Assembly (NCBI RefSeq): GCF_000016065.1
Contig: NC_009092.1
Location: 4,030,001 to 4,094,000, forward strand
DNA from: Shewanella loihica PV-4
GTDB taxonomy: Bacteria; Pseudomonadota; Gammaproteobacteria; Enterobacterales; Shewanellaceae
DNA length: 64,000 nucleotides
Direction of reading: 5' to 3'
Shown here: piece after piece, positions 1-64,000 of the stretch
Layout of the letters: the number at the start of each line of letters is the position of its first letter
How positions within the stretch are numbered: position 1 is the first letter of the stretch
The notes under the pieces: generated by a model
The model's database searches: none
What the model was told of the DNA's origin: nothing
Seen by the model: only the letters and a program-made list of their open reading frames with translations
Made by a program: the position numbers and the translations under genes

Positions 1-624
1 ATCGAGGCCGACAGCAACGAACGCCTGGAGCAGATGGTGCAGGAGCGCACGTTAGAGCTCGAGATCGCACTTCGAGAATTAAATGAGGCCAACCAGAAAC
101 TTACCGAACAAAACACGGTCGATAGTCTCACAGGTGTGAAAAACCGCGCCGCCTTCGAGAAACGCCTGCAGGCCGAAGGCCGCCTGAGTCGTCGTCAACA
201 GACGCCGCTGGCGATCCTCATGATAGATATCGACCGCTTCAAGGCGATAAACGACACCTATGGCCACCTTGCCGGGGATCAGGCGCTCAAGACCATAGCC
301 CAGGCGTTAAAGGAAAAATTAAGACGCCCAAGTGATCTGGTATCACGTTTCGGTGGTGAAGAGTTTGCTATGATACTGCCTAATACCTCCTGTGACGGGG
401 CGCTACAGGTGGCGGAGCTGATGCGCAGCACCGTCAGTGAGTTGCCGCTGGCATGGGGAGAGCAGGCTATTCCGCTCACCATCAGTATCGGGATCTGCGC
501 CGAAGTGATCGTCGATGATCAGCACACTCAGCTGCTGGTCGACCAGGCAGACAAGGCACTCTATCGTGCCAAGCATGAGGGCCGAAATCGCGTTTGCGTC
601 TATTCGCCCGAACTCGAAGAATAA
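1..624 (+). CDS. Diguanylate cyclase, C-terminal part (truncated by window start)
   Basis: Frame 1 is open from the first base, so the gene begins before the window; an internal ATG at 34 is not its start. The first ~35 visible residues are a charged coiled-coil linker. A complete GGDEF domain follows, which makes c-di-GMP from two GTP. The signature is GGEEF (near nucleotide 352) and the inhibitory I-site RPSD lies exactly five residues before it, so the enzyme should be active and product-inhibited. The substrate-binding DIDRFKAINDTYGH segment is also intact. The N-terminal sensory part is outside the window, so the signal is unknown. hemB follows after about 90 bases and is probably independent. 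Confidence 0.93.
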   Translation: MEADSNERLEQMVQERTLELEIALRELNEANQKLTEQNTVDSLTGVKNRAAFEKRLQAEGRLSRRQQTPLAILMIDIDRFKAINDTYGHLAGDQALKTIAQALKEKLRRPSDLVSRFGGEEFAMILPNTSCDGALQVAELMRSTVSELPLAWGEQAIPLTISIGICAEVIVDDQHTQLLVDQADKALYRAKHEGRNRVCVYSPELEE

Positions 625-706
625 AGTAACCGACTTAGTGGCTATGCCCCATCCACGGATGAGCTGTGAAGTGTGTAGCCCAATAAAGCAAACAACCCTA
701 AATTAG

Positions 707-1732
<1,026 letters not shown>

Positions 1733-1752
1733 GGCTATCTCTTTAAACAAAA

Positions 1753-1782
1753 AAGCCAGTGACGCGAGTCGCTGGCTTTTTT
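1753..1782. terminator. Bidirectional intrinsic terminator between hemB and the next gene
   Basis: AAGCCAGTGAC pairs with GTCGCTGGCTT around a GCGA loop (one T.G wobble). A T run follows on the plus strand and an A run precedes it, so it can also serve the convergent minus-strand gene ending at 1812. Confidence 0.88.
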
Positions 1783-1811
1783 GTTTCTGCGCGCGAGTTT
1801 TAGGATGACAG

Positions 1812-2372
1812 TTAACGGCTGGCGGCCAGCGCCAAACCTTCATCGTCGAACAGCTGCTCCACCTTGACGATACAGGGCGCCTTGAGGGTATAGCGATTGC
1901 TGCGATAGGTATAGTGATACTCGCTCCAGTAGATGGAGAGCCGCAGGTGGGCGTCGGGGTGAAACTGATTCTGAGTATAGAGGGCGCGGTAGCAGCGGGC
2001 GCTGGGAAGATAACCTGAGTGATACAGCTTGATGGCACGCTCATCCAGGCTGATCTCGCGGTAATCTATGCCATGTTTGGCCACGTTAGAAAACTGATAG
2101 TCGCCGTAGTGAAAGTTGCCCTCGACCACCTCTAACTTGGCGCCTCTTACCAGCAGGTCGCTGAGCTGACTCACTTGAAGACGGCTCTGCGCGCAAAGGG
2201 TTACCAGGCCGCCACTAACGATCAGTACCAGGGCCCAGCGCCAGAGTCCCAGGGGCCACCAATGTCCAATCAGCAGACTCAGTAGCAAGATCCCCAGGCC
2301 GACACCCAGCAAGACCAGCTCATAGAGTTGCCACTCACCCACCTCAAACACCAGATTCGAATATGACATCAT
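1812..2372 (-). CDS. Membrane protein of unknown function
   Basis: About 186 residues. The N-terminal third has two hydrophobic stretches (ELVLLGVGLGILLLSLLIG and LWRWALVLIVSGGLVTL) typical of a two-helix membrane anchor. The remaining ~110 residues are soluble and rich in Tyr, Arg and His (EYHYTYRSNRYTLKAP). I recognise no catalytic motif or known domain. The start is uncertain: two ATG codons lie side by side (ending at 2372 and 2369), and an in-frame GTG ends at 2384. The ATG pair is preferred because AGG/GGG lies just upstream. It converges on hemB with the shared terminator between them. No function is assigned. Confidence 0.75.
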   Translation of the reverse strand: MMSYSNLVFEVGEWQLYELVLLGVGLGILLLSLLIGHWWPLGLWRWALVLIVSGGLVTLCAQSRLQVSQLSDLLVRGAKLEVVEGNFHYGDYQFSNVAKHGIDYREISLDERAIKLYHSGYLPSARCYRALYTQNQFHPDAHLRLSIYWSEYHYTYRSNRYTLKAPCIVKVEQLFDDEGLALAASR

Positions 2373-2533
2373 CCCTTGCCTCACCTCAACGCTGCGCCCA
2401 TCGAGCTTTCCTGTAGCCTGAGCTATTGCGTTAAGTAAGTGTAGAAGGCAATAGCCTTCTTGGCTCGTCAGACAAGATGCTATAGGGAGATGATGTCAGT
2501 TTGGTGAATGGGCTAACTTGCAGGAGGCAGGCA

Positions 2534-2580
2534 TTAAAAAAGCCATGGCGCCGCTCCTATAAGCAGTGTAATGGCTTTGT
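2534..2580 (-). terminator. Intrinsic terminator downstream of ubiA
   Basis: On the minus strand AAAGCCAT pairs with ATGGCTTT across a loop of about 25 bases and is followed by TTTTTTAAT. It sits directly after the ubiA stop codon. Confidence 0.7.
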
Positions 2581-2597
2581 TTTTCATCCTAATGGTA

Positions 2598-3458
2598 TTA
2601 GATGAGATAATCGGCGCCCAGGGTCACGAAGAGCACCATACCGGCCCAGTTGTTATTTAAGAAGGCTTGCAGGCAGGGGGCGCGTTCGCGATCGAAGATC
2701 AACTTCTGCTGGTAGAGACCGAAGCCGATGAAGGTGAGGATCCCCAAGGCGAAGACCAGGCCGCGATCGGCGCTGAGCCCCGCCATGATGAAACAGCCCA
2801 GGGCGGCCAGCTGAAACAGGCCGATGATCTGCCGGTCGAAGCGGCCAAAGAGGATCGCCGTCGACTTGATGCCCACCTTGAGATCATCGTCTCTGTCCAC
2901 CATGGCATACATGGTGTCGTAGGCCACTGTCCAGCACCAGTTGGCGGCAAACAGCCACCAGGCTTCTACCGGCACTGTGCCTAGCTGCGCCGCATAGGCC
3001 ATGGGGATCGACCAGCTCCACACCACGCCGAGGAACATCTGCGGCATGTTGGTGAAACGTTTGGTAAAGGGGTAGATGATGGTCAGTATGATACCGACGA
3101 AGGAGAGTTGCACCACCAGCGGGTTGAGCATCAGCACCAAGCCAAAGGCCAGCAGGCCCATCACCACGAACAGGATAAGCGCCTCTTTGACCGTCACCTC
3201 GCCGCTGGCCAGGGGCCGGCTCTTGGTGCGCTCCACATGTGAGTCCAACTTACGATCGGCATAGTCGTTGATGATACAGCCACAGGCGCGCATCACCACC
3301 ACACCGATAACGAAGATGATCAACACCTTAAGATCCGGCATGCCGCCGGCAGCCAACACCAATGCCATCAAACATGGCCACAGCAGCAGGAAGGTACCTA
3401 TGGGTCTATCCATCCGCGCCAGACGCAAATAGGCGTCCAATTTATCCCTTAAGCTCAT
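2598..3458 (-). CDS. ubiA: 4-hydroxybenzoate octaprenyltransferase
   Basis: 286 residues, the usual size. This integral membrane enzyme attaches the polyprenyl chain to 4-hydroxybenzoate in ubiquinone synthesis. Both Asp-rich prenyl-diphosphate/Mg motifs are visible: [15 protein letters not shown] (around residue 68) and [17 protein letters not shown] (around 180). [12 protein letters not shown] near the N terminus is typical of UbiA. About eight hydrophobic segments follow. ubiC, its usual neighbour, is not in the window; the upstream gene is uvrD, 117 bases away on the same strand. Confidence 0.96.
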
Positions 3459-3575
3459 TTTCTAGGCTCTCCTAACGACTGCTTTGGCCTTTCGATTTAT
3501 GTGGGCAAGCTCATCAAAATACTCTGGCATTATGACTGACACCCTAAGAGTTTCAAGCGCTTTATCAACCCGGGT

Positions 3576-5756
3576 TTACAGTGTCTCGAGACGGGCATAT
3601 GCCACCACCAGCCACTTGCTGCCCACGTCGAGAAAATCCACCTGGACTCTGGCCTGGGCGCCGCTACCCTCGAAGTTGGTCACCTTGCCTTCACCAAACT
3701 TGGGATGATTCACCCGCTGGCCGATGTTGAAGCCGGAATCGTTGAAGGCTGAACCGTTAAAGGCGGGCTGGGCCTGACCGAATCTGTTGCTGCTCGCCGG
3801 CGCCGACACGCTGGTTCGCATGCGGATCTCCTGCACATAGTCGCCAGGGATCTCCTTGATGAAACGTGACGGACGGGCATAGTTTTCCCGGCCATAGATA
3901 CGGCGCGACTCGGCATAGGTGATATAGAGCTGCTTCATGGCGCGGGTCATACCCACGTAGCAGAGACGGCGCTCCTCATCCAACCTGTCGCCCTCATCCA
4001 TCGCCATCTGGCTGGGGAAGATCCCCTCCTCGACCCCTGCCATGAAGACCATGGGGAACTCCAGGCCCTTGGCCGAGTGCAAGGTCATCAGCTGCACGGC
4101 GTCGGTGAAGGCATCGGCCTGGCCCTCGCCCGCCTCGAGCGCCGCGTGGGAGAGGAAGGCATTTAGCTCACCCATGTCCTCGAGATCTTCCGGCATCACG
4201 AAGGTGCGCGCCGCGGTGACCAGCTCCTCTAAGTTTTCCACCCTGGCGCGGGCCTTCTCGCCCTTCTCCGCCTCATACATGGCCTTGAGGCCAGAGGCCT
4301 GGATAACATGATCTGTCATGCGGTGCAGCGACTGCTCCGCCGTCTCCTGCTGCAGAGTAACGATTAGATCCATGAAGCTACGTACCGCGTTGGCGGCGCG
4401 GCCAGAGAGCACCTTCTCATCGAGCAGGCGCAGGCAGGTCTGCCACAGGGTCAGCTCCTGCTGGCGCGCCGTACTGCGCAGGATATCCAGGGTACGATCG
4501 CCTATGCCTCGGGTCGGCGTGTTGATGATACGCTCGAAGGCGGCATCGTCGTTCTTGTTGCTGATCAGCCGCAGATACCCCATGGCATCCTTGATCTCCT
4601 GACGCTCGAAGAAGCGCAGGCCGCCATAGATGCGGTAGGCCATCCCCTTGTGCAGCAGCGCCTCTTCCAGTACCCGCGACTGGGCGTTGGAGCGATAGAG
4701 GATGGCGCAATCGCTGAGGTTACCGCCCATATCCTGCCAGTCCGTGATGCGACCCACGATGAAGCGGGCCTCATCCATCTCGTTGAAGGCGCAATAGAGG
4801 CCGATCTTCTCGCCGTCTTTGTCTTCGGTCCACAGCTTCTTACCCAGTCGGTCCGGGTTATTGGCGATCAGCTCGTTGGAGGCGTTAAGTATGTTGCCGC
4901 TGGAGCGATAGTTCTGTTCCAGACGTATGGTCTGGGCCGCGGGGAAGTCCTGCAGGAAGCGGTGCAGGTTCTCCACCTGGGCGCCGCGCCAACCATAGAT
5001 AGACTGGTCGTCGTCGCCGACGATCATCACGTTGGCCGTGCTGCCGGCCAACACGCGGATCCAGGCATACTGGATGGCGTTGGTATCCTGAAACTCGTCC
5101 ACCAGGATGTTCTTAAAGCGCTCCTGATAGTGCTCCAGAATATGGGGCTTGTTGAGCCAGAGCTCATGGGCCCTTAGCAAGATCTCGGCAAAGTCCACCA
5201 GGCCGGCGCGATCGCATGACTCCTGATACACCTGATAGATCTTCAGCAGATTCTGCTCAATGGGGAAGCCACCTGCATCGATATGCTTGGGTCTCAGCCC
5301 CTGATCTTTCTTGCCGTTAATGTAGCCCTGGGCCTGACGGGGCGGATACTGCTTCTCGTCCAGGTTGAGGCTCTTGAGGATCCGCTTGATCAGCCTGAGC
5401 TGGTCGTCCGAGTCGAGGATCTGGAAACTCTGGGGCAAGTTGGCGTCTTGATAATGGGTGCGCAGCAGGCGGTGGGCCAGGCCATGGAAGGTACCTATCC
5501 ACATGCGGCCCATGTTGCTGCCGCTCACCTTCTCCACACGCTCGCGCATCTCGGCCGCGGCCTTGTTGGTAAAGGTCACCGCCAGAATAGAATAGGGACT
5601 CTGCTGCTCTACTTGCATCAGCCAGGCGATGCGGTGGGTCAGTACCCGGGTCTTACCACTGCCCGCGCCTGCCAGCACCAGCATGCTAGATTGTGGTGCG
5701 CCGACGGCCTCGCGCTGTTTGTCGTTTAAGCCGTCGAGTAAAGAAGATACGTCCAT
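3576..5756 (-). CDS. uvrD: DNA helicase II
   Basis: 726 residues from ATG at 5756, where GGAGG is well spaced; the upstream in-frame extension of 29 codons is not credible. This is a superfamily 1A 3'-5' helicase for nucleotide excision and mismatch repair. Motifs in order: Walker A AGAGSGKTRVLTHR, DEFQDTN (motif II), GDDDQSIYGWRGA (III), QNYRS (IV), TLHSAKGLEFPMVF (V) and CYVGMTRA (VI). The C-terminal ~50 residues carry the small tudor-like tail of UvrD/PcrA (RVNHPKFGEGKVTNFEG), which contacts RNA polymerase in relatives. Intact. Confidence 0.97.
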   Translation of the reverse strand: MDVSSLLDGLNDKQREAVGAPQSSMLVLAGAGSGKTRVLTHRIAWLMQVEQQSPYSILAVTFTNKAAAEMRERVEKVSGSNMGRMWIGTFHGLAHRLLRTHYQDANLPQSFQILDSDDQLRLIKRILKSLNLDEKQYPPRQAQGYINGKKDQGLRPKHIDAGGFPIEQNLLKIYQVYQESCDRAGLVDFAEILLRAHELWLNKPHILEHYQERFKNILVDEFQDTNAIQYAWIRVLAGSTANVMIVGDDDQSIYGWRGAQVENLHRFLQDFPAAQTIRLEQNYRSSGNILNASNELIANNPDRLGKKLWTEDKDGEKIGLYCAFNEMDEARFIVGRITDWQDMGGNLSDCAILYRSNAQSRVLEEALLHKGMAYRIYGGLRFFERQEIKDAMGYLRLISNKNDDAAFERIINTPTRGIGDRTLDILRSTARQQELTLWQTCLRLLDEKVLSGRAANAVRSFMDLIVTLQQETAEQSLHRMTDHVIQASGLKAMYEAEKGEKARARVENLEELVTAARTFVMPEDLEDMGELNAFLSHAALEAGEGQADAFTDAVQLMTLHSAKGLEFPMVFMAGVEEGIFPSQMAMDEGDRLDEERRLCYVGMTRAMKQLYITYAESRRIYGRENYARPSRFIKEIPGDYVQEIRMRTSVSAPASSNRFGQAQPAFNGSAFNDSGFNIGQRVNHPKFGEGKVTNFEGSGAQARVQVDFLDVGSKWLVVAYARLETL

Positions 5757-5873
5757 TCTTGCCTCCAAAAAATCAGGCGGCAAGTATAACAGGAGGTGTT
5801 GCGCGATCCTACCGTCGACCGTATCGCCATAGGTCATCCACACCTAGCCCACGCTAATATGCGATGAACTATA

Positions 5874-5901
5874 AAAAGCCCAGGCAAGGGCCTGGGCTTT
5901 T
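5874..5901. terminator. Intrinsic terminator of the NfeD-slipin operon
   Basis: AAAGCCCAGGC pairs perfectly with GCCTGGGCTTT around an AAGG loop. On the minus strand it ends in a T run. It lies between the last slipin gene and the uvrD start, so the SPFH operon and uvrD are separate units. Confidence 0.88.
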
Positions 5902-5928
5902 GGGGATAGTTAGGGTACCAAGTGAGGA

Positions 5929-6864
5929 TTAGTCCTTGCTCTCCTCCAGCCCTATGCTGTCCATCCAGTGATCGAAGTCCATCATGTTACCCGGCAATAC
6001 TATCTTATTGGCGCTGTTGGTCAGGCCGTCGAACTGCTTGAGGTACTGGGCACCAAGTTGCATGCGTACCACGTTCTTACCGCCGGGCGCCGACACCACC
6101 TGAGCCATGCGCTCGATAGACTCGGCGGTCGCCTTGGCGATGGTGAGGATCTCCTCGGCCTTACCCTCGGCCTCGTTGATCCGCTTCTGCATCTCACCCT
6201 CGGAGCGGTTGATCATCTCCGCCTTGACCCCTTCGGAGCGGTTGATCTTGCTCTGCTTATCACCCTCACTTTTGGCCAGCAGGGCGCGGCGTTCACGCTC
6301 GGCGTTCACCTGCATCTCCATGGCGTTCTTCACCGTCTCGGGTGGGGCGATATTCTTGATCTCATATCTGTGCACCCGGATCCCCCAGGTAGCGCCAGCC
6401 TGATCCAGCACCTCTACCACCTTGGCGCTGATCACGTCACGCTCCTCGAAGGTGCGGTCGAGATCCAGGGTACCAATCACAGAGCGAGTGGTGGTCTGCG
6501 CCAGTTGAATGGCCGCGTAACGGTAGTCGGTCACCCCATAGCTGGCTTTCACGGGATCCATCACGGAGATATAGATAACCCCATCCACCTCGACATTTAC
6601 CTCGTCGCTGGAGAAACACTCCTGAGGCGGCACATCGATAGTTTCCTCTTTCAGGTCATGCACATAGGCCACCTTGTCGATGAAAGGCACCAGGGCATGG
6701 AAACCGGCATCTAAGGTGGTGTGATACTTACCCAGACGCTCGACAATATAGGCTGACTTGGTAGGCACCAGGCGGATCGACTGAAACAGCTTGATGATGA
6801 AGATGGCGAAGATCAGTCCCCAAATGCCCAGTACGATTAAATCTGTGTTGATATCTGCGATCAT
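5929..6864 (-). CDS. SPFH/Band 7 membrane protein (slipin/QmcA-type), second copy
   Basis: 311 residues. One N-terminal transmembrane helix (LIVLGIWGLIFAIFIIKLF), a Band 7/PHB domain (residues ~30-190), then a long charged helix with repeated R/N-SEG units (INRSEGVK, INRSEGEMQ) typical of paraslipin/QmcA/HflK-like proteins that form ring cages in the membrane. Its start overlaps the stop of the upstream paralogue by 4 bases, so the two are translationally coupled. The products probably form a hetero-oligomer that organises membrane microdomains or supports protein quality control; this is a family inference. It is the last gene of a three-gene operon. Confidence 0.9.
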   Translation of the reverse strand: MIADINTDLIVLGIWGLIFAIFIIKLFQSIRLVPTKSAYIVERLGKYHTTLDAGFHALVPFIDKVAYVHDLKEETIDVPPQECFSSDEVNVEVDGVIYISVMDPVKASYGVTDYRYAAIQLAQTTTRSVIGTLDLDRTFEERDVISAKVVEVLDQAGATWGIRVHRYEIKNIAPPETVKNAMEMQVNAERERRALLAKSEGDKQSKINRSEGVKAEMINRSEGEMQKRINEAEGKAEEILTIAKATAESIERMAQVVSAPGGKNVVRMQLGAQYLKQFDGLTNSANKIVLPGNMMDFDHWMDSIGLEESKD

Positions 6865-7787
6865 GCGCGACCTCCTTTTACCTGACCCACACTCTGAGTC
6901 ACCTGCTCCATGCCCTCAAAGAAGCCTTCCAGCTTGGCCATCTCGGCCGGCACCACTGAAATATCCGCTTCGTTGAGAATCTTACCCAGCTGGGTGATGA
7001 ACTGCTCCTTGAGCTGCATGTTCATCGCCTCGTTACCGCCTTCCAGTGCCAAGGCCTCTGAGACCATGGTCATGGCTTCCGCCTTGGCGCGGGCAACGAT
7101 GGCAATCTCCTGGGCCGTACCCTTGGCCTCGTTGATCCGCTTCTGCTTCTCACCCTCCGACAGGTTGATCGCCTCCTGACGCTCACCCTCTGAGAGGTTA
7201 ATCATCGCCGCCTTCTCGGCATTGGCCAGGGTGATCTCGGCGCGCTTACTGCGTTCGGCCTCCATCTGCTTCTCCAGGGTGTGGATCACCTTGAAAGATG
7301 GCGTAATGTTTTTGATCTCGTACCTGAGTACCTTGATCCCCCAGGGATCGGACGCCTTATCGATCTCCCGTACGATAGATTCGTTGAGGCTGTCTCGCTC
7401 GGAGAAGGTCTCACTCAGACTCAGCTTACCTATCTCGGAGCGCATTGTGGTCTGTGCCAGATTCACCGCCGCGCGGCGATAGTCTTCGATACCATAGCTG
7501 GCCAGTTTACCGTCCATCACCTTGAGGTAGACCAGGCCGTCGACCTCCAGCTGAGTGTTATCCTTCGAGATACAGCTCTGTGGCGGCACATCCAGCACCT
7601 GCTCACGGGTGTCGTGGCGATAGGCTACGCGGTCGAAGAAGGGAATTAAAAAGTGAAAACCTGGCTGTAACACCACCCTAAACTTACCCAGACGCTCGAT
7701 AACGTGTACCTCGCGCATGGGAACGATCAACAATAGGTTATAAAGAATAAAGAAAACGAAGAGTATAAAAATGGTAAATTCGAACAT
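6861..7787 (-). CDS. SPFH/Band 7 membrane protein (slipin/QmcA-type), first copy
   Basis: About 308 residues from ATG at 7787, which has AGGA eight bases upstream; an ATG three codons earlier (7796) is possible. It has an N-terminal membrane helix (FTIFILFVFFILYNLLLIV), a Band 7 domain starting EVHVIERLGKFRVVLQPGFH, and a coiled coil carrying two tandem INLSEGE-type units followed by KRINEAKG. It is a clear paralogue of the following gene, similar along most of its length, so this is a tandem duplication that has diverged. The 3' end overlaps the next gene by 4 bases. It lies between nfeD and the second slipin. Confidence 0.9.
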   Translation of the reverse strand: MFEFTIFILFVFFILYNLLLIVPMREVHVIERLGKFRVVLQPGFHFLIPFFDRVAYRHDTREQVLDVPPQSCISKDNTQLEVDGLVYLKVMDGKLASYGIEDYRRAAVNLAQTTMRSEIGKLSLSETFSERDSLNESIVREIDKASDPWGIKVLRYEIKNITPSFKVIHTLEKQMEAERSKRAEITLANAEKAAMINLSEGERQEAINLSEGEKQKRINEAKGTAQEIAIVARAKAEAMTMVSEALALEGGNEAMNMQLKEQFITQLGKILNEADISVVPAEMAKLEGFFEGMEQVTQSVGQVKGGRA

Positions 7788-7816
7788 AGATTCCATCCTG
7801 TAAAGTAGCAGCCAGG

Positions 7817-8278
7817 CTATGCCTGCTCTGTCAAAGGTTCAACGACCAGGGCAATATTCTCGCGACAGATCACTCTGACGCGCGCGCCGATAGGGATCTC
7901 GCTGCCATCACCCAGTGCTGGCCATTCGCTTCCCTGAAACTCGACGCGCCCCTGCTGCTGTGCTGGGCCGATCACCGCCTTGACGACGGCAACTTGGTTA
8001 TAAAGGTCAAACTCCTCATCGGTATTATCCACATGGGAATCACCACCCACCAAGCGCTGTGTCAGCTGACGAAAAGCCAGTAACAAGACGATAGCGGCGA
8101 TGAACCAGAGCGTCAGGGCCTGCACAAAGCCTTCGACCCAACCTAGGGTCAATGCGCCCGCCACCACCACACAGGCGGCACCCAGGAAAATAACGATACC
8201 GCCAGGCAGAATGATCTCGGCTAACATCAAGACTAAACCGACGGCAATCCAGATAAAGATAGGATTAGAAAACTCCAT
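7817..8278 (-). CDS. NfeD-family membrane protein (short form)
   Basis: 153 residues from ATG at 8278, behind a strong GGGGGA site; an upstream in-frame extension of 22 codons is rejected. It has three or four transmembrane segments (PIFIWIAVGLVLMLAEIIL; GIVIFLGAACVVVAGALTL; LTLWFIAAIVLLLAF) and a C-terminal OB-fold-like domain of about 65 residues. It lacks the ClpP-like protease domain of long NfeD proteins. NfeD partners slipin/SPFH proteins in many bacteria, and here it heads the operon with two of them. The product is placed in the inner membrane. Confidence 0.9.
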   Translation of the reverse strand: MEFSNPIFIWIAVGLVLMLAEIILPGGIVIFLGAACVVVAGALTLGWVEGFVQALTLWFIAAIVLLLAFRQLTQRLVGGDSHVDNTDEEFDLYNQVAVVKAVIGPAQQQGRVEFQGSEWPALGDGSEIPIGARVRVICRENIALVVEPLTEQA

Positions 8279-8417
8279 ATTTCCCCCCTGAAATGAGAGT
8301 ATCCCTGCCAAGACTATATCAGCTCTTTTCTCGCAATGCGACATATTATGTCATGATACAAATGTGACACAGGCAACAAACATTTAATTTACCTAGGTAA
8401 AAGACATTGTTTTGGAA

Positions 8418-8446
8418 TTGGGCACAATGGCGAAATCCCGTATACT
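8418..8446 (+). promoter_or_regulatory. Sigma-70 promoter for the Tsx-like gene
   Basis: TTGGGC at 8418-8423, a 17-base spacer and TATACT at 8441-8446. This predicts transcription from about 8453, with a leader of ~125 bases before the start codon at 8577. Confidence 0.6.
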
Positions 8447-8576
8447 TGCGGCGCATAAATAATAGGGCGTGAAAATAAGCCGAAAAGACACCTTGAGAGT
8501 GCCGCGATTGTTTTCAAATCAGTCCCAAATAGCGGCGTCAAAAGCTGCCCCCCAAAATAATGATAAAGGTAAAAAG

Positions 8577-9332
8577 ATGATGAACAGGAAATGGCTTCTC
8601 CTCGCGCTAGTCGCCGCCCAGCCCGCGCTGGCCGATGATATGATCCAATGGTGGGACTTCAGTGCCACCGCCCTTTACGGCGACAACTATGATCTGGCGC
8701 CCTCGGAGCGACAAACCACTATTACCCTAGAAACTGCCGGCGGCTGGAAGTATGGCGACTGGTTCGCCTTTCAGGACTTCATCTACTTCAATGGTAACAA
8801 CGGCGGCAAAGACAGCACCACCTATGGTGAGATCTCGCCCCGCTTCAGCGCCAGCAAGATCTTAGGCAAGCCTGTGGGCGTAGGCGCCATCACAGACGTG
8901 TCGTTGGCACTCACCTACGAAGAGGGCGAAGGCCCGGTGAAGAGCTTCCTCTATGGTGTGGGTCTCGACTTCAAGATCCCTTATTTCAGCTACTTCCAGC
9001 TAAACACCTATCGCCGCGACGCTATCAGCACCGGCAATCTGAGTGACGGCTGGCAGTTGACCCCAGTCTTTCGTATGGATTTCCCGGTAGGCCACTCGAA
9101 CATCGTCTTCGACGGCTTTATCGATTGGGTATTCTCGGCCGACAACACTGGCTATGAAGAGAACTTCCACTTCAACCCTCAGGTTAAGTACGACCTGGGC
9201 GCAGCCATCTTCGGTGCTCACAAGAAAGATAAGCTGTTCGTCGGTATCGAATACGATTACTGGAAGAACAAGTATGGTGTTAAGGGCATAGATCAGAACA
9301 CCTACTCTGTGATCGCCAAGTATCACTTCTAA
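8577..9332 (+). CDS. Tsx-like outer membrane nucleoside channel
   Basis: 251 residues from ATG at 8577 (the second ATG follows directly at 8580), with a signal peptide LLLALVAAQPALA cut before DDMIQWW. The rest shows alternating aromatic strands and ends in aromatic YHF, as expected of an outer-membrane beta barrel. WWDFSATALYGDNYDLAPSERQTTITLE and later segments resemble the nucleoside-specific channel Tsx/OmpK family. It is convergent with uridine phosphorylase 77 bases away, consistent with nucleoside uptake and breakdown. An in-frame extension to 8469 would bury the signal peptide and is rejected. Substrate specificity is inferred. Confidence 0.82.
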   Translation: MMNRKWLLLALVAAQPALADDMIQWWDFSATALYGDNYDLAPSERQTTITLETAGGWKYGDWFAFQDFIYFNGNNGGKDSTTYGEISPRFSASKILGKPVGVGAITDVSLALTYEEGEGPVKSFLYGVGLDFKIPYFSYFQLNTYRRDAISTGNLSDGWQLTPVFRMDFPVGHSNIVFDGFIDWVFSADNTGYEENFHFNPQVKYDLGAAIFGAHKKDKLFVGIEYDYWKNKYGVKGIDQNTYSVIAKYHF

Positions 9333-9355
9333 GTTTTTGAGTATGCTTTGCTCAC

Positions 9356-9383
9356 AAAAAAGGCGCCTTCAGGCGCCTTTTTT
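9356..9383. terminator. Bidirectional terminator between the Tsx-like gene and udp
   Basis: AAGGCGCC/GGCGCC inverted repeat with a short loop, flanked by six A and six T, between two convergent genes. Confidence 0.9.
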
Positions 9384-9408
9384 AATCTCGCGAGTTCAGC
9401 CGCTAGGC

Positions 9409-10167
9409 TTAAGCCAGCAGTTTCTTCGCCGCCGCTACCACGATAGACACGGCACTGGTCTCGGTCTGCTTCATGGTCGCCTCATCAGGGATCTCCTGCT
9501 GAGTACGGTTAACGATCACGCCAGCCACACAAGCCGCGCGCCAACCTTGAGTCGCACACATGGTAAACAGAGTCGATGACTCCATCTCATAGTTGAGTAC
9601 GCCCATGTCCTGCCACTCTTTCATCGAACCGGCAAAACGACGAGTCACACGACCCGTCACGGTATCGTAACGCTCTTGACCTGGGTAGAAAGTATCTGAC
9701 GAAGCTGTGATACCGATATGAGGCTCAAGACCCGCTTCACGGCTCGCCGCCACCATGGCGGTAGTACATTCGAAGTTCGCCACGGCTGGGAACTCCATAG
9801 GTGCAAAGTGCAGACTCGCACCATCTAGACGCACTGACGCCTGAGTCACAATCACATCACCCACGTTAACCTGTGGCTGAATAGCACCCGTGGTGCCGAC
9901 ACGCAGGAAGGTGTCGATACCCAGCTGTGCCAGCTCTTCCACGGCGATAGAGGTCGATGGACCACCAATACCGGTAGAGCAGATCACCAGCGGCTTACCG
10001 TCGATATAGGCAAGGTAGCTGGTGTATTCGCGGTGACTGGCCAGGAATGTTGGATTGTCCATCAACTCGGCAATACGTTTCACACGCTCTGGGTCGCCCG
10101 GAACGATAGCAAGTGTTGCACCATCTAACATCTCTTTCGTCAGGCCTAAATGAAATACATCTGACAT
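9409..10167 (-). CDS. udp: Uridine phosphorylase
   Basis: 252 residues from ATG at 10167 behind GAAAGGGG. It cleaves uridine with phosphate to uracil and ribose 1-phosphate in pyrimidine salvage. The PNP/UDP family phosphate-binding motif [14 protein letters not shown] is near the N terminus, with [16 protein letters not shown] in the middle and ESSTLFTM (nucleoside-binding Met/Glu region) towards the C terminus. Length matches the E. coli enzyme. The facing gene is a nucleoside channel. The leader contains TGTGA (minus strand, near 10255), possibly half of a CRP site, but the second half is poor. Confidence 0.96.
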
Positions 10168-10610
10168 TGTGAAAACCCCTTTCAATTTTGATTATAAAAT
10201 TCTTATAAAATGGACTTTAACCTAGTATGAAAGCCATTAAGGTTAACCTGATCACACTTTCCCCGCCAGTAGTTAGATAATTTGTTGTAATGAATTTACC
10301 AAAGCATTTCCGCTAGCAGCACTGAAAATATAGCAACTCCCACCTAGGCTGCCAGCCAGCCGGCAAAATTTATTACTTGGCCTGAGCCATAGCCGAGTTC
10401 TTGGTTTAACACCCAAATAAAAATCACAAAATAAGCTTGTATGACAACAGGTTAAGTAAGCTGTAGTAAAGCGACGAAAACGAAATCCCAGGCGGTGAAG
10501 TCGATCACAAAACCAGCAAACAGATCGCGCTAGGCTGAAACCATAGCAAAGGGAAATTAACCACTTTTGCTATGACCTCTCACCCATTTTGACCAAGAAG
10601 GACGGCCAAT
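10168..10610. other. 443-base intergenic region between udp and the YdcH-like gene
   Basis: Divergent control region, AT-rich near udp. No reading frame of note and no RNA gene recognised. The one clear structure is a 9-base perfect dyad at 10542-10574, listed separately. Confidence 0.6.
10542..10574. repeat. Perfect 9-base inverted repeat upstream of the YdcH-like gene
   Basis: CATAGCAAA at 10542-10550 and TTTGCTATG at 10566-10574, separated by 15 bases; the second arm ends 36 bases before the start codon. It could be an operator or an mRNA leader hairpin. There is no T run, so it is not a terminator. Confidence 0.6.
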
Positions 10611-10826
10611 ATGTTTCCAGAATACAGAGACCTGATCAGCGAACTAAAATCAAAAGACGCGCATTTTCTTAAGATGTTTAACAAACACAACGAACTCGAC
10701 GACGAGATTAAAGAGCTAGAGCAACATGCGGCCAGCGATTTCACCCCAGAGGTCAAGGTACTCAAACAGCAGAAGCTGCATATCAAGGAGGAACTGCATC
10801 AGATCCTTAAGGCACACGACAAATAG
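10611..10826 (+). CDS. YdcH-like small protein (DUF465)
   Basis: 71 residues, highly charged, nearly all helical. FPEYRDLISELKSKDAHFLKMFNKHNELDDEI is the typical DUF465/YdcH signature and is followed by KLKEEL-like heptads, predicting a helical hairpin or coiled coil. The family is widespread in proteobacteria, with no established biochemical role. It has its own leader with a dyad at 10542-10574 and ends at a strong shared terminator. Confidence 0.88.
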   Translation: MFPEYRDLISELKSKDAHFLKMFNKHNELDDEIKELEQHAASDFTPEVKVLKQQKLHIKEELHQILKAHDK

Positions 10827-10843
10827 TGCGGACATCGGACATT

Positions 10844-10869
10844 AAAAAGGGCGCCTAGGCGCCCTTTTC
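10844..10869. terminator. Bidirectional terminator between the YdcH-like gene and the decarboxylase
   Basis: A perfect palindrome: AAAAGGGCGCC and GGCGCCCTTTT arms around a central TA, between convergent genes, with A and T runs on either side. Confidence 0.9.
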
Positions 10870-10892
10870 TTATCTCTTAGAAATTCTATCTA

Positions 10893-12068
10893 CTACAGAT
10901 AGTAATCCTTCAGCGGCGGGAAGCCATTGAAGCAGACCGCCGAATAGGTGGTGGTATAGGCGCCGGCCGTCAGCCAGTACATGCGATCGCCTATTGCCAG
11001 ATCCAGCGGCAGGCCGTAGCTGTAGTGCTCATACATGATGTCGGCACTATCACAGGTCGGGCCGGCAATCACGCAGCGATCCAACTCACCCTGACGCTCG
11101 GTATAGATGGGGAATTTGATCGCTTCATCCATGGTCTCAATCAGGCCAGAGAACTTACCCACGTCGGTAAATACCCAGCGCTCCAACGCCGTCTGCGACT
11201 TCTTGCTGATTAGCACCACCTCAGACACCAGCACGCCGGCATTAGAGAGTAGCGAACGGCCAGGTTCCAGGATGATCTGCGGCAGCTGATCGCCAAAGTC
11301 CTCTTTGAGGAAGTGGGTGATCTGCTCGGCGTAGGTACCCAGCTCGTTGGTCTTGTCCAGATAATTCGCCGGGAAACCGCCGCCCAGGTTGATCATCTTC
11401 AGCTCTATGCCATGCTCTTCACGCAGACGCTCGAAGATGCTCTTCACCTTGGCGATAGCCGAGTCCCAGGCTCCTATGTCGCGTTGCTGTGAGCCCACAT
11501 GAAACGAGATGCCATAGGGCTCGAGTCCCAGCGTCTTGGCCAGCACCAACAGCTCGAAGGCCATCTCATTCTGGCAGCCGAACTTACGCGATAGGGGCCA
11601 GTCAGCGGTGTGGGTGCCTTCGGTCAGGATGCGCACATAGACGCGAGAACCGGGGGCTTCCTCGGCAATCATACGCAGATCGGCTTCGGAATCAGAGGCG
11701 TACATACGCACGCCACGCTCATAGAAGGCGCGCACATCTTTACGCTTCTTGATGGTATTGCCATAGCTGACTCTGTCAGGCGTCACGCCGATGTCGCTCA
11801 CCATATCCAGCTCATAGATAGAGGCGATATCGAAATTGGCGCCACGGTCACGCAGCAGGGTCAATACCTCCTTGGCCGGGTTGGCCTTGACGGCATAGTA
11901 GATACTGGCATAAGGAAAGTTATGCACCATGTCATCATATTGTTTTGCAATGATTTTAGTGTCAATCACCACGAAAGGTGTCGGTTTATCCTGAGCAAAC
12001 GCCTTGATACGCTCAAAGGTAGCTTGGTCATAATACTCATTAACATCAATCGCTTGAAATTGGCTCAT
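10893..12068 (-). CDS. Ornithine/lysine decarboxylase, alanine-racemase fold (fold type III)
   Basis: 391 residues. It decarboxylates ornithine (and possibly lysine) to the diamine for polyamine synthesis in the cytoplasm. The PLP-binding lysine is Lys61 in YYAVKAN. The PLP-phosphate glycine loop is GGGFPANY, EPGRS binds PLP, and the catalytic cysteine lies in GPTCDSAD (~residue 339), all hallmarks of eukaryote-like ODCs rather than the large SpeC type. The exact preference between ornithine and lysine cannot be read by eye. It is probably a single-gene unit with a promoter at 12133-12161. Confidence 0.92.
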   Translation of the reverse strand: MSQFQAIDVNEYYDQATFERIKAFAQDKPTPFVVIDTKIIAKQYDDMVHNFPYASIYYAVKANPAKEVLTLLRDRGANFDIASIYELDMVSDIGVTPDRVSYGNTIKKRKDVRAFYERGVRMYASDSEADLRMIAEEAPGSRVYVRILTEGTHTADWPLSRKFGCQNEMAFELLVLAKTLGLEPYGISFHVGSQQRDIGAWDSAIAKVKSIFERLREEHGIELKMINLGGGFPANYLDKTNELGTYAEQITHFLKEDFGDQLPQIILEPGRSLLSNAGVLVSEVVLISKKSQTALERWVFTDVGKFSGLIETMDEAIKFPIYTERQGELDRCVIAGPTCDSADIMYEHYSYGLPLDLAIGDRMYWLTAGAYTTTYSAVCFNGFPPLKDYYL

Positions 12069-12132
12069 CTCGCCAGTATCTCCGTAGCAGAATAAAAATA
12101 ATTTAGCGTGATTCGGTTAAAAATCGCTGCGA

Positions 12133-12161
12133 AGTAAACGCTATTTTTTCGTCGAGATCAA
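12133..12161 (-). promoter_or_regulatory. Sigma-70 promoter for the decarboxylase gene
   Basis: On the minus strand: TTGATC (12161-12156), a 17-base spacer, then TTTACT (12138-12133). This predicts a start near 12126 and a 58-base leader. The region upstream is AT-rich. Confidence 0.55.
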
Positions 12162-12291
12162 CGAATTTTTATGCTTAATAAATAAATTTTTATTCCAAAA
12201 CAGACGGCCTGATTTTTAACGGGACAAAAACCACGCTAAACCATTAATTAGTAAGATAAATTCTGATAACCTTTGGCTCACACTTTTCGCG

Positions 12292-12747
12292 CTATTTCAC
12301 CGCCTCGAGCAGAGCCTTGGCCGAATCGACGCTCACCACCTTGATCACCTTGAACCCCTCCAGGGTGATCACTGTCGCCGTCTCCTTATCACCGGGAAGC
12401 AGATGGGTCGCCTCGCCCTCCTGATCCAGGCCGATGGCGAAGTTAAGATCTTGCATCTTGGGGATGGCCACGAACTTGGCGATAAGCGATGGCATACCGC
12501 TGATGTCGGCCACATAACGCCAGTTCCCCGGCATGGGGCCCTCTAGGGACTCAAGTGCCTCCTGAATGATCTCGCCCCCCTTCATGCCGCGGCTAAAGAG
12601 TAAAACCTGGGTATTGCTGTTGAGCTCCCACACGGCTTGGTGTTGATCCGCCAGGGTGATTGCCTCGATACGATCGCCTGTGGTCAGGCTGCTGGCCAGG
12701 CTGGCGGCCGAAAACAGCACGCCCACAGCCAAGATTAGCGCTTTCAT
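12292..12747 (-). CDS. Periplasmic protein of unknown function, possibly thioredoxin-like fold
   Basis: 151 residues with a clear signal peptide (ALILAVGVLFSAASLASS). The mature part reads like a peroxiredoxin/thioredoxin-related fold (TGDRIEAITLADQHQAVWELNSNTQVLLFSRGMKGGEII), but there is no CxxC or peroxidatic cysteine, so redox catalysis is unlikely. Distant similarity to YtfJ-like periplasmic proteins is possible. No neighbour on the same strand suggests a pathway. Exported location is well supported; function is unknown. Confidence 0.75.
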   Translation of the reverse strand: MKALILAVGVLFSAASLASSLTTGDRIEAITLADQHQAVWELNSNTQVLLFSRGMKGGEIIQEALESLEGPMPGNWRYVADISGMPSLIAKFVAIPKMQDLNFAIGLDQEGEATHLLPGDKETATVITLEGFKVIKVVSVDSAKALLEAVK

Positions 12748-12978
12748 AATGCCTCTTTTACTAAGGATTAGGTTACTTAGGGGTGAACTAGACTATATCT
12801 TATACTGGCCGCCATGCCCTCGGATGCGTGCCAATTGCTTGATATGCTTCACGCTAATGAGTGTCATGGGACATGAATGAGATATTGGTTATCAAGCCAT
12901 TGAATATTAAGTAACATACCCAGGTTGGATTCTATGCCCACGCGATAGTGGTTCGCGGCAAATTTTAGGACGAATGTT

Positions 12979-13812
12979 ATGAACGAAAATGGTCTGGAGC
13001 AGGAGCTGGCGCAACTGCAAAATGTCTACAACCTGTTGACCGAGTTTCTGGTGAAGTACAGCTTCCAGCTGGTCGGCGCGCTGCTTATCTTCCTCTTGGG
13101 ACTCTGGGTCGCCAACAAGATCTCCAACCTGGTGGCCAAGCAGTTTGAGAAGCATGAGATAGACATCACCCTGAGCAACTTCGTCTCCAATCTGGTGCGC
13201 ATTCTCATCATAGTCATGGTGGGGGTCATCGCCCTGGGCAAGCTGGGGATCAGCATCACGCCCATGGTGGCGGCTATCGGTGCGGCCTCTCTGGGTGCTG
13301 GCCTGGCCTTGCAGGGGATGCTCTCTAACTACGCGGCGGGCGTCACCATAATCGTTACCCGCCCCTTCGTGGTGGGCAACACCATAGAGATCCAGGGGGT
13401 CAGCGGCGTGGTCAAGAGCATCCACCTGGGACTGACTCTGCTCACCAATGAGGAAGGCGAGGTGATCAGCATCCCCAACAAACATATCGTCGGCGAGATC
13501 CTGCACAACTCATTCAGCGACAAGCTGGTCGAGATACGTTTCAACATCAGCTATGCCAGCGATGCCAACCAGGTGCTGGCCATCGCCCAACAGGTGCTGG
13601 ATGCCAACGAAGAGGTGAATCAGGAGCGTGCCCCTCAGATAGGGATCAACGGCTTCAACAGCATTGGCTTAGAGATAGGCCTGCGTTACTGGGTGCCCAC
13701 CAACCGCTACTACCAGAACAAGTATCAGGTCAACCTGGAGCTGATCAACGCACTGCGTCAGGCCGGCATAGAGATCCCCTGCCCGGTACGCGAAATTCAT
13801 ATCGAGCGCTAA
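12979..13812 (+). CDS. mscS: Small-conductance mechanosensitive channel
   Basis: 277 residues, close to E. coli MscS (286). It is an inner-membrane heptameric channel that vents solutes under hypo-osmotic shock. TM1 is around residues 27-48, TM2 around 70-95, and the pore helix carries the Gly/Ala pattern GAASLGAGLALQGMLSNYAAG. The beta domain follows (RPFVVGNTIEIQGVSG; NEEGEVISIPNKHIVG), then the alpha/beta C-terminal domain. The stop region is followed by an 18-base near-exact duplication (13797-13829). Confidence 0.95.
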   Translation: MNENGLEQELAQLQNVYNLLTEFLVKYSFQLVGALLIFLLGLWVANKISNLVAKQFEKHEIDITLSNFVSNLVRILIIVMVGVIALGKLGISITPMVAAIGAASLGAGLALQGMLSNYAAGVTIIVTRPFVVGNTIEIQGVSGVVKSIHLGLTLLTNEEGEVISIPNKHIVGEILHNSFSDKLVEIRFNISYASDANQVLAIAQQVLDANEEVNQERAPQIGINGFNSIGLEIGLRYWVPTNRYYQNKYQVNLELINALRQAGIEIPCPVREIHIER

Positions 13813-13829
13813 AGTCATATCGAGCGCTA
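13797..13829 (+). repeat. 18-base tandem duplication across the mscS stop codon
   Basis: TCATATCGAGCGCTA occurs at 13797-13811 and again at 13815-13829. The first copy encodes the last codons and stop of mscS; the second is untranslated. Confidence 0.85.
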
Positions 13830-13854
13830 GCGCCAAAGATAAGGCGGCGCCGGC

Positions 13855-14733
13855 CTAGAGGCCGCGCTGCCACTCCTGGCGCAGGGGCACCAGTCCCTGA
13901 ATCGCCTGCTCAACCTGGGTCAACAGGCTCTGCTTGTCACGGCCCAGTATCCCCTTGAGCGCCAGATAGTTAGAGGCGTGATCTGACCTGAATATGGTCT
14001 TCTCAAGCTCGAGTTCACCCAGCAGCAGCTGCATCTCGCTCAGCAGGCCATGCTGGTCCGGCAGTTTAAAATCTCCGTCGAATCCGGCGTCCATGCGCGC
14101 CTTGCCGAGGGGCAGAGTCACTACTAGGGTCGACAGATAGTCGGGCTGCGCCTCATTCATCAGGCGCGCCGAGTTGAGCGCATGTTGCCTGGACAGCTCC
14201 ACGCCCCCCAAGCCATTGAGTATCATCACGGATGACTTCATGCCGGCCGCGCGTATGCGCTGCAAGGCCAGCAAGGAGGAGTCGAAAGTCTCGCCCTTCT
14301 CGATACGGGCCAGCACCTCATCGTCCCCACTCTCGCAGCCCACATACAGCAGACTAAGCCCCAGCTCTCTGAGCCGGGCGAGCTGCGCATCCGTCTTATT
14401 ATTGAGATTGCGCGGCAGACAGTAGCTACTGATGCGGGTCACCTGGGGCAGATGCTCACGGATCAACAGACAGATGGCCTCCAGGCGGTTAAAGGGCAGG
14501 CTCATGGCATCACCATCGGCGAGGAATACCCGTGAGATCGACAGGTTTCGCTGGGCGACCCGTTGAATATCCTCTGCAATTTTATCTATTTTTTGTGCAC
14601 GAAATTGCTTCTGCGGCGCGGTATACATGTCGCAAAAATGGCAGCGATTCCAGCTACAACCATTGGTTACCTGGAGTATGAGGGACTTCCACTCGGAAGG
14701 CGGCCGAAATAACGGTTCGATATAATTAATCAT
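13855..14733 (-). CDS. Radical SAM protein
   Basis: 292 residues. The cluster-binding motif CSWNRCHFC (Cx4-CxxC-like spacing, residues ~26-34) lies near the N terminus, and the barrel continues with VFLADGDAMSLP (GGE-like region), CESGDDEVLARIEKG and MILNGLGGVELS, typical of Elp3/coproporphyrinogen-oxidase-like radical SAM enzymes. It should bind one [4Fe-4S] and generate the 5'-deoxyadenosyl radical. No auxiliary cysteine cluster is seen at the C terminus. The substrate is unknown and the neighbours give no clue. It is divergent from a small gene across a symmetric AT-rich region. Confidence 0.85.
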   Translation of the reverse strand: MINYIEPLFRPPSEWKSLILQVTNGCSWNRCHFCDMYTAPQKQFRAQKIDKIAEDIQRVAQRNLSISRVFLADGDAMSLPFNRLEAICLLIREHLPQVTRISSYCLPRNLNNKTDAQLARLRELGLSLLYVGCESGDDEVLARIEKGETFDSSLLALQRIRAAGMKSSVMILNGLGGVELSRQHALNSARLMNEAQPDYLSTLVVTLPLGKARMDAGFDGDFKLPDQHGLLSEMQLLLGELELEKTIFRSDHASNYLALKGILGRDKQSLLTQVEQAIQGLVPLRQEWQRGL

Positions 14734-14822
14734 TTTATGTCTGTCTCAAAATGTGACCAATATGTGAGCATTTTCATAATTTTTCGCTTTCGGGCCCACT
14801 TCTCGCCCTATAAATTGATCTC

Positions 14823-14882
14823 GTTCAATTAATGTTCAATTAAAGTCAGTAAAATGACTGACGTTAATCTAATTAAGATTAA
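14823..14882. promoter_or_regulatory. AT-rich divergent control region with three symmetric motifs
   Basis: A direct repeat GTTCAATTAA (14823-14832 and 14834-14843), then the inverted repeat GTCAGT/ACTGAC (14845-14850 and 14857-14862), then TTAATCT/AGATTAA (14864-14870 and 14876-14882). It lies between the radical SAM gene and a small plus-strand gene. Likely a regulator-binding region; no specific regulator is recognised. Confidence 0.45.
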
Positions 14883-14959
14883 TCTTTTAAAACTGGCTGG
14901 CGGTGCCAGCACAGAAAGAAATATTGGCTACATCGGCCGACAAACGTGTAGATAATAAC

Positions 14960-15205
14960 ATGCAAATAGCACAGCAACTGCAAGACAGGCGAGGGAACGT
15001 CCTGCATCATGATGAGCATTGGAGCTCGATGAGTGCGGAACAAAAGATGGCCCTCTATAGCCTGCATCGATACGGGTATCGGCTGTTGTTTGTTCGCCAT
15101 TTGCCTTCGGGTCCACTTGCGATCATCGCCCAACAGAGCCAGCTGTCGACCATAGACAAATATGGCGAAGTTGAACATGATCCTAAGATCCAACTCAGGG
15201 ATTAG
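14960..15205 (+). CDS. Small cytoplasmic protein of unknown function
   Basis: 81 residues from ATG at 14960; an in-frame GTG at 14903 would add 19 residues, and neither start has a convincing ribosome site. The composition is normal for a soluble protein (MQIAQQLQDRRGNVLHHDEHW; RYGYRLLFVRHLPSGPLAII), with no membrane segment or signal peptide. I recognise no domain. It is kept because the frame shows local coding-like codon use, it lies behind a structured promoter region, and two hairpins follow it. An overlapping minus-strand frame looks like its shadow. Confidence 0.55.
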   Translation: MQIAQQLQDRRGNVLHHDEHWSSMSAEQKMALYSLHRYGYRLLFVRHLPSGPLAIIAQQSQLSTIDKYGEVEHDPKIQLRD

Positions 15206-15222
15206 TCACCGACTCGGTGACT
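15204..15222. terminator. Hairpin at the stop codon of the small gene
   Basis: AGTCACC and GGTGACT arms around GACTC, overlapping the stop codon. No T run follows, so termination is uncertain. Confidence 0.4.
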
Positions 15223-15251
15223 GACGAGCCTAACGGCTTAATTACCCGAAC

Positions 15252-15280
15252 ATAGAGGAGCACGCCCTGTGCTCCTCTAT
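15252..15280. terminator. Strong 12-base-stem hairpin, possible terminator
   Basis: ATAGAGGAGCAC pairs perfectly with GTGCTCCTCTAT around GCCCT. Only two T residues follow on the plus strand, so it is either a weak terminator or an mRNA-end stabiliser between convergent genes. Confidence 0.55.
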
Positions 15281-15360
15281 TTGCACGTCTCTCTAACTCA
15301 TTCATTAGTCCCATTCGTTAGACCCTTTCATTACGCCTTTTGTGTACCTGCTAGCCTTAA

Positions 15361-15831
15361 TCAGGCACCCAGCAACATGTCGAGATGGGGAATACCATCC
15401 TCCAGATAGACCTCAGACACGGGTCGAAAACCCACCCCTTGATAGAAACCCTTAAGGTATTCCTGGGCGCCGATCTGAACGCCCTGGGCTGGCCAGTTCT
15501 GTCTGGCGATGGCAATCGCCTCAAGCATCAAGGGCTTGGCGACGCCCGCACCGCGAGCCGATGGCGCGACGATGACCCTGCCGATGCTGGCTTGGGGGTA
15601 ACTCACCCCGGGGGCCAAGATCCTCGCATAGGCGGCTATCCGCCCCTGCTCATCCAGACCTAACAGATGACGGGTCTCGGCCAGGGTGTCTTTGCCATCC
15701 AGCTCGGGATAGGCACAGACCTGCTCCACCACAAATACATCGACCCTTAACTTCAACAGCTCGTAGAGCCGCTCAAGGCTCAGTTCGGTAAACGCCACAC
15801 TCTCCCAACGCACTGCTATCCCCTCATTCAT
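15361..15831 (-). CDS. elaA: GNAT-family N-acetyltransferase, ElaA type
   Basis: 156 residues. The ElaA signature LYELLKLRVDVFVVEQVCAYPELDG is at residues ~20-45, and the acetyl-CoA-binding motif A reads IGRVIVAPSARGAGVAKPLM (~83-102). A GFYQGVGF-type motif B lies near the C terminus. The acceptor substrate is not known for this family. The gene stands alone, upstream of the nos region and on the opposite strand. Confidence 0.9.
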   Translation of the reverse strand: MNEGIAVRWESVAFTELSLERLYELLKLRVDVFVVEQVCAYPELDGKDTLAETRHLLGLDEQGRIAAYARILAPGVSYPQASIGRVIVAPSARGAGVAKPLMLEAIAIARQNWPAQGVQIGAQEYLKGFYQGVGFRPVSEVYLEDGIPHLDMLLGA

Positions 15832-16197
15832 TAATTCCGGCGCCTATCGCCGTTTTTTCAATTACTTCTTCCTGGCCGTTTTATATTAACCGCTTCGACA
15901 GCCATCGACTCCCAAGCATGTACCAGGTCGGTGTGCGCCTGCTCTGTAAGTACCTGACCAGTCCCTCAAAAGAGGCAGCAGGCTGTGATGTCCACCGCAA
16001 ATTTCGGCGAGACTTGACCTCGGTCAAATACATGCATTATAAATACACCTAAGATTCACATGCCCAATTTAACCCATTCTAAACTAGGAAGCATTCGATT
16101 GACGCCGCCTACATTTAGATGACCTAAGTCGTCTGTCATCAGATATTGCGACAACAATTGTTCTTAAAAATAAAGAACTTATTCTAATGGAGTTCAT
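15832..16197. other. 366-base divergent intergenic region upstream of the cytochrome gene
   Basis: Holds the FNR/DNR-type site and -10 listed separately at 16014-16055. The ~140-base transcript leader between 16062 and 16197 has no obvious reading frame. Nothing else recognised. Confidence 0.6.
16014..16055 (+). promoter_or_regulatory. FNR/DNR-type activator site and -10 for the cytochrome c gene
   Basis: A perfect dyad TTGAC-CTCG-GTCAA at 16014-16027 (centre 16020.5). TAAGAT at 16050-16055 is a -10 placing the transcript start at about 16062, exactly 41.5 bases from the dyad centre, the class II activator position. No good -35 is needed in such promoters. The same layout recurs before nosR. 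Confidence 0.65.
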
Positions 16198-16494
16198 ATG
16201 AAAAAGATTGCCCTCATCGCTTTTGCAAGCCTAATGTCTCTGACGGCCCACGCCGGTGATATCGAAGCCGGTAAAGCCAAATCTATGCTTTGCGCCGCCT
16301 GCCACGGTGCCGACGGTATCTCTCTGGCGCCCATCTACCCTAACCTCAAAGGCCAGAAGGCTCAATACATTGAGAAACAACTGAAGGCCTTCAAGGAAGG
16401 TACGCGTCAAGACCCAGTGATGGCGCCTATGGCCATGCCGCTGACCGACGAAGATATTGCCAACCTGGCTGCCTACTTCGAGAGCCTCAAGTAA
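16198..16494 (+). CDS. Small periplasmic monoheme cytochrome c
   Basis: 98 residues with a signal peptide ([19 protein letters not shown], cut before GDIEAGKAK). One haem site, CAACH (mature N-terminal part), and a probable axial Met in [14 protein letters not shown], followed by the C-terminal helix [10 protein letters not shown] typical of class I cytochrome c/c553. It lies about 300 bases upstream of nosR on the same strand and shares its promoter architecture. It may carry electrons to NosZ; that is inference. A hairpin-like G+C element and a tandem repeat follow it, so it may have its own transcript. Confidence 0.93.
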
Positions 16495-16560
16495 GCCCCT
16501 CTCATCCTCGCAAGACAGCACTCTCCCAACAGGTCGCGCCCCGTCGCTCAGGTGACGCGG

Positions 16561-16586
16561 CCTGTCTTTTCCCTGTCTTTTCCCTG
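16561..16586 (+). repeat. 11-base tandem repeat downstream of the cytochrome gene
   Basis: CCTGTCTTTTC occurs twice in tandem plus a partial third copy. It follows an imperfect G+C-rich hairpin near 16530-16560, which with the T tracts could act as a weak terminator. Confidence 0.5.
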
Positions 16587-16693
16587 GTTCTCCCCCCCTG
16601 CTAAAGCCAGTCGCCGGTGCCCAATTACAGGGTGATCGCCACCCCAAGTCGCCTTGTTTCAATGTGTGTCAAATTAACAAAATCGCGATTTAT

Positions 16694-16735
16694 TTGATCT
16701 CAGTCACGTCACAATCATAAAGATGCATTTAGGAT
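16694..16735 (+). promoter_or_regulatory. FNR/DNR-type activator site and -10 for nosR
   Basis: TTGAT-CTCA-GTCAC at 16694-16707 (centre 16700.5): first half perfect, second half imperfect. TAGGAT at 16730-16735 predicts a start at about 16742, again 41.5 bases from the site centre. The distance to the nosR start codon is ~50 bases. This fits oxygen/NO-controlled expression of nos genes. Confidence 0.6.
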
Positions 16736-16791
16736 GCACTATAAATAACACTAGGTTGACACACCCTGGGACTGACTGTAGGAGCGTTCGA

Positions 16792-18933
16792 GTGGCAAGA
16801 TTGATGCACCATGCGAGGCAAGCAAAATGGATTTTATTGACCCTGTTGGCACTCATGCTGGCACTTATGTTAGCCATGCCCAGCTATGCCCTGTTTGTCA
16901 GCCCGCCCAAAGATCCCCAGCCCATTCTGCATGAGCTGTTCCCCGAGGCGACACGCATCTCAGACAAACAGGGCGAGCCCGCCCTGTGGACCATCTACAA
17001 AGATCAGCAGATCCTGGGCTATGGCTTCGAGACAAATGATATCGCCCGCATCCCCGCCTACTCGGGCGAGCCGGTCAACATCCTGGTAGCCATCGACCCA
17101 GAGGGTAAATACCTGGGCGCCAAGGTGCTGGAGCACCACGAACCCATCATCCTGGCGGGGATCCCAGAGAGCAAGCTGTGGAAATTTGCCGAGCAATACA
17201 CCGGGCTGTCGGTCAAAGACAGGCTCAAGGTGGGCGGCAACGAGAAGGAGGGCATAGTCGCCATCGACGGCCTCTCGGGCGCGACCGTGACCGTCATGGT
17301 GATGAACGTCGCCATCACCAAGGCCGCTACCCAGGCCGCCATCGCGCTCGGGATCATCGAGCAGCAGGCCGACCAGATCCAGCCAATCTCCACCATCAAG
17401 CAGGAACTCTTCACCCCAGCTAACTGGACCGAGCTGACCGGCGATGGCTCGATTCGCAAACTCTACCTGACCCGCGGCGCCGTTGACGACGCCTTCGAGG
17501 GCACCGCCGCCGAGGAGGTCGACAAGGCCAGCGACGATGAGAAGCAGGAGATGTTTGCCGAGATCTATTACACCTTGGCGGACATCCCTACTATAGGCAA
17601 GAACCTCTTCGGCGAGGCCGACTATCAGTGGCTGATGCAGACGCTGCAACCCGGCGAGCACCTGGTGGCCGTCATGGGCAATGGCTACTCCTTCAAGGGC
17701 TCTGGCTATGTGCGTGGCGGCATCTTCGATCGCATACAGGTGCATCAGAAAGATAACGCCATCTCCTTCAGGGATCTGGACCACAACCGCATCAGCGACC
17801 TCTACATCCAGGGCGCCCCCAAGTTCAACGAGATGTCAGTGTTTCGCATCGCCCAGCACCACGAGTTCGACCCAGGTAGCAGCTGGCAGTTTGAACTACT
17901 GGTGCGCCGCCAGACCGGCCCTATCGATAGCATATTCACCAGCTTCAAGGGGCAGTACGACCCGCTGGGCAAGTATGTCGACACTCCGGCGGCCATAGTG
18001 CCCGAGCCGGAGCTCACCATGGTGCAGCAGATCTGGCACGACAGACAGCTGGAGGTGGTGCTACTGCTGATCCTCATGGGGGTCTTGCTGCTGATCCTCT
18101 TCTTCCAGGACATACTGGTGCGCCACCCTACCTTCATGCACCGCCTGCGTCACGGCTTCCTGGTGGTTACCGTGGTGGTGATCGGCTGGAGCTGGGGCGG
18201 ACAGCTCTCTGTGGTTAACGTGTTTACCTTCCTGCACGCCCTGATGAAGGATTTCTCTTGGGATCTCTTCCTGCTCGATCCCATCATCTTCATTCTCTGG
18301 TGCGCCGCTGCTGTGACCATGCTGCTGTGGGGACGCGCCGTCTACTGCGGCTGGCTCTGCCCCTTCGGTGCCCTGCAGGAGTTGGTCAATGTCATGGGCC
18401 GCTACTTCAAGCTACCGCAGGTCGAGCTGCCCTTCGCCGTACATGAGCGCCTATGGGCCATCAAGTACCTCATCCTGTTGGCGCTGTTTGGCCTGTCGCT
18501 GGACTCGCTAGCCATGGCTGAGCAATTTGCCGAGATAGAGCCCTTCAAGACCACCTTCTTGCTCAAGTTCGATCGCGAGTGGCCCTTCATTCTCTGGGCG
18601 CTGCTGATGATCTTCTCCAGCCTGTTTAATCGCAAGACCTTCTGCCGCTATCTCTGCCCGCTGGGTGCGGCCTTGTCGGTGAGCAACAGCGTGCGTCTGT
18701 TCGACTGGCTCAAGCGCCGCCCCGAGTGCGGTACGCCCTGTAAGACCTGTGCCAAGGAGTGCGAGATCCAGGCGATTCATCCCAACGGGGTGATCAACAT
18801 GCGCGAGTGCCACTACTGCCTCGACTGTCAGGTGACCTATTTCAACGAAGAGAAGTGCCCACCGCTGAAAAAACTGGCGCGCAAACGCCAGCAATACAAA
18901 GACCAAGAGATCCCAACGGTCACCGCCGTATAG
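16792..18933 (+). CDS. nosR: NosR, membrane flavo-iron-sulfur protein required for N2O reduction
   Basis: 713 residues from GTG at 16792, which has TAGGAG at the right spacing; a longer frame to 16723 lies upstream of the predicted transcript start and is rejected. N-terminal signal/anchor helix, then a periplasmic FMN-binding domain with the threonine flavinylation motif SGAT (DGLSGATVTVMV). Several transmembrane helices follow from about residue 420, two CxxxCP motifs (YCGWLCPFGALQ, FCRYLCPLGAAL), and a C-terminal ferredoxin-like domain with two Cys clusters (CGTPCKTCAKEC and CHYCLDC). NosR passes electrons to, or activates, NosZ. Confidence 0.96.
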   Translation: MARLMHHARQAKWILLTLLALMLALMLAMPSYALFVSPPKDPQPILHELFPEATRISDKQGEPALWTIYKDQQILGYGFETNDIARIPAYSGEPVNILVAIDPEGKYLGAKVLEHHEPIILAGIPESKLWKFAEQYTGLSVKDRLKVGGNEKEGIVAIDGLSGATVTVMVMNVAITKAATQAAIALGIIEQQADQIQPISTIKQELFTPANWTELTGDGSIRKLYLTRGAVDDAFEGTAAEEVDKASDDEKQEMFAEIYYTLADIPTIGKNLFGEADYQWLMQTLQPGEHLVAVMGNGYSFKGSGYVRGGIFDRIQVHQKDNAISFRDLDHNRISDLYIQGAPKFNEMSVFRIAQHHEFDPGSSWQFELLVRRQTGPIDSIFTSFKGQYDPLGKYVDTPAAIVPEPELTMVQQIWHDRQLEVVLLLILMGVLLLILFFQDILVRHPTFMHRLRHGFLVVTVVVIGWSWGGQLSVVNVFTFLHALMKDFSWDLFLLDPIIFILWCAAAVTMLLWGRAVYCGWLCPFGALQELVNVMGRYFKLPQVELPFAVHERLWAIKYLILLALFGLSLDSLAMAEQFAEIEPFKTTFLLKFDREWPFILWALLMIFSSLFNRKTFCRYLCPLGAALSVSNSVRLFDWLKRRPECGTPCKTCAKECEIQAIHPNGVINMRECHYCLDCQVTYFNEEKCPPLKKLARKRQQYKDQEIPTVTAV

Positions 18934-18985
18934 GACGAATCAACACATATAAGTGCAGGTAACATAACTAAGATGGAGATGGACT

Positions 18986-20872
18986 ATGCAAGATAAGAAT
19001 AACAAACCAGCCAACCAGTTGGAGAACGCTGGTCGACGCGAGTTTATGGGCAAGACGGCCCTGCTGGGGGCGGGTGCAGTGGCCGCCCCCATGAGCGCCG
19101 CCATGTTCGCCTCGATGGCCAAGGCCCAGGCGGCCGAGGCCAGTAACAGCCCAGTGGTTCATCCAGGGGAGCTGGACGAATACTATGGTTTCTGGAGCGG
19201 TGGACACTCTGGCGAAGTCCGTATCATGGGCCTGCCCTCGATGCGAGAGCTGATGCGTATCCCGGTATTCAACATCGACAGCGCCACCGGCTGGGGCATC
19301 ACCAACGAGAGTAAGGCGGTCAAGGGCGAAAGCGCCCACCTGATGGCTGGCGACGCCCACCACCCACACATGAGCATGCAGGACGGCCGCTACGACGGTA
19401 AATATCTCTTCATCAACGACAAGGCCAACACCCGCGTGGCCCGTATCCGTTGTGACGTGATGAAGACAGATAAGATGATCACCATCCCCAACGCCCAGGC
19501 CATCCACGGCCTGCGGGTACAGAAGGTGCCTTACACTAAATATGTCATCTGTAACGGCGAATTCGAGGTCCCGCTGAACAACAATGGTAAGGAGACGCTG
19601 GAAGATGTCAGCACCTATCGCTCCCTGTTCAACGTGATCGATGCCGAGAAGATGGAGGTCGCCTTCCAGGTGATGGTAGACGGTAACCTGGATAACACAG
19701 ATGCCGACTACGACGGCAAGTACTTCGCCTCTACCTGCTACAACTCAGAGATGGGGATGAATCTCAGCGAGATGATCACCGCCGAGCGCGACCATGTGGT
19801 GATCTTCAACCTGGCCCGCTGTGAGGCCGCGGTCAAGGCCGGTAAGTTTAAGACCTACAATGGCAACAAGATCCCCGTGCTGGATGGTCGCAAGGGCTCA
19901 GATCTCACCCGTTATATTCCCGTTCCTAAGTCGCCACACGGCCTGAACACCTCGCCAAGCGGCAAGTACTTCGTCGCCAACGGCAAGCTATCACCGACCG
20001 TCTCTATCATCTCTATCGAAAAACTGGACGACCTGTTCGACGACAAGATCAAGCCAAGAGACGCCATCGTCGGTGAGCCAGAGCTGGGCCTTGGCCCGCT
20101 ACACACTGCGTTTGACAACAAGGGCTACGCCTACACCACCCTCTTCCTCGACAGCCAGATCGCCAAGTGGAACGTGGAAGAGGCGATTCAGGCCTACCAG
20201 GGCAAGAAGGTCAACTACCTGCGCCAGAAGCTGGACGTACACTATCAACCGGGCCACAACCACACCTCTCAGGGCGAAACTCGCGATGCCGATGGCAAGT
20301 GGTTGGTGTCTCTGTGTAAGTTCTCCAAGGACAGATTCCTGCCCGTTGGCCCGTTGCGCCCAGAGAACGATCAGCTGATCGACATCTCAGGCGATGAGAT
20401 GAAGCTGGTGCACGACGGCCCAACCTTCGCCGAGCCTCACGACTGCATCATAGTGCACCGTAGCAAGCTCAAGCCGAAGAAGCTGTGGACCCGAGACGAT
20501 CCGCTGTTTGCCGATACTGTGGCCATGGCCGAGAAAGATGGCGTGCGCCTGATGATGGACAACAAGGTGATCCGCGACGGCAACAAGGTCCGTGTCTACA
20601 TGACCTCGGTCGCGCCCAACTACGGCATGAGCGAGTTTAAAGTCAAGCTGGGCGACGAGGTTACCGTAGTGGTCACCAACCTGGATCAGGTGGAAGACGT
20701 GACCCACGGCTTCTGTATGACCAACCATGGCGTACAGATGGAGATTGGCCCACAGGCCACGGCATCTGTCACCTTCATCGCCGACAAGCCTGGGGTACAG
20801 TGGTACTACTGCAACTGGTTCTGTCACGCCCTGCACATGGAGATGCGTGGCCGCATGTTGGTAGAAGCCTAA
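18986..20872 (+). CDS. nosZ: Nitrous oxide reductase, Tat-exported (clade I)
   Basis: 628 residues; reduces N2O to N2 in the periplasm. A twin-arginine signal (RREFMG, Arg17-Arg18, then a hydrophobic Ala-rich stretch) marks the Tat-dependent clade I form. The propeller domain has the CuZ histidine cluster GDAHHPHM near residue 125 and further His in HGLR and HGLN. The C-terminal cupredoxin domain carries the CuA ligands in [12 protein letters not shown] (Cys609, Cys613, His617, Met620). The gene starts behind GGAG. All copper ligands I can check are present. Confidence 0.98.
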
Positions 20873-20998
20873 GTAAAATGCAGGCGTCTGATGCCCCCGC
20901 GTCAGGCGCCTGCCTTAACCCAGCGCTAGCGTAAATAAAAGCGATAACAACGAAAACCATAGCAACCAAAACGACAGACGCCAGAGGTGTAACAGACC

Positions 20999-22420
20999 TT
21001 GAACCACAAGCCAAACAGATCCACCGCCAAATCCGGTCTCGCCATAATGGCCTTGAGGCTTAGGCTAGCTCATGGCCTGGGTCTTTTTCACCAGTGCAGC
21101 CTGCTCGCTTCTAGTCTCTTCAGATTTAGCCTACTCTTTTTCAGCCTGCTCTCTTTCAGCCCGCTTAGTCAGGCCGCCTATATCGAGGTGAGTCCAGAGC
21201 AAGACCTGCAGCAGGTGCTCGACCAGGCTCAGATGGGCGATAATATTCAGTTGCAGCCGGGTCGCTACCTTGGCAACTTCGTCATCAAACAGGGGATACG
21301 CCTTATTGGCGCCGACGACTATACCAGCATCATAGACGCCCAAGGCAAGGGCAATGCCCTGCTGCTGCAAAGCTCCAAGGTCACCATAGAGAGACTCAAG
21401 ATAGTCAACTGGGGCGACGATCTTACCGCCCAGGATGCCGGCATCTATTCGGATCAGAGCGCCAGCGAACTCGTCATCAGAGAGAACCGCCTACAGGGCG
21501 ACGGCTTCGGTATCTGGCTGCAAAAAGGCAAGGAGATCAAGGTTCACCATAACCGCATTCAGGGCAATCCGGGGCTGCGCTCCGCCGACAGAGGCAACGG
21601 CATTCAGCTCTCCATAGTGCAGAACGTCGAGGTCAGCGACAACGAGGTCAACCAGACCCGCGACGGCATCTACATCATCTCCAGCCAACACAACACGATT
21701 AAAAACAACACCATGCATAACCTGCGCTACGGGATCCACTACATGTATTCCCACAGTAATCGCGTGCAGGACAACCTGGCCTACGACACCCGCGCCGGTT
21801 ATGCCCTGATGAGTTCACGCCAGCTCACCGTGAGCGGCAACGAGAGCCGCGACAGCCAGGACTACGGCTTCTTGATGAACTTCATCACCTACTCGGAGAT
21901 CAGCCATAACCGCATCTATCGAGTCTGGACCAAGCCGGAAAACAAGGTGCTGGGTCGTGAGGGCAAGGGGCTGTTTGTCTATAACTCGGCCTACAACAGC
22001 ATCAATCACAACCTGATCGACACCGCCGAGATCGGCATCCACCTCACCGCAGGCTCTGAGCACACCAAGGTATTTGGTAACAGCTTCATCAACAATCCGG
22101 TGCAGGTGAAATATGTGGCCAACCGTCAGGCCGAATGGAGCCAGGATGGCAGAGGCAACTTCTGGAGCAACTACCTGGGCTGGGATCTCGACAACGATGG
22201 CTTCGGCGATCGCCCCTTCGAGCCCAACGACGGCATCGACAAGCTGATCTGGCAATACCCTGAGGCCAAGATGCTACTGGACAGCCCGGCGGTGCTTATC
22301 CTGCGCTGGATTCAGACCCAGTTTCCCGTGCTCAAACCCGTGGGCGTCAAAGACAGTTTTCCACTCATGCAGGCGCCACCTCTGGCTGGCCAGCAGGCAG
22401 TAATTAATGAGGCAGAGTGA
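20999..22420 (+). CDS. nosD: NosD, periplasmic copper-site maturation protein
   Basis: 473 residues if the TTG at 20999 is used (AGAGG about 12 bases upstream); ATG at 21047 is an alternative that leaves the signal peptide intact. After a long hydrophobic leader (FSLLFFSLLSFSPLSQAA) comes a right-handed beta-helix made of CASH-type repeats (IRENRLQGDGFGIWL, VSDNEVNQTRDGIYI, IKNNTMHNLRYGIHYM). NosD works with the NosFY transporter to supply the sulfur/copper needed for the CuZ site of NosZ. It nearly abuts nosF. Confidence 0.93.
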   Translation: MNHKPNRSTAKSGLAIMALRLRLAHGLGLFHQCSLLASSLFRFSLLFFSLLSFSPLSQAAYIEVSPEQDLQQVLDQAQMGDNIQLQPGRYLGNFVIKQGIRLIGADDYTSIIDAQGKGNALLLQSSKVTIERLKIVNWGDDLTAQDAGIYSDQSASELVIRENRLQGDGFGIWLQKGKEIKVHHNRIQGNPGLRSADRGNGIQLSIVQNVEVSDNEVNQTRDGIYIISSQHNTIKNNTMHNLRYGIHYMYSHSNRVQDNLAYDTRAGYALMSSRQLTVSGNESRDSQDYGFLMNFITYSEISHNRIYRVWTKPENKVLGREGKGLFVYNSAYNSINHNLIDTAEIGIHLTAGSEHTKVFGNSFINNPVQVKYVANRQAEWSQDGRGNFWSNYLGWDLDNDGFGDRPFEPNDGIDKLIWQYPEAKMLLDSPAVLILRWIQTQFPVLKPVGVKDSFPLMQAPPLAGQQAVINEAE

Positions 22421-22424
22421 CACA

Positions 22425-23393
22425 ATGCAAGCATCTTCTCCTTCAAGGCCCATCGTCTCCCTGAGCGGCGTCGCCAAGCGCTATGCCAAGGTATCGGCCC
22501 TCGAACGTATCGACTTCGAACTCTTTCCCGGCGAAGTCATGGGGCTGTTCGGCCACAATGGCGCGGGCAAGACCACCATAATGAAGCTGATCCTGGGGAT
22601 CATCCCGGCCTCAGACGGTCAGGTAAAGGTATTCGGCCAGGATCCTCTCTCCAAACAGGCCTTCGAGGCGCGCAAGCAGGTCGGCTACCTGCCGGAAAAT
22701 GTCAGCTTCTACGACCAGCTCACCGGCCGCGAGGTACTGCGCTACTTCGCCCGGCTCAAGTCTGTACCCAAACAGGCGATCGAACAGCTGCTGGAACAGG
22801 TAGGCCTGACCCACGCCATGGACCGCCAGGTGAAGACCTACTCTAAGGGGATGCGTCAGCGGCTGGGGCTGGCCCAGGCCTTCCTCGGCAGCCCCAAGTT
22901 GCTGCTGCTGGATGAACCGACCGTGGGGCTGGATCCCATCGCCACCCAGGAGTTTTACGCCAGCGTCGATAAGCTCAAGAGCGAGGGGGCCAGCATCATA
23001 CTCTGCTCCCATGTGCTGCCGGGCGTCGAGCAGCATATCGACCGCGCGCTGATCATCTCAGGCGGTCGCCTGCTGGCCAAGGGCAGCCTGAGCGAGCTCA
23101 GACAACAGGCCCAGCTCCCCGTCGCCATCAAGACCCAAGGACTCAACGGCGCCCTGAAACAGGATGCCCGCTTCACCCCCTATCTCATCGCCCCGGATCA
23201 GCTGCTGGTGCCCGAGCAGGAGAAACTCGCCATCATACGTCAGCTGGTAGAACTGGATCAGCTGGGGGATATTCGTGTCGAGCCGGCGGATCTGGAACGT
23301 GTCTATCAGCACTACCTGGGTCAGCGCCCAAGTAAGGCGCATAAAGGGGACAACGAAATAGAGATTAGCCATCAAGGAGGGCAGATACAATGA
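22425..23393 (+). CDS. nosF: NosF, ABC transporter ATPase for NosZ maturation
   Basis: 322 residues from ATG at 22425, four bases after the nosD stop; ATG at 22407, overlapping nosD, is possible. Walker A GHNGAGKTT, Q-loop in GYLPENVSFYDQ, signature YSKGMRQRLGLAQ, Walker B LLLLDEPTVGLDP and the switch histidine in LCSHVLPG are all intact. It powers the NosY permease. The 3' end overlaps nosY by 4 bases, giving translational coupling. Confidence 0.96.
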   Translation: MQASSPSRPIVSLSGVAKRYAKVSALERIDFELFPGEVMGLFGHNGAGKTTIMKLILGIIPASDGQVKVFGQDPLSKQAFEARKQVGYLPENVSFYDQLTGREVLRYFARLKSVPKQAIEQLLEQVGLTHAMDRQVKTYSKGMRQRLGLAQAFLGSPKLLLLDEPTVGLDPIATQEFYASVDKLKSEGASIILCSHVLPGVEQHIDRALIISGGRLLAKGSLSELRQQAQLPVAIKTQGLNGALKQDARFTPYLIAPDQLLVPEQEKLAIIRQLVELDQLGDIRVEPADLERVYQHYLGQRPSKAHKGDNEIEISHQGGQIQ

Positions 23394-24208
23394 ATGCCAT
23401 TCTCGCCGTCGCCATCAAAGAGTTTCAAGACGGGCTACGTAACCGCTGGCTGATCTCCATCACCCTCATCTTCGCCGTGCTCTCCCTGGGACTCAGCTAC
23501 TATGGCTCGGTCGCCTCGGGGCAGTTGGGCACGGCATCGCTGTCGTCCACCATCGCCAGCCTGTCGAGCCTGGCGGTGTTTCTGATCCCGCTGATCGCCT
23601 TGCTGCTGGCCTACGACAGCTTCGTCGGCGAGCAGGAGGCCGGCACCCTGCTCTTGCTGCTCACCTACCCCATCAGCCACACCCAGCTCTTGCTGGGCAA
23701 GTTTGTCGGCCAGGGCGCCATCATGGCACTGGCCACCAGCCTGGGCTTCGGTAGCGCCGCGCTGCTACTGGCCAGCCAGTCCGACGCCAGCGCCGTGCTG
23801 CAGAGCTTCGGCCTCTTCATCGCCACGGCCATCTTGCTCGGCCTCTGCTTCATCAGCATCGCCTATGTGATCAGCCTGTCGGTGAGTGAGAAGTCCAAGG
23901 CCGCCGGGCTGGCGCTGATGCTCTGGTTCTTCTTCGTATTGGTGTTCGACCTCGCCCTGCTGGCGGTTTTGGTGGGCATAGAGGAGGGGCTGAGTCAGCA
24001 ACAGCTGGTGCAGCTGATGATGCTCAATCCGGCGGATCTCTTCCGTCTGGTGAATCTGGCCAGCCTGGATACCAAGGATATCAACGGTGTGCTGGCGGTG
24101 GCCATCAACAGCAGCATGTCGGCCGGCAGTCTATTCTCACTGCTACTGGCCTGGGTATTCGCCCCGCTCTCTTTAGCCGCCCTCATCTTTAACAGGAAGA
24201 CACTCTAA
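23390..24208 (+). CDS. nosY: NosY, ABC transporter permease for NosZ maturation
   Basis: 272 residues with six predicted transmembrane helices. The large loop starting YDSFVGEQEAGTLLLLLTYPIS is typical of ABC-2-type permeases including NosY. Start overlaps the nosF stop by 4 bases and its stop overlaps the nosL start by 1 base, so F-Y-L are tightly coupled. It pairs with NosF and periplasmic NosD. Confidence 0.95.
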   Translation: MNAILAVAIKEFQDGLRNRWLISITLIFAVLSLGLSYYGSVASGQLGTASLSSTIASLSSLAVFLIPLIALLLAYDSFVGEQEAGTLLLLLTYPISHTQLLLGKFVGQGAIMALATSLGFGSAALLLASQSDASAVLQSFGLFIATAILLGLCFISIAYVISLSVSEKSKAAGLALMLWFFFVLVFDLALLAVLVGIEEGLSQQQLVQLMMLNPADLFRLVNLASLDTKDINGVLAVAINSSMSAGSLFSLLLAWVFAPLSLAALIFNRKTL

Positions 24209-24729
24209 TGCGCCAAACCAGAATGCGCCAAACCAAGCTTACCAATTCGCCAGTTTTGATGAGTCTCATCAGTATCCTGCTGCTGGGGCTGAGCGCCTGC
24301 GGGCAAGAGAGTGAGCAAAACGCTATTCGTGAGGCGGTGGCCATGGAGCACGGCGACGAGTGTCACCTGTGCGGCATGTTGATCGGTAACTTCCCCGGCC
24401 CCAAGGGGGAGCTCTATCTCAAGACAGAAGAGACGGTGAAAAAGTTCTGCTCCACCCGGGATCTGTTTAGCTTCCTATTGGACCCTGAGTATCGCAAGCA
24501 GGTCAAGGAGATCTATGTGCACGACATGGCTAAAAGCCCCTGGCAGGCGCCGCTGGACAGTCACTTCATCGACGCCAGACAGGCCTGGTATGTGGTGGGT
24601 TCGAGCCAGACAGGTGCCATGGGCAAGACCCTAGCCAGCTTCGGTGAGCGGGAGGATGCCGAGGCCTTTGCCGCCGAGTTTGGCGGCCAGGTTTACCCCT
24701 TCGGGCAGCTCAGTCTCGCCATGCTCTAG
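24208..24729 (+). CDS. nosL: NosL, copper-binding outer-membrane lipoprotein
   Basis: 173 residues. The lipobox LLGLSACGQ marks a lipoprotein, with Cys at about residue 31. The metal site CHLCGM (in GDECHLCGMLIG) is the conserved NosL Cu(I)-binding motif. NosL delivers copper to NosZ. It is the last gene of nosRZDFYL; no nosX/apbE follows. The stop codon is embedded in repeated CTCTAG units. Confidence 0.95.
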   Translation: MRQTRMRQTKLTNSPVLMSLISILLLGLSACGQESEQNAIREAVAMEHGDECHLCGMLIGNFPGPKGELYLKTEETVKKFCSTRDLFSFLLDPEYRKQVKEIYVHDMAKSPWQAPLDSHFIDARQAWYVVGSSQTGAMGKTLASFGEREDAEAFAAEFGGQVYPFGQLSLAML

Positions 24730-24738
24730 ACTCTCTAT

Positions 24739-24757
24739 GCTCTAGCTCTAGCTCTAG
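24739..24757 (+). repeat. Short GCTCTA tandem repeat after nosL
   Basis: Three copies of GCTCTA, and ATGCTCTAG from the nosL end (24721-24729) recurs at 24737-24745. It is a local slippage-type repeat; I saw no clear terminator between the convergent nosL and efflux genes. Confidence 0.7.
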
Positions 24758-24775
24758 CAGGCAAAGTGCTAACCA

Positions 24776-26392
24776 CTAGGCGGCGTCGGGCTTAGGCTTG
24801 CGGATCATCAGTACGGCCACCACGGCCAGCATCAGCAGCACAGAGATGATCAGAAACACATCGTTGTAGGCCTGAATGTAGGCCTGCTGGGTCATGGTCT
24901 TGGCCAACATGGCCTTGGCCTGCGCCTGGGCGGTTACGGGATCCGAGCCTGCCTGCACAAACAGCTGACTGGTCTGCTGCAGATATTGATAGGCCTGGCC
25001 ACTCACCGCCGCCACCGTCTGTTTCATGTCCGCCAGATGGGTACGCGACTGATTGTCGATCAGGGTGGCCACCAGGGCGATACCGAAGGCGCCGCCGAGA
25101 TTACGGATCACATTGAGCACGGTCGAGGCCGACGGCGTCTGCTGGGCGCTGATATGCATGGTCGCAATAATACCGATAGGCACCAGGATAAAGGGCTGAC
25201 CAAGGGCCCTGACCACCTGGGCCGCGATCATCTGCTCACCGGCAAAGTCCAGCGTCATGTGGCTGTTCATGTAGTAACTCAGGGCAAACATGCTAAAACC
25301 GAAGGCGGCCAGGTACCGCCCGTCGAATCTCTGCAGCAATCTCGGCACCAGAGGCAGTACCAGCAGCTGAGGAAAGCCCATCCACATGATCACCTCACCG
25401 ATCTCCAGCGGACTATAGTCATGGATCTGCGACAGATAGAGGGGGATCATATAGATAGCCGAAAACAGCGCCATTCCCAGCAGAAAATAGGCCAAGGTCG
25501 ACAGGGCGAAATCACGCTGCCCCAGTAGCCTGAGGTTCACCAGCGGCGATGACTTTCGCAGCTGAATAAAGACAAACAGGGCTATGTTGATGGCGGCAAC
25601 GATCGCTAGATTCTGGATCAGCTCTGAACCAAACCAATCCTTACGATTGCCCTCCTCCAGCACCACCTCGAGGCACCCCATGCCCAGCGCCATGGTGACT
25701 ATGCCAGAGTAATCGGCGTTCTTCAGCTTATCCCAATCGATAGCCTGAGCTCTCAAACCATAGGCCAACATGGCCATCACCAGCAGCCCGGGGGGAATAT
25801 TAATATAGAAGAGATAGTGCCAGCTAAACTGCTCGGTGAGCCAGCCGCCCAGGGTGGGGCCGATAGATGGCGCGAAGGTGGCGGTGACACCAAACAGCGC
25901 CATGCCTGTGGCACGTTTCTCCTTGGGGAGCAGCTCCAAGATCAGCCGAAAGGCCAGCGGGATCAGCGCGCCGCCGAAGAAGCCCTGCAGGGCGCGAAAG
26001 GCGATCATCGCCTCCAGATTCCAGGCCAGCGAACAGAGAAACGAAGCCAAGATGAAGGCCGCCGTGGTCCACAGCAGATATCGCCTAACCGACAACCCCT
26101 GACTCAGCCAGCCCGATAGCGGGATGGCAATCATCTCGGCCACCAGGTAGGCGGTGGCTATCCAGGACCCCTCCTCCAACGTCGCGCCCAGACTGCCCTG
26201 GATCTCCTTCATCGAGGCGTTGGTGATCTGAATATCCAGGATCGCCATGAAGGCGCCCAGCAGGCCGGCAAACACGGCGACCCAGGAGCGAAAGCTGCCG
26301 CGCTCATAGCCCTGGGGCTTAGTCGCCTGGGGAGGAACGACTTGCTCTGCTATCTCGGCAGGAATTTCCTGGGTGGCGCTCACGCTGCTCAT
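24776..26392 (-). CDS. EmrB/QacA-type MFS multidrug transporter (DHA2, 14 helices)
   Basis: 538 residues with about 14 transmembrane helices. DHA2 motifs include LDIQITNASMKEIQGSL in TM1 and PSIGPTLGGWLTE (motif C, antiporter). It exports drugs or other hydrophobic compounds driven by the proton gradient. The start overlaps the stop of the EmrA-like gene by 4 bases (26389-26392), so the two are one operon. The substrate is not deducible. Confidence 0.93.
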   Translation of the reverse strand: MSSVSATQEIPAEIAEQVVPPQATKPQGYERGSFRSWVAVFAGLLGAFMAILDIQITNASMKEIQGSLGATLEEGSWIATAYLVAEMIAIPLSGWLSQGLSVRRYLLWTTAAFILASFLCSLAWNLEAMIAFRALQGFFGGALIPLAFRLILELLPKEKRATGMALFGVTATFAPSIGPTLGGWLTEQFSWHYLFYINIPPGLLVMAMLAYGLRAQAIDWDKLKNADYSGIVTMALGMGCLEVVLEEGNRKDWFGSELIQNLAIVAAINIALFVFIQLRKSSPLVNLRLLGQRDFALSTLAYFLLGMALFSAIYMIPLYLSQIHDYSPLEIGEVIMWMGFPQLLVLPLVPRLLQRFDGRYLAAFGFSMFALSYYMNSHMTLDFAGEQMIAAQVVRALGQPFILVPIGIIATMHISAQQTPSASTVLNVIRNLGGAFGIALVATLIDNQSRTHLADMKQTVAAVSGQAYQYLQQTSQLFVQAGSDPVTAQAQAKAMLAKTMTQQAYIQAYNDVFLIISVLLMLAVVAVLMIRKPKPDAA

Positions 26393-27465
26393 TGGGTGGC
26401 CTTAACCGAAACCTGCTTACGATTGCTGGCGATCACTGTGTCTTTCGGCGCGCCTCGGGTATCCACCTTCACCACGGCGCTGAGGCCGGGAACTATGTTG
26501 GTCTGATCATCCAGATCCAAACGGATCCGCACCGGAATACGCTGCACTATCTTGGTGAAGTTACCGGTGGCGTTTTCCGCCGGCAACAGGCTGAATTTGG
26601 CGCCAGAGGCGGGGGCCAGGCTATCGATCACACCAGTAAAGCTCTGGTCGGGAAACGCGTCGAGATGAACCTGAACCAACTGCCCAGGCTGCATATGCTG
26701 GATCTGGGTCTCCTTGAAGTTGGCGGTGATCCACACCGCGCCATCCGGCACCAAACTGTAGAGCGACTGCCCCGGCTGCACATACTGGCCGGTCAGGGCG
26801 CCGCGCTTGCCAATCACCCCGGAGAAGGGGGCTCTGATCTGGGTATCGGCCAGCTGGATCTCTGCCAGCTCAAGGCCGGCCTTGGCCTGGGCCACCTGTG
26901 ACTGACTCTGATTCAGCTGAGCGTTAAGCACCGCCAGCTCAGCCTGCTTGGCCACCAGGGCCGCCTTGGCCTCATCCAGGTGGCCCACGGCCGAATCGAA
27001 GGCGGCAGTCGCCTGATCCACCTCATCTTGTGAGCTGTAATCTCTGTGCTTTAGTTTGGTAGTGCGTTTGAGCTGCTGCTCGGCGCGGATCTTCTCCGCC
27101 TCGGCACTGGCCACACCGGCGGCCGCCTGACGTATGATCGCCTGTTGCAGCGTCACCTTGGCCGACAGGGTCTGCAGCTCTGCCTGACTGCTCTGCAGGC
27201 TCGCCTGACTCTGGCTCACCTTGGCGCGGTACTGGTTCGACTCCAGCTCGGCCAGCAGCTGCCCCTGCTCCACATGCTGGTTATCTGTCACCTTAGCGGT
27301 CACCACATAACCCGGCACCTTGACACTGATATTAGAGATATCGGCCTCTACATAGGCGTTGTCGGTCGATTCGATAAACCGAACCTGACTCCACCAGTAG
27401 TAGCCTCCAACTACCACAGCCAATAACAGCAGCGGTAGCACAATAAATATGCGACGTTTTGACAT
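26389..27465 (-). CDS. EmrA/HlyD-type membrane fusion protein
   Basis: 358 residues from ATG at 27465 (MSKRRIF); an in-frame extension of 7 codons upstream is less likely. One N-terminal membrane helix (IFIVLPLLLLAVVVGGYYWW), a lipoyl/HlyD domain (DNAYVEADISNISVKVPGYV), a long coiled coil of Gln/Ala-rich heptads (residues ~80-200), then the second lipoyl half (IRAPFSGVIGKRGALTGQYV). It bridges the inner-membrane pump to an outer-membrane channel. Coupled to the EmrB-like gene and divergent from a LysR regulator. Confidence 0.93.
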   Translation of the reverse strand: MSKRRIFIVLPLLLLAVVVGGYYWWSQVRFIESTDNAYVEADISNISVKVPGYVVTAKVTDNQHVEQGQLLAELESNQYRAKVSQSQASLQSSQAELQTLSAKVTLQQAIIRQAAAGVASAEAEKIRAEQQLKRTTKLKHRDYSSQDEVDQATAAFDSAVGHLDEAKAALVAKQAELAVLNAQLNQSQSQVAQAKAGLELAEIQLADTQIRAPFSGVIGKRGALTGQYVQPGQSLYSLVPDGAVWITANFKETQIQHMQPGQLVQVHLDAFPDQSFTGVIDSLAPASGAKFSLLPAENATGNFTKIVQRIPVRIRLDLDDQTNIVPGLSAVVKVDTRGAPKDTVIASNRKQVSVKATQ

Positions 27466-27575
27466 CCAATCCCCACGGATAAACACCTTGATTAGTATTT
27501 GATAGTTTACTACTGTCTTATAATGTTTATTAGTCAGTTAAAAAATTACCAACTGTTTCACAGGTGTAACAATAG

Positions 27576-28511
27576 ATGGATTTGAATCGTATTCAGATGT
27601 TCGCTCAGGTGGTGGACAAAGGCAGCTTCACTTCGGCCGCCAAGGCGATGGGACTCACCAAGGCGACGGTGAGTCGTAAGATCGCCGAGCTGGAGACTGA
27701 TACCGGGGTGCAGCTCTTGTACCGCACCACCCGCGCCCTCAAGCTTACCGAGGCGGGAAGCATCTATTACAACAAGATCCAACGGATCCTGATGGATCTG
27801 CAGAGCGCCGAAGACCAGCTCAGCGCCAGCCAAGAGACCATCAAGGGTAACCTGAAGATCGTCTGCCCGATAGAGCTGGGCCAGCTATTCTTCGGCCGCA
27901 TCTTCGCCCGCTTTCTAGAGGCGCATCCCGAGATGACCCTGGACGCCGAGCTGACCAACCGTAAGGTCGACATGATAGAGGAAGGAATAGATATTCTGTT
28001 TCAGGTCTCAGATGTGCGCGACTCGCGGCTGCAATCCTATCGTGTGCTCAACACAGACAAATCCCTGGTGGCCAGCCCAGACTATCTGGCCCGCCACGGC
28101 ACGCCAGCCACGCCGCAGGATCTGATCGACCACAAGGCGATTCGCCTCAAATCGACCCACATCGACGGTGGCTGGAGATTGTTCGATGGTCAGCAGTGGA
28201 TCACCATAGAACCCGAAGCCCAGCTGACGGTCAACAATGTCACCCTGGCCCGTGAGGCCGCCATCGAAGGATTGGGGATCGCCACGGCGCCAACCCTGGT
28301 GGCCCAGGCTGCCATCGACGAGGGGCATCTTATCCCCCTGTTGACCGACTTTCCCATGGCGCAGACCGCCATTACCCTGAGCTTTCCCCGCCGCGCCTAC
28401 CTGCCGCGCAAGTATCGCGCCTTCATCGAGTATATCTATCTGTCGCTGTTCGACCGCAGGCCCGGCGAGATACTGGAGATCCCAGATTTCATCACCCCGC
28501 CCCAGCGTTAG
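27576..28511 (+). CDS. LysR-family transcriptional regulator
   Basis: 311 residues. N-terminal winged helix-turn-helix (FAQVVDKGSFTSAAKAMGLTKATVSRKIAELE), then a periplasmic-binding-like effector domain with LKIVCPIELGQLFFGRIFARF. It is divergent from the EmrAB-like operon across 110 bases, the usual arrangement for a regulator controlling the neighbour. The effector is unknown. Confidence 0.92.
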   Translation: MDLNRIQMFAQVVDKGSFTSAAKAMGLTKATVSRKIAELETDTGVQLLYRTTRALKLTEAGSIYYNKIQRILMDLQSAEDQLSASQETIKGNLKIVCPIELGQLFFGRIFARFLEAHPEMTLDAELTNRKVDMIEEGIDILFQVSDVRDSRLQSYRVLNTDKSLVASPDYLARHGTPATPQDLIDHKAIRLKSTHIDGGWRLFDGQQWITIEPEAQLTVNNVTLAREAAIEGLGIATAPTLVAQAAIDEGHLIPLLTDFPMAQTAITLSFPRRAYLPRKYRAFIEYIYLSLFDRRPGEILEIPDFITPPQR

Positions 28512-28619
28512 GGAGTTGCCGCGCCACAGTTTTGACAAAATAAGCAGCGGAGTCTGCAAAATCGTCGACAAAGCTGCTAACATTGGGCCAATTTTTTTCG
28601 CTTAAAGAGATATCGCAAG

Positions 28620-29345
28620 ATGGGAAGAGCATACCAGAACCGCAAAGAATCTATGGCCAAAACGGCTGGGCAAAAGACGAGACTCTATTCTCGCTACGGC
28701 AAAGAACTCTATGTTTGCGCAAAGAACGGTGGCTTCGATCCTGACGGCAACCTGGCACTGCGCCACATGATCACCAAGGCTAAGAAAGATCAGGTTCCTG
28801 CTCATGTCATCGAACGCGCCCTAGAGAAAGCCAGAGGCGGCGGCGGTGAAGACTATGAAACGGCGCGTTACGAAGGCTTTGGTCCAGGCGGCACCATGGT
28901 AATCGTCGACTGTCTGACCGACAACGGCAAGCGCACCTTTACCGAGGTACGTCAGGCCTTCGTGAAGAACGACGCCAAGCTGGGTAGCCCAGGCACAGTT
29001 GGCCACATGTTCGACCATCAAGCGGTATTTGCCTTCAAGGGCGAAGATGAAGAAGCGGTACTGGAAGCCCTGATGATGGCCGACGTCGATGTGGCCGATA
29101 TCGAAGTGGAAGATGGCATCATCAGCGTATTCGCGCCAAACACTGAGTTCTACAAGGCCAAGACCGCCCTGAACGAAGCCTTCCCTGAGACAGAGCTGGA
29201 AGTGGAAGAGATCGCCTTCGTACCACAGACCATGACAGAACTCACCGACCCGGAAGTGATCGCTCAGTTCGAAAAATTCCAGGCCGCACTGGAAGATTGT
29301 GACGACGTACAAAACGTCTACCACAACGCCGACATCAAGGCCTAA
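28620..29345 (+). CDS. YebC/PmpR-family protein, YeeN subtype
   Basis: 241 residues. The N terminus [15 protein letters not shown], rather than the MAGHSKW of YebC proper, marks the YeeN-like subgroup. The family core is seen in [28 protein letters not shown] and [19 protein letters not shown]. Members act as DNA-binding regulators, and YebC homologues also help ribosomes through difficult sequences; the role of this subtype is not settled. Monocistronic, with a terminator at 29426-29465. Confidence 0.93.
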
Positions 29346-29425
29346 TTTTACGCACTCGATTTACGCATAAGCAGAAACCGAGTTAATGCCTCTTCCACCA
29401 GCCAATCTGGTCGAAATAAAACCAA

Positions 29426-29465
29426 GAGCGATTCGTCGAACCCGTTGATGAATCGCTCCTTTTTT
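29426..29465 (+). terminator. Intrinsic terminator downstream of the YeeN-like gene
   Basis: GAGCGATTC pairs perfectly with GAATCGCTC across a 15-base loop, followed by CTTTTTT. Confidence 0.85.
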
Positions 29466-29736
29466 AGCCAATCTCACCGTGATTTTCCCGTAAGTTTTTT
29501 GACTCTCGCCAAGGCCTTGGCGTTTAGAGTAAGTGCTCACCACCCTGGCAATTAAACTTTATTCATAGTGCACCTTTTAGCCCTGTTTTCGGTGGACTTG
29601 GGCGTCTGTTCGCCTATCCTTATAGCTCCACTTATAAAAGCAAAAGCAAGAATCAACCGCGCCGAGACTCGCTGCCTCCCCTAGGGCATCGCGACCTTGG
29701 CACCATTGATTAACCAAGATGATAAACAGGTAACCT
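29466..29736. other. Intergenic region upstream of the DUF4382 lipoprotein gene
   Basis: About 270 bases that must hold the promoter of the next gene. I see no long reading frame, RNA gene or strong symmetric site. Confidence 0.5.
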
Positions 29737-30768
29737 ATGAAGTATTCAAAATCGATTATCGCCATAGCACTCACCAGCCTACTCGCCGCCTGTGGTGGCA
29801 GCGATGACACACCTGAAACCCCTAAGACGGGTGTCTTCAGCCTGGGAGTATCGGACAACCCTGCCGACGCTAAAGTCGTGAATATCGCCTTCAAACAGGT
29901 CGTACTCAAAGGTAGCGATGGCTCCCTATCATTCGACGTCTCAGAAAACGGCGAGCTGAAACACGTTGACCTGCTGACGGTACAAGGCCAGGAGGTCGAG
30001 ACGCTGGTGAGCGGCCAGTCTATTCCGGTCGGCGAGTACCAGATGTGTATTTACATGCAAAACAGCGAAGTGGCCGACACCAACAGCTCTTACGTGAAAA
30101 CCATGGATGACATGGACGCGGGTCTGGTCACCAACAGCAATGGTAGCTGTGGCGGCGTAGGCGCCGAAGAGGAAGGCACGGGTCGTCTCTTCTTCAACAA
30201 GGCCTTCACTATCGCGGCCGGCGTGAACAACTTCGTCGCCGAGTTTAACCTCTCTCAAGGCCTGCAGGCACCCCACGGCAACAAGGACTACTGGACCCTT
30301 AAGCCAACGTCGGTACAGCTGGTCAACAACGCCGAAGTCGGCGCCATTCACGGCATGGTCGACGCCAGCGTGATGGCAGACTGTGAAGCCGCCGCCGGTG
30401 GTTCAGAGTTCAGCCCGGCCGTCTACCTCTACCCAACGGCGACCGCACTTGAGAACATGCAGGACTTCCGCCTAGAGGCCGACATCACCGAGCCGCAAGT
30501 GGCACCTATCGCCTCGGCCCGCGTCAACCCAGTCACCGACGAGACAGAAACCGTGGTGGGTTACGAGTATGAGTTTGGCTTCGTCGCCGCCGCCAACTAC
30601 AGCCTGGGCTACACCTGTCTGGCACAGAATGACGATCCAGAAGTGGCCAACGGCGCAGATGACGTCGACGCGCCTTTCTTCATCCATGCCGATGAGCAGG
30701 ACGTGACCGTTACCCAAGGCACCACCACAGAGCGTGACTTCGACGCTGCCGAAGTACCCGCGCCATAA
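29737..30768 (+). CDS. DUF4382 lipoprotein
   Basis: 343 residues. Lipobox LLAACGG, then an acidic Thr-rich linker. The DUF4382 domain is recognised by GVFSLGVSDNPADAKVVNIAF and the pattern VVLKGSDGS...VDLLTVQGQ...LVSGQSIPVGEYQM. The family resembles carbohydrate-binding or transthyretin-like beta folds on the bacterial surface; its ligand is unknown. The C-terminal half (from ~residue 205) has a second beta-rich region. The protein is very acidic (pI certainly low). It stands alone, ending at a bidirectional terminator. Confidence 0.85.
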   Translation: MKYSKSIIAIALTSLLAACGGSDDTPETPKTGVFSLGVSDNPADAKVVNIAFKQVVLKGSDGSLSFDVSENGELKHVDLLTVQGQEVETLVSGQSIPVGEYQMCIYMQNSEVADTNSSYVKTMDDMDAGLVTNSNGSCGGVGAEEEGTGRLFFNKAFTIAAGVNNFVAEFNLSQGLQAPHGNKDYWTLKPTSVQLVNNAEVGAIHGMVDASVMADCEAAAGGSEFSPAVYLYPTATALENMQDFRLEADITEPQVAPIASARVNPVTDETETVVGYEYEFGFVAAANYSLGYTCLAQNDDPEVANGADDVDAPFFIHADEQDVTVTQGTTTERDFDAAEVPAP

Positions 30769-30816
30769 GCCCTTGGACTAAGCAATTATTTGCGAAGTAA
30801 CCAATATACAGAAAGC

Positions 30817-30845
30817 AAAAAGGCACTCTCATGAGTGCCTTTTTT
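30817..30845. terminator. Bidirectional terminator between the DUF4382 gene and the permease
   Basis: AGGCACTC and GAGTGCCT arms around TCAT, with A and T runs on either side, between convergent genes. Confidence 0.9.
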
Positions 30846-30863
30846 ATTGACCGAAGCTAAATA

Positions 30864-32288
30864 TTAAGAGCAGCAATCCCGGCGCCACCAGTTCTTCGGC
30901 AGCTTGGCCAGCAAGACTTTGAGCATCAAAATCGCCAGTATGATCCCCGAGGCATTTACCACCAGGGAAGGCAACAGATTATGCTGCTCGCCCACCTGAG
31001 GCATCACCTCGAAACCAAAGGTCGCCACCAGATAGTTCACCAAGACGCCCGCTACCAAGGCCACACCCAAGACGCCACCCAGGTAGCCATAGAGGGCGCG
31101 TTTACCCAGCTCCTTGGTTACCACCCCCAGGGTAGCGATATTAGTTGCCGGACCCGCCAGCATGAAGACCAGCACGGCACCTGGCGATACCCCCGCCAGC
31201 AGCAGACCTGCGGCAATCGGCGTCGATGCCGTAGCGCAGATATACATGGGCACAGAGATCAGCACCATCACCAACATGGCCAAGATGCCATCACCCCACT
31301 TGGCCATGAAATCTCCCGGCACATAGGTCTGTACCAGGGCCGCAAAGAAGAGGCCGATCAACAGCCAGACGGTAGTGTCACGCACCAGATCAGTCGCCGC
31401 ATAGTGCAGGCCCTTACCCATGCGCGCCAACACAGAGGTGCCCTTAAGCTCGCTAGCGACATCTTTGATGGACTCGCAGCAACTCTCGCCCTGAGCATTC
31501 TGACTATCGCCCTTAGCACTCGAACAGCATGAGCTCGCCGACTTCACCTCTTGCTTACTGCTACAACATGAGCTGACCGGCTCAGGGGCCGCCTTACTGG
31601 CGCAGCATGAACCGCTCGCGGGATTCACAGACGTCGGAGCGGCCACTGGCTTAACCAAGGCTTCTTGCTTGAGAATGGCATCTGAGCTCACGAGGCGCAT
31701 CATCATGGGCGAGGCATCCGTCGTCATACGCACAGGCGCACTCGGCTTGTCACCACAGCAACTCGATGACTCAGCCTTTTCGAGCGACTTTTGAGCTGGC
31801 TTACTGCTACAGCAACTGCTGCTCGCCTCAGCCTTGTCTGCCTCATCTCGTTTAGAACCGGCCGAATGAGCTACTTCGGCAGCCTTGGCTTCATCATCGT
31901 CACGTCCCACCAGCAGGCCGGCGACAATGGCGCTGGTGACCGCAGCTATGGGTCTGACAACCGCCATGAAGGGGCCAAGCAGCACGTAGGAGACGCTTAC
32001 AGAGTCGATGCCTGTCTCAGGGGTGGACACCAAGAATGAGGTGGTGGCGGCCTTAGAGGCGCCCGAGCGGCGCAGGCCGACGGCGGCAGGGATCACCCCG
32101 CAGGAGCAGAGCGGCAAGGGCGCGCCTAACACAGCTGCCTTGATAGTGGTCTTGACCCCGTGACCGCCCAGCTGCTTCTGCATCCAGGTCATGGGCACAA
32201 ACATCTTCAACATACCGGCAAGCACCAGACCCAGCAGCAGCCAGGGCGCGGAATCGAGAAAGAGATCGATAAAATTAGATAACAACAT
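30864..32288 (-). CDS. ArsP/DUF318-family permease with Cys-pair-rich central loop
   Basis: 474 residues. Two membrane halves of about four or five helices each surround a hydrophilic loop (~residues 150-275). The first half has the family signature PLCSCGVIPAAVGLRRSG; the second has TASTPIAAGLLLAGVSPGA and MLAGPATNIATLGVV. Six CC pairs lie in or next to the loop (SCCSSK, SCCGDK, SCCASK, SCCSSK, SCCSSA, SCCES), and the protein ends RRDCCS. It is probably an efflux permease for a thiophilic metal or metalloid; family members handle arsenic species. It is 3 bases downstream of a MerR regulator and surely co-transcribed with it. Confidence 0.88.
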   Translation of the reverse strand: MLLSNFIDLFLDSAPWLLLGLVLAGMLKMFVPMTWMQKQLGGHGVKTTIKAAVLGAPLPLCSCGVIPAAVGLRRSGASKAATTSFLVSTPETGIDSVSVSYVLLGPFMAVVRPIAAVTSAIVAGLLVGRDDDEAKAAEVAHSAGSKRDEADKAEASSSCCSSKPAQKSLEKAESSSCCGDKPSAPVRMTTDASPMMMRLVSSDAILKQEALVKPVAAPTSVNPASGSCCASKAAPEPVSSCCSSKQEVKSASSCCSSAKGDSQNAQGESCCESIKDVASELKGTSVLARMGKGLHYAATDLVRDTTVWLLIGLFFAALVQTYVPGDFMAKWGDGILAMLVMVLISVPMYICATASTPIAAGLLLAGVSPGAVLVFMLAGPATNIATLGVVTKELGKRALYGYLGGVLGVALVAGVLVNYLVATFGFEVMPQVGEQHNLLPSLVVNASGIILAILMLKVLLAKLPKNWWRRDCCS

Positions 32289-32291
32289 AGG

Positions 32292-32768
32292 TTAACCCTT
32301 TAGCTTACAACTGGTTTTATATTCGGTTTCGCCGTGATCATGGCTGTGGTTCTCACACTTCACCTCGACGTTAGACTCAAGCGCCTCCAGGATGGAGCAA
32401 TGTTCGGCGCTCTCCGGCCCGCCACAACAGGCATCGGATAGCCGCTGCAGGGAGACGCGAAAATGATTCAGCTCGGCGATCTTCTCTTCCACATTGGCCA
32501 GCTTGATATCCACCATTCCCTTCACGTCGGCGCAGGCCCAGTTGGACTTGTCCAGATCGATAGATAACAGCTCGGTGATCTCAGACAGGGTGAAGCCCAC
32601 CGCCTTTGCCCGCAGAATGAAGCGCAGACGCTCGGCGTCCTGTTCTGTGTAGAGGCGGTAACCCGAGTCGCTGCGCATCGACGGCGACAATAGGCCATGC
32701 TTCTCGTAAAAACGCAGGGTATCGGCCTTGACCTCACACTGTTTGGCTAACTCTCCAATACGAAACAT
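32292..32768 (-). CDS. MerR-family metal-responsive regulator, ZntR-like
   Basis: 158 residues. N-terminal winged HTH (FRIGELAKQCEVKADTLRFYEKHGLL), a dimerisation helix, and a C-terminal metal loop. Cys79, Cys114, Cys115 and Cys124 are at the same numbers as the zinc ligands I recall for E. coli ZntR, but the His119 position is Glu here and a His sits at 123. An extra tail, CENHSHDHGETEYKTSC, adds more possible ligands. It heads the permease operon, and its promoter (32806-32837) has the long MerR-type spacer, indicating autoregulation and metal-induced expression of the permease. Confidence 0.9.
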   Translation of the reverse strand: MFRIGELAKQCEVKADTLRFYEKHGLLSPSMRSDSGYRLYTEQDAERLRFILRAKAVGFTLSEITELLSIDLDKSNWACADVKGMVDIKLANVEEKIAELNHFRVSLQRLSDACCGGPESAEHCSILEALESNVEVKCENHSHDHGETEYKTSCKLKG

Positions 32769-32805
32769 CTTGCCTCCAGGGCGCCTTTTTCATTGCGATA
32801 GTGCC

Positions 32806-32837
32806 AGTATAAACCTTAGAGTTAAATCTAAGGTCAA
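32806..32837 (-). promoter_or_regulatory. MerR-type promoter/operator of the metal permease operon
   Basis: On the minus strand: TTGACC (-35, 32837-32832), a 20-base spacer and TATACT (-10, 32811-32806). The spacer is filled by a perfect dyad ACCTTAGA/TCTAAGGT (32813-32820 and 32827-32834). An over-long spacer with an internal dyad is the hallmark of MerR regulators, which untwist the DNA when metal binds. Confidence 0.9.
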
Positions 32838-33066
32838 GGGTTATTCTGCCGTAATTTACAATCTGTTGCTTGTTCGCCATGGCGTATTGTGAAATCGCAC
32901 AGAAAAAAACAGCATGGCACACAGTTTTACGGTAAAATACGCGCGCCGCGATGGGGAGTCGACTATTTGAGGGGCTTTTGGAAAGCAATACGCTTATGGT
33001 TAGCAAGCACTAACTGTTCTGTTTTCCGAAAGATCCTTAAAATAACCACTGGACCCTGTACCTAAA

Positions 33067-34656
33067 ATGAATAATGCCAGACCTATTCGTCGCGCGCTGT
33101 TAAGCGTTTCTGATAAAACCGGAATCCTGGAGTTTGCACAAGCCCTGCACGCTCAAGGTGTTGAACTGCTATCTACCGGCGGCACCGCCCGTCTGCTAGC
33201 AGACAACGGTGTGCCTGTCATTGAAGTCTCTGACTACACGGGCCATCCTGAGATCATGGACGGCCGCGTAAAGACCCTGCACCCTAAAGTGCACGGCGGC
33301 ATCCTCGGCCGTCGCGGTATCGATGAGATAGTGATGGAACAGAACGCCATTAAGCCTATCGATCTGGTTGCCGTTAACCTCTACCCCTTTGCCGAGACTG
33401 TGGCCAAAGAAGGCTGCACCCTGGCCGACGCCGTGGAAAACATCGACATCGGCGGCCCAACCATGGTGCGCTCTACCGCGAAGAACCACAAAGACACCAC
33501 CATTGTCGTTAACGCCAAAGACTATGATCGCGTGATCCAAGAGATGCAGGCCAACCAGGGTAGCACCACGCTGGAGACACGTTTCGATCTGGCTATCGCC
33601 GCCTTCGAACACACGGCCGCCTACGATGGCATGATCGCCAACTACTTCGGCACCATGGTACCGGCGCACAGCCAGGACGAGTGCCACCAGGATTCTAAGT
33701 TCCCACGCACCTACAACACTCAGTTGGTGAAGAAGCAAGATCTGCGTTACGGCGAGAACAGCCACCAGAGCGCCGCCTTCTATGTGGACCTCAACATCGA
33801 CGAAGCCTCGGTTGCCAGCGCGACTCAGCTACAGGGTAAGGCACTGTCTTACAACAACATAGCCGATACCGATGCGGCGCTGGAATGCGTCAAAGAGTTC
33901 AGCGAGCCGGCCTGTGTTATCGTCAAGCACGCCAACCCTTGTGGCGTCGCCATCGGCAAGGATCTGCTCGAGGCCTACAACCGCGCCTACCAGACCGACC
34001 CAACCTCAGCCTTCGGCGGCATCATCGCCTTCAACGGTGAGCTGGATGCAGAGACCGCCAGCGCCATCGTCGAGCGTCAGTTTGTCGAGGTGATCATCGC
34101 ACCTGTCGTTAGCCAGGCGGCACGCGACGTGGTGGCAGCCAAGGCCAACGTCCGTCTGCTGGAGTGTGGTCAATGGGCTAGCAAGACCCGCAGCCTGGAC
34201 TACAAGCGCGTCAACGGCGGCCTGCTGATCCAAGACAGAGACCAAGGCATGGTCGAGATGAGCGACATCAAGGTAGTGACTAAGCGTCAGCCTACCGAAG
34301 CCGAGATGAAAGATCTCATGTTCTGCTGGAAGGTGGCCAAGTTCGTTAAGTCTAACGCCATCGTCTACGCCAAAGACAGCATGACAATCGGCGTGGGCGC
34401 CGGCCAGATGAGCCGCGTCTACAGCGCCAAGGTGGCCGGTATCAAGGCTGCCGATGAGAATCTGGAAGTCGTAGGTTCTGTCATGGCATCCGATGCCTTC
34501 TTCCCGTTCCGCGATGGCATCGACGCCGCGGCGGCCGCCGGTATCAGCTGCATCATCCAGCCGGGCGGTTCGATTCGCGATGAAGAGATCATCGCAGCCG
34601 CCGACGAGCATGGCATGGCCATGGTCTTCACCGGCATGCGTCACTTCCGTCATTAA
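33067..34656 (+). CDS. purH: Bifunctional AICAR transformylase/IMP cyclohydrolase
   Basis: 529 residues, as in E. coli. It catalyses the last two steps of IMP synthesis. The N-terminal cyclohydrolase domain begins [20 protein letters not shown] and contains [13 protein letters not shown]; the transformylase domain contains [11 protein letters not shown] (the Lys-His catalytic pair) and [15 protein letters not shown]. purD follows after 51 bases on the same strand, so they probably form a purHD operon. I could not identify a convincing PurR box upstream. Confidence 0.97.
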
Positions 34657-34707
34657 TTTGCTTTCGCGCCTGGGCCACAAGTCCGGGCGCCGTTTTAAGG
34701 ATATAGC

Positions 34708-36009
34708 ATGAACGTATTAGTAATAGGTAGCGGCGGACGCGAACACGCCCTGGCCTGGAAGGCCGCTAAGTCACCCCTGGTCGAGAAAGTCTTCGTGGCG
34801 CCGGGCAACGCCGGCACAGCGCTGGAGCCTAAGCTTGAGAACGTTTCGATTGCCGTCGAAGCCATCTCTGAGCTGGTAAGCTTCGCCAAGGAGCAGGCGA
34901 TCGAACTGACTATCGTCGGCCCGGAAGTGCCGCTGTCATTGGGCGTGGTCGATGCCTTCAACGAAGCTAAGCTACCTATCTTCGGTCCAACCCAAGGTGC
35001 GGCGCAGCTAGAGTCTTCTAAGGCGTTCACCAAGGACTTCCTGGCCCGTCACAACATTCCGACGGCGGCCTACTCGAACTTCACCGAGATCGAGCCTGCC
35101 AAGGCTTACGTTACCGAAGTCACCGCCAACACTGGCTTCCCCATCGTCATCAAGGCCGACGGCCTGGCGGCGGGTAAAGGGGTGATCATCGCTCAAGATC
35201 AGGCCGAAGCCGATGCGGCTATCGAAGATATGCTGGCCGGTAACAAGTTTGGCGAGGCCGGTTCTCGCGTGGTGATCGAAGAGTTCCTGAAAGGCGAAGA
35301 AGCCAGCTTCATCGTCATGGTCGATGGCACAAATATTCTGGCTATGGCCAGCAGCCAGGACCATAAGGCCAGAGACAATGGCGACAACGGCCCAAACACG
35401 GGCGGCATGGGCGCCTACTCTCCGGCGCCAGTGGTGACACAAGCGGTTCACGACTGGACTGTTGAAAACGTCATTCGTCCAACCGTAGATGGCATGGCTG
35501 CTGAAGGTAATGTCTACACAGGTTTCCTCTACGCCGGTCTGATGATTGCGCCAGATGGCAGCGCCAAGGTACTGGAATACAACTGCCGCTTCGGCGACCC
35601 TGAGACCCAGCCTATCATGATGCGTCTTCAGTCAGATCTGGTCGAGCTCTGCCTGGCCGCCACCCGTGGCGAGCTGGACAAGGTGACCGCCGAGTTCGAC
35701 AGCCGCGCCGCTGTAGGCGTGGTGATGGCTGCCGGTGGCTACCCAGATACCTATCGCAAGCACGATGTGATCGAGGGACTCAGCCTAGGCAGCGATGATG
35801 CCAAGGTGTTCCACGCGGGCACCAGCATGAAGGATGGCCATGTGGTCACCAATGGCGGCCGCGTCTTGTGTGCCACCGCCCTGGGCCAAGATGTGACTAA
35901 GGCGCAGCAGCGTGCCTATCAACTGGTCAATGAGATCCACTGGGATGACGTCTATTTCCGTACCGATATCGCCTATCGCGCCATCGCCCGGGAAAACGAG
36001 CAGGCCTAA
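34708..36009 (+). CDS. purD: Phosphoribosylamine-glycine ligase
   Basis: 433 residues. It joins glycine to 5-phosphoribosylamine with ATP, the second step of purine synthesis. Markers: GSGGREHALAWK at the N terminus, GPEVPLSLGVVDAF, the ATP-grasp KADGLAAGKGV, the metal/ATP site YNCRFGDPETQ, and the C-terminal RVLCATALG domain. It starts behind AAGGAT and is likely co-transcribed with purH. A terminator follows at 36081-36122. Confidence 0.97.
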   Translation: MNVLVIGSGGREHALAWKAAKSPLVEKVFVAPGNAGTALEPKLENVSIAVEAISELVSFAKEQAIELTIVGPEVPLSLGVVDAFNEAKLPIFGPTQGAAQLESSKAFTKDFLARHNIPTAAYSNFTEIEPAKAYVTEVTANTGFPIVIKADGLAAGKGVIIAQDQAEADAAIEDMLAGNKFGEAGSRVVIEEFLKGEEASFIVMVDGTNILAMASSQDHKARDNGDNGPNTGGMGAYSPAPVVTQAVHDWTVENVIRPTVDGMAAEGNVYTGFLYAGLMIAPDGSAKVLEYNCRFGDPETQPIMMRLQSDLVELCLAATRGELDKVTAEFDSRAAVGVVMAAGGYPDTYRKHDVIEGLSLGSDDAKVFHAGTSMKDGHVVTNGGRVLCATALGQDVTKAQQRAYQLVNEIHWDDVYFRTDIAYRAIARENEQA

Positions 36010-36080
36010 TACCCATAAAGGGATATTCATGGAAAGTTGAGATCTACATCACGCTCAGTTTTCATGCAATAAAATCGCAT

Positions 36081-36122
36081 AAAAGCACCTATACCCCATA
36101 AGAGTATTAGGTGCTTTTTTAT
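36081..36122 (+). terminator. Intrinsic terminator downstream of purD
   Basis: AAAGCACCTA pairs with TAGGTGCTTT across a ~17-base loop and is followed by a T run. Confidence 0.85.
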
Positions 36123-36237
36123 ACAACTCAATAAGTTAACTGCGAATCCTGAATCATGTATTAAAAATAGCCTGAATACATTATTTCCATACAATAAAAA
36201 CCACAATATTAGCATAATTCAATATTTTACCCTCATA

Positions 36238-36266
36238 TTGCAGCAGAATATTCACATCTGTATACT
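36238..36266 (+). promoter_or_regulatory. Sigma-70 promoter for the repeat lipoprotein gene
   Basis: TTGCAG (36238-36243), a 17-base spacer, TATACT (36261-36266). The predicted start is near 36273, about 25 bases before the ATG. The preceding 60 bases are very AT-rich, like an UP element. Confidence 0.7.
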
Positions 36267-36297
36267 CGCCGCCTCTGTTTTTTAAGCTGGAGGCTTA

Positions 36298-39200
36298 ATG
36301 AGATACTTCATCCTGTTGTTCACCCTATTACTCACCGCTTGTGGCGGAGGCGACTCGGACAGTCCTGCACCGCAAGCCGAAAAACAAGCGCACCCTGGCA
36401 TTCAGGTTCAGGAACTGGTGCAAACCTATGCGCCAGATCAGCGCCTCACCCCGGCCATCACGGGCAAGTTAGGCAGCATCAGCTATCAATTGGTTAACGG
36501 CGCCCCAGCCGATGTGGTCAAGATCTCTGCCGACAAGCAGTATCTCGCTATCCTCAATGCCGGCACCACAGAACTGATCGCCACAGATAGCGGCAACAGC
36601 CAGACCAAGCCGGTCAGCCAACGTTTTAGCATCAGCATCAATAAGGCACCTCGCACGCCGCTACTGACTAACGATATCAGCCAGGGCTATGTCGCCGGCG
36701 CCCAGCTCTCTCCTAGCATCAGCGGTGTCAAAGGCAGCCTCAGCCTGATGCTGGCCGAGGATCAGCCCGCAAACGTGGTGACAGTCGACGCCCAGGGTAA
36801 GATCACTGTGCTAGGCAGCGGCAGCGTGAAGCTGCTAGCCAAAGATGATGGCGGTCGTAACTTCCAGGCCGACTCACGCGAGTTTCAAATCAACATCTCG
36901 CCTGCCGAGACCGCCTACGCCACTTATCAGGATATCGCAGGCAAGCCACTGATCTTTGGCGGTAAGCTACTGCCCGTCTACAGCGGCACGCCCACCACAG
37001 AGGCTCACTACCAGCTGGTTGCTGGCGCCAATACTCAGGTAGTTCAGGTGCATCCCACCACAGGGGCAATGAACATACTTGGCGCCGGTGAGACCCAGGT
37101 TGAGGTGCAGCAAGTCGCGCCGGCCAACCATACTCAGGTTCCAGTTCAACGCTTTAGCATTCAGGTCGACAAGGCGCAGAACCTAGCGTTCAAGGCAAGC
37201 GATGTCACCACACGTTTCGACGCCGATAAGACGGCGAGCTTCGATGTCACCGGCGTCCAGGGTAAGCTGCACTACGCCATTAAGGCGGGCGCGGCCGAGG
37301 ATGTCATCAGTATCACAGATGCCGAGCTGGGTGAGTTTAGCTTCCAGGGCGTCGGCGAGACAGAAGTCGAGGTAACCGACGCCGGTAACCACAACTACCT
37401 GAGCGCGACTCGCGCCTTCAAGGTCAAGGTCGAGGCCATGATCGCCAGCTCTCTGCAGGCTATCGATATCGATACTCAATATCAGGCCAATCAAAGCCTG
37501 ACGCCGCAAGTTGTCGGTGCCAAGGGCAAGCTGAGCTATAGCCTGACCGCCAGCAGTGCCACCGATGTGGTCACACTGGACAGCAAAACCGGCCAGATGC
37601 AGGTGTTGAAGCCTGGCACGGTAGCGGTCATCGTTAAAGATGATGGCGGCGAGCTGTGGACGGCGCAATCGCAGCAGTTCACTGTCACCATCACCAAACA
37701 GGATAACAGCCTGTTCGTGGTGGAAAATAGCCGTGTGGACTTTGCCGCAAACGCAACCTTCGTCCCTCAACCCAGTAATAATCAGGGCCAGGTCAGCTAC
37801 CAGGTTGACAATGGCGGTGACGGCGTCTTCAACCAGGATCCCGATACCAAGGCGATCACTATCATCGGCGCAGGCCGAGGCTGGATCACCGCAACAGATG
37901 CAGGCAATGACTTCTATCATCCCGCCAGCAGCCGTTTCTTCGTCGATGTGGCGCCGCTATACGGTAGTCTGCAAATATCGTCCGTCCGTAGCCAATATGC
38001 GCCGGGCAAGGTGCTCACTATTCCCATGTCGGGCGTCGTCGGCAGCCTGAGTCTGAAGCTACATAGCGGTCAGAGTGATGTGGTCGGTGTCGACCTAGCC
38101 AACAAGACCCTGACGGTTAAGAACGCGGGCAGCGTCACCTACATAGTGACAGACAGCGGCGATGCCGGTCATCTATCGCAGAAGGCCGAGCTAAATGTAG
38201 TGATCGACAAGGGAGCCGAAAACCCTGAACTGGCACTCTCAAGCGAGTTGATCAGCGCGGTATACAGTGCTGGCACCAAGCTCAAGGCTCCAGGTGTCAG
38301 CGGTCGCGGTGTCGACAGTCAGCTCAGCTACTATGCAGATCTTTCGTCCAGCAAGGTGGTTAGCCTGAACGAGACGACAGGCGAGATGACGGTGCTGGCG
38401 GCTGGCACGGCTAAGGTCACGGTTATCGAGCAGAGCCGTAACTACGAGCGCACCCGGCGCGACTTTAACGTCAGCGTGGCCAAGGCGGCTCACCCCGGCC
38501 TCAGCCTGGATGAGATCACTCAATCAGTGGTCTACTACCCGGACCGCAAGGTGTTACCGCCAGAGTTTACCAACGCCTTTGGTAACCTCACCTATGCCTT
38601 CGGCCTACAGGTATCACCCGAGTATGCCGAGCTCACCTCGACGGGCGAACTCACCCTGCATGCCTATCCACGTTCTGGCGATAACGACTACTTCGACATC
38701 ATAGTCACCGACGATGGCGGCAACAATTATCAGAGCACCAGCCTGAACTACAAGCTGTTCCTCAAGGATATCGAGCCAGGCCTTGGCGAAGAAGCCAGCC
38801 TGACCTTCGATGGCAGCGAGCTGCAGCTAGTCTCTCCGGCAGAGGTTGCCGCGGGCGATGTATCCTACTTCACCGCCATCGGTGGACGCGGTGACGCCAT
38901 CAGCAAGGATGACGACGATGAACTGAGTGGTGGCTATACCACTATGCTGACACAGGTGTGTACCGACCCGGACAATTACAAGGGCTGCACCTTTATCACC
39001 CTGAGGCTGCAAAACACCAGCCTGTGTAGTGACGGCAGTCGAGTCGCCTATCCGCTGGCTTCCAGCAGTCGCTACACCTGCCCAGGCCTGAGCCAGCCGG
39101 TCAGCTCCGAGGTCAGCATCAGCATGCATAGCGACGATCCTTACAACGCCTGGTTCGTTAATCCAGGACGTTTTAAGACCCTCAAGCCGATTGTGGTGAC

Positions 39201-39300
39201 TCATTTTGCCAAGCCATATCGCAGCGGCGACATGGTCGAGGCGGGTGACATTCAGGCCAGAGCCTGGTGGCTGATCAACCTGGATATCACCAAGGAATAA
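36298..39300 (+). CDS. Large repetitive lipoprotein (about nine Ig-like repeats)
   Basis: 1000 residues behind GGAGG. Lipobox LLTACGG. From about residue 30 to 830 it consists of about nine degenerate 85-95-residue units. Each has the same plan: a start such as DISQGYVAGAQLSPSI, a SGVKGSLSY-like strand, ADVVTVD, a turn GxMxVLGAGT, then KDDGGxxY and a closing strand FxVxIxKA. This fits Ig-like/cadherin-like modules. A unique C-terminal part (~170 residues) has six cysteines and ends DITKE. It is probably a surface-exposed adhesin or scaffold; function not recognised. Monocistronic. Confidence 0.8.
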   Translation: MRYFILLFTLLLTACGGGDSDSPAPQAEKQAHPGIQVQELVQTYAPDQRLTPAITGKLGSISYQLVNGAPADVVKISADKQYLAILNAGTTELIATDSGNSQTKPVSQRFSISINKAPRTPLLTNDISQGYVAGAQLSPSISGVKGSLSLMLAEDQPANVVTVDAQGKITVLGSGSVKLLAKDDGGRNFQADSREFQINISPAETAYATYQDIAGKPLIFGGKLLPVYSGTPTTEAHYQLVAGANTQVVQVHPTTGAMNILGAGETQVEVQQVAPANHTQVPVQRFSIQVDKAQNLAFKASDVTTRFDADKTASFDVTGVQGKLHYAIKAGAAEDVISITDAELGEFSFQGVGETEVEVTDAGNHNYLSATRAFKVKVEAMIASSLQAIDIDTQYQANQSLTPQVVGAKGKLSYSLTASSATDVVTLDSKTGQMQVLKPGTVAVIVKDDGGELWTAQSQQFTVTITKQDNSLFVVENSRVDFAANATFVPQPSNNQGQVSYQVDNGGDGVFNQDPDTKAITIIGAGRGWITATDAGNDFYHPASSRFFVDVAPLYGSLQISSVRSQYAPGKVLTIPMSGVVGSLSLKLHSGQSDVVGVDLANKTLTVKNAGSVTYIVTDSGDAGHLSQKAELNVVIDKGAENPELALSSELISAVYSAGTKLKAPGVSGRGVDSQLSYYADLSSSKVVSLNETTGEMTVLAAGTAKVTVIEQSRNYERTRRDFNVSVAKAAHPGLSLDEITQSVVYYPDRKVLPPEFTNAFGNLTYAFGLQVSPEYAELTSTGELTLHAYPRSGDNDYFDIIVTDDGGNNYQSTSLNYKLFLKDIEPGLGEEASLTFDGSELQLVSPAEVAAGDVSYFTAIGGRGDAISKDDDDELSGGYTTMLTQVCTDPDNYKGCTFITLRLQNTSLCSDGSRVAYPLASSSRYTCPGLSQPVSSEVSISMHSDDPYNAWFVNPGRFKTLKPIVVTHFAKPYRSGDMVEAGDIQARAWWLINLDITKE

Positions 39301-39321
39301 GCTCGACTTTACTCCTTACAC

Positions 39322-39349
39322 AAAAAGCCCAGTTTAGACTGGGCTTTTT
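39322..39349. terminator. Bidirectional terminator between the repeat lipoprotein and the SDR gene
   Basis: AAAAAGCCCAGT and ACTGGGCTTTTT arms around TTAG, between convergent genes. Confidence 0.92.
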
Positions 39350-39408
39350 ATTGCTCTTCTGCTTTTACCTGAGACATTAGGAGCTAGGACAGTCCTTAGC
39401 GAATCTAA

Positions 39409-40215
39409 TCAATGCCCTGAGGCGATCGCCTTGCGGGCGATCTTATCGATCAGGCCTGGAGCGATAAGCTTAAACCAGCGGCCTAGGCGGCCACGCGTCG
39501 AGGTAATAAGCAGTCGCTTACGCCCGGCGATGGCCGGCAGCATCATCTGGGCGCACTGCTCGGCGGTGATGATCTTAGCCTCCTGCATCGGACTCTTACC
39601 GAGGGGATTCCCCTGGCCATCCAGGGCGCGCTTATGGATCTCTGACACCACGAAATCGGGACAGATATGGGTGACGGCCACATCATGTTCCACCAGCTCG
39701 ATGCGCAGCGAGTCGAAGAAACCCATCACCGCATGCTTGGAGGCGCTGTAACCGCTGCGGGTAGGCACACCGGTGAGTCCTGCCACCGAGGCCACCACCA
39801 CAATCTGACCACGACTGGCCTTGAGGTGCGGCAGGGCAAAATGGGTCAGCATGGCCGGGGCCAGATAGTTAACCTGCATCACACGTTCGAGAATGGAGAG
39901 GTCTTCGAGCTCATCGAAGCGCGACCACATGGTCATGCCGGCATTGTTGACCAAAATATCCAGGCGGTCGAAATGGGCCACACAGGCATCGATGAGGCCT
40001 TGGCAGGCAGCGGCGTCGGTGACATCGGCGGGGATCACTAAGGGCGGCACGCTGGCGATGGACGAGAGCTCCTGCTGCAGGGAGTGCAGTCGCCCCTGAC
40101 TGCGGGCGGTGAGCACCAGGCGACATCCCAGGGGCGCCATCGCCTTGGCCAGGGCTCGGCCAATTCCCTCTGAGGCACCCGTGATGATAACGACCTTGTC
40201 GGCTAAAGTTTGCAT
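39409..40215 (-). CDS. Short-chain dehydrogenase/reductase (SDR)
   Basis: 268 residues. NAD(P)-binding TGASEGIGRALA, structural NNAG (LVNNAGMTMWSR) and the catalytic YSASK, with the preceding serine in VVASVAGL. It is an oxidoreductase of unknown substrate; the C-terminal amphipathic part (RLGRWFKLIAPGLIDKIARKA) suggests loose membrane association, as in lipid-acting SDRs. Its leader has a dyad GTGTGAAT/ATTCACAC at 40228-40260. Confidence 0.9.
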   Translation of the reverse strand: MQTLADKVVIITGASEGIGRALAKAMAPLGCRLVLTARSQGRLHSLQQELSSIASVPPLVIPADVTDAAACQGLIDACVAHFDRLDILVNNAGMTMWSRFDELEDLSILERVMQVNYLAPAMLTHFALPHLKASRGQIVVVASVAGLTGVPTRSGYSASKHAVMGFFDSLRIELVEHDVAVTHICPDFVVSEIHKRALDGQGNPLGKSPMQEAKIITAEQCAQMMLPAIAGRKRLLITSTRGRLGRWFKLIAPGLIDKIARKAIASGH

Positions 40216-40227
40216 CGAAAACCTAAG

Positions 40228-40260
40228 GTGTGAATGGATGGATAAGCCACAAATTCACAC
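40228..40260. repeat. 8-base inverted repeat upstream of the SDR gene
   Basis: GTGTGAAT (40228-40235) and ATTCACAC (40253-40260), immediately before the SDR start codon on the minus strand. Possible operator. Confidence 0.45.
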
Positions 40261-40304
40261 ACTTAAGCCCAAAGTACAAGCCTTAAAACGGGTCGATTAT
40301 GCAG

Positions 40305-42878
40305 TTAGGCCATCAGCCGATGCACATTGTCGGTCGGCGCGGTGAGGTATTGATCCAGGCTCTTGGGACGACCGATGGCATAGCCCTGGGCATAGTTGAT
40401 GCCGATCGACTTGAGGCGCTCGATGATCTCCTGGTTCTCCACGAACTCAGCCACCGTCTCTATGCCCATCACGCGGCAGACGTCGTGTATCGATTTGACG
40501 ATGGCGTAGTCCTTGGCATTGCTGGCCAGGGACTTGATGAAGCAGCCATCGATCTTCACATAGTTCACCGGCAGCTCCCGCAGGTAACCATAAGAAGCAA
40601 ACCCGGTACCGAAGTCGTCCAGGGCGAAGGAGAAGCCCTGCTTCTTCAGCTGATTGAGCATCTCCATCGCCCGGTTACGATTCTGAATCGCACTGGTCTC
40701 GGTGATCTCGAAACAGATGCACTGACTTGGGATGGCGAAACGCTCCAACTGAGCGATGATATAGTCCACCATGCCCTCGGCCCCCAGGCTGTTGGCCGAG
40801 AGGTTGATCGACAGGCAGTGATCCGCCCACAGCTCCTCATGCAGAGAGAGCCAGAGGAAGGTCTTACGTATCACCTCTTTATCCACATCTGTCATCAGCT
40901 TGAAGCGTTCGGCCGCGGCGATAAACTGCGCCGGCGCCAGGATACGCCCACAGGGTTCCTGGATCCTCAACAAAACCTCCATGCGCTGCTTGCCCTGAGG
41001 CCCCAACGCCTTGATGGGCTGATAGTAGAGCAGCAGCTCGTTGTGTTCGATCGCCTGGGCGATACGCACCGCCCATTTGGGGGCATTGCGCTGATAGGTG
41101 AGTTCCTTGTCCTTATCATCATAAAAATGCACCTGATTGCTGCCCTTGCGCTTGGCGGCGATACAGGCGATATCGGCATCTTTGAGTAGCTCCAGCGCAT
41201 TGATATAAGGTGCCCTGGCCAATGCCACCCCGGCGCTGATCCCCACATGATAATGGCAGCCGTGATGCTCCATTACCTGTTTGCCGACGGCATTGATGAT
41301 CTGTTTCACCTGCTGAGCCAGTGGCACCACACCTAAGTCTTTCAGCGCCAGGCCAAACTCGTCGCCGCCCAGGCGGGCCAGCAAGCCCTGCCCCTCCAGG
41401 CTGGCCTGAATCGCCTTGGCCACCATCTTCAACATGGCATCGCCGGCGTTGTGGCCGCAAGAGTCGTTGATCAGCTTAAACTGCTCCAGGTCGAAATAGC
41501 AGATAGCCAGAGTCTGGGCGTCTTCGGCAAAGGCCTGTAATCGCTCCTCGAAGGCGCAGCGATTGAGTAGGCCGGTAACATTATCGAAGTTTGCCCTGCG
41601 TCTGAGCTGATGCTTGAGCAGCTCCTCTTGGGTAATGTCCCGCAGCACGATCACTGTGCCGATGATCTTGTTGTTCGGCCCCTTGAGGTTACTGATGCTA
41701 CGCTCCATCAGCCTGGGCGTATGGCTGGTAAACTTGACCTTGCTCAGCATGGGCGTCGGCGTGCCGCTCGCCATGAAGGCAAATAGCGACTGATTCAGCT
41801 CGGGCTCGCTGCGAAACACCTTATCCAGGTTCATCCCCACAGCAGATTCGGCCTTCACCTTGAGCAGCCGCTCCGCCTGAGGATTGAGATAGATCACCTT
41901 GGCCCAGCTGTCGGTGAGGATCACCGCCTCGGCTATCGCCTCCAGGGTGATCTTGGAGCGCTCCTTCTGCTGGAAGATTCGCGCCAGCAGGCTGTTGACC
42001 TGCTCGGAGATCACCATAAATTCTGAGGTGCCCTTGGCCCGGATCGGTTGATAGGTCTTCGCCGTCGGATCCACCCGCGAGAGCTGACGCAATAACTGCT
42101 TGAGGGGATCGACCACCCCATGGCGCAGCCAGAGGTAGCCCAGCAACAACAGCAACAGGCTGATGCCACCGATGAGATAGACCAGGGTCGCCGGACCGCT
42201 CTGCACCAGGCTGTCTCTCTGTGTCAGCTCGATATCTAAAAGCAGCGAATGGTCACCGAGCAGGCTTGGCACCTCCAGAGTCACCCGCTGTGGCGATGTC
42301 TGCGCCAGCAGGCTCGGCGTGGTGGTCGCGAGCCTCAGTCCCGCCAGCGACGAATAAGCCTGATAGTGTTCGAATAATTGATTGTCGACCCGGCGCACCA
42401 TCAGCAGACGCCTGTTGTCAGACAGAGGGATCACGCAGGCAAGAAAGCCCTGCTTGCCCTGGAGCAGAAAACCGGTGCGAACGCCATCCAGGTTCAGGAG
42501 TTCGGGCCAGAGCGCATCGAGATCCAAAGCCAGGGTTTCCGGGCTGGGCTCTGCAAAAGCGCGAATGCCATCGTCCTCTACGCCGTAGAGGCTGACATGG
42601 GCAGACAGGGCCATGGCATGCCAGGTCGCCGACAGGGTCTGGCGCTGGTCGGCAGGCAAGAGCGCCATGGGCACGCCGTAGAGCTGGGCCAACATCTCAA
42701 ACTGCCCCAGATCTTCCTCGAGATGGTGGGCGATATTCTGCTGAGCACGCTGACTCATCTCCTGGCGAAGATCGCTCAGGCGCAGTTCATACCAGGCGTT
42801 TAACCCATAGGAGATGGCCATGATGGCGGGCAGGCAGAAGCCGGCCACAAAAACCACAATTTTCTTGCTAATGCGCAT
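40305..42878 (-). CDS. Membrane PAS-GGDEF-EAL c-di-GMP protein
   Basis: 857 residues. TM1 (VVFVAGFCLPAIMAISYG) and TM2 (TLVYLIGGISLLLLLLGYLWLR, ~225-250) enclose a ~200-residue periplasmic sensor of no recognised type. A HAMP-like stretch, a PAS domain (~310-400), GGDEF (RLGGDEF at ~residue 506) and EAL (~residue 634) follow. The EAL motif reads EVLLR, an accepted variant, with the downstream NLSANS, EITET, DDFGTGF and VKIDG residues intact, so phosphodiesterase activity is likely. No RxxD I-site precedes GGDEF. It either makes or degrades c-di-GMP according to a periplasmic signal. Confidence 0.93.
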   Translation of the reverse strand: MRISKKIVVFVAGFCLPAIMAISYGLNAWYELRLSDLRQEMSQRAQQNIAHHLEEDLGQFEMLAQLYGVPMALLPADQRQTLSATWHAMALSAHVSLYGVEDDGIRAFAEPSPETLALDLDALWPELLNLDGVRTGFLLQGKQGFLACVIPLSDNRRLLMVRRVDNQLFEHYQAYSSLAGLRLATTTPSLLAQTSPQRVTLEVPSLLGDHSLLLDIELTQRDSLVQSGPATLVYLIGGISLLLLLLGYLWLRHGVVDPLKQLLRQLSRVDPTAKTYQPIRAKGTSEFMVISEQVNSLLARIFQQKERSKITLEAIAEAVILTDSWAKVIYLNPQAERLLKVKAESAVGMNLDKVFRSEPELNQSLFAFMASGTPTPMLSKVKFTSHTPRLMERSISNLKGPNNKIIGTVIVLRDITQEELLKHQLRRRANFDNVTGLLNRCAFEERLQAFAEDAQTLAICYFDLEQFKLINDSCGHNAGDAMLKMVAKAIQASLEGQGLLARLGGDEFGLALKDLGVVPLAQQVKQIINAVGKQVMEHHGCHYHVGISAGVALARAPYINALELLKDADIACIAAKRKGSNQVHFYDDKDKELTYQRNAPKWAVRIAQAIEHNELLLYYQPIKALGPQGKQRMEVLLRIQEPCGRILAPAQFIAAAERFKLMTDVDKEVIRKTFLWLSLHEELWADHCLSINLSANSLGAEGMVDYIIAQLERFAIPSQCICFEITETSAIQNRNRAMEMLNQLKKQGFSFALDDFGTGFASYGYLRELPVNYVKIDGCFIKSLASNAKDYAIVKSIHDVCRVMGIETVAEFVENQEIIERLKSIGINYAQGYAIGRPKSLDQYLTAPTDNVHRLMA

Positions 42879-43201
42879 CTTGTCTCTGAGCCATCCTATC
42901 GGTGTCGCGTTTTGGGGCTAAGTTCGAATCGGCGAGGAAAATACCCTATTTGCCCTAGGGTTTAAACCGCCGGGCGACTGCCCGTTGCAAAACTAGCCAA
43001 TAGCCTGCCTGCGGCGAACGGCCGCTGCATTGACTTAGCGCAGGAATTGACGATTGAACGGTAATTCTAAGGACAAATTGGGAGCCAGTTCACCGCCAAA
43101 CGTCAGTTGTGAAGCTTTTGTGATAATTTGGCGATACTTAAGTGAACTCCGAACGCCATGCTTGAAGCTAGGAATCGATCATGTCAATCAGGAGAACACC
43201 C
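42879..43201. other. 323-base divergent region before the spondin genes
   Basis: Control region between the GGDEF-EAL gene and the spondin operon. A small GC hairpin (CGGGC/GCCCG, near 42970-42985) and several TTGA-rich motifs are visible, but no promoter or operator stands out enough to call. Confidence 0.5.
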
Positions 43202-43903
43202 ATGACCCTACGCAAAATCAGCGCCGGCCTATTGTTAGCCGGTTTAGTCGCCACCCCAATTAGCGCTGCCGAACTCACCATCAGCATCAGCAACCTCACC
43301 CATGGCAATCACTTCACCCCAGTCCTCATCGCCGCCCATGATGCTCAGATGCATCTGTTCCAGGCAGGCGAACCTGCCACCAGCGCACTGCAGAAGATGG
43401 CCGAAGGAGGTGATATCGCCGATCTCGCGGCCATGGTAGACGGCGCCAGTGGCGTCACCCTGTCTAACCCGGCCGGCGGCCTAATGGCACCGGGGCAGAA
43501 TGTCACCAGCATTAGCTTTGACTCCCAGGCGATGACTCATCTGTCCCTGGTCGCCATGATACTGCCCACCAACGACGCCTTCATCGGCCTGGACGGCTGG
43601 GAGATCCCATCCACGCCCGGTACCTATACCCTGAACCTCAACGCCTATGATGCCGGTACCGAGGCTAACGATGAGGTGATCAATGGCGGCGGCATGCCAG
43701 GCGTGCCGGGGATCCCTGCGGCGCCGGGCAGCGATGGCGGCAGCAATGCTAGCGGCGTGGCCGACACCAGTCCCAACGACAAGGTGCATATCCACCCCGG
43801 CATTCTGGGTGACACAGACCCTGCTGGCGGCATGAGCGATCTCGACAGTCGGGTCCACCGCTGGCTCAACCCGGTCGCCCGCGTTACCATCACAGTTAAG
43901 TAG
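43202..43903 (+). CDS. Secreted Spondin_N-domain protein
   Basis: 233 residues from ATG at 43202 behind AGGAGA. Signal peptide ISAGLLLAGLVATPISAA, then a Spondin_N-type domain (ELTISISNLTHGNHFTPVLIAAHD...LFQAGEPATSALQKMAEGGD...NDAFIGLDGWEIP...AYDAGTEANDE). A Gly/Pro-rich insert (PGVPGIPAAPGSDGG) precedes the closing HIHPGILGD motif. In animals this fold occurs in extracellular-matrix proteins; in marine bacteria such proteins are common but uncharacterised. It is immediately followed by a paralogue (6-base gap). Confidence 0.85.
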   Translation: MTLRKISAGLLLAGLVATPISAAELTISISNLTHGNHFTPVLIAAHDAQMHLFQAGEPATSALQKMAEGGDIADLAAMVDGASGVTLSNPAGGLMAPGQNVTSISFDSQAMTHLSLVAMILPTNDAFIGLDGWEIPSTPGTYTLNLNAYDAGTEANDEVINGGGMPGVPGIPAAPGSDGGSNASGVADTSPNDKVHIHPGILGDTDPAGGMSDLDSRVHRWLNPVARVTITVK

Positions 43904-43909
43904 GAGGCC

Positions 43910-44641
43910 ATGATGAAACTGCAACAGCGCAAGAATGGCCTCCCCTTAACGGCGGCGGCACTCACTGTAGGGTTGATGCTCAGCGCCTGCTCAGACAACG
44001 ACCATGATACGAATATGCCAGAGCCACCGGCACCACCCGTGGAGCGTAGCTTTACCCTGACGGTGACCAACCTGACGGCGAATCAACCTATGTCGCCCCT
44101 GGCCCTGCTGGCAACCTCCAACGGCTATCATGCCTGGCAAAACGGCGAGCCCGCCAGCCTGGCGCTGGAGCAGCTGGCCGAGGGCGGCGATCAGTCGGGA
44201 TATAACGCCGAGATGGACGGCATCGATATGGTCGTTAGCGGCGCCGGCATACTCCCTCCTGGGGCGAGTGAAAGCCTGACCCTGACCCAAACCGAGGCGG
44301 CAACTGCCTCCCTGTCACTACTGACCATGCTGGTCAACACCAACGACGCCTTCAGCGGCCTTAACGCCATTGATATCAGTCAGATGGCAATGGATGAAAC
44401 CCAGAGCTTCTACACGCCCGCCTATGATGCCGGCACGGAGGCCAACAGCGAAATCAAGGGAAGCATCCCTGGGCCGGCGGATGGCGGTGAAGGCTTTAAT
44501 GCGGCCCGCGATGATGTGGATCGTGTGCATCTACATCCTGGGGTGATCAGCCAGGACGATGGCCTGAGCGACTCTGTGCTCAAAGCCAGTCATAGGTTCG
44601 ACAACCCTGTGCTCAAGGTAACCATTCAGCGCACTCGCTAG
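43910..44641 (+). CDS. Spondin_N-domain lipoprotein
   Basis: 243 residues behind AGGAGG; a second ATG follows directly. Lipobox LMLSACSDN marks a lipoprotein, unlike its soluble neighbour. The Spondin_N domain is the same plan (FTLTVTNLTANQPMSPLALLA...WQNGEPASLALEQLAEGGD...NTNDAFSGLNAID...AYDAGTEANSE...VHLHPGVI) without the Pro-rich insert. It is probably anchored in the outer membrane while the partner is free. It is followed by a two-component system after ~100 bases. Confidence 0.85.
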   Translation: MMKLQQRKNGLPLTAAALTVGLMLSACSDNDHDTNMPEPPAPPVERSFTLTVTNLTANQPMSPLALLATSNGYHAWQNGEPASLALEQLAEGGDQSGYNAEMDGIDMVVSGAGILPPGASESLTLTQTEAATASLSLLTMLVNTNDAFSGLNAIDISQMAMDETQSFYTPAYDAGTEANSEIKGSIPGPADGGEGFNAARDDVDRVHLHPGVISQDDGLSDSVLKASHRFDNPVLKVTIQRTR

Positions 44642-44738
44642 TCAGCCAGATTACCTGACCAGCTTAATTTAGCATCGACGAAATAAATTCCTTCTGGGCT
44701 GGGTCTACTGGATGTAGGCCAACTAGAGGGAGTTTGTT

Positions 44739-45467
44739 ATGTCTGTGATAAACGGTGACTGGACGCTAGGTGAAGGGCGTCGCATCTTGCTGGTCGAGGA
44801 TGAGCCAGACCTCGCCCGCCTGATCCGTCTCAACCTGGAATCTCTGCAACATGAGGTGACCCAGGTCAACACTTTGAACCAAGCCAGGCAACAGCTGCGC
44901 AGCAAGTGTTTCGATCTCCTGCTGCTGGATCGCATGCTGAGCGACGGCGATGGCCTGACCCTGTGCCAGCAGCTGCGTCAGGAGGGCAAGAGCCTGCCCT
45001 GCATGATGATCACCGCCAGAGACAGCGAGGCAGATATCGTCCTCGGCCTGGAGTCAGGCGCCGACGACTATCTGGTCAAACCCTTCAGCGTGTTGGAACT
45101 CAGGGCCAGGGTCAAGGCGCTGCTCAGACGCTCCGCTCAGCAGGCAGCCGACCAGTATGCCCTCACCTTCGACGAGCTGGTGATCGACAGCAAGACGCGT
45201 GAGGTCACCGCCGCCAATCAGCCCCTGGCTCTCACCGCCAGGGAGTTCGATCTCCTCTACTACCTGGCCCAACACCCACGTCAGGTATTCAGCCGCATGC
45301 AGCTGCTGGAAGCCGTGTGGGGATACTCCTATGCGGGTTACGAACACACGGTCAACAGCCACATCAATCGCCTCAGGGCCAAGCTGGCCTGCTGTCCCAG
45401 CAGCAACGAGCTGGTGCAGACGGTATGGGGCGTGGGCTATAAGTTCGCCCCACCGGCGGCGCACTAG
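44739..45467 (+). CDS. OmpR-family response regulator
   Basis: 242 residues. Receiver domain with the acidic pair in LLVEDEPDLARL, the phospho-acceptor Asp in LLLLDRMLSDGDG, the conserved Thr/Lys (MMITARD; DDYLVKPFSVLEL), and a C-terminal winged-helix DNA-binding domain (LTAREFDLLYYLAQHPRQVFSRMQLLEAVWG). It is 2 bases from the histidine kinase start and probably serves the two upstream spondin genes, although targets cannot be shown. Confidence 0.94.
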   Translation: MSVINGDWTLGEGRRILLVEDEPDLARLIRLNLESLQHEVTQVNTLNQARQQLRSKCFDLLLLDRMLSDGDGLTLCQQLRQEGKSLPCMMITARDSEADIVLGLESGADDYLVKPFSVLELRARVKALLRRSAQQAADQYALTFDELVIDSKTREVTAANQPLALTAREFDLLYYLAQHPRQVFSRMQLLEAVWGYSYAGYEHTVNSHINRLRAKLACCPSSNELVQTVWGVGYKFAPPAAH

Positions 45468-45469
45468 CC

Positions 45470-46951
45470 ATGGTCAACAGCCTGTTTGGTCGCATCCTGC
45501 TGCTTACCAGCGCCTGTGTCTTGCTGCTGTTTCTCGGCTTCTGGCAGTGGTCTAGCCTGAGTCAGCAACACAGCCAGCGGCTGGTGCAACAGTCCCTGCA
45601 CAGGGAACTGGCGACCCACATGGCCGAGATCAACCCGCTGTTGTCACAGGGAATCGCCTCGGACGCCGCCCTCAAGGAGGCCTTTCACGACCTCATGTTG
45701 CTGGGGCCCAGCTTCGAGATCTACACCTTAGACACTCAAGGCAAGGTGGTCGCCTTCGACGCCAGGGAGGAGCAGATCAAGACCCACAGGGTGGACATCA
45801 CCAAGATTCATTCCTTCCTCAAGGGGAATACCCTGCCAATCCTGGGCACAGATCCCAGGAGTGATGGCCAGCAGAAGATCTTCTCCGCCAGCCCACTTAC
45901 AGGCCCAAATGGTACCCTCAGCGGCTACCTCTATGTGATCATAGGCGGCGAAGCCTTCGATAGTTGGCAGTCACTCATCCAGGCCAAAGATCTGCCGGAG
46001 CGCTGGGGCGTCGCCCTGGGTGGCTGGGCACTGTTTACCCTGATCTTGTTTGCCCTGCTGCTGCGCTACCTGACCCGGCCCCTCAATCGCCTCACCCAGG
46101 CCCTGGGCGAGCTGGAACACAAACCCATAGATCAGCCCCTCGCCCTGCCCCTGGCGCCGAGCCGCAGCCAGGAGATGGCCCAGCTCAATGGGCAGATCAA
46201 TCGTCTGCTAGAAGAGGTAGCCCAGAAGCAGCGACAGGTCACGGCGCAGCAGGCTGCCAAGCAGGAGTTCCTGCTGCACCTGTCACACGATCTCAAGACG
46301 CCGCTCACCACCTTGCTGGGATACTTAGATACCTGGCTGCTGAGCCCGGCCGATGCGCGCGACGACAGCCTGCTGCAGTACGCGGCCGCCTCGGGGCAGA
46401 AGCTACAGCAGCTGCTGGCGCAGATGCTCGAGTTGGCGGCGCTGGAGAACGGTCAGATCAAGGCGAACATGCGCCGCGTCTCGCTGCAGTCGATTCTCGA
46501 TGAACTCAACCAGACCTTCACCCCCAAGGCTAAGCGGGCCGAGGTCAGCCTCCGCCTAGGCCAGGGTGAGAGTGAGGGCGAGAGTGAGTTCCTCTATACG
46601 GATCCTCAGCTCATGAGCCGGGTGCTCAACAACCTGCTGGACAACGCCCTACGCCACACACCGCCAGGCGGTGAGATAGCCGTCTATCCCCAGACGCTGG
46701 CCTCGGGATCTTATCTGGTGATTCAAGACTCGGGCAGCGGCATGCAACCAGAAGCCATTGCCGCCCTGCAACATACTCCTAGCCCAAGCCAACCCGAGCT
46801 CTACTATTGCCGGGGCGAAACGCTGCCGCAGCTAGGCGTCGGCCTGGCGATCGTCAGGCAGCTATTGGCCAGACTCGGCTGTCGTATCGAGGTGCAGAGT
46901 GCAACCGATCGGGGCAGCCGATTCATGATCGCACTGCCCCGATATCGATGA
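45470..46951 (+). CDS. Sensor histidine kinase
   Basis: 493 residues. TM1 (ILLLTSACVLLLFLGFWQW) and TM2 (~residues 178-200, WALFTLILFALLLRYL) flank a periplasmic sensor of ~145 residues. A HAMP domain follows, then HisKA with the phospho-His in LLHLSHDLKTPLTTLLGY, and HATPase with N box NNLLDNALRH, G1 QDSGSG and G2 LGVGLAIV. Partner of the adjacent OmpR regulator. The signal is unknown; the neighbouring spondin proteins are plausible targets or part of the same surface response. Confidence 0.94.
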   Translation: MVNSLFGRILLLTSACVLLLFLGFWQWSSLSQQHSQRLVQQSLHRELATHMAEINPLLSQGIASDAALKEAFHDLMLLGPSFEIYTLDTQGKVVAFDAREEQIKTHRVDITKIHSFLKGNTLPILGTDPRSDGQQKIFSASPLTGPNGTLSGYLYVIIGGEAFDSWQSLIQAKDLPERWGVALGGWALFTLILFALLLRYLTRPLNRLTQALGELEHKPIDQPLALPLAPSRSQEMAQLNGQINRLLEEVAQKQRQVTAQQAAKQEFLLHLSHDLKTPLTTLLGYLDTWLLSPADARDDSLLQYAAASGQKLQQLLAQMLELAALENGQIKANMRRVSLQSILDELNQTFTPKAKRAEVSLRLGQGESEGESEFLYTDPQLMSRVLNNLLDNALRHTPPGGEIAVYPQTLASGSYLVIQDSGSGMQPEAIAALQHTPSPSQPELYYCRGETLPQLGVGLAIVRQLLARLGCRIEVQSATDRGSRFMIALPRYR

Positions 46952-46959
46952 GGTGGGGT

Positions 46960-47175
46960 TTATTGCGGGGAGATCACCAGATGGCGGCGGAGGAAGGGGT
47001 ACGCCAGGCTAGCCAGCGAGGCGAGGAGGCAGGCCCACATGACCACCACCAATGCGGCAACCATATATTGGCCCAGAATAGTGTCTGCGTTAGCAACATA
47101 GATATGGTGAATCCCATTAAGCAGACCGAAGAAGGCTGCGAAACATATCACACTGATTACTATAAACTTTTTCAT
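46960..47175 (-). CDS. Small two-helix membrane protein
   Basis: 71 residues from ATG at 47175 with AAGGA upstream; an extension of 20 codons to 47235 has no ribosome site. Two hydrophobic segments: FIVISVICFAAFFGLLNGI and YMVAALVVVMWACLLASLAS, with a short loop between and a basic C-terminal end. No family recognised. It lies convergent to the histidine kinase, 8 bases from its stop, and shares no strand neighbours. Confidence 0.65.
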   Translation of the reverse strand: MKKFIVISVICFAAFFGLLNGIHHIYVANADTILGQYMVAALVVVMWACLLASLASLAYPFLRRHLVISPQ

Positions 47176-47296
47176 ATCGAAATCCTTGTTTTCCCTGACT
47201 GAATTCAGGTTAGCAGATGCTCTCCGATAATACACATTGGTTACTATTCGAATTTTTAATAGGTCTAGAGGGAAGGATTAACAGGGATTCACGGGC

Positions 47297-47331
47297 AAAA
47301 AAATAGCCAGTCGAGTTGCCCCGACTGGCTA
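47297..47331 (-). terminator. Intrinsic terminator downstream of hemE
   Basis: TAGCCAGTCG and CGACTGGCTA arms around AGTTGCCC. The minus-strand transcript ends in seven T. Confidence 0.9.
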
Positions 47332-47351
47332 GCTTTCAAGCTTAATGCCAC

Positions 47352-48416
47352 TTACTTGTGGTATTGCGCCGACAGTTCGTGAACTGACTTGATGAAGGCG
47401 CCGGCATGCTCTGGATCCACATGTTGGTGAATACCATGACCCAGGTTGAATACATGGCCCGAACCTTCGCCGTAACCGGCCAAGATCTGACGCACTTCTT
47501 CGTGGATGCGCTCAGGTGAAGCGTAAAGCATAGAAGGATCCATGTTACCCTGAAGGGCAACCTTGTGACCCACGCGGCGACGAGCGTCGGCAATGTCCAC
47601 TGTCCAGTCCAGACCCAGTGCATCACAGCCAGTCTCGGCCATCGCCTCTAGCCATAGTCCGCCACCCTTAGTGAACAGAGTCACAGGCACCTGACGACCA
47701 TCGGCATGACGGGTCAGACCGTCGACGATCTTCTGCATGTAGCGCAGCGAGAACTCGCGGTAGGCGGTGTGAGACAGGGCGCCGCCCCATGAGTCGAAAA
47801 TCATCAGTGACTGGGCACCGTTGGCCACCTGTGCATTCAGGTACAGGGTCACGGCATCGGCCAGCTTGTCTAGCAACATGTGCAGCGCCGCAGGCTCGGC
47901 ATAGGCCATCTTCTTGATCTTCTCGAAAGTCTTGCTCGAACCGCCCTCGACCATGTAGGTCGCCAGTGTCCAAGGTGAACCAGAGAAACCGATCAGCGGC
48001 ACTTCGCCTTTCAACTCACGGCGAATGGTGCTAACGGCCTTCATCACATAACCAAGCTCATCTTCTGGATCCGGCACTGCCAGCTTCTTGATGGCATCAA
48101 GCGTATCGGTTGGACGCTCGAAACGAGGACCCTCACCGGTTTCGAAATAGAGACCCAGGCCCATGGCATCTGGCACGGTCAAAATATCAGAGAATAAGAT
48201 CGCAGCATCGAGATCGTAACGACGAAGTGGTTGCAACGTCACCTCACAGGCCAACTCGGCATTGCGGCACAGTGACATGAAGTCGCCGGCTTGTGCGCGG
48301 GTTGCTTTGTATTCAGGAAGGTAACGACCCGCCTGACGCATCATCCACACAGGAGTCACATCAACAGGCTGTTTTAGTAAGGCACGTAAATAACGATCAT
48401 TTTTTAGTTCTGCCAT
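47352..48416 (-). CDS. hemE: Uroporphyrinogen decarboxylase
   Basis: 354 residues. It converts uroporphyrinogen III to coproporphyrinogen III in haem synthesis. Signatures: [19 protein letters not shown] (N-terminal PROSITE-like region) and [17 protein letters not shown] in the middle; the catalytic Asp lies in [13 protein letters not shown]. Full length. It is divergent from rsd across 477 bases that hold a candidate small RNA. Confidence 0.97.
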
Positions 48417-48608
48417 AAGGCTCTATTCCTACGCTTATTGATTTTCGCTGGGACAGTAGTTTAGCATTTACGCGAGTAAAGTAACCTCCATCGGCGCATT
48501 TATGTGACAAACGCCGCTTGATTATTTTTTTACCCCCTCACGCTTCCACTCAAGGTTTGGCCTAGGGCGCAATTTGCTCGCCTCAGCCCTCAATTCGTTA
48601 GAAAAAAG

Positions 48609-48637
48609 TTGCACCCCCTCTTTGCCTTTGGTATAAA
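48609..48637 (+). promoter_or_regulatory. Sigma-70 promoter of a candidate small RNA
   Basis: TTGCAC (48609-48614), exactly 17 bases, TATAAA (48632-48637). The predicted start is at about 48644, about 250 bases before the rsd start codon. Confidence 0.7.
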
Positions 48638-48643
48638 AAGTCT

Positions 48644-48737
48644 GCGCTAGCAAGAACAATCAAGAAGCTCGTCGCATCGAGCCCGCAAAAACTTTACTCG
48701 CCCAGCGATAGATTTCTATCGCTGGGCATTTTATTTC
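48644..48737 (+). ncRNA. Candidate ~93-nucleotide small RNA between hemE and rsd
   Basis: A compact transcription unit with no start-stop frame longer than a few codons. After a ~22-base single-stranded 5' end comes a small hairpin GCTCG/CGAGC (48667-48671 and 48678-48682), then a 17-base linker with an A-rich core (48683-48699), then a rho-independent terminator, GCCCAGCGATAG/CTATCGCTGGGC around ATTT (48700-48727), with tail ATTTTATTTC. This is the layout of an Hfq-type trans-acting sRNA. It is not a recognised RNA family to me. An alternative is a short attenuated rsd leader, but rsd is ~155 bases further on. Confidence 0.6.
48700..48737 (+). terminator. Terminator of the candidate small RNA
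   Basis: 12-base perfect stem with a 4-base ATTT loop and a T-rich tail. There is no annotated gene upstream on the plus strand for over 1.7 kb other than the predicted unit, so the terminator needs a transcript to stop. Confidence 0.85.
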
Positions 48738-48766
48738 TGCCCCTCTCACCGACAACGCCTCCGTCA

Positions 48767-48780
48767 TTTTGTATACAAAA
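48767..48780. promoter_or_regulatory. 14-base perfect palindrome, possible operator
   Basis: TTTTGTATACAAAA, perfectly self-complementary. It lies 114 bases upstream of rsd and 30 bases after the sRNA terminator. The form suits a GntR-type or other dimeric repressor site; the regulator is not identified. Confidence 0.5.
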
Positions 48781-48893
48781 CAAGCAGATTCGACCAGCTG
48801 AAAGATCGCCCGGATCGACTAAAAAATGGTTGATCAAAGCGGTATTTCTCACCTACATTAGAAGTCATAGAATAACTTGCGATGGGGACCATC

Positions 48894-49364
48894 ATGCTAA
48901 AGCAATTGGAACGGGCCGAACAGAAATGGGGTGGCGCCAATACACTGATTGATCAATGGCTAAACCACCGTCGTAAGCTGCTGATTAACTACTGCCAAAT
49001 CGCCGGGCTGCCGCCCTACGAGGCGATAGACAAGTCGCTTCCCGCCTTCAAGTCGGTGAAAGAGTTCTGCGATCTTCTGGTGGATTATGTGTCCGAAGGA
49101 CACTTCGAGGTCTATGACCGCGTGGTTACCGCCTGCGAGAAAAACGGCGAATCCAGCCAGGCCTTGGCGCAGACCATAGTGCCTAAGATCAGCGAAACCA
49201 CAGATATGGCCCTGGACTTCAACGACAAGTACACCAGTGCCAGCGACGACAAGATCCTCTATCAGCTGGACAAAGATCTCTCCTCACTCGGCGATGCCAT
49301 GGAGACACGTTTCCAACTGGAAGATCAGCTACTGGAAGTGCTACACAGTAAATACTCGGCATAA
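48894..49364 (+). CDS. rsd: Regulator of sigma D (anti-sigma-70 factor)
   Basis: 156 residues from ATG at 48894 (MLKQLERAEQKWGGAN) with GGGGA upstream; an extension of four codons is not supported. The Rsd/AlgQ family is helical and binds region 4 of sigma-70 in stationary phase, favouring alternative sigma factors. The N-terminal WGGANTLIDQWLNHRRKLLINYCQIAG is typical. Ends at a shared terminator with acnB. Confidence 0.94.
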   Translation: MLKQLERAEQKWGGANTLIDQWLNHRRKLLINYCQIAGLPPYEAIDKSLPAFKSVKEFCDLLVDYVSEGHFEVYDRVVTACEKNGESSQALAQTIVPKISETTDMALDFNDKYTSASDDKILYQLDKDLSSLGDAMETRFQLEDQLLEVLHSKYSA

Positions 49365-49426
49365 ACGACGAAGAGCAAGCGCCTAAACGCACTTTCCCTA
49401 TCGCTGACATACAATAGCGCAGACAT

Positions 49427-49456
49427 AAAAAAGGCCAGCTAATCAGCTGGCCTTTT
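49427..49456. terminator. Bidirectional terminator between rsd and acnB
   Basis: AAAAGGCCAGCT and AGCTGGCCTTTT arms around AATC, between convergent genes. Confidence 0.92.
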
Positions 49457-49473
49457 CGCGTTATCAATTCCGA

Positions 49474-52071
49474 TTACACGGCAGACTGGAAGATCACTTC
49501 GCCCGCTTTTTGTGTGTATGAATCGATCTGGTCGAAGTTCAGGTAACGGTAAGTATCGGCTGCAGTGGCATCGATCTCTTTGGCGTACTCTTGATACTCT
49601 TCAACGCTTGGCAGACGACCCAACAGCGCGGCAACCGCGGCCAGCTCGGCAGACGCCAGGTAGACGTTTGCGCCGGTACCCAGACGGTTCGGGAAGTTAC
49701 GGGTAGAGGTAGATACTACCGTCGCGCCCTCGGCAACACGTGCCTGGTTACCCATACACAGAGAACAACCAGGGATCTCGATGCGCGCACCGACACGACC
49801 GAAGATGGCGTAGTAACCCTCTTCTGTCAGTTGATCGCGGTCCATCTTAGTTGGTGGCGCGATCCACAAACGGGTTGGTAGCGTCTTGGCGAACTTGTCT
49901 AGCATCTTACCGGTTGCACGGAAGTGGCCGATGTTGGTCATACAAGAACCAACGAACACCTCGTCGATCTGGGTGTCTTTCACCTGAGACAGGAGCACGG
50001 CATCATCTGGATCGTTTGGTGCACACAGGATAGGCTCTTTGATCTCGTTCAGATCGATCTCGATCACTTCGGCGTATTCTGCATCAGCATCGGCAGCCAT
50101 CAGCTCTGGGTTAGCCAACCACTCTTCCATCGCGGCGATACGACGCTCGATAGTGCGACGGTCACCGTAACCTTCGGCGATCATCCACTTCAACATCACT
50201 ATGTTAGAGTTGAGGTATTCGATGATAGGCTCTTTGTCCAGCTTGATAGTACAACCGGCAGCACTGCGCTCGGCAGAGGCATCAGACAGTTCGAATGCCT
50301 GCTCAACCTTCAGCTTCTCCAGACCTTCGATCTCCAGGATACGACCAGAGAAGGCGTTGATCTTGCCTTTCTTCTCAACAGTCAGCAGACCCATTTCGAT
50401 CGCCTTATGCGGAATCGCATGTACCAGGTCACGTAGTGTGATACCAGGCTGCATTTCGCCCTTGAAGCGAACCAAGATAGACTCAGGCATATCCAGTGGC
50501 ATCACACCGGTCGCAGCGGCGAAAGCCACCAGACCAGAACCCGCTGGGAAAGAGATACCGATTGGGAAACGAGTATGCGAGTCACCACCCGTACCTACGG
50601 TATCAGGCAGCAGCATACGGTTTAACCAAGAGTGGATAACACCGTCACCAGGACGCAGCGATACACCGCCACGGTTCATGATGAAGTCAGGTAGCGTATG
50701 ATGAGTGTTCACGTCAACTGGCTTAGGATAAGCGGCAGTGTGACAGAATGACTGCATGGTCAGGTCGGCGCTGAAGCCAAGACATGCCAAGTCTTTCAAC
50801 TCGTCACGTGTCATAGGACCTGTGGTGTCTTGTGAACCCACAGAAGTCATCTTAGGCTCGCAGTATTGGCCAGGACGCACACCGGCTACGCCGCATGCCT
50901 TACCCACCATCTTCTGTGCCAAGGTGTAACCCTTACCAGAATCGGCCACATCTTGTGGACGTACGAACACGTCAGAGGCTGGTAGACCTAGGGTCTCACG
51001 AGCGCGATCAGTCAGACCACGACCGATGATCAGCGGAATACGGCCACCGGCACGTACTTCGTCAAGCAGCACGTCAGTCTTGAGCTTGAACTCAGAGATC
51101 ACTTCGTCGCTGCCGTGTAGCTTAACCACGCCTTCGTATGGGTAGATGTCGATCACATCGCCCATGTTCATCTTGCTTACGTCTAGCTCGATTGGCAGTG
51201 CACCGGCATCTTCCATGGTGTTGAAGAAGATAGGCGCGATCTTGCCACCTAGACAGAAACCACCGGCACGCTTGTTAGGTACGAATGGGATATCGTCGCC
51301 CATGAACCAAAGTACAGAGTTGGTCGCAGACTTACGTGAAGAACCTGTACCCACAACGTCGCCTACATAAACCAGTGGATGACCCTTCTGTTTCAGGGCT
51401 TCGATCTCATTAATTGGGCCTTTCACGCCCGCTTCGTCAGGTACTATGCCGTCGCGCGCGTTTTTCAGCATCGCCAGGGCGTGCAGTGGGATATCTGGAC
51501 GAGACCAGGCATCAGGAGCTGGTGACAGATCGTCTGTGTTGGTTTCACCTGTCACCTTGAATACGGTCAGGGTAACCTTGTCGGCCAGCTTAGGACGGCT
51601 GAGGAACCACTCGGCGTTCGCCCAAGACTCAACCACTTGCTTAGCGTGAGCGTTGCCCGCTTGCATCTTCTCAACCACATCGTGGTAGGCATCGAACATC
51701 AGCAGGGTGTTTGACAGTGCCTTAACCGCCAATGGTGCCTGAACGTCATTGTCGAGTTGCGCGATCAGCGGCTCGATGTTGTAACCGCCCTGCATGGTAC
51801 CCAGTAGCTCAACGGCGCGCGCCGCAGACAGGATAGGAGATGTTGCCTCACCTTTGGCAACCGCGTCGAGGAAACCGGCTTTCACATAGGCCGCTTCGTC
51901 AACACCTGGTGGAATTCTGTTTTCCAGCAGGTCGAGGATGAACTCCTCTTCACCCGCAGGTGGATTCTTAACTAATTCGATTAATTCGGCCACTTGATGG
52001 GCATCTAGTGGCTTAGGGACTACGCCCTCTGCAGCACGTTCTGCGACGTGTTTACGATATGCTTCTAGCAC
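49474..52071 (-). CDS. acnB: Aconitate hydratase B
   Basis: 865 residues, as in E. coli. It interconverts citrate and isocitrate in the TCA cycle with a [4Fe-4S] cluster. The N-terminal HEAT-like domain ([21 protein letters not shown]) identifies the B form. Cluster cysteines lie in [13 protein letters not shown] and [13 protein letters not shown], and [11 protein letters not shown] is a substrate-binding loop. Its promoter at 52170-52208 overlaps a CRP-like site. Confidence 0.97.
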
Positions 52072-52484
52072 GGCAACATTCCTCTTTGTTTGGCGTTCTA
52101 ACAGCGAAACTGCACGTCTTCAATTCTGAAGCTCACAGTCAAGCAGGCTCAACCCGTATTTCCGGCCGCATTATACTACAGCTTTGCAAAAGTATGAATC
52201 AGATCACACTCTTAGAAGTGAGAAATTACCGGGATTTCCTAGGGTGCCCAGCAAATTAGCGCAGCCCTGAAACAAATGAAATTAGACAATAGTTTGAATA
52301 ACAAGTTAAGTATTTGAAATGTAATAAATTTCAAAGGCAACACAAATTCATTCCAAACGCATAAACCCGGCTCTCTCCTGAGAAAAAATTGCGCAAAAAA
52401 TTTGCCTGGAGGCTCGTAAATACCCGAAGAATCCGCATAATATTCCACTTTCTCAATTAATATGAAGCAGCAAGAGCCATAACC
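52072..52484. other. 413-base divergent region between acnB and the phosphatase gene
   Basis: Contains the acnB promoter (listed). The remainder, 52209-52484, is AT-rich and holds the leader of the plus-strand gene; I recognised no RNA gene, repeat or clear operator in it. Confidence 0.6.
52170..52208 (-). promoter_or_regulatory. acnB promoter with overlapping CRP-like site
   Basis: On the minus strand: TTCATA (-35, 52198-52193), 17 bases, TATAAT (-10, 52175-52170). TGTGA-N6-TCATA (52208-52193) matches nine of ten CRP consensus positions and covers the -35, with its centre about 37-38 bases from the predicted start, close to but not exactly the class II distance. Confidence 0.6.
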
Positions 52485-53156
52485 ATGAGCCAAATAAATT
52501 TAGCGGCGGTCATCTTCGATATGGATGGCGTGCTTATCGATTCCGAGCCGAGTTGGCAGGCCGCCGAATACAAGGTGCTGAGCCAGCTGGGGCTACCCAT
52601 CAGCCTCAGCGATACCGAGCAGACCACAGGGCTGCGCATCGACCAGGTAGTCGAGTACTGGTATCGACGCCACCCTTGGAAAGGCTATGACAATGCGGCG
52701 ACCGCCGAGGCGATAGTCACGCAAGTGGCCGGAGAGATCCTGAGTCACGGCGAGGTGATGTCCGGCGTTAAGGAGGCGCTCGAGGCTTGCAAACAGAGGG
52801 GACTCAAGCTTGGCCTGGCCACCTCATCGCCGACGCTTTTGATCGATGCCGTGATGCAGAAGCTGGCAATCAGAGAGCTGTTCGACGCCATCGTGAGCGC
52901 CGAGGCGCTGGCCCTTGGCAAACCCCACCCAGAGGTGTACCTCAACTGCGCCAAGGCCCTAGGCGTGACGCCTTCGCAATGCCTGGCGGTAGAAGACTCC
53001 TTCAACGGCCTGATCGCCGCGAGGGCCGCCAACATGCACACTGTGGTGATCCCGGCGCCCCATGAGGCGAGCCAGGCCAGATGGGCCGCCGCCCACCAGC
53101 AGCTCACCAGCCTCAAGGAGTTTGCCGACTACCTGGCACAATGCGCCGCTAAATAG
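52485..53156 (+). CDS. hxpB: HAD-superfamily sugar phosphatase (HxpB/YniC-like)
   Basis: 223 residues. HAD motif I FDMDGVLIDSEP, motif II LATSSP, motif III Lys in GKPHPEVY and motif IV EDSFNG are intact. E. coli YniC/HxpB dephosphorylates 2-deoxyglucose 6-phosphate and hexitol phosphates; substrate here is inferred. It is divergent from acnB and convergent with the M13 peptidase. Confidence 0.88.
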   Translation: MSQINLAAVIFDMDGVLIDSEPSWQAAEYKVLSQLGLPISLSDTEQTTGLRIDQVVEYWYRRHPWKGYDNAATAEAIVTQVAGEILSHGEVMSGVKEALEACKQRGLKLGLATSSPTLLIDAVMQKLAIRELFDAIVSAEALALGKPHPEVYLNCAKALGVTPSQCLAVEDSFNGLIAARAANMHTVVIPAPHEASQARWAAAHQQLTSLKEFADYLAQCAAK

Positions 53157-53181
53157 CTGTAAATAGAGGGATTCAGACAAT

Positions 53182-53207
53182 AAAAAGCCCATCCTAGGAT
53201 GGGCTTT
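53182..53207. terminator. Bidirectional terminator between the phosphatase and peptidase genes
   Basis: AAAGCCCATCC and GGATGGGCTTT arms of a perfect palindrome around TA, between convergent genes. Confidence 0.9.
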
Positions 53208-53243
53208 CGTTTGTTTAGATTGTACTTTTGTTAAAATCTGGGA

Positions 53244-55298
53244 TTACCAGATCTTCACGCGATCTTCTTCGCTCAGGTACATCTTGTCGCCGGCCTTAAC
53301 ATCGAACGCCTCGTAGAAGGCTGGGATGTTACGCGGCGTACCCATGGCACGGAAGTGGCTTGGTGAGTGCGGATCGGTCAGTAGACGACGTCCCAGCTCT
53401 TCGTCGCGATAGTTACGACGCCATACCTGTGACCAGCCGATGAACAGACGCTGCTCGCCGGTCAGGCCATCGATCACTGGCGCTTCTTTACCGTTTAGGC
53501 TCAGCTGATAAGAGCGCGCTGCCACGGTCAGACCACCCAGGTCACCGATGTTCTCACCCAGTGTGAGGTCGCCATTAACAAACTTACCTGGCAGGGCTTC
53601 ATAGCCAGAGTATTGAGCGCTGAGCTGAGCACCGCGCTTCTTGAACTCTTCTCTGTCTTTGTCAGACCACCAGTCTCTCAGGTTGCCGTCACCGTCATAC
53701 TTGGCGCCCTGGTCATCGAAACCATGGCTGATCTCGTGGCCGATCACAGCGCCGATGCCACCATAGTTGATCGCATCGTCGGCATCCATGTTGAAGAACG
53801 GCGGCTGCAGAATCGCGGCCGGGAAGACGATCTCATTCATCACAGGACTGTAGTAAGCGTTAACCGTCTGCGGCGTCATGTGCCACTCGGTGCGATCGAT
53901 TGGCTTACCTAGCTTGTCCAGCATGGTCTTGTATTCGAAGTGAGCGTAACGCAGATAGTTACCCACGAGATCATCGGCCTTGATACTCAGATCTGTGTAG
54001 TCTTTCCACTTGTCTGGGTAGCCGATCTTGTAGTTGAACTTAGACAGCTTCTCTTGCGCCGCCACCTTAGTCTCAGGTGTCATCCACTCGAGCTCGTTGA
54101 TGCTGACCTCAAAGCCCTTGATCAGGTTATGGATCATCTTCTCCATGCGCGCCTTGGCTTCTGGCTTAAAGTGACGCTTAACGTACTCTTGACCCACCAG
54201 CTCACCGATCACCTGATCCGCAGCATCTACCGCTTTTTTCCAGCGCGGCTTCTGCTCTTCGATGCCCATCAGCGTCTTGCTGTGGAAGGCAAAGTGCAGA
54301 TCGACCATCTGCTTGTTCAGCAGCTCGGCGGAGCTGTCCACCAGGTGGAACATCAAGTAGTCTTGCCACTGCTCGACGCTGAACTGGTTAAATTGCTTGC
54401 CAAACTTCTCGAAGAAAGAGGGCTGACGCACGATCACCTCGGTAACCTTGTTCATGTCGGCGCCGTTAGCAAACTGTGAATAATCGAAGTTGCTGACTGT
54501 CTTCTGCAGACCAGCGATATCCATCTTGTTGTAGCTCTTGTTGGCGTCACGTGACTCGGTGCGCGTCCACTGGCTCTCGGCCAGGAAGCGCTCGATCTCG
54601 GCCACGTTGTTCGCGGCGCGCTCGGCATTCGCGTAACCGGCAGCAGCCAACAGATCCGTCACATAGCTCTGCAGCGCGGCGCGGTTAGCCACGAACTTAG
54701 CATCGTCTTTCAGGTAGTAGTCGCGATCCGGCAGGGTCAAACCAGACTGGTAGAAGTAGACGCCATACTGGGTCGACTTCTTGGCATCGTTGTTCACATA
54801 GAAGCCCAGTGGCATCTGCACGCCAGAGACCAGCAGCTTACCCATCTGGTTGGCAACGTCTTGATGGCTCTTGAGGCCGGCGATCTCAGCCATAGGCGCC
54901 TTAATCGGCGTCACACCCAGCTGCTCGACCAGGTCGGTATTCATGTAACTGGCGTAGAAGTCACCCACCTTCTGCTCGTTAGAGCCTTCGGCCTTATTTG
55001 GCATGGCGGCCACTTCGTCGATGATCTCTTTCAGGGCATTCTGGCTCTGCTCATACAGCACAGAGAAGGCGCCGTAGTTAGACTTGTCGGCAGGGATCGG
55101 CGTGTTCGCCAACCAGTGACCGTTAACGCTGTAATAGAAATCGTCCTGATGACGCACCTGAGTGTCGAAGTTTTCCTTCTCAACGCCCGACACCTTTGTC
55201 GCTTGTACACTCTCTACCTGAGTGGTGTCATGGCTACCACAGGCGCCTAGGCCCAAGCCCAACGCCACGGCTAATGCCAAATGACTGACTTTTTTCAT
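53244..55298 (-). CDS. pepO: M13-family zinc metallopeptidase lipoprotein (PepO-like)
   Basis: 684 residues. Lipobox LGLGACGSH near residue 20, so probably periplasmic/outer-membrane anchored. The zinc site HEISH (in VIGHEISHGFDDQGAKYD) and the third ligand region GENIGDLGGL are intact; NAYYSPVMNEIVFPA is the family's substrate-binding NAY/F motif. Endothelin-converting-enzyme-like oligopeptidase. It ends EEDRVKIW without the Cys of the animal CxxW. Confidence 0.95.
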   Translation of the reverse strand: MKKVSHLALAVALGLGLGACGSHDTTQVESVQATKVSGVEKENFDTQVRHQDDFYYSVNGHWLANTPIPADKSNYGAFSVLYEQSQNALKEIIDEVAAMPNKAEGSNEQKVGDFYASYMNTDLVEQLGVTPIKAPMAEIAGLKSHQDVANQMGKLLVSGVQMPLGFYVNNDAKKSTQYGVYFYQSGLTLPDRDYYLKDDAKFVANRAALQSYVTDLLAAAGYANAERAANNVAEIERFLAESQWTRTESRDANKSYNKMDIAGLQKTVSNFDYSQFANGADMNKVTEVIVRQPSFFEKFGKQFNQFSVEQWQDYLMFHLVDSSAELLNKQMVDLHFAFHSKTLMGIEEQKPRWKKAVDAADQVIGELVGQEYVKRHFKPEAKARMEKMIHNLIKGFEVSINELEWMTPETKVAAQEKLSKFNYKIGYPDKWKDYTDLSIKADDLVGNYLRYAHFEYKTMLDKLGKPIDRTEWHMTPQTVNAYYSPVMNEIVFPAAILQPPFFNMDADDAINYGGIGAVIGHEISHGFDDQGAKYDGDGNLRDWWSDKDREEFKKRGAQLSAQYSGYEALPGKFVNGDLTLGENIGDLGGLTVAARSYQLSLNGKEAPVIDGLTGEQRLFIGWSQVWRRNYRDEELGRRLLTDPHSPSHFRAMGTPRNIPAFYEAFDVKAGDKMYLSEEDRVKIW

Positions 55299-55429
55299 CT
55301 CGAATTCCCCGGTTTTTACGCTTTATTGTTTATCTTCAGGTTGGTTAAACCATTGCGAATGACACACTAACACCCCAGCCTGCTCGACTGTAGGGCGATT
55401 TTGTAACTTTGTATGACGCCTTAACCTGC

Positions 55430-57643
55430 CTACCAGTTTTTACCCAGGAAGAGGAAGACGGTATTTTCGCCATCATCTGTCCAGCCATAACCAATAGCCG
55501 CCGGTCCTATGGCGGTATCTGTCCCCAGATAGAGGCTGCCACCATAGATGAGATCATTCAGGCTGACGCTGTCGCGGATCGACCAGACGTTACCCGCCTC
55601 GAGACTGGCCCCCAGATAGAGGGGATAGTCAGTCATGCCCAGCACGTCCCGGCCCAAATCGTATTGATAGATAAAGGCGCCGAACACCTTATGGGGCCCG
55701 ACCAAGGCATTTCTGTGGTAGCCCGACAGGTTGAGGAAGCCGCCTAATTCTGAGACGTTGACGCTGAAGCCACGCTCCTTATCTACTGTCGCCAGCGAGG
55801 CCTTACCCACGAAGGCATGATTGCCGACACTCAGGGCGCCGCGCCAATCGGCCGTGATCTGGAATGAGGTATCGGACGGATCTTCCCCAAAAATTTCGGG
55901 CGAGTGCTCACGGCGATAGTACATGTTGACCGTGACGCGGTTACCCGAAGTCGGGAAGCTAATGCTGTCCAGGTCATCGAAGCCAAATTTCAGATAGGCG
56001 CCGTAGGAGCTAAAATCGGCACGGCCATCTAGAATGGCATTCTCTAGGTAGCCGGTGTCGCCCACCAGACCCAGTTCCACCAGCCCTTCCTTGACGTAGT
56101 TGAAGCCAATGCCCATCTCCGCGTGATACTTGACCTGATTGAGCTCCAAGAAAAAGTTGTTGCCCTCATACAGGGTCCAGTCTTTCTTCTCATAGCCCAC
56201 CTCGGCGCGAGTGAAATAGTTCTGGTCGGAATCCAGCGGCACATACAGCTCAGAGGAGAGCAGCTTCTCGTAGCCCAGACGCAGCTCGTTGCGCCACTCG
56301 CCGCCATAGGCGGTGATATCTGTCATGGTATAGGCCAGATCCAGCGCAACCGCCGTATGCAAGGCAAGATCGTCTTCCCAGCTGAAGCCGAGCTGGAAAT
56401 AGTTAGGCCCCCAGGACTTGGCCCGGGTCTGCAATATCAGTATCCGCCCCTCTTCGGTATCGACAAACTCGGCATTGACCCGCTCGAATTTATCCAAGGC
56501 GTAGACACTGTTGATCCCCTTCTCCAGCTTCGCCTTATCGACCACCTCACCCGGCTCTATGCCCAGGGTCTCTGCCAGCAGCTTCTCGCTCACCTTAGAG
56601 TTGTTGTCGAAACGTATGGCAACCACGGGGCGCGACAGGTTGTAGAGCCAGCCGATACTGGCTGCATCCTTGTGGGCCTGGTAGGCGGTGTATTGCTCGG
56701 GAGTCACGGCCAGTTGCTTGAGTCTGCCCAGCTGCTCAGTGACGGCCACCTCGCCCAAGCGATAGGCCTCGGGCATGATGGCAAAGTCTGTGGTGCTGAG
56801 CTCGCCCACCTCGGGGCGGATCAAAATATCTTGCTCCGTCAGCAGCTGTTTCTGCCGCTCGGTACTGGCATTGGTCAGCATGGTCGACAGCTGATTGAGT
56901 ACCGCCACCGTGCTCTCCAGCTGATCCCGCTTCACCAATGAGGAGCCGATATCCACGGCGATGACGATGTCGGCGCCCATGGCCTTGACCACATCCACAG
57001 GCATGTTGTTGGCGATACCGCCATCGACAATAATGCGTCCCTTATACTGGGCCGCCTGCAGCGCGCCAGGAACCGTAGCCGAGGCCTGCATGGCATCCAC
57101 CAGGCTGCCGCTGTCGATCACCACGGCGCCGCTGGTCTCAAGATCGGTCGCCACGGCGCGATAGGGAATCGGCAGTTCATCGAAGTGTTCGAACTTGTGT
57201 ACCAGATCCGTGGAGTGTTGCAGCAAGATAGACATAGACTGGCCGCGCAGCAGACCGTTAGGCACCTTCACCTCTTTGTCGCTGTAGCCGATATTGATAG
57301 GGATATTGAACCTGTCCCGCTGCTGCTTGCCGCGATAGCTGAGGGCGGCGCGGGGAATGGTATCCGAATAGCCGGCGTTCCAGTTGGAACCCATCATGAT
57401 CTCTTCAATCTCTTCGGCGCTATAGCCCAGAGCATACATGCCGCCCACATAGGCGCCTATGCTGGTCCCGGCAATGTAGTCGACGGGAATATGCTCCGCC
57501 TCCAGTGCCTTAAGCACGGCGATATGGGCCGCCCCCTTGGCACCGCCACCGCTAAGCGCCAGACCTATCTTGGGGCGTTCTTCGCTCAGGGCTGGGGCTG
57601 AGAGGCTCGCCAGCAGCAAAGAGAATAGAAAAGGTTTCATCAT
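55430..57643 (-). CDS. PlpD-like patatin autotransporter (type Vd secretion)
   Basis: 737 residues from ATG at 57643; an in-frame TTG at 57676 lies at the predicted transcript start and is rejected. Signal peptide FLFSLLLASLSAPALS, then a patatin domain (~residues 20-310): oxyanion GGGAKG, nucleophile GTSIG, and catalytic Asp in DGGIANNMP. A POTRA-like segment follows (~320-400, NNSKVSEKLLAETLGIEPGEVVDKAKLEKGINSVYALDKFERV), then a ~340-residue beta-barrel ending in aromatic NW. The order patatin-POTRA-barrel is the type Vd plan of PlpD. It should display or release a phospholipase A on the cell surface. Confidence 0.88.
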   Translation of the reverse strand: MMKPFLFSLLLASLSAPALSEERPKIGLALSGGGAKGAAHIAVLKALEAEHIPVDYIAGTSIGAYVGGMYALGYSAEEIEEIMMGSNWNAGYSDTIPRAALSYRGKQQRDRFNIPINIGYSDKEVKVPNGLLRGQSMSILLQHSTDLVHKFEHFDELPIPYRAVATDLETSGAVVIDSGSLVDAMQASATVPGALQAAQYKGRIIVDGGIANNMPVDVVKAMGADIVIAVDIGSSLVKRDQLESTVAVLNQLSTMLTNASTERQKQLLTEQDILIRPEVGELSTTDFAIMPEAYRLGEVAVTEQLGRLKQLAVTPEQYTAYQAHKDAASIGWLYNLSRPVVAIRFDNNSKVSEKLLAETLGIEPGEVVDKAKLEKGINSVYALDKFERVNAEFVDTEEGRILILQTRAKSWGPNYFQLGFSWEDDLALHTAVALDLAYTMTDITAYGGEWRNELRLGYEKLLSSELYVPLDSDQNYFTRAEVGYEKKDWTLYEGNNFFLELNQVKYHAEMGIGFNYVKEGLVELGLVGDTGYLENAILDGRADFSSYGAYLKFGFDDLDSISFPTSGNRVTVNMYYRREHSPEIFGEDPSDTSFQITADWRGALSVGNHAFVGKASLATVDKERGFSVNVSELGGFLNLSGYHRNALVGPHKVFGAFIYQYDLGRDVLGMTDYPLYLGASLEAGNVWSIRDSVSLNDLIYGGSLYLGTDTAIGPAAIGYGWTDDGENTVFLFLGKNW

Positions 57644-57679
57644 CGGCGGTGCTTCTTCCTTTGAAAAGAGGGACAAGAT

Positions 57680-57709
57680 ATTCTAGCAAACCTTTTAAAA
57701 AACAAGAAA
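57680..57709 (-). promoter_or_regulatory. Promoter of the PlpD-like gene
   Basis: On the minus strand: TTTCTT (57709-57704, a weak -35), 18 bases, TAGAAT (57685-57680). The predicted start is near 57673, which decides the choice of ATG at 57643 as start codon. Confidence 0.5.
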
Positions 57710-57738
57710 GTTTGCACTATCACGCGATGAAAATGCCG

Positions 57739-60700
57739 CTACTGAGACTTAATGTAGAGGTATTTCTCAAACTCATCTATGGTCATCGGCTTGGCAAAAT
57801 AGTAGCCCTGAATGATGTAACAACCACGGCTAAAGACCTGCTCTAACTGCTCCTGGGTCTCCACCCCTTCAGCCACCACCTTGAGCTTAAGGTTACGGGC
57901 CAGCTCTATGATACTGCTGGCGATCGCCTGATCCGCCTCGTTAGTGGCGATATCGATCAGGAAGGAGCGGTCGATCTTCAGCGTGCTGACATCGAAGCTG
58001 CGCAGATAGGCGAGCGACGAGTAGCCGGTACCGAAATCGTCGATCGCGACCTCTATGCCGATCTCCCGTAGCGCCTTAAGGTGATCTTTGGCCACATGCA
58101 GCTCTTTCATCAAGACGCCCTCGGTGATCTCCAGCCCCAGCATCTTAGCCGGCATGCCAGACTCCTTGAGCGCCTGCTGCACATCTTGAATAAAGTCGGG
58201 TTGCCTGAAGTGCACCGCAGAGACGTTGACCGACAGTTTCAACTCGTCGCCGAAATGTTCGGCCCACTTGGCGCCCTGCAGACAGGCCTGCTTTATCACC
58301 CAACGGTCGATTTCTATGATCAGGCCGCATGACTCCGCCACCCGGATAAAGATATCGGGACGGATATAACCTTCCTTGGGGTGATGCCAGCGCAGCAGCG
58401 CCTCCATGCCCACCACCTTGTCGTCCTTGAGGATATCGATCTGCGGCTGGAAGTAGAGCTCAAACTCCTGCCTGTCCATCGCCTTACGCAGCTCGGCCTC
58501 TAACTTGAGGTGATACAGGGCCTCGGCGTTACGCTCGGCCGAGAAGTATTGGAAGTTACCGCGCCCCTCTTCCTTGGCGTGATACATGGCCTGATCGGCG
58601 TTCTTGATCAACACCTCGGGCTGTTTGGCATCATCCGGCCATAGACTGACCCCGATACTGGTGGAGATGAAGAACTCACGACCGTAGAGCTCGAAGGGCT
58701 TCTCTATCTGGCGGATCAGCGCCTCACACAGATGGTTAACCTCGTCGATATCCACCATGTCGCGCATCAAAATCACAAACTCATCGCCCCCGAAGCGGCA
58801 GAGGGTGTGGTTTTCACTCACGCAGGATTGCAGGCGGCTGGCGGCCTCCACCAGCAGGGCGTCGCCCATGCTGTGGCCGTAGGAGTCGTTGACGTTCTTG
58901 AAGCGATCCAGGTCAAGGAAGATCAGCGCCAGCTTATCTTCGGTCTGCTCGGCGCGGTGGATACACTTGGCCAGGCGCGCGGCGAACAGGGAACGGTTGG
59001 GCAAACCGGTCAGCACGTCATAGTTGGCCAGACGGCGCAGGTCCGCCTCGGTCTGCTTACGCTCAGTGATATCGGAGAACACCGCCACATAATGACTGAT
59101 GTTGCCGCGATCATCTTTCATGGTGGACAGGTTCAGCCACACGGGGCAGATCAGCCCCTCGGCGCACTGAAACTCGTGCTCGCCGGTCCAGGTGATGCCC
59201 TGCTCCAGCAGGATGTTGATCTCATCGCTCCTGTCTTCGCTGCTGTGAACCAGCTGGGCAAAGTATCTGTCGATAAGATCATCGGCGCTCATCCCCAGAA
59301 TCGACTGGGCCGCCTTATTCGAGACCCTCACCCGCTCATCGGCGTCTAAGATCAGCACCCCTTCCGAGGTGTTGGCAAACGCCTGAGCCAGCAGCTTAAC
59401 GTCATCTTCCAGCATTCGCTGCGTAGTAATGTCGGTGTAGATACCGGCGACCTTCTTCACTCGGCCGCTAACGGGATCGAACTCCAATGCACGGCCGCGT
59501 ACCCGGGTCCAGCCCCAAGACTCGTCGGGACGGCGGTAACGATAATCCACATCCAACCTGTCATCCTGCTTCGAGAGCAGGCGTTTCCAGGCGGTAAATA
59601 CCTTTTCCTGGTCATCGGCGTAGATGGGGAACTCATCCATCTTAAGCTCGAAGGCATCGCCCCTGTCGGGGAAATAGCCCCCACGGTTTTCCAGCAGGAA
59701 GGTTTCGCTCTCGCTGTGCCACTCCCACAGCTCTGAATCACTGCCCCGCAGCGATTGCCGCAGCCTGTCCTCGCTCTCCTTGAGCTTCTTGTTGACCCGT
59801 CTGAAGGCACCTATCTGTTTCTGACGCAGCAGCAGGAAGTAGAGCCCCACCAGCAAGAGCGAAAGCAGTAGCAAGCCTCTGAACCAGTCGTAGTTCCACC
59901 AGTAGTCTTCGACCACGAAGCTGAACGAATAGGGAGTCTGCGACCAGACGCCGTTTTGCTCGCTGAGAATGTCTAAGGTGTAGTGGCCATCCTTGAGGCC
60001 CGAGACGTTGACCTGGGACTGGCCCATCAGCTGTAAGTACTTGCTCTCCTCGGACGCCTTGCCGCGGCGCAGACGATACTGCAGCTGAAACGGAATATCG
60101 GTCAGATAGTCGAGGCTGGTCAGCTGGAAACTGATCAGGCGCGCGCCGGGTTTTATCAGCATGCCCGCCTCGGGCACCAGCTTGGTCTCCGTGTTGTCCT
60201 CGTAGAATACGGAGACAGATTCCATCATGATGCCATCTTCCGCCAGGCGGTTACGCATCTGGGGCACATCCACCAAGGCCACGCCGTCGGGGCTACCGAC
60301 ATAGAGGCCGACGCCTGGCTCATAAAAGGCGGCGCCATCGTTGAGCTCGTGACTGATCAGTCCGTCCTGCTTCTCGATAACCGTGATCCCGCCGGTGGTG
60401 AGATCTTGCCTCACCAAGGAGTTGGCACAGCCCAGCACCCGATAGCCCGGCAACTGCTCGATGAAATAGACGGAGCTACACTCCACCTGCCAGTTGTCTG
60501 TGAGAAAATAGGTCAGGCCCGTCTTGGGGTGATACTCCACCAGCCCCTTGGGCGAGGTACCGAGCCAGAGCACGCCCGAATCCACCTCATTGATATAGCT
60601 GACGTCGACTGAGATGTTGTCGTCGGCGAACAGGTCGATGCGGGAATAGAAGAGCCCCTTGCTATCGATATAGCCGAACAGATTCTCGCCGCCGATCCAT

Positions 60701-62193
60701 AGCTTGCCGTCGGCCGCCCGGTAGATAGAGCGCAGCGGGATCTGATGCAGGGTACCGTCGACGCCTTTGACCTGCATGCGAGTCGGCTCCAGGCTCCCCT
60801 TGTCCCAGTAGAACAGGCCTGTGGCGGTGACGAACCACCAGCGCGAGGTGATCAGAGGATCCTTGTAGCTGAAGTAGATCATCTTATTTTCGAGCGAGGT
60901 GCGCCCACCGCTGATCTCGGCGAAACGCATGGTCTTGCGCGCCTGCTTGTCGTAGATGAACAGGCCATTGGTGGTGCCCAGCAGCAGACGCTGCTTGTCG
61001 AACGCGCTAACTGTGTAGACGCTGTCGTTGACCTCCATCTCATCGGGCAGGTAGGTCTCACTCTTCTTGGCGTCGCGATCGACCTCGATAAGCCCCTTGT
61101 CTGTGCCCAACCACAGCTTATTTTGCTCGGCAAAGATACCCCAAATCATCTCGTTGCTAATCTGATAAGGGGCGTTGCGTGTAAAGTTGTCCAGCACGAA
61201 ATCGGGATCGTCGGCGATGATCGCCAGGCCATCACCCGAGCCACCGACCCAGACCAGGTCGTTGTCGTCCACCGCCAGGTCATAGATGTAGTCGAGATCC
61301 GCCGCCAGTTTCAGTTCATTGCTAAAGTGCTTTATCTCAAGGGTGTCCGGGTGCCACTTGATCAGCCCCTCGCGCCCCGACAGCCACAGAAAGCCGAGCT
61401 TATCCTGGGCCATCTGGGTCACGTAGAAGGGGATCTGCTCTACCTTCTCCAGGGTTAACGAATCCGGGTAGACACGATACAGGCCGTTGCTCGAGCCCAG
61501 CCACAAACGCCCCGCCCTGTCTTCGAACAGGTTCTTTATCTGGCCCTGCTCTTCGGTCCAAGGGAAGATGCCTCTGAGCATCCCCAGGCTGTCTCTAAGC
61601 TGCAGCTCATAGCTCTTACCAACGATCAGCTGGGCATCGCCAAATTGCGACAGCACAAACCAGGGCATATCCGGGTCGCTCGGCAAGGCACTGATAAAGG
61701 TGAGCGTCATCGCCTTATAATCGAGTCGGTACAGCTCGCCGACATAGCTGAGCAGCACATAGCTACCATCTTTCTGGCGGGTGACCGCCTGCAGCCCGCT
61801 GGGATGAAACTCGGGAAACAGCTTGTCGCTGCCCAGCTGGACAAACTCATCTTTGACTATGTCATACAGGTAGGTGTTGGCATAACTGCTGACCAGCAGA
61901 TGTTGCTTACTCAGGGATTCGGTGAGATAGATATATTCGTCGGAGAGGCGGATATGGTTGGCGTCTTTATCGATACGCCGCGCCTTGGTATCGCTGATGC
62001 GGTACAGCCCCTGCTCAGTGGAGAGCCAGGTATAGCCATACTCATCGAAGCTGATGTCGTTTACCGTGGCATTGTTGAGGCCGTCCCGCGCGCTAAAGAC
62101 CCTCTGTACCAGATCGCCCGCTATACTTGGCGCGGTAAAGCCAATCATGAAAAGCAAACAGCCTAGTAAGCGTAACGCCTGGGTAAAACTCAT
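57739..62193 (-). CDS. Propeller-Y_Y_Y-PAS-GGDEF-EAL membrane signalling protein
   Basis: 1484 residues from ATG at 62193, with GGGA seven bases upstream; an ATG at 62205 is also possible. Signal peptide (ALRLLGCLLFMIGFTAPSIA), then a two-component-type beta-propeller of repeated WLGTDKGLI/WLGSSNGLYR-like units (~25-650), a Y_Y_Y domain (~660-760), one membrane helix (~771-791), at least two PAS domains, GGDEF (RFGGDEF, ~residue 1134, no I-site) and EAL (EALLRW, ~residue 1263, with all catalytic motifs). A periplasmic ligand is sensed and converted into c-di-GMP turnover, probably hydrolysis. Confidence 0.92.
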   Translation of the reverse strand: MSFTQALRLLGCLLFMIGFTAPSIAGDLVQRVFSARDGLNNATVNDISFDEYGYTWLSTEQGLYRISDTKARRIDKDANHIRLSDEYIYLTESLSKQHLLVSSYANTYLYDIVKDEFVQLGSDKLFPEFHPSGLQAVTRQKDGSYVLLSYVGELYRLDYKAMTLTFISALPSDPDMPWFVLSQFGDAQLIVGKSYELQLRDSLGMLRGIFPWTEEQGQIKNLFEDRAGRLWLGSSNGLYRVYPDSLTLEKVEQIPFYVTQMAQDKLGFLWLSGREGLIKWHPDTLEIKHFSNELKLAADLDYIYDLAVDDNDLVWVGGSGDGLAIIADDPDFVLDNFTRNAPYQISNEMIWGIFAEQNKLWLGTDKGLIEVDRDAKKSETYLPDEMEVNDSVYTVSAFDKQRLLLGTTNGLFIYDKQARKTMRFAEISGGRTSLENKMIYFSYKDPLITSRWWFVTATGLFYWDKGSLEPTRMQVKGVDGTLHQIPLRSIYRAADGKLWIGGENLFGYIDSKGLFYSRIDLFADDNISVDVSYINEVDSGVLWLGTSPKGLVEYHPKTGLTYFLTDNWQVECSSVYFIEQLPGYRVLGCANSLVRQDLTTGGITVIEKQDGLISHELNDGAAFYEPGVGLYVGSPDGVALVDVPQMRNRLAEDGIMMESVSVFYEDNTETKLVPEAGMLIKPGARLISFQLTSLDYLTDIPFQLQYRLRRGKASEESKYLQLMGQSQVNVSGLKDGHYTLDILSEQNGVWSQTPYSFSFVVEDYWWNYDWFRGLLLLSLLLVGLYFLLLRQKQIGAFRRVNKKLKESEDRLRQSLRGSDSELWEWHSESETFLLENRGGYFPDRGDAFELKMDEFPIYADDQEKVFTAWKRLLSKQDDRLDVDYRYRRPDESWGWTRVRGRALEFDPVSGRVKKVAGIYTDITTQRMLEDDVKLLAQAFANTSEGVLILDADERVRVSNKAAQSILGMSADDLIDRYFAQLVHSSEDRSDEINILLEQGITWTGEHEFQCAEGLICPVWLNLSTMKDDRGNISHYVAVFSDITERKQTEADLRRLANYDVLTGLPNRSLFAARLAKCIHRAEQTEDKLALIFLDLDRFKNVNDSYGHSMGDALLVEAASRLQSCVSENHTLCRFGGDEFVILMRDMVDIDEVNHLCEALIRQIEKPFELYGREFFISTSIGVSLWPDDAKQPEVLIKNADQAMYHAKEEGRGNFQYFSAERNAEALYHLKLEAELRKAMDRQEFELYFQPQIDILKDDKVVGMEALLRWHHPKEGYIRPDIFIRVAESCGLIIEIDRWVIKQACLQGAKWAEHFGDELKLSVNVSAVHFRQPDFIQDVQQALKESGMPAKMLGLEITEGVLMKELHVAKDHLKALREIGIEVAIDDFGTGYSSLAYLRSFDVSTLKIDRSFLIDIATNEADQAIASSIIELARNLKLKVVAEGVETQEQLEQVFSRGCYIIQGYYFAKPMTIDEFEKYLYIKSQ

Positions 62194-62290
62194 AGAGGAT
62201 CCCATCTCAGACAGACAGCACAACGGGGTTGGGGCATAGCGCGAGAAACTTATTATTGTTACAAAAATATAATATATAAGTTAGCCAGCC

Positions 62291-62319
62291 AAAAAAAAAG
62301 CGCTCAATGAGCGCTTTTT
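62291..62319 (-). terminator. Intrinsic terminator downstream of lpdA
   Basis: AGCGCTCA and TGAGCGCT arms. The minus-strand transcript ends in nine T (A run at 62291-62299). Confidence 0.92.
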
Positions 62320-62335
62320 CGGATTTCAGAAGCAA

Positions 62336-63763
62336 TTACTTTTTCTTCTTTGCCTTAGGGTTAGGCAAATCGGTAATTGAACCTTCGTAGATCTCAGCCG
62401 CTAGACCAACAGACTCATGCAGTGTTGGGTGAGCGTGGATGGTCAATGCCAGATCTTCGGCATCACAACCCATCTCGATAGCCAGACCGATCTCACCCAG
62501 CAGCTCGCCACCATTAACACCCACGATAGCACCACCGATCACGCGATGAGTTTCCTTATCGAAGATCAGCTTAGTCATACCCTCTGAGCAATCAGAGGCG
62601 ATTGCACGACCACTCGCCGCCCATGGGAAGCTTGCTGTCTCGTAAGCGATGCCTTGCTCTTTAGCTTCTTTCTCGGTCAGACCAACCCAAGCCACTTCAG
62701 GATCTGTGTAGGCGATTGATGGGATCACCTTAGGATCGAAGTAGTGCTTCATGCCAGCAATCACCTCGGCAGCGACGTGGCCTTCATGCACACCTTTGTG
62801 TGCCAGCATAGGCTGACCCACGATGTCACCGATAGCATAGATGTGTGGCACGTTGGTGCGCATCTGCTTGTCGACATTGATGAAACCGCGCTCATCGATG
62901 TTTACGCCAGCCTTGTCGGCGTCGATCAGCTTGCCATTAGGTGTACGGCCAATAGCCACCAATACTGCGTCGTAACGCACTGGCTCGGTCGGTGCCTTCT
63001 TGCCTTCCATAGAGACATAGATACCGTCTTCTTTCGCTTCAACGGCAGTCACCTTGGTCTCAAGGATCAGGTTGAACTTGTTCTTGATCTTCTTGGTGTA
63101 GACGCGAACGATATCTTTATCGGCAGCAGGGATAACCTGGTCGAACATCTCAACCACGTCGATTTCACTACCCAGTGATGAGTAAACGGTACCCATCTCA
63201 AGACCGATAATACCGCCGCCCATGACCAGCAGCTTGCCAGGCACTTCTTTCAGCTCAAGCGCATCGGTCGAATCCCAGATGCGTGGATCTTCATGAGGAA
63301 TGAAAGGCAGTTGAATTGGACGAGAACCCGCAGCGATGATCGCTTGCTCGAAGTGAACCACTTTCACGCCGTCTTCGCCGGCAACTTCGATGGTGTTAGG
63401 ACCGGTGAACTTACCCAGGCCGTTAACCACGTTCACTTTACGCATCTTAGACATGCCGCCAAGACCGCCGGTCAGCTGGCTGATAACACTCTGCTTAAAC
63501 TCACGTAGCTTATCGAGATCGATCTGTGGCTCGCCAAATACCACACCGTGGTTTGAGATGGCCTTAGCTTCTTCGATCACCTTTGAAACGTGCAGCAGTG
63601 CCTTAGATGGGATACAACCCACGTTCAGACACACACCACCTAGGGTGCTGAAACGTTCTACGATAACAGTCTCCAGGCCTAAGTCGGCAGCACGGAATGC
63701 TGCTGAATAACCTGCAGGGCCTGCACCTAAAACCACTACCTGAGTTTTGATTTCGTTACTCAT
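62336..63763 (-). CDS. lpdA: Dihydrolipoamide dehydrogenase (E3)
   Basis: 475 residues behind GAGG. It reoxidises dihydrolipoamide in the pyruvate and 2-oxoglutarate dehydrogenase complexes. FAD-binding VVLGAGPAGYSAAF, redox-active disulfide in GGVCLNVGCIPSKALL, NAD-binding GGGIIGLEMGTVYSSLG, and the C-terminal His-Glu pair in HAHPTLHE are intact. It follows aceF but with a terminator between, so it has its own promoter. Confidence 0.97.
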   Translation of the reverse strand: MSNEIKTQVVVLGAGPAGYSAAFRAADLGLETVIVERFSTLGGVCLNVGCIPSKALLHVSKVIEEAKAISNHGVVFGEPQIDLDKLREFKQSVISQLTGGLGGMSKMRKVNVVNGLGKFTGPNTIEVAGEDGVKVVHFEQAIIAAGSRPIQLPFIPHEDPRIWDSTDALELKEVPGKLLVMGGGIIGLEMGTVYSSLGSEIDVVEMFDQVIPAADKDIVRVYTKKIKNKFNLILETKVTAVEAKEDGIYVSMEGKKAPTEPVRYDAVLVAIGRTPNGKLIDADKAGVNIDERGFINVDKQMRTNVPHIYAIGDIVGQPMLAHKGVHEGHVAAEVIAGMKHYFDPKVIPSIAYTDPEVAWVGLTEKEAKEQGIAYETASFPWAASGRAIASDCSEGMTKLIFDKETHRVIGGAIVGVNGGELLGEIGLAIEMGCDAEDLALTIHAHPTLHESVGLAAEIYEGSITDLPNPKAKKKK

Positions 63764-63880
63764 GTTTTCCTCTATTCTTTCTCATTGTGTTGGGAGGAAT
63801 TCCGGCCCAACCCATTATGACGCCAGCTTTTTGAACGTTAGTTCTTGTAAGGTGGCCGCATTTTAACCTTTCAAGGAGTT

Positions 63881-63911
63881 AAACAAAAGGCTACTCATGG
63901 TGAGTAGCCTT
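63881..63911 (-). terminator. Terminator between aceF and lpdA
   Basis: AAGGCTACTCA and TGAGTAGCCTT arms around TGG. On the minus strand it is followed by TTGTTT. It partly separates aceF from lpdA transcription. Confidence 0.85.
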
Positions 63912-63916
63912 CATCA

Positions 63917-64000
63917 TTACAAAATAAGTGTGCGTATGTCGGACAGCATACTTGACAGGGTCACGCTGAAGCGTGCCGCCATGGCGCCGTCGATCACACG
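63917..64000 (-). CDS. aceF: Pyruvate dehydrogenase E2 component, last 27 codons (truncated by window end)
   Basis: Minus-strand frame open from the window end to TAA at 63917-63919. The visible residues start RVIDGAMAARF and end LSDIRTLIL, matching the C terminus of dihydrolipoamide acetyltransferase (typical RVIDGA...LSDIRRL.L ending). Identification rests on this short tail plus the following lpdA gene. Confidence 0.85.
   Translation of the reverse strand, partial: RVIDGAMAARFSVTLSSMLSDIRTLIL

Follow-up and report, generated by a model that had tools for sequence, protein, structure and literature searches.

Does the gap between hemE and rsd in Shewanella loihica PV-4 harbor a gene of its own or a control element of one of its two neighbors? 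The question concerns a window of 64,000 nucleotides (contig NC_009092.1, positions 4,030,001 to 4,094,000; the term denotes this whole stretch, and positions are counted from its first letter), for which a reading of the letters alone had proposed an unannotated small-RNA (sRNA) transcription unit. The analysis presented here indicates that positions 48600 to 48737 of the plus strand are very probably a stand-alone sRNA gene (Table 1).

Table 1. Coordinates of the predicted sRNA unit, its parts, and the neighboring features in the window
Feature	Positions	Strand	Remarks
hemE	47352..48416	-	Neighbor outside the unit; PF01208, E 1.3e-144
A-tract, UP-element-like	48600..48608	+	Mean majority-letter fraction of 48602-48608, 0.91 (127 rows); UP role putative
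-35 hexamer TTGCAC	48609..48614	+	3/6 consensus matches
Extended -10, TTTGG + TATAAA	48627..48637	+	TG at 48629-48630, TATAAA at 48632-48637
Predicted sRNA transcript	48644..48737	+	~85-94 nt; start and end predicted; fold
Open 5' segment, proposed pairing region	48644..48668	+	~25 nt; includes AAGAACAAT; three ARN triplets
Small hairpin GCTCG-TCGCAT-CGAGC	48667..48682	+	5 bp; arms GCTCG/CGAGC
Linker	48683..48699	+	17 bases; variable within the genus
Intrinsic terminator	48700..48727, tail to 48737	+	Perfect 12-bp stem; T-rich yet interrupted tail ATTTTATTT
rsd promoter-like element TTGATC-18-TACATT	48830..48859	+	Strict pattern in 31/129 genomes, relaxed in 85/129
rsd	48894..49364	+	Neighbor outside the unit; PF04353, E 3.3e-61

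All parts named in the sequence-only reading, i.e., TTGCAC, the 17-bp spacer, TATAAA, the hairpin, the 17-base linker, and the perfect 12-bp terminator stem, were recovered in place by sequence inspection, scan, and fold. Its description of the promoter as near-consensus was overstated, since TTGCAC shares only TTG with TTGACA, but an extended -10 element and an upstream A-tract are present. Because of this three-of-six match, the TTGCAC promoter was not listed by a consensus promoter scan of the window. The terminator scan of the window found four terminator-like sites versus 2.1 expected, so that motifs alone are modest evidence; the only site with 12 pairs was that of the sRNA unit. The transcript is predicted to start near position 48644, at the GCGCTAGC segment, and the stretch from 48644 to 48735 corresponds to 89 to 97 nt across 127 rows of the genus.

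The proposal had been staked on the conservation of promoter and terminator in relatives, and it withstood this comparison: a search with positions 48600 to 48745 matched every genome of the genus (129 of 129). The rsd gene was found in the same 129 genomes, and all 129 rsd loci were fetched; hemE, pointing away, and rsd flank the unit in 128 of them, and the remaining locus (L058) reaches a contig edge. Over the 127 unique rows, conservation ends sharply at the edges of the unit, with majority-letter fractions of 0.56 upstream, 1.00 in both TTGC and TATAAA, 0.43 over most of the spacer between them, and 0.46 downstream. TTGC is present in 126 rows and the full TTGCAC in 86, the TG of the extended -10 element in all 127, and TATAAA and the 17-bp spacer in 126 each. 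Chance is excluded, since the unit occurs in all 129 genomes next to flanks with fractions of only 0.46 to 0.56. The A-rich linker stressed in the sequence-only reading is there, but the conserved part of the transcript is its 5' end: positions 48644 to 48668 have a mean fraction of 0.99 (lowest column, 0.95), followed by the hairpin (0.88) and the terminator arms (0.86 to 0.87), and the linker (48685 to 48699) is the least conserved part, with a mean of 0.73. The unit thus has a promoter and an intrinsic terminator of its own, both conserved, as expected of an independent intergenic sRNA gene, and it is single copy in the S. loihica PV-4 genome according to model R1, which was built, like the covariation alignment, from 74 non-redundant rows of the genus.

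The fold of positions 48644 to 48737 has a predicted energy of -33.6 kcal/mol, compared with -18.25 +/- 3.05 for shuffled sequences (z of -5.03; 0 of 200 shuffles). The covariation check suggested beforehand was run across the genus, and the terminator pairs do covary, with compensatory double changes at 11 of the 12 pairs in the 74 rows. When hairpin and terminator are taken together, 13 of 17 pairs carry double changes (8.2 in shuffles; 0 of 500), 129 cells are double changes (29.9 in shuffles; 0 of 500), a cell count that is inflated by relatedness, and 96.5% of cells are paired, versus at most 42.4% and at most 5 double-change pairs in slid controls. The small hairpin alone has 94.3% of its cells paired; a single pair is broken in 18 of the 74 rows, and the stem letters change in other families with the pairing retained; RNAalifold predicted the terminator and not the small hairpin from the genus alignment. 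Seven relatives from other families gave z values from -5.03 (L193) to -0.78 (L234, equaled by 42 of 200 shuffles), with weak folds also for L210 (-1.54) and L214 (-1.84). Since the folds of relatives do not always beat their shuffles, the structural case rests on covariation and the terminator, not on fold energy per lineage.

For the search beyond the genus, model R1 (74 rows) was complemented by model R2 (42 rows, including distant ones); the E values of both are rough. In the family, R1 matched 141 of 152 genomes, namely, 129 of 129 in the genus, 11 of 14 in g2 (Ferrimonas, whose position in the same family group presumably fits Shewanellaceae), 1 of 2 in g3, and none of 5 and 2 in g4 and g5, respectively. 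Outside the genus, 11 of the 23 genomes of the family lack a match (3 in g2, 1 in g3, 5 in g4, and 2 in g5), which implies that the unit is dispensable or has diverged beyond the model. At three loci, L279 and L281 (G148 and G145) and L280 (G143), hemE and rsd are still adjacent and the unit was not seen, making them candidates for natural loss. In the order samples, R1 matched 69 of 394 genomes and R2 86 of 389, counts that include chance matches. R2 matched 4 of 369 genomes of the class sample, i.e., that of S. loihica PV-4, two others from its order, and G671 (a terminator-only match); outside the order, this sample gave no convincing match, and blastn of E. coli genomes and plasmids yielded nothing.

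Inspection by eye covered 60 non-genus or second-copy loci. Sixteen terminator-only matches were set aside (14 of 40, L207, L216, L217, L219-L227, L230, and L231; 2 of 20, L247 and L251), L228 was doubtful and not counted, and 43 loci were kept. All 43 have the hairpin and the terminator, generally accompanied by the promoter and a CGCTAGCRAA-type start; GCTAG is found near the start in 41 of them, whereas in the other two, both of f6, an exact GCTAG is missing around the start of the match. In 30 further genomes, the 420 bases upstream of hemE were scanned by eye and with the GCTAG pattern, which revealed a divergent version between hemE and nudC in seven of seven f21 genomes, which are likely Vibrio; it lacks the AAGAAG element, and the same scan detected no such unit in the remaining 23. 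The count by eye thus comprises 49 non-genus homologues from eight family groups (43 loci plus 6 f21 genomes). Family group f7 includes Aliikangiella and Pleionea (Kangiellaceae), and a pattern scan of named genome contigs returned 27 stretches, 12 of which are named Ferrimonas, Aliikangiella, or Pleionea. Two database titles stand apart: JAESTK010000243.1 (L273), a metagenome-assembled genome titled Flavobacteriales, matches the pattern, likely by chance or contamination, and the title Marinobacter nauticus on L266 (NZ_JAHVJZ010000006.1, 271250 bases) looks wrong, as the same-size G140 contig C6 groups with g2.

The homologues are not tied to one downstream gene. Among the 43 loci, all 31 of f1, f6, f20, and f21 adjoin hemE, and all 12 of f4, f7, f13, and f14 lie in the gap between tex and dsbB, without hemE, and share the promoter layout, the 5' CGCTAGCRAA, the hairpin, and the terminator (the Tex, DsbB, and NudC domains were confirmed in one locus each). 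The unit is therefore not just an rsd or hemE leader. Tentatively, the homologues may form an order-wide sRNA family in which a common chassis, made up of the TTGCA/extended -10 promoter, the 5' CGCUAGCRAA, the hairpin, and the terminator, is combined with a second module that differs by lineage. This module would be AAGAACAAUCAAGAAG in this genus, a CCUGCAGACUGGAAAA-type linker in the tex-dsbB group, a linker of the AGCGAGCAUUU type in the majority of f6 loci, and the 29-base GCAUCUCAUAACGACAUCUUACUUACCCC linker, which is invariant in all seven f21 genomes. In that case, the sRNA would be old, and its targeting part would have been exchanged between lineages under an unchanged gene control.

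Two details of these linkers deserve mention. A CCTGCAGACTGGAAAA-type linker is common to the tex-dsbB loci L212, L214, L218, L234, L235, L237, L240, L241, L243, and L249 and is missing from the hemE-linked versions. In the seven f21 genomes (L293, L294, L296, L299, L302, L304, and L305), GCATCTCATAACGACATCTTACTTACCCC is invariant beside the terminator arm CCCCTCC and looks like a separate pairing region that might cover ribosome-binding sites.

Several other explanations of the unit have to be weighed against an independent sRNA gene. A gene for a tiny peptide has a negligible probability, and nothing was seen in its favor: no frame starting with ATG, GTG, or TTG closes inside the predicted transcript of the window, frames of at least eight codons occur in 1 of 127 genus rows, and ATG occurs in 29 of 127, so that the claim of an interval without a coding frame holds. 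The minus-strand frames of 35 to 52 codons that overlap the unit in the mechanical open reading frame list are not evidence of genes. If the unit served rsd as a leader or attenuator, it would stop most transcripts at its terminator, and some signal would permit run-on; its location on the same strand, 120 to 590 bases upstream of rsd across the genus, would suit this role. However, rsd has a promoter-like element of its own downstream of the unit, a similar one precedes rsd in two g4 genomes without the unit (L279 and L281; by eye), and the sequence between the terminator and this element is not conserved. The constant position before rsd holds within the genus and fails outside it, where an opposite-strand nudC intervenes in some families, other homologues precede dsbB, or rsd is unseen in the 4-kb locus; a leader function is very improbable. 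A slim chance is left for a cis element acting on hemE or nudC-hemE via antisense transcription or interference, for which the unit of f6 and f21 is suitably placed in that it can occupy the nudC-hemE gap, on the opposite strand. The 12 tex-dsbB loci and the missing pairing signal with the hemE start speak against this explanation.

Duplex energies between species-matched 47-nt 5' portions of the sRNA and start regions were no better than those of dinucleotide shuffles for rsd (mean z, +0.42; n = 40, the first of the 74 non-redundant genomes), hemE (+0.91; n = 40), and gtrA (+0.29; 30 loci of 40 genomes with gtrA, S. loihica PV-4 excluded). The earlier hint at haem or growth-phase links is accordingly unsupported, also because some homologues are not beside hemE. 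A 24-nt wobble complement with up to three mismatches occurs in the S. loihica PV-4 genome only at the sRNA gene itself. Shorter complements were slightly more frequent than in a reversed control in many of 97 genomes (15-mers with one mismatch; 9 versus 5 in PV-4, one being the gene itself) and often about twice as frequent in 125 genomes (12-mers; 23 versus 11 in PV-4), but this control keeps neither codon nor dinucleotide bias, and no conclusion was drawn. The main rival to base pairing is a stand-alone RNA whose 5' segment is the site of a binding protein. The near-invariance of this segment, the lack of a long complement elsewhere in the genome, and the missing pairing with the three tested genes all agree with protein binding, but the short, U-tailed, single-hairpin form resembles pairing sRNAs, and we regard this rival as unlikely. 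Its variant as a CsrA sponge was ruled out for the window, as positions 48644 to 48737 contain no GGA.

The surroundings of the unit offered three further observations. TTGAT and TACATTAGA of the rsd promoter-like element are kept in many relatives. Between the convergent rsd and acnB genes, inspection by eye revealed a hairpin at 49433 to 49452 (GGCCAGC-TAATCA-GCTGGCC, preceded by A's and followed by T's) that is probably a shared two-way terminator and was not listed by the terminator scan. Downstream of hemE, a 91-codon open frame without a Pfam match extends over positions 46960 to 47235 of the minus strand.

Overall, the independent plus-strand sRNA unit of the sequence-only reading is strongly supported: promoter, 5' segment, and terminator are conserved throughout the genus, the structure covaries, frames are absent, rsd has a separate promoter-like element, and homologues occur in the tex-dsbB gap. 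We are highly confident that the hemE/rsd gap contains an independent non-coding RNA gene, and the full reading, i.e., a free-standing, trans-acting, Hfq-bound sRNA of about 90 nt whose 5' segment pairs with several mRNAs, appears likely. A trans-acting mode via the 5' segment is the most likely one and Hfq is probably bound, with transcript, Hfq binding, and targets being predictions. A sigma70-type RNA polymerase would start near 48644 from the extended -10 promoter and stop at the hairpin terminator (48700 to 48737), giving an RNA that, according to fold and covariation, would comprise an open 5' segment, the small hairpin, the linker, and the terminator. Hfq might be bound by the U tail of the terminator and the A-rich 5' stretch, and a requirement for Hfq is plausible. 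A run of three ARN triplets occurs in 126 of 127 genus rows and runs of two to four in distant rows, but 21% of segment shuffles contain a run of three as well, and base composition could yield the motif, which makes this a weak test. The near-invariant 5' segment would then pair with several mRNAs and alter their translation or decay, with the neighboring genes disfavored as targets; an unpaired, near-invariant segment next to a drifting linker and drifting stem letters is the pattern expected of a pairing region with multiple targets.

An sRNA gene that is present in each of the 129 species sampled from a model genus of metal respiration, and that has relatives in marine gammaproteobacteria, probably controls something central. 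An hfq mutant of Shewanella oneidensis is short of haem; in the available text, the cause is left open and the possibility of an unidentified sRNA is mentioned (PMC4214671). The unit is a candidate for this phenotype, although no pairing was found here with gtrA, the gene implicated in it. In the same genus, 209 sRNA candidates were reported for S. piezotolerans WP3 and, like the present unit, sought beside orthologous genes (PMC5471319); the main text of that study contains no rsd, uroporphyrinogen, or "heme..." term, and an overlap via its supplementary tables is possible. Among the Vcr sRNAs of Vibrio cholerae, a member of the same order, several Hfq-bound ones are uncharacterized, and the available text gives no coordinates for a comparison with the f21 version in the hemE-nudC gap (PMC9732341). 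srvg23535 of Vibrio alginolyticus, which adjoins rctB in the available description, is another RNA. For Alteromonas Te101, 127 chromosomal sRNAs were described (PMC5864184). The CsrB/RsmX-type sponges, e.g., Aln1a-c of Alteromonas, are likewise short RNAs from intergenic regions in the same order, but according to the part of the paper available they carry many A(N)GGA motifs, in contrast to the RNA of the window with none (PMC5864184). Within the published literature covered, no sRNA was described at this locus, although the supplementary candidate tables of these studies (WP3, Te101, and Vcr) may list it.

The proposed comparison with Rfam was carried out on the window, and release 15 gave no match at the gathering score, neither there nor in 30 distinct loci (27 with the unit, one of them, L228, doubtfully); the only match at E values up to 10 was Ysr202 on the minus strand, with 12.7 bits versus a gathering score of 315. 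The claim of novelty is therefore limited to an RNA without an Rfam family and without a description found, and the present alignments suffice to define such a family.

Nearest among known RNAs are trans-acting sRNAs that depend on Hfq, above all those with an ARN stretch (class II, such as ChiX, MgrR, and CyaR). The predicted RNA differs from them by its conserved CGCUAGCRAA 5' start and by having no sequence match in Rfam, and it resembles them in its length, its own sigma70-type promoter, its open segment, its intrinsic terminator, and its A-rich stretch of ARN triplets, which base composition could also produce.
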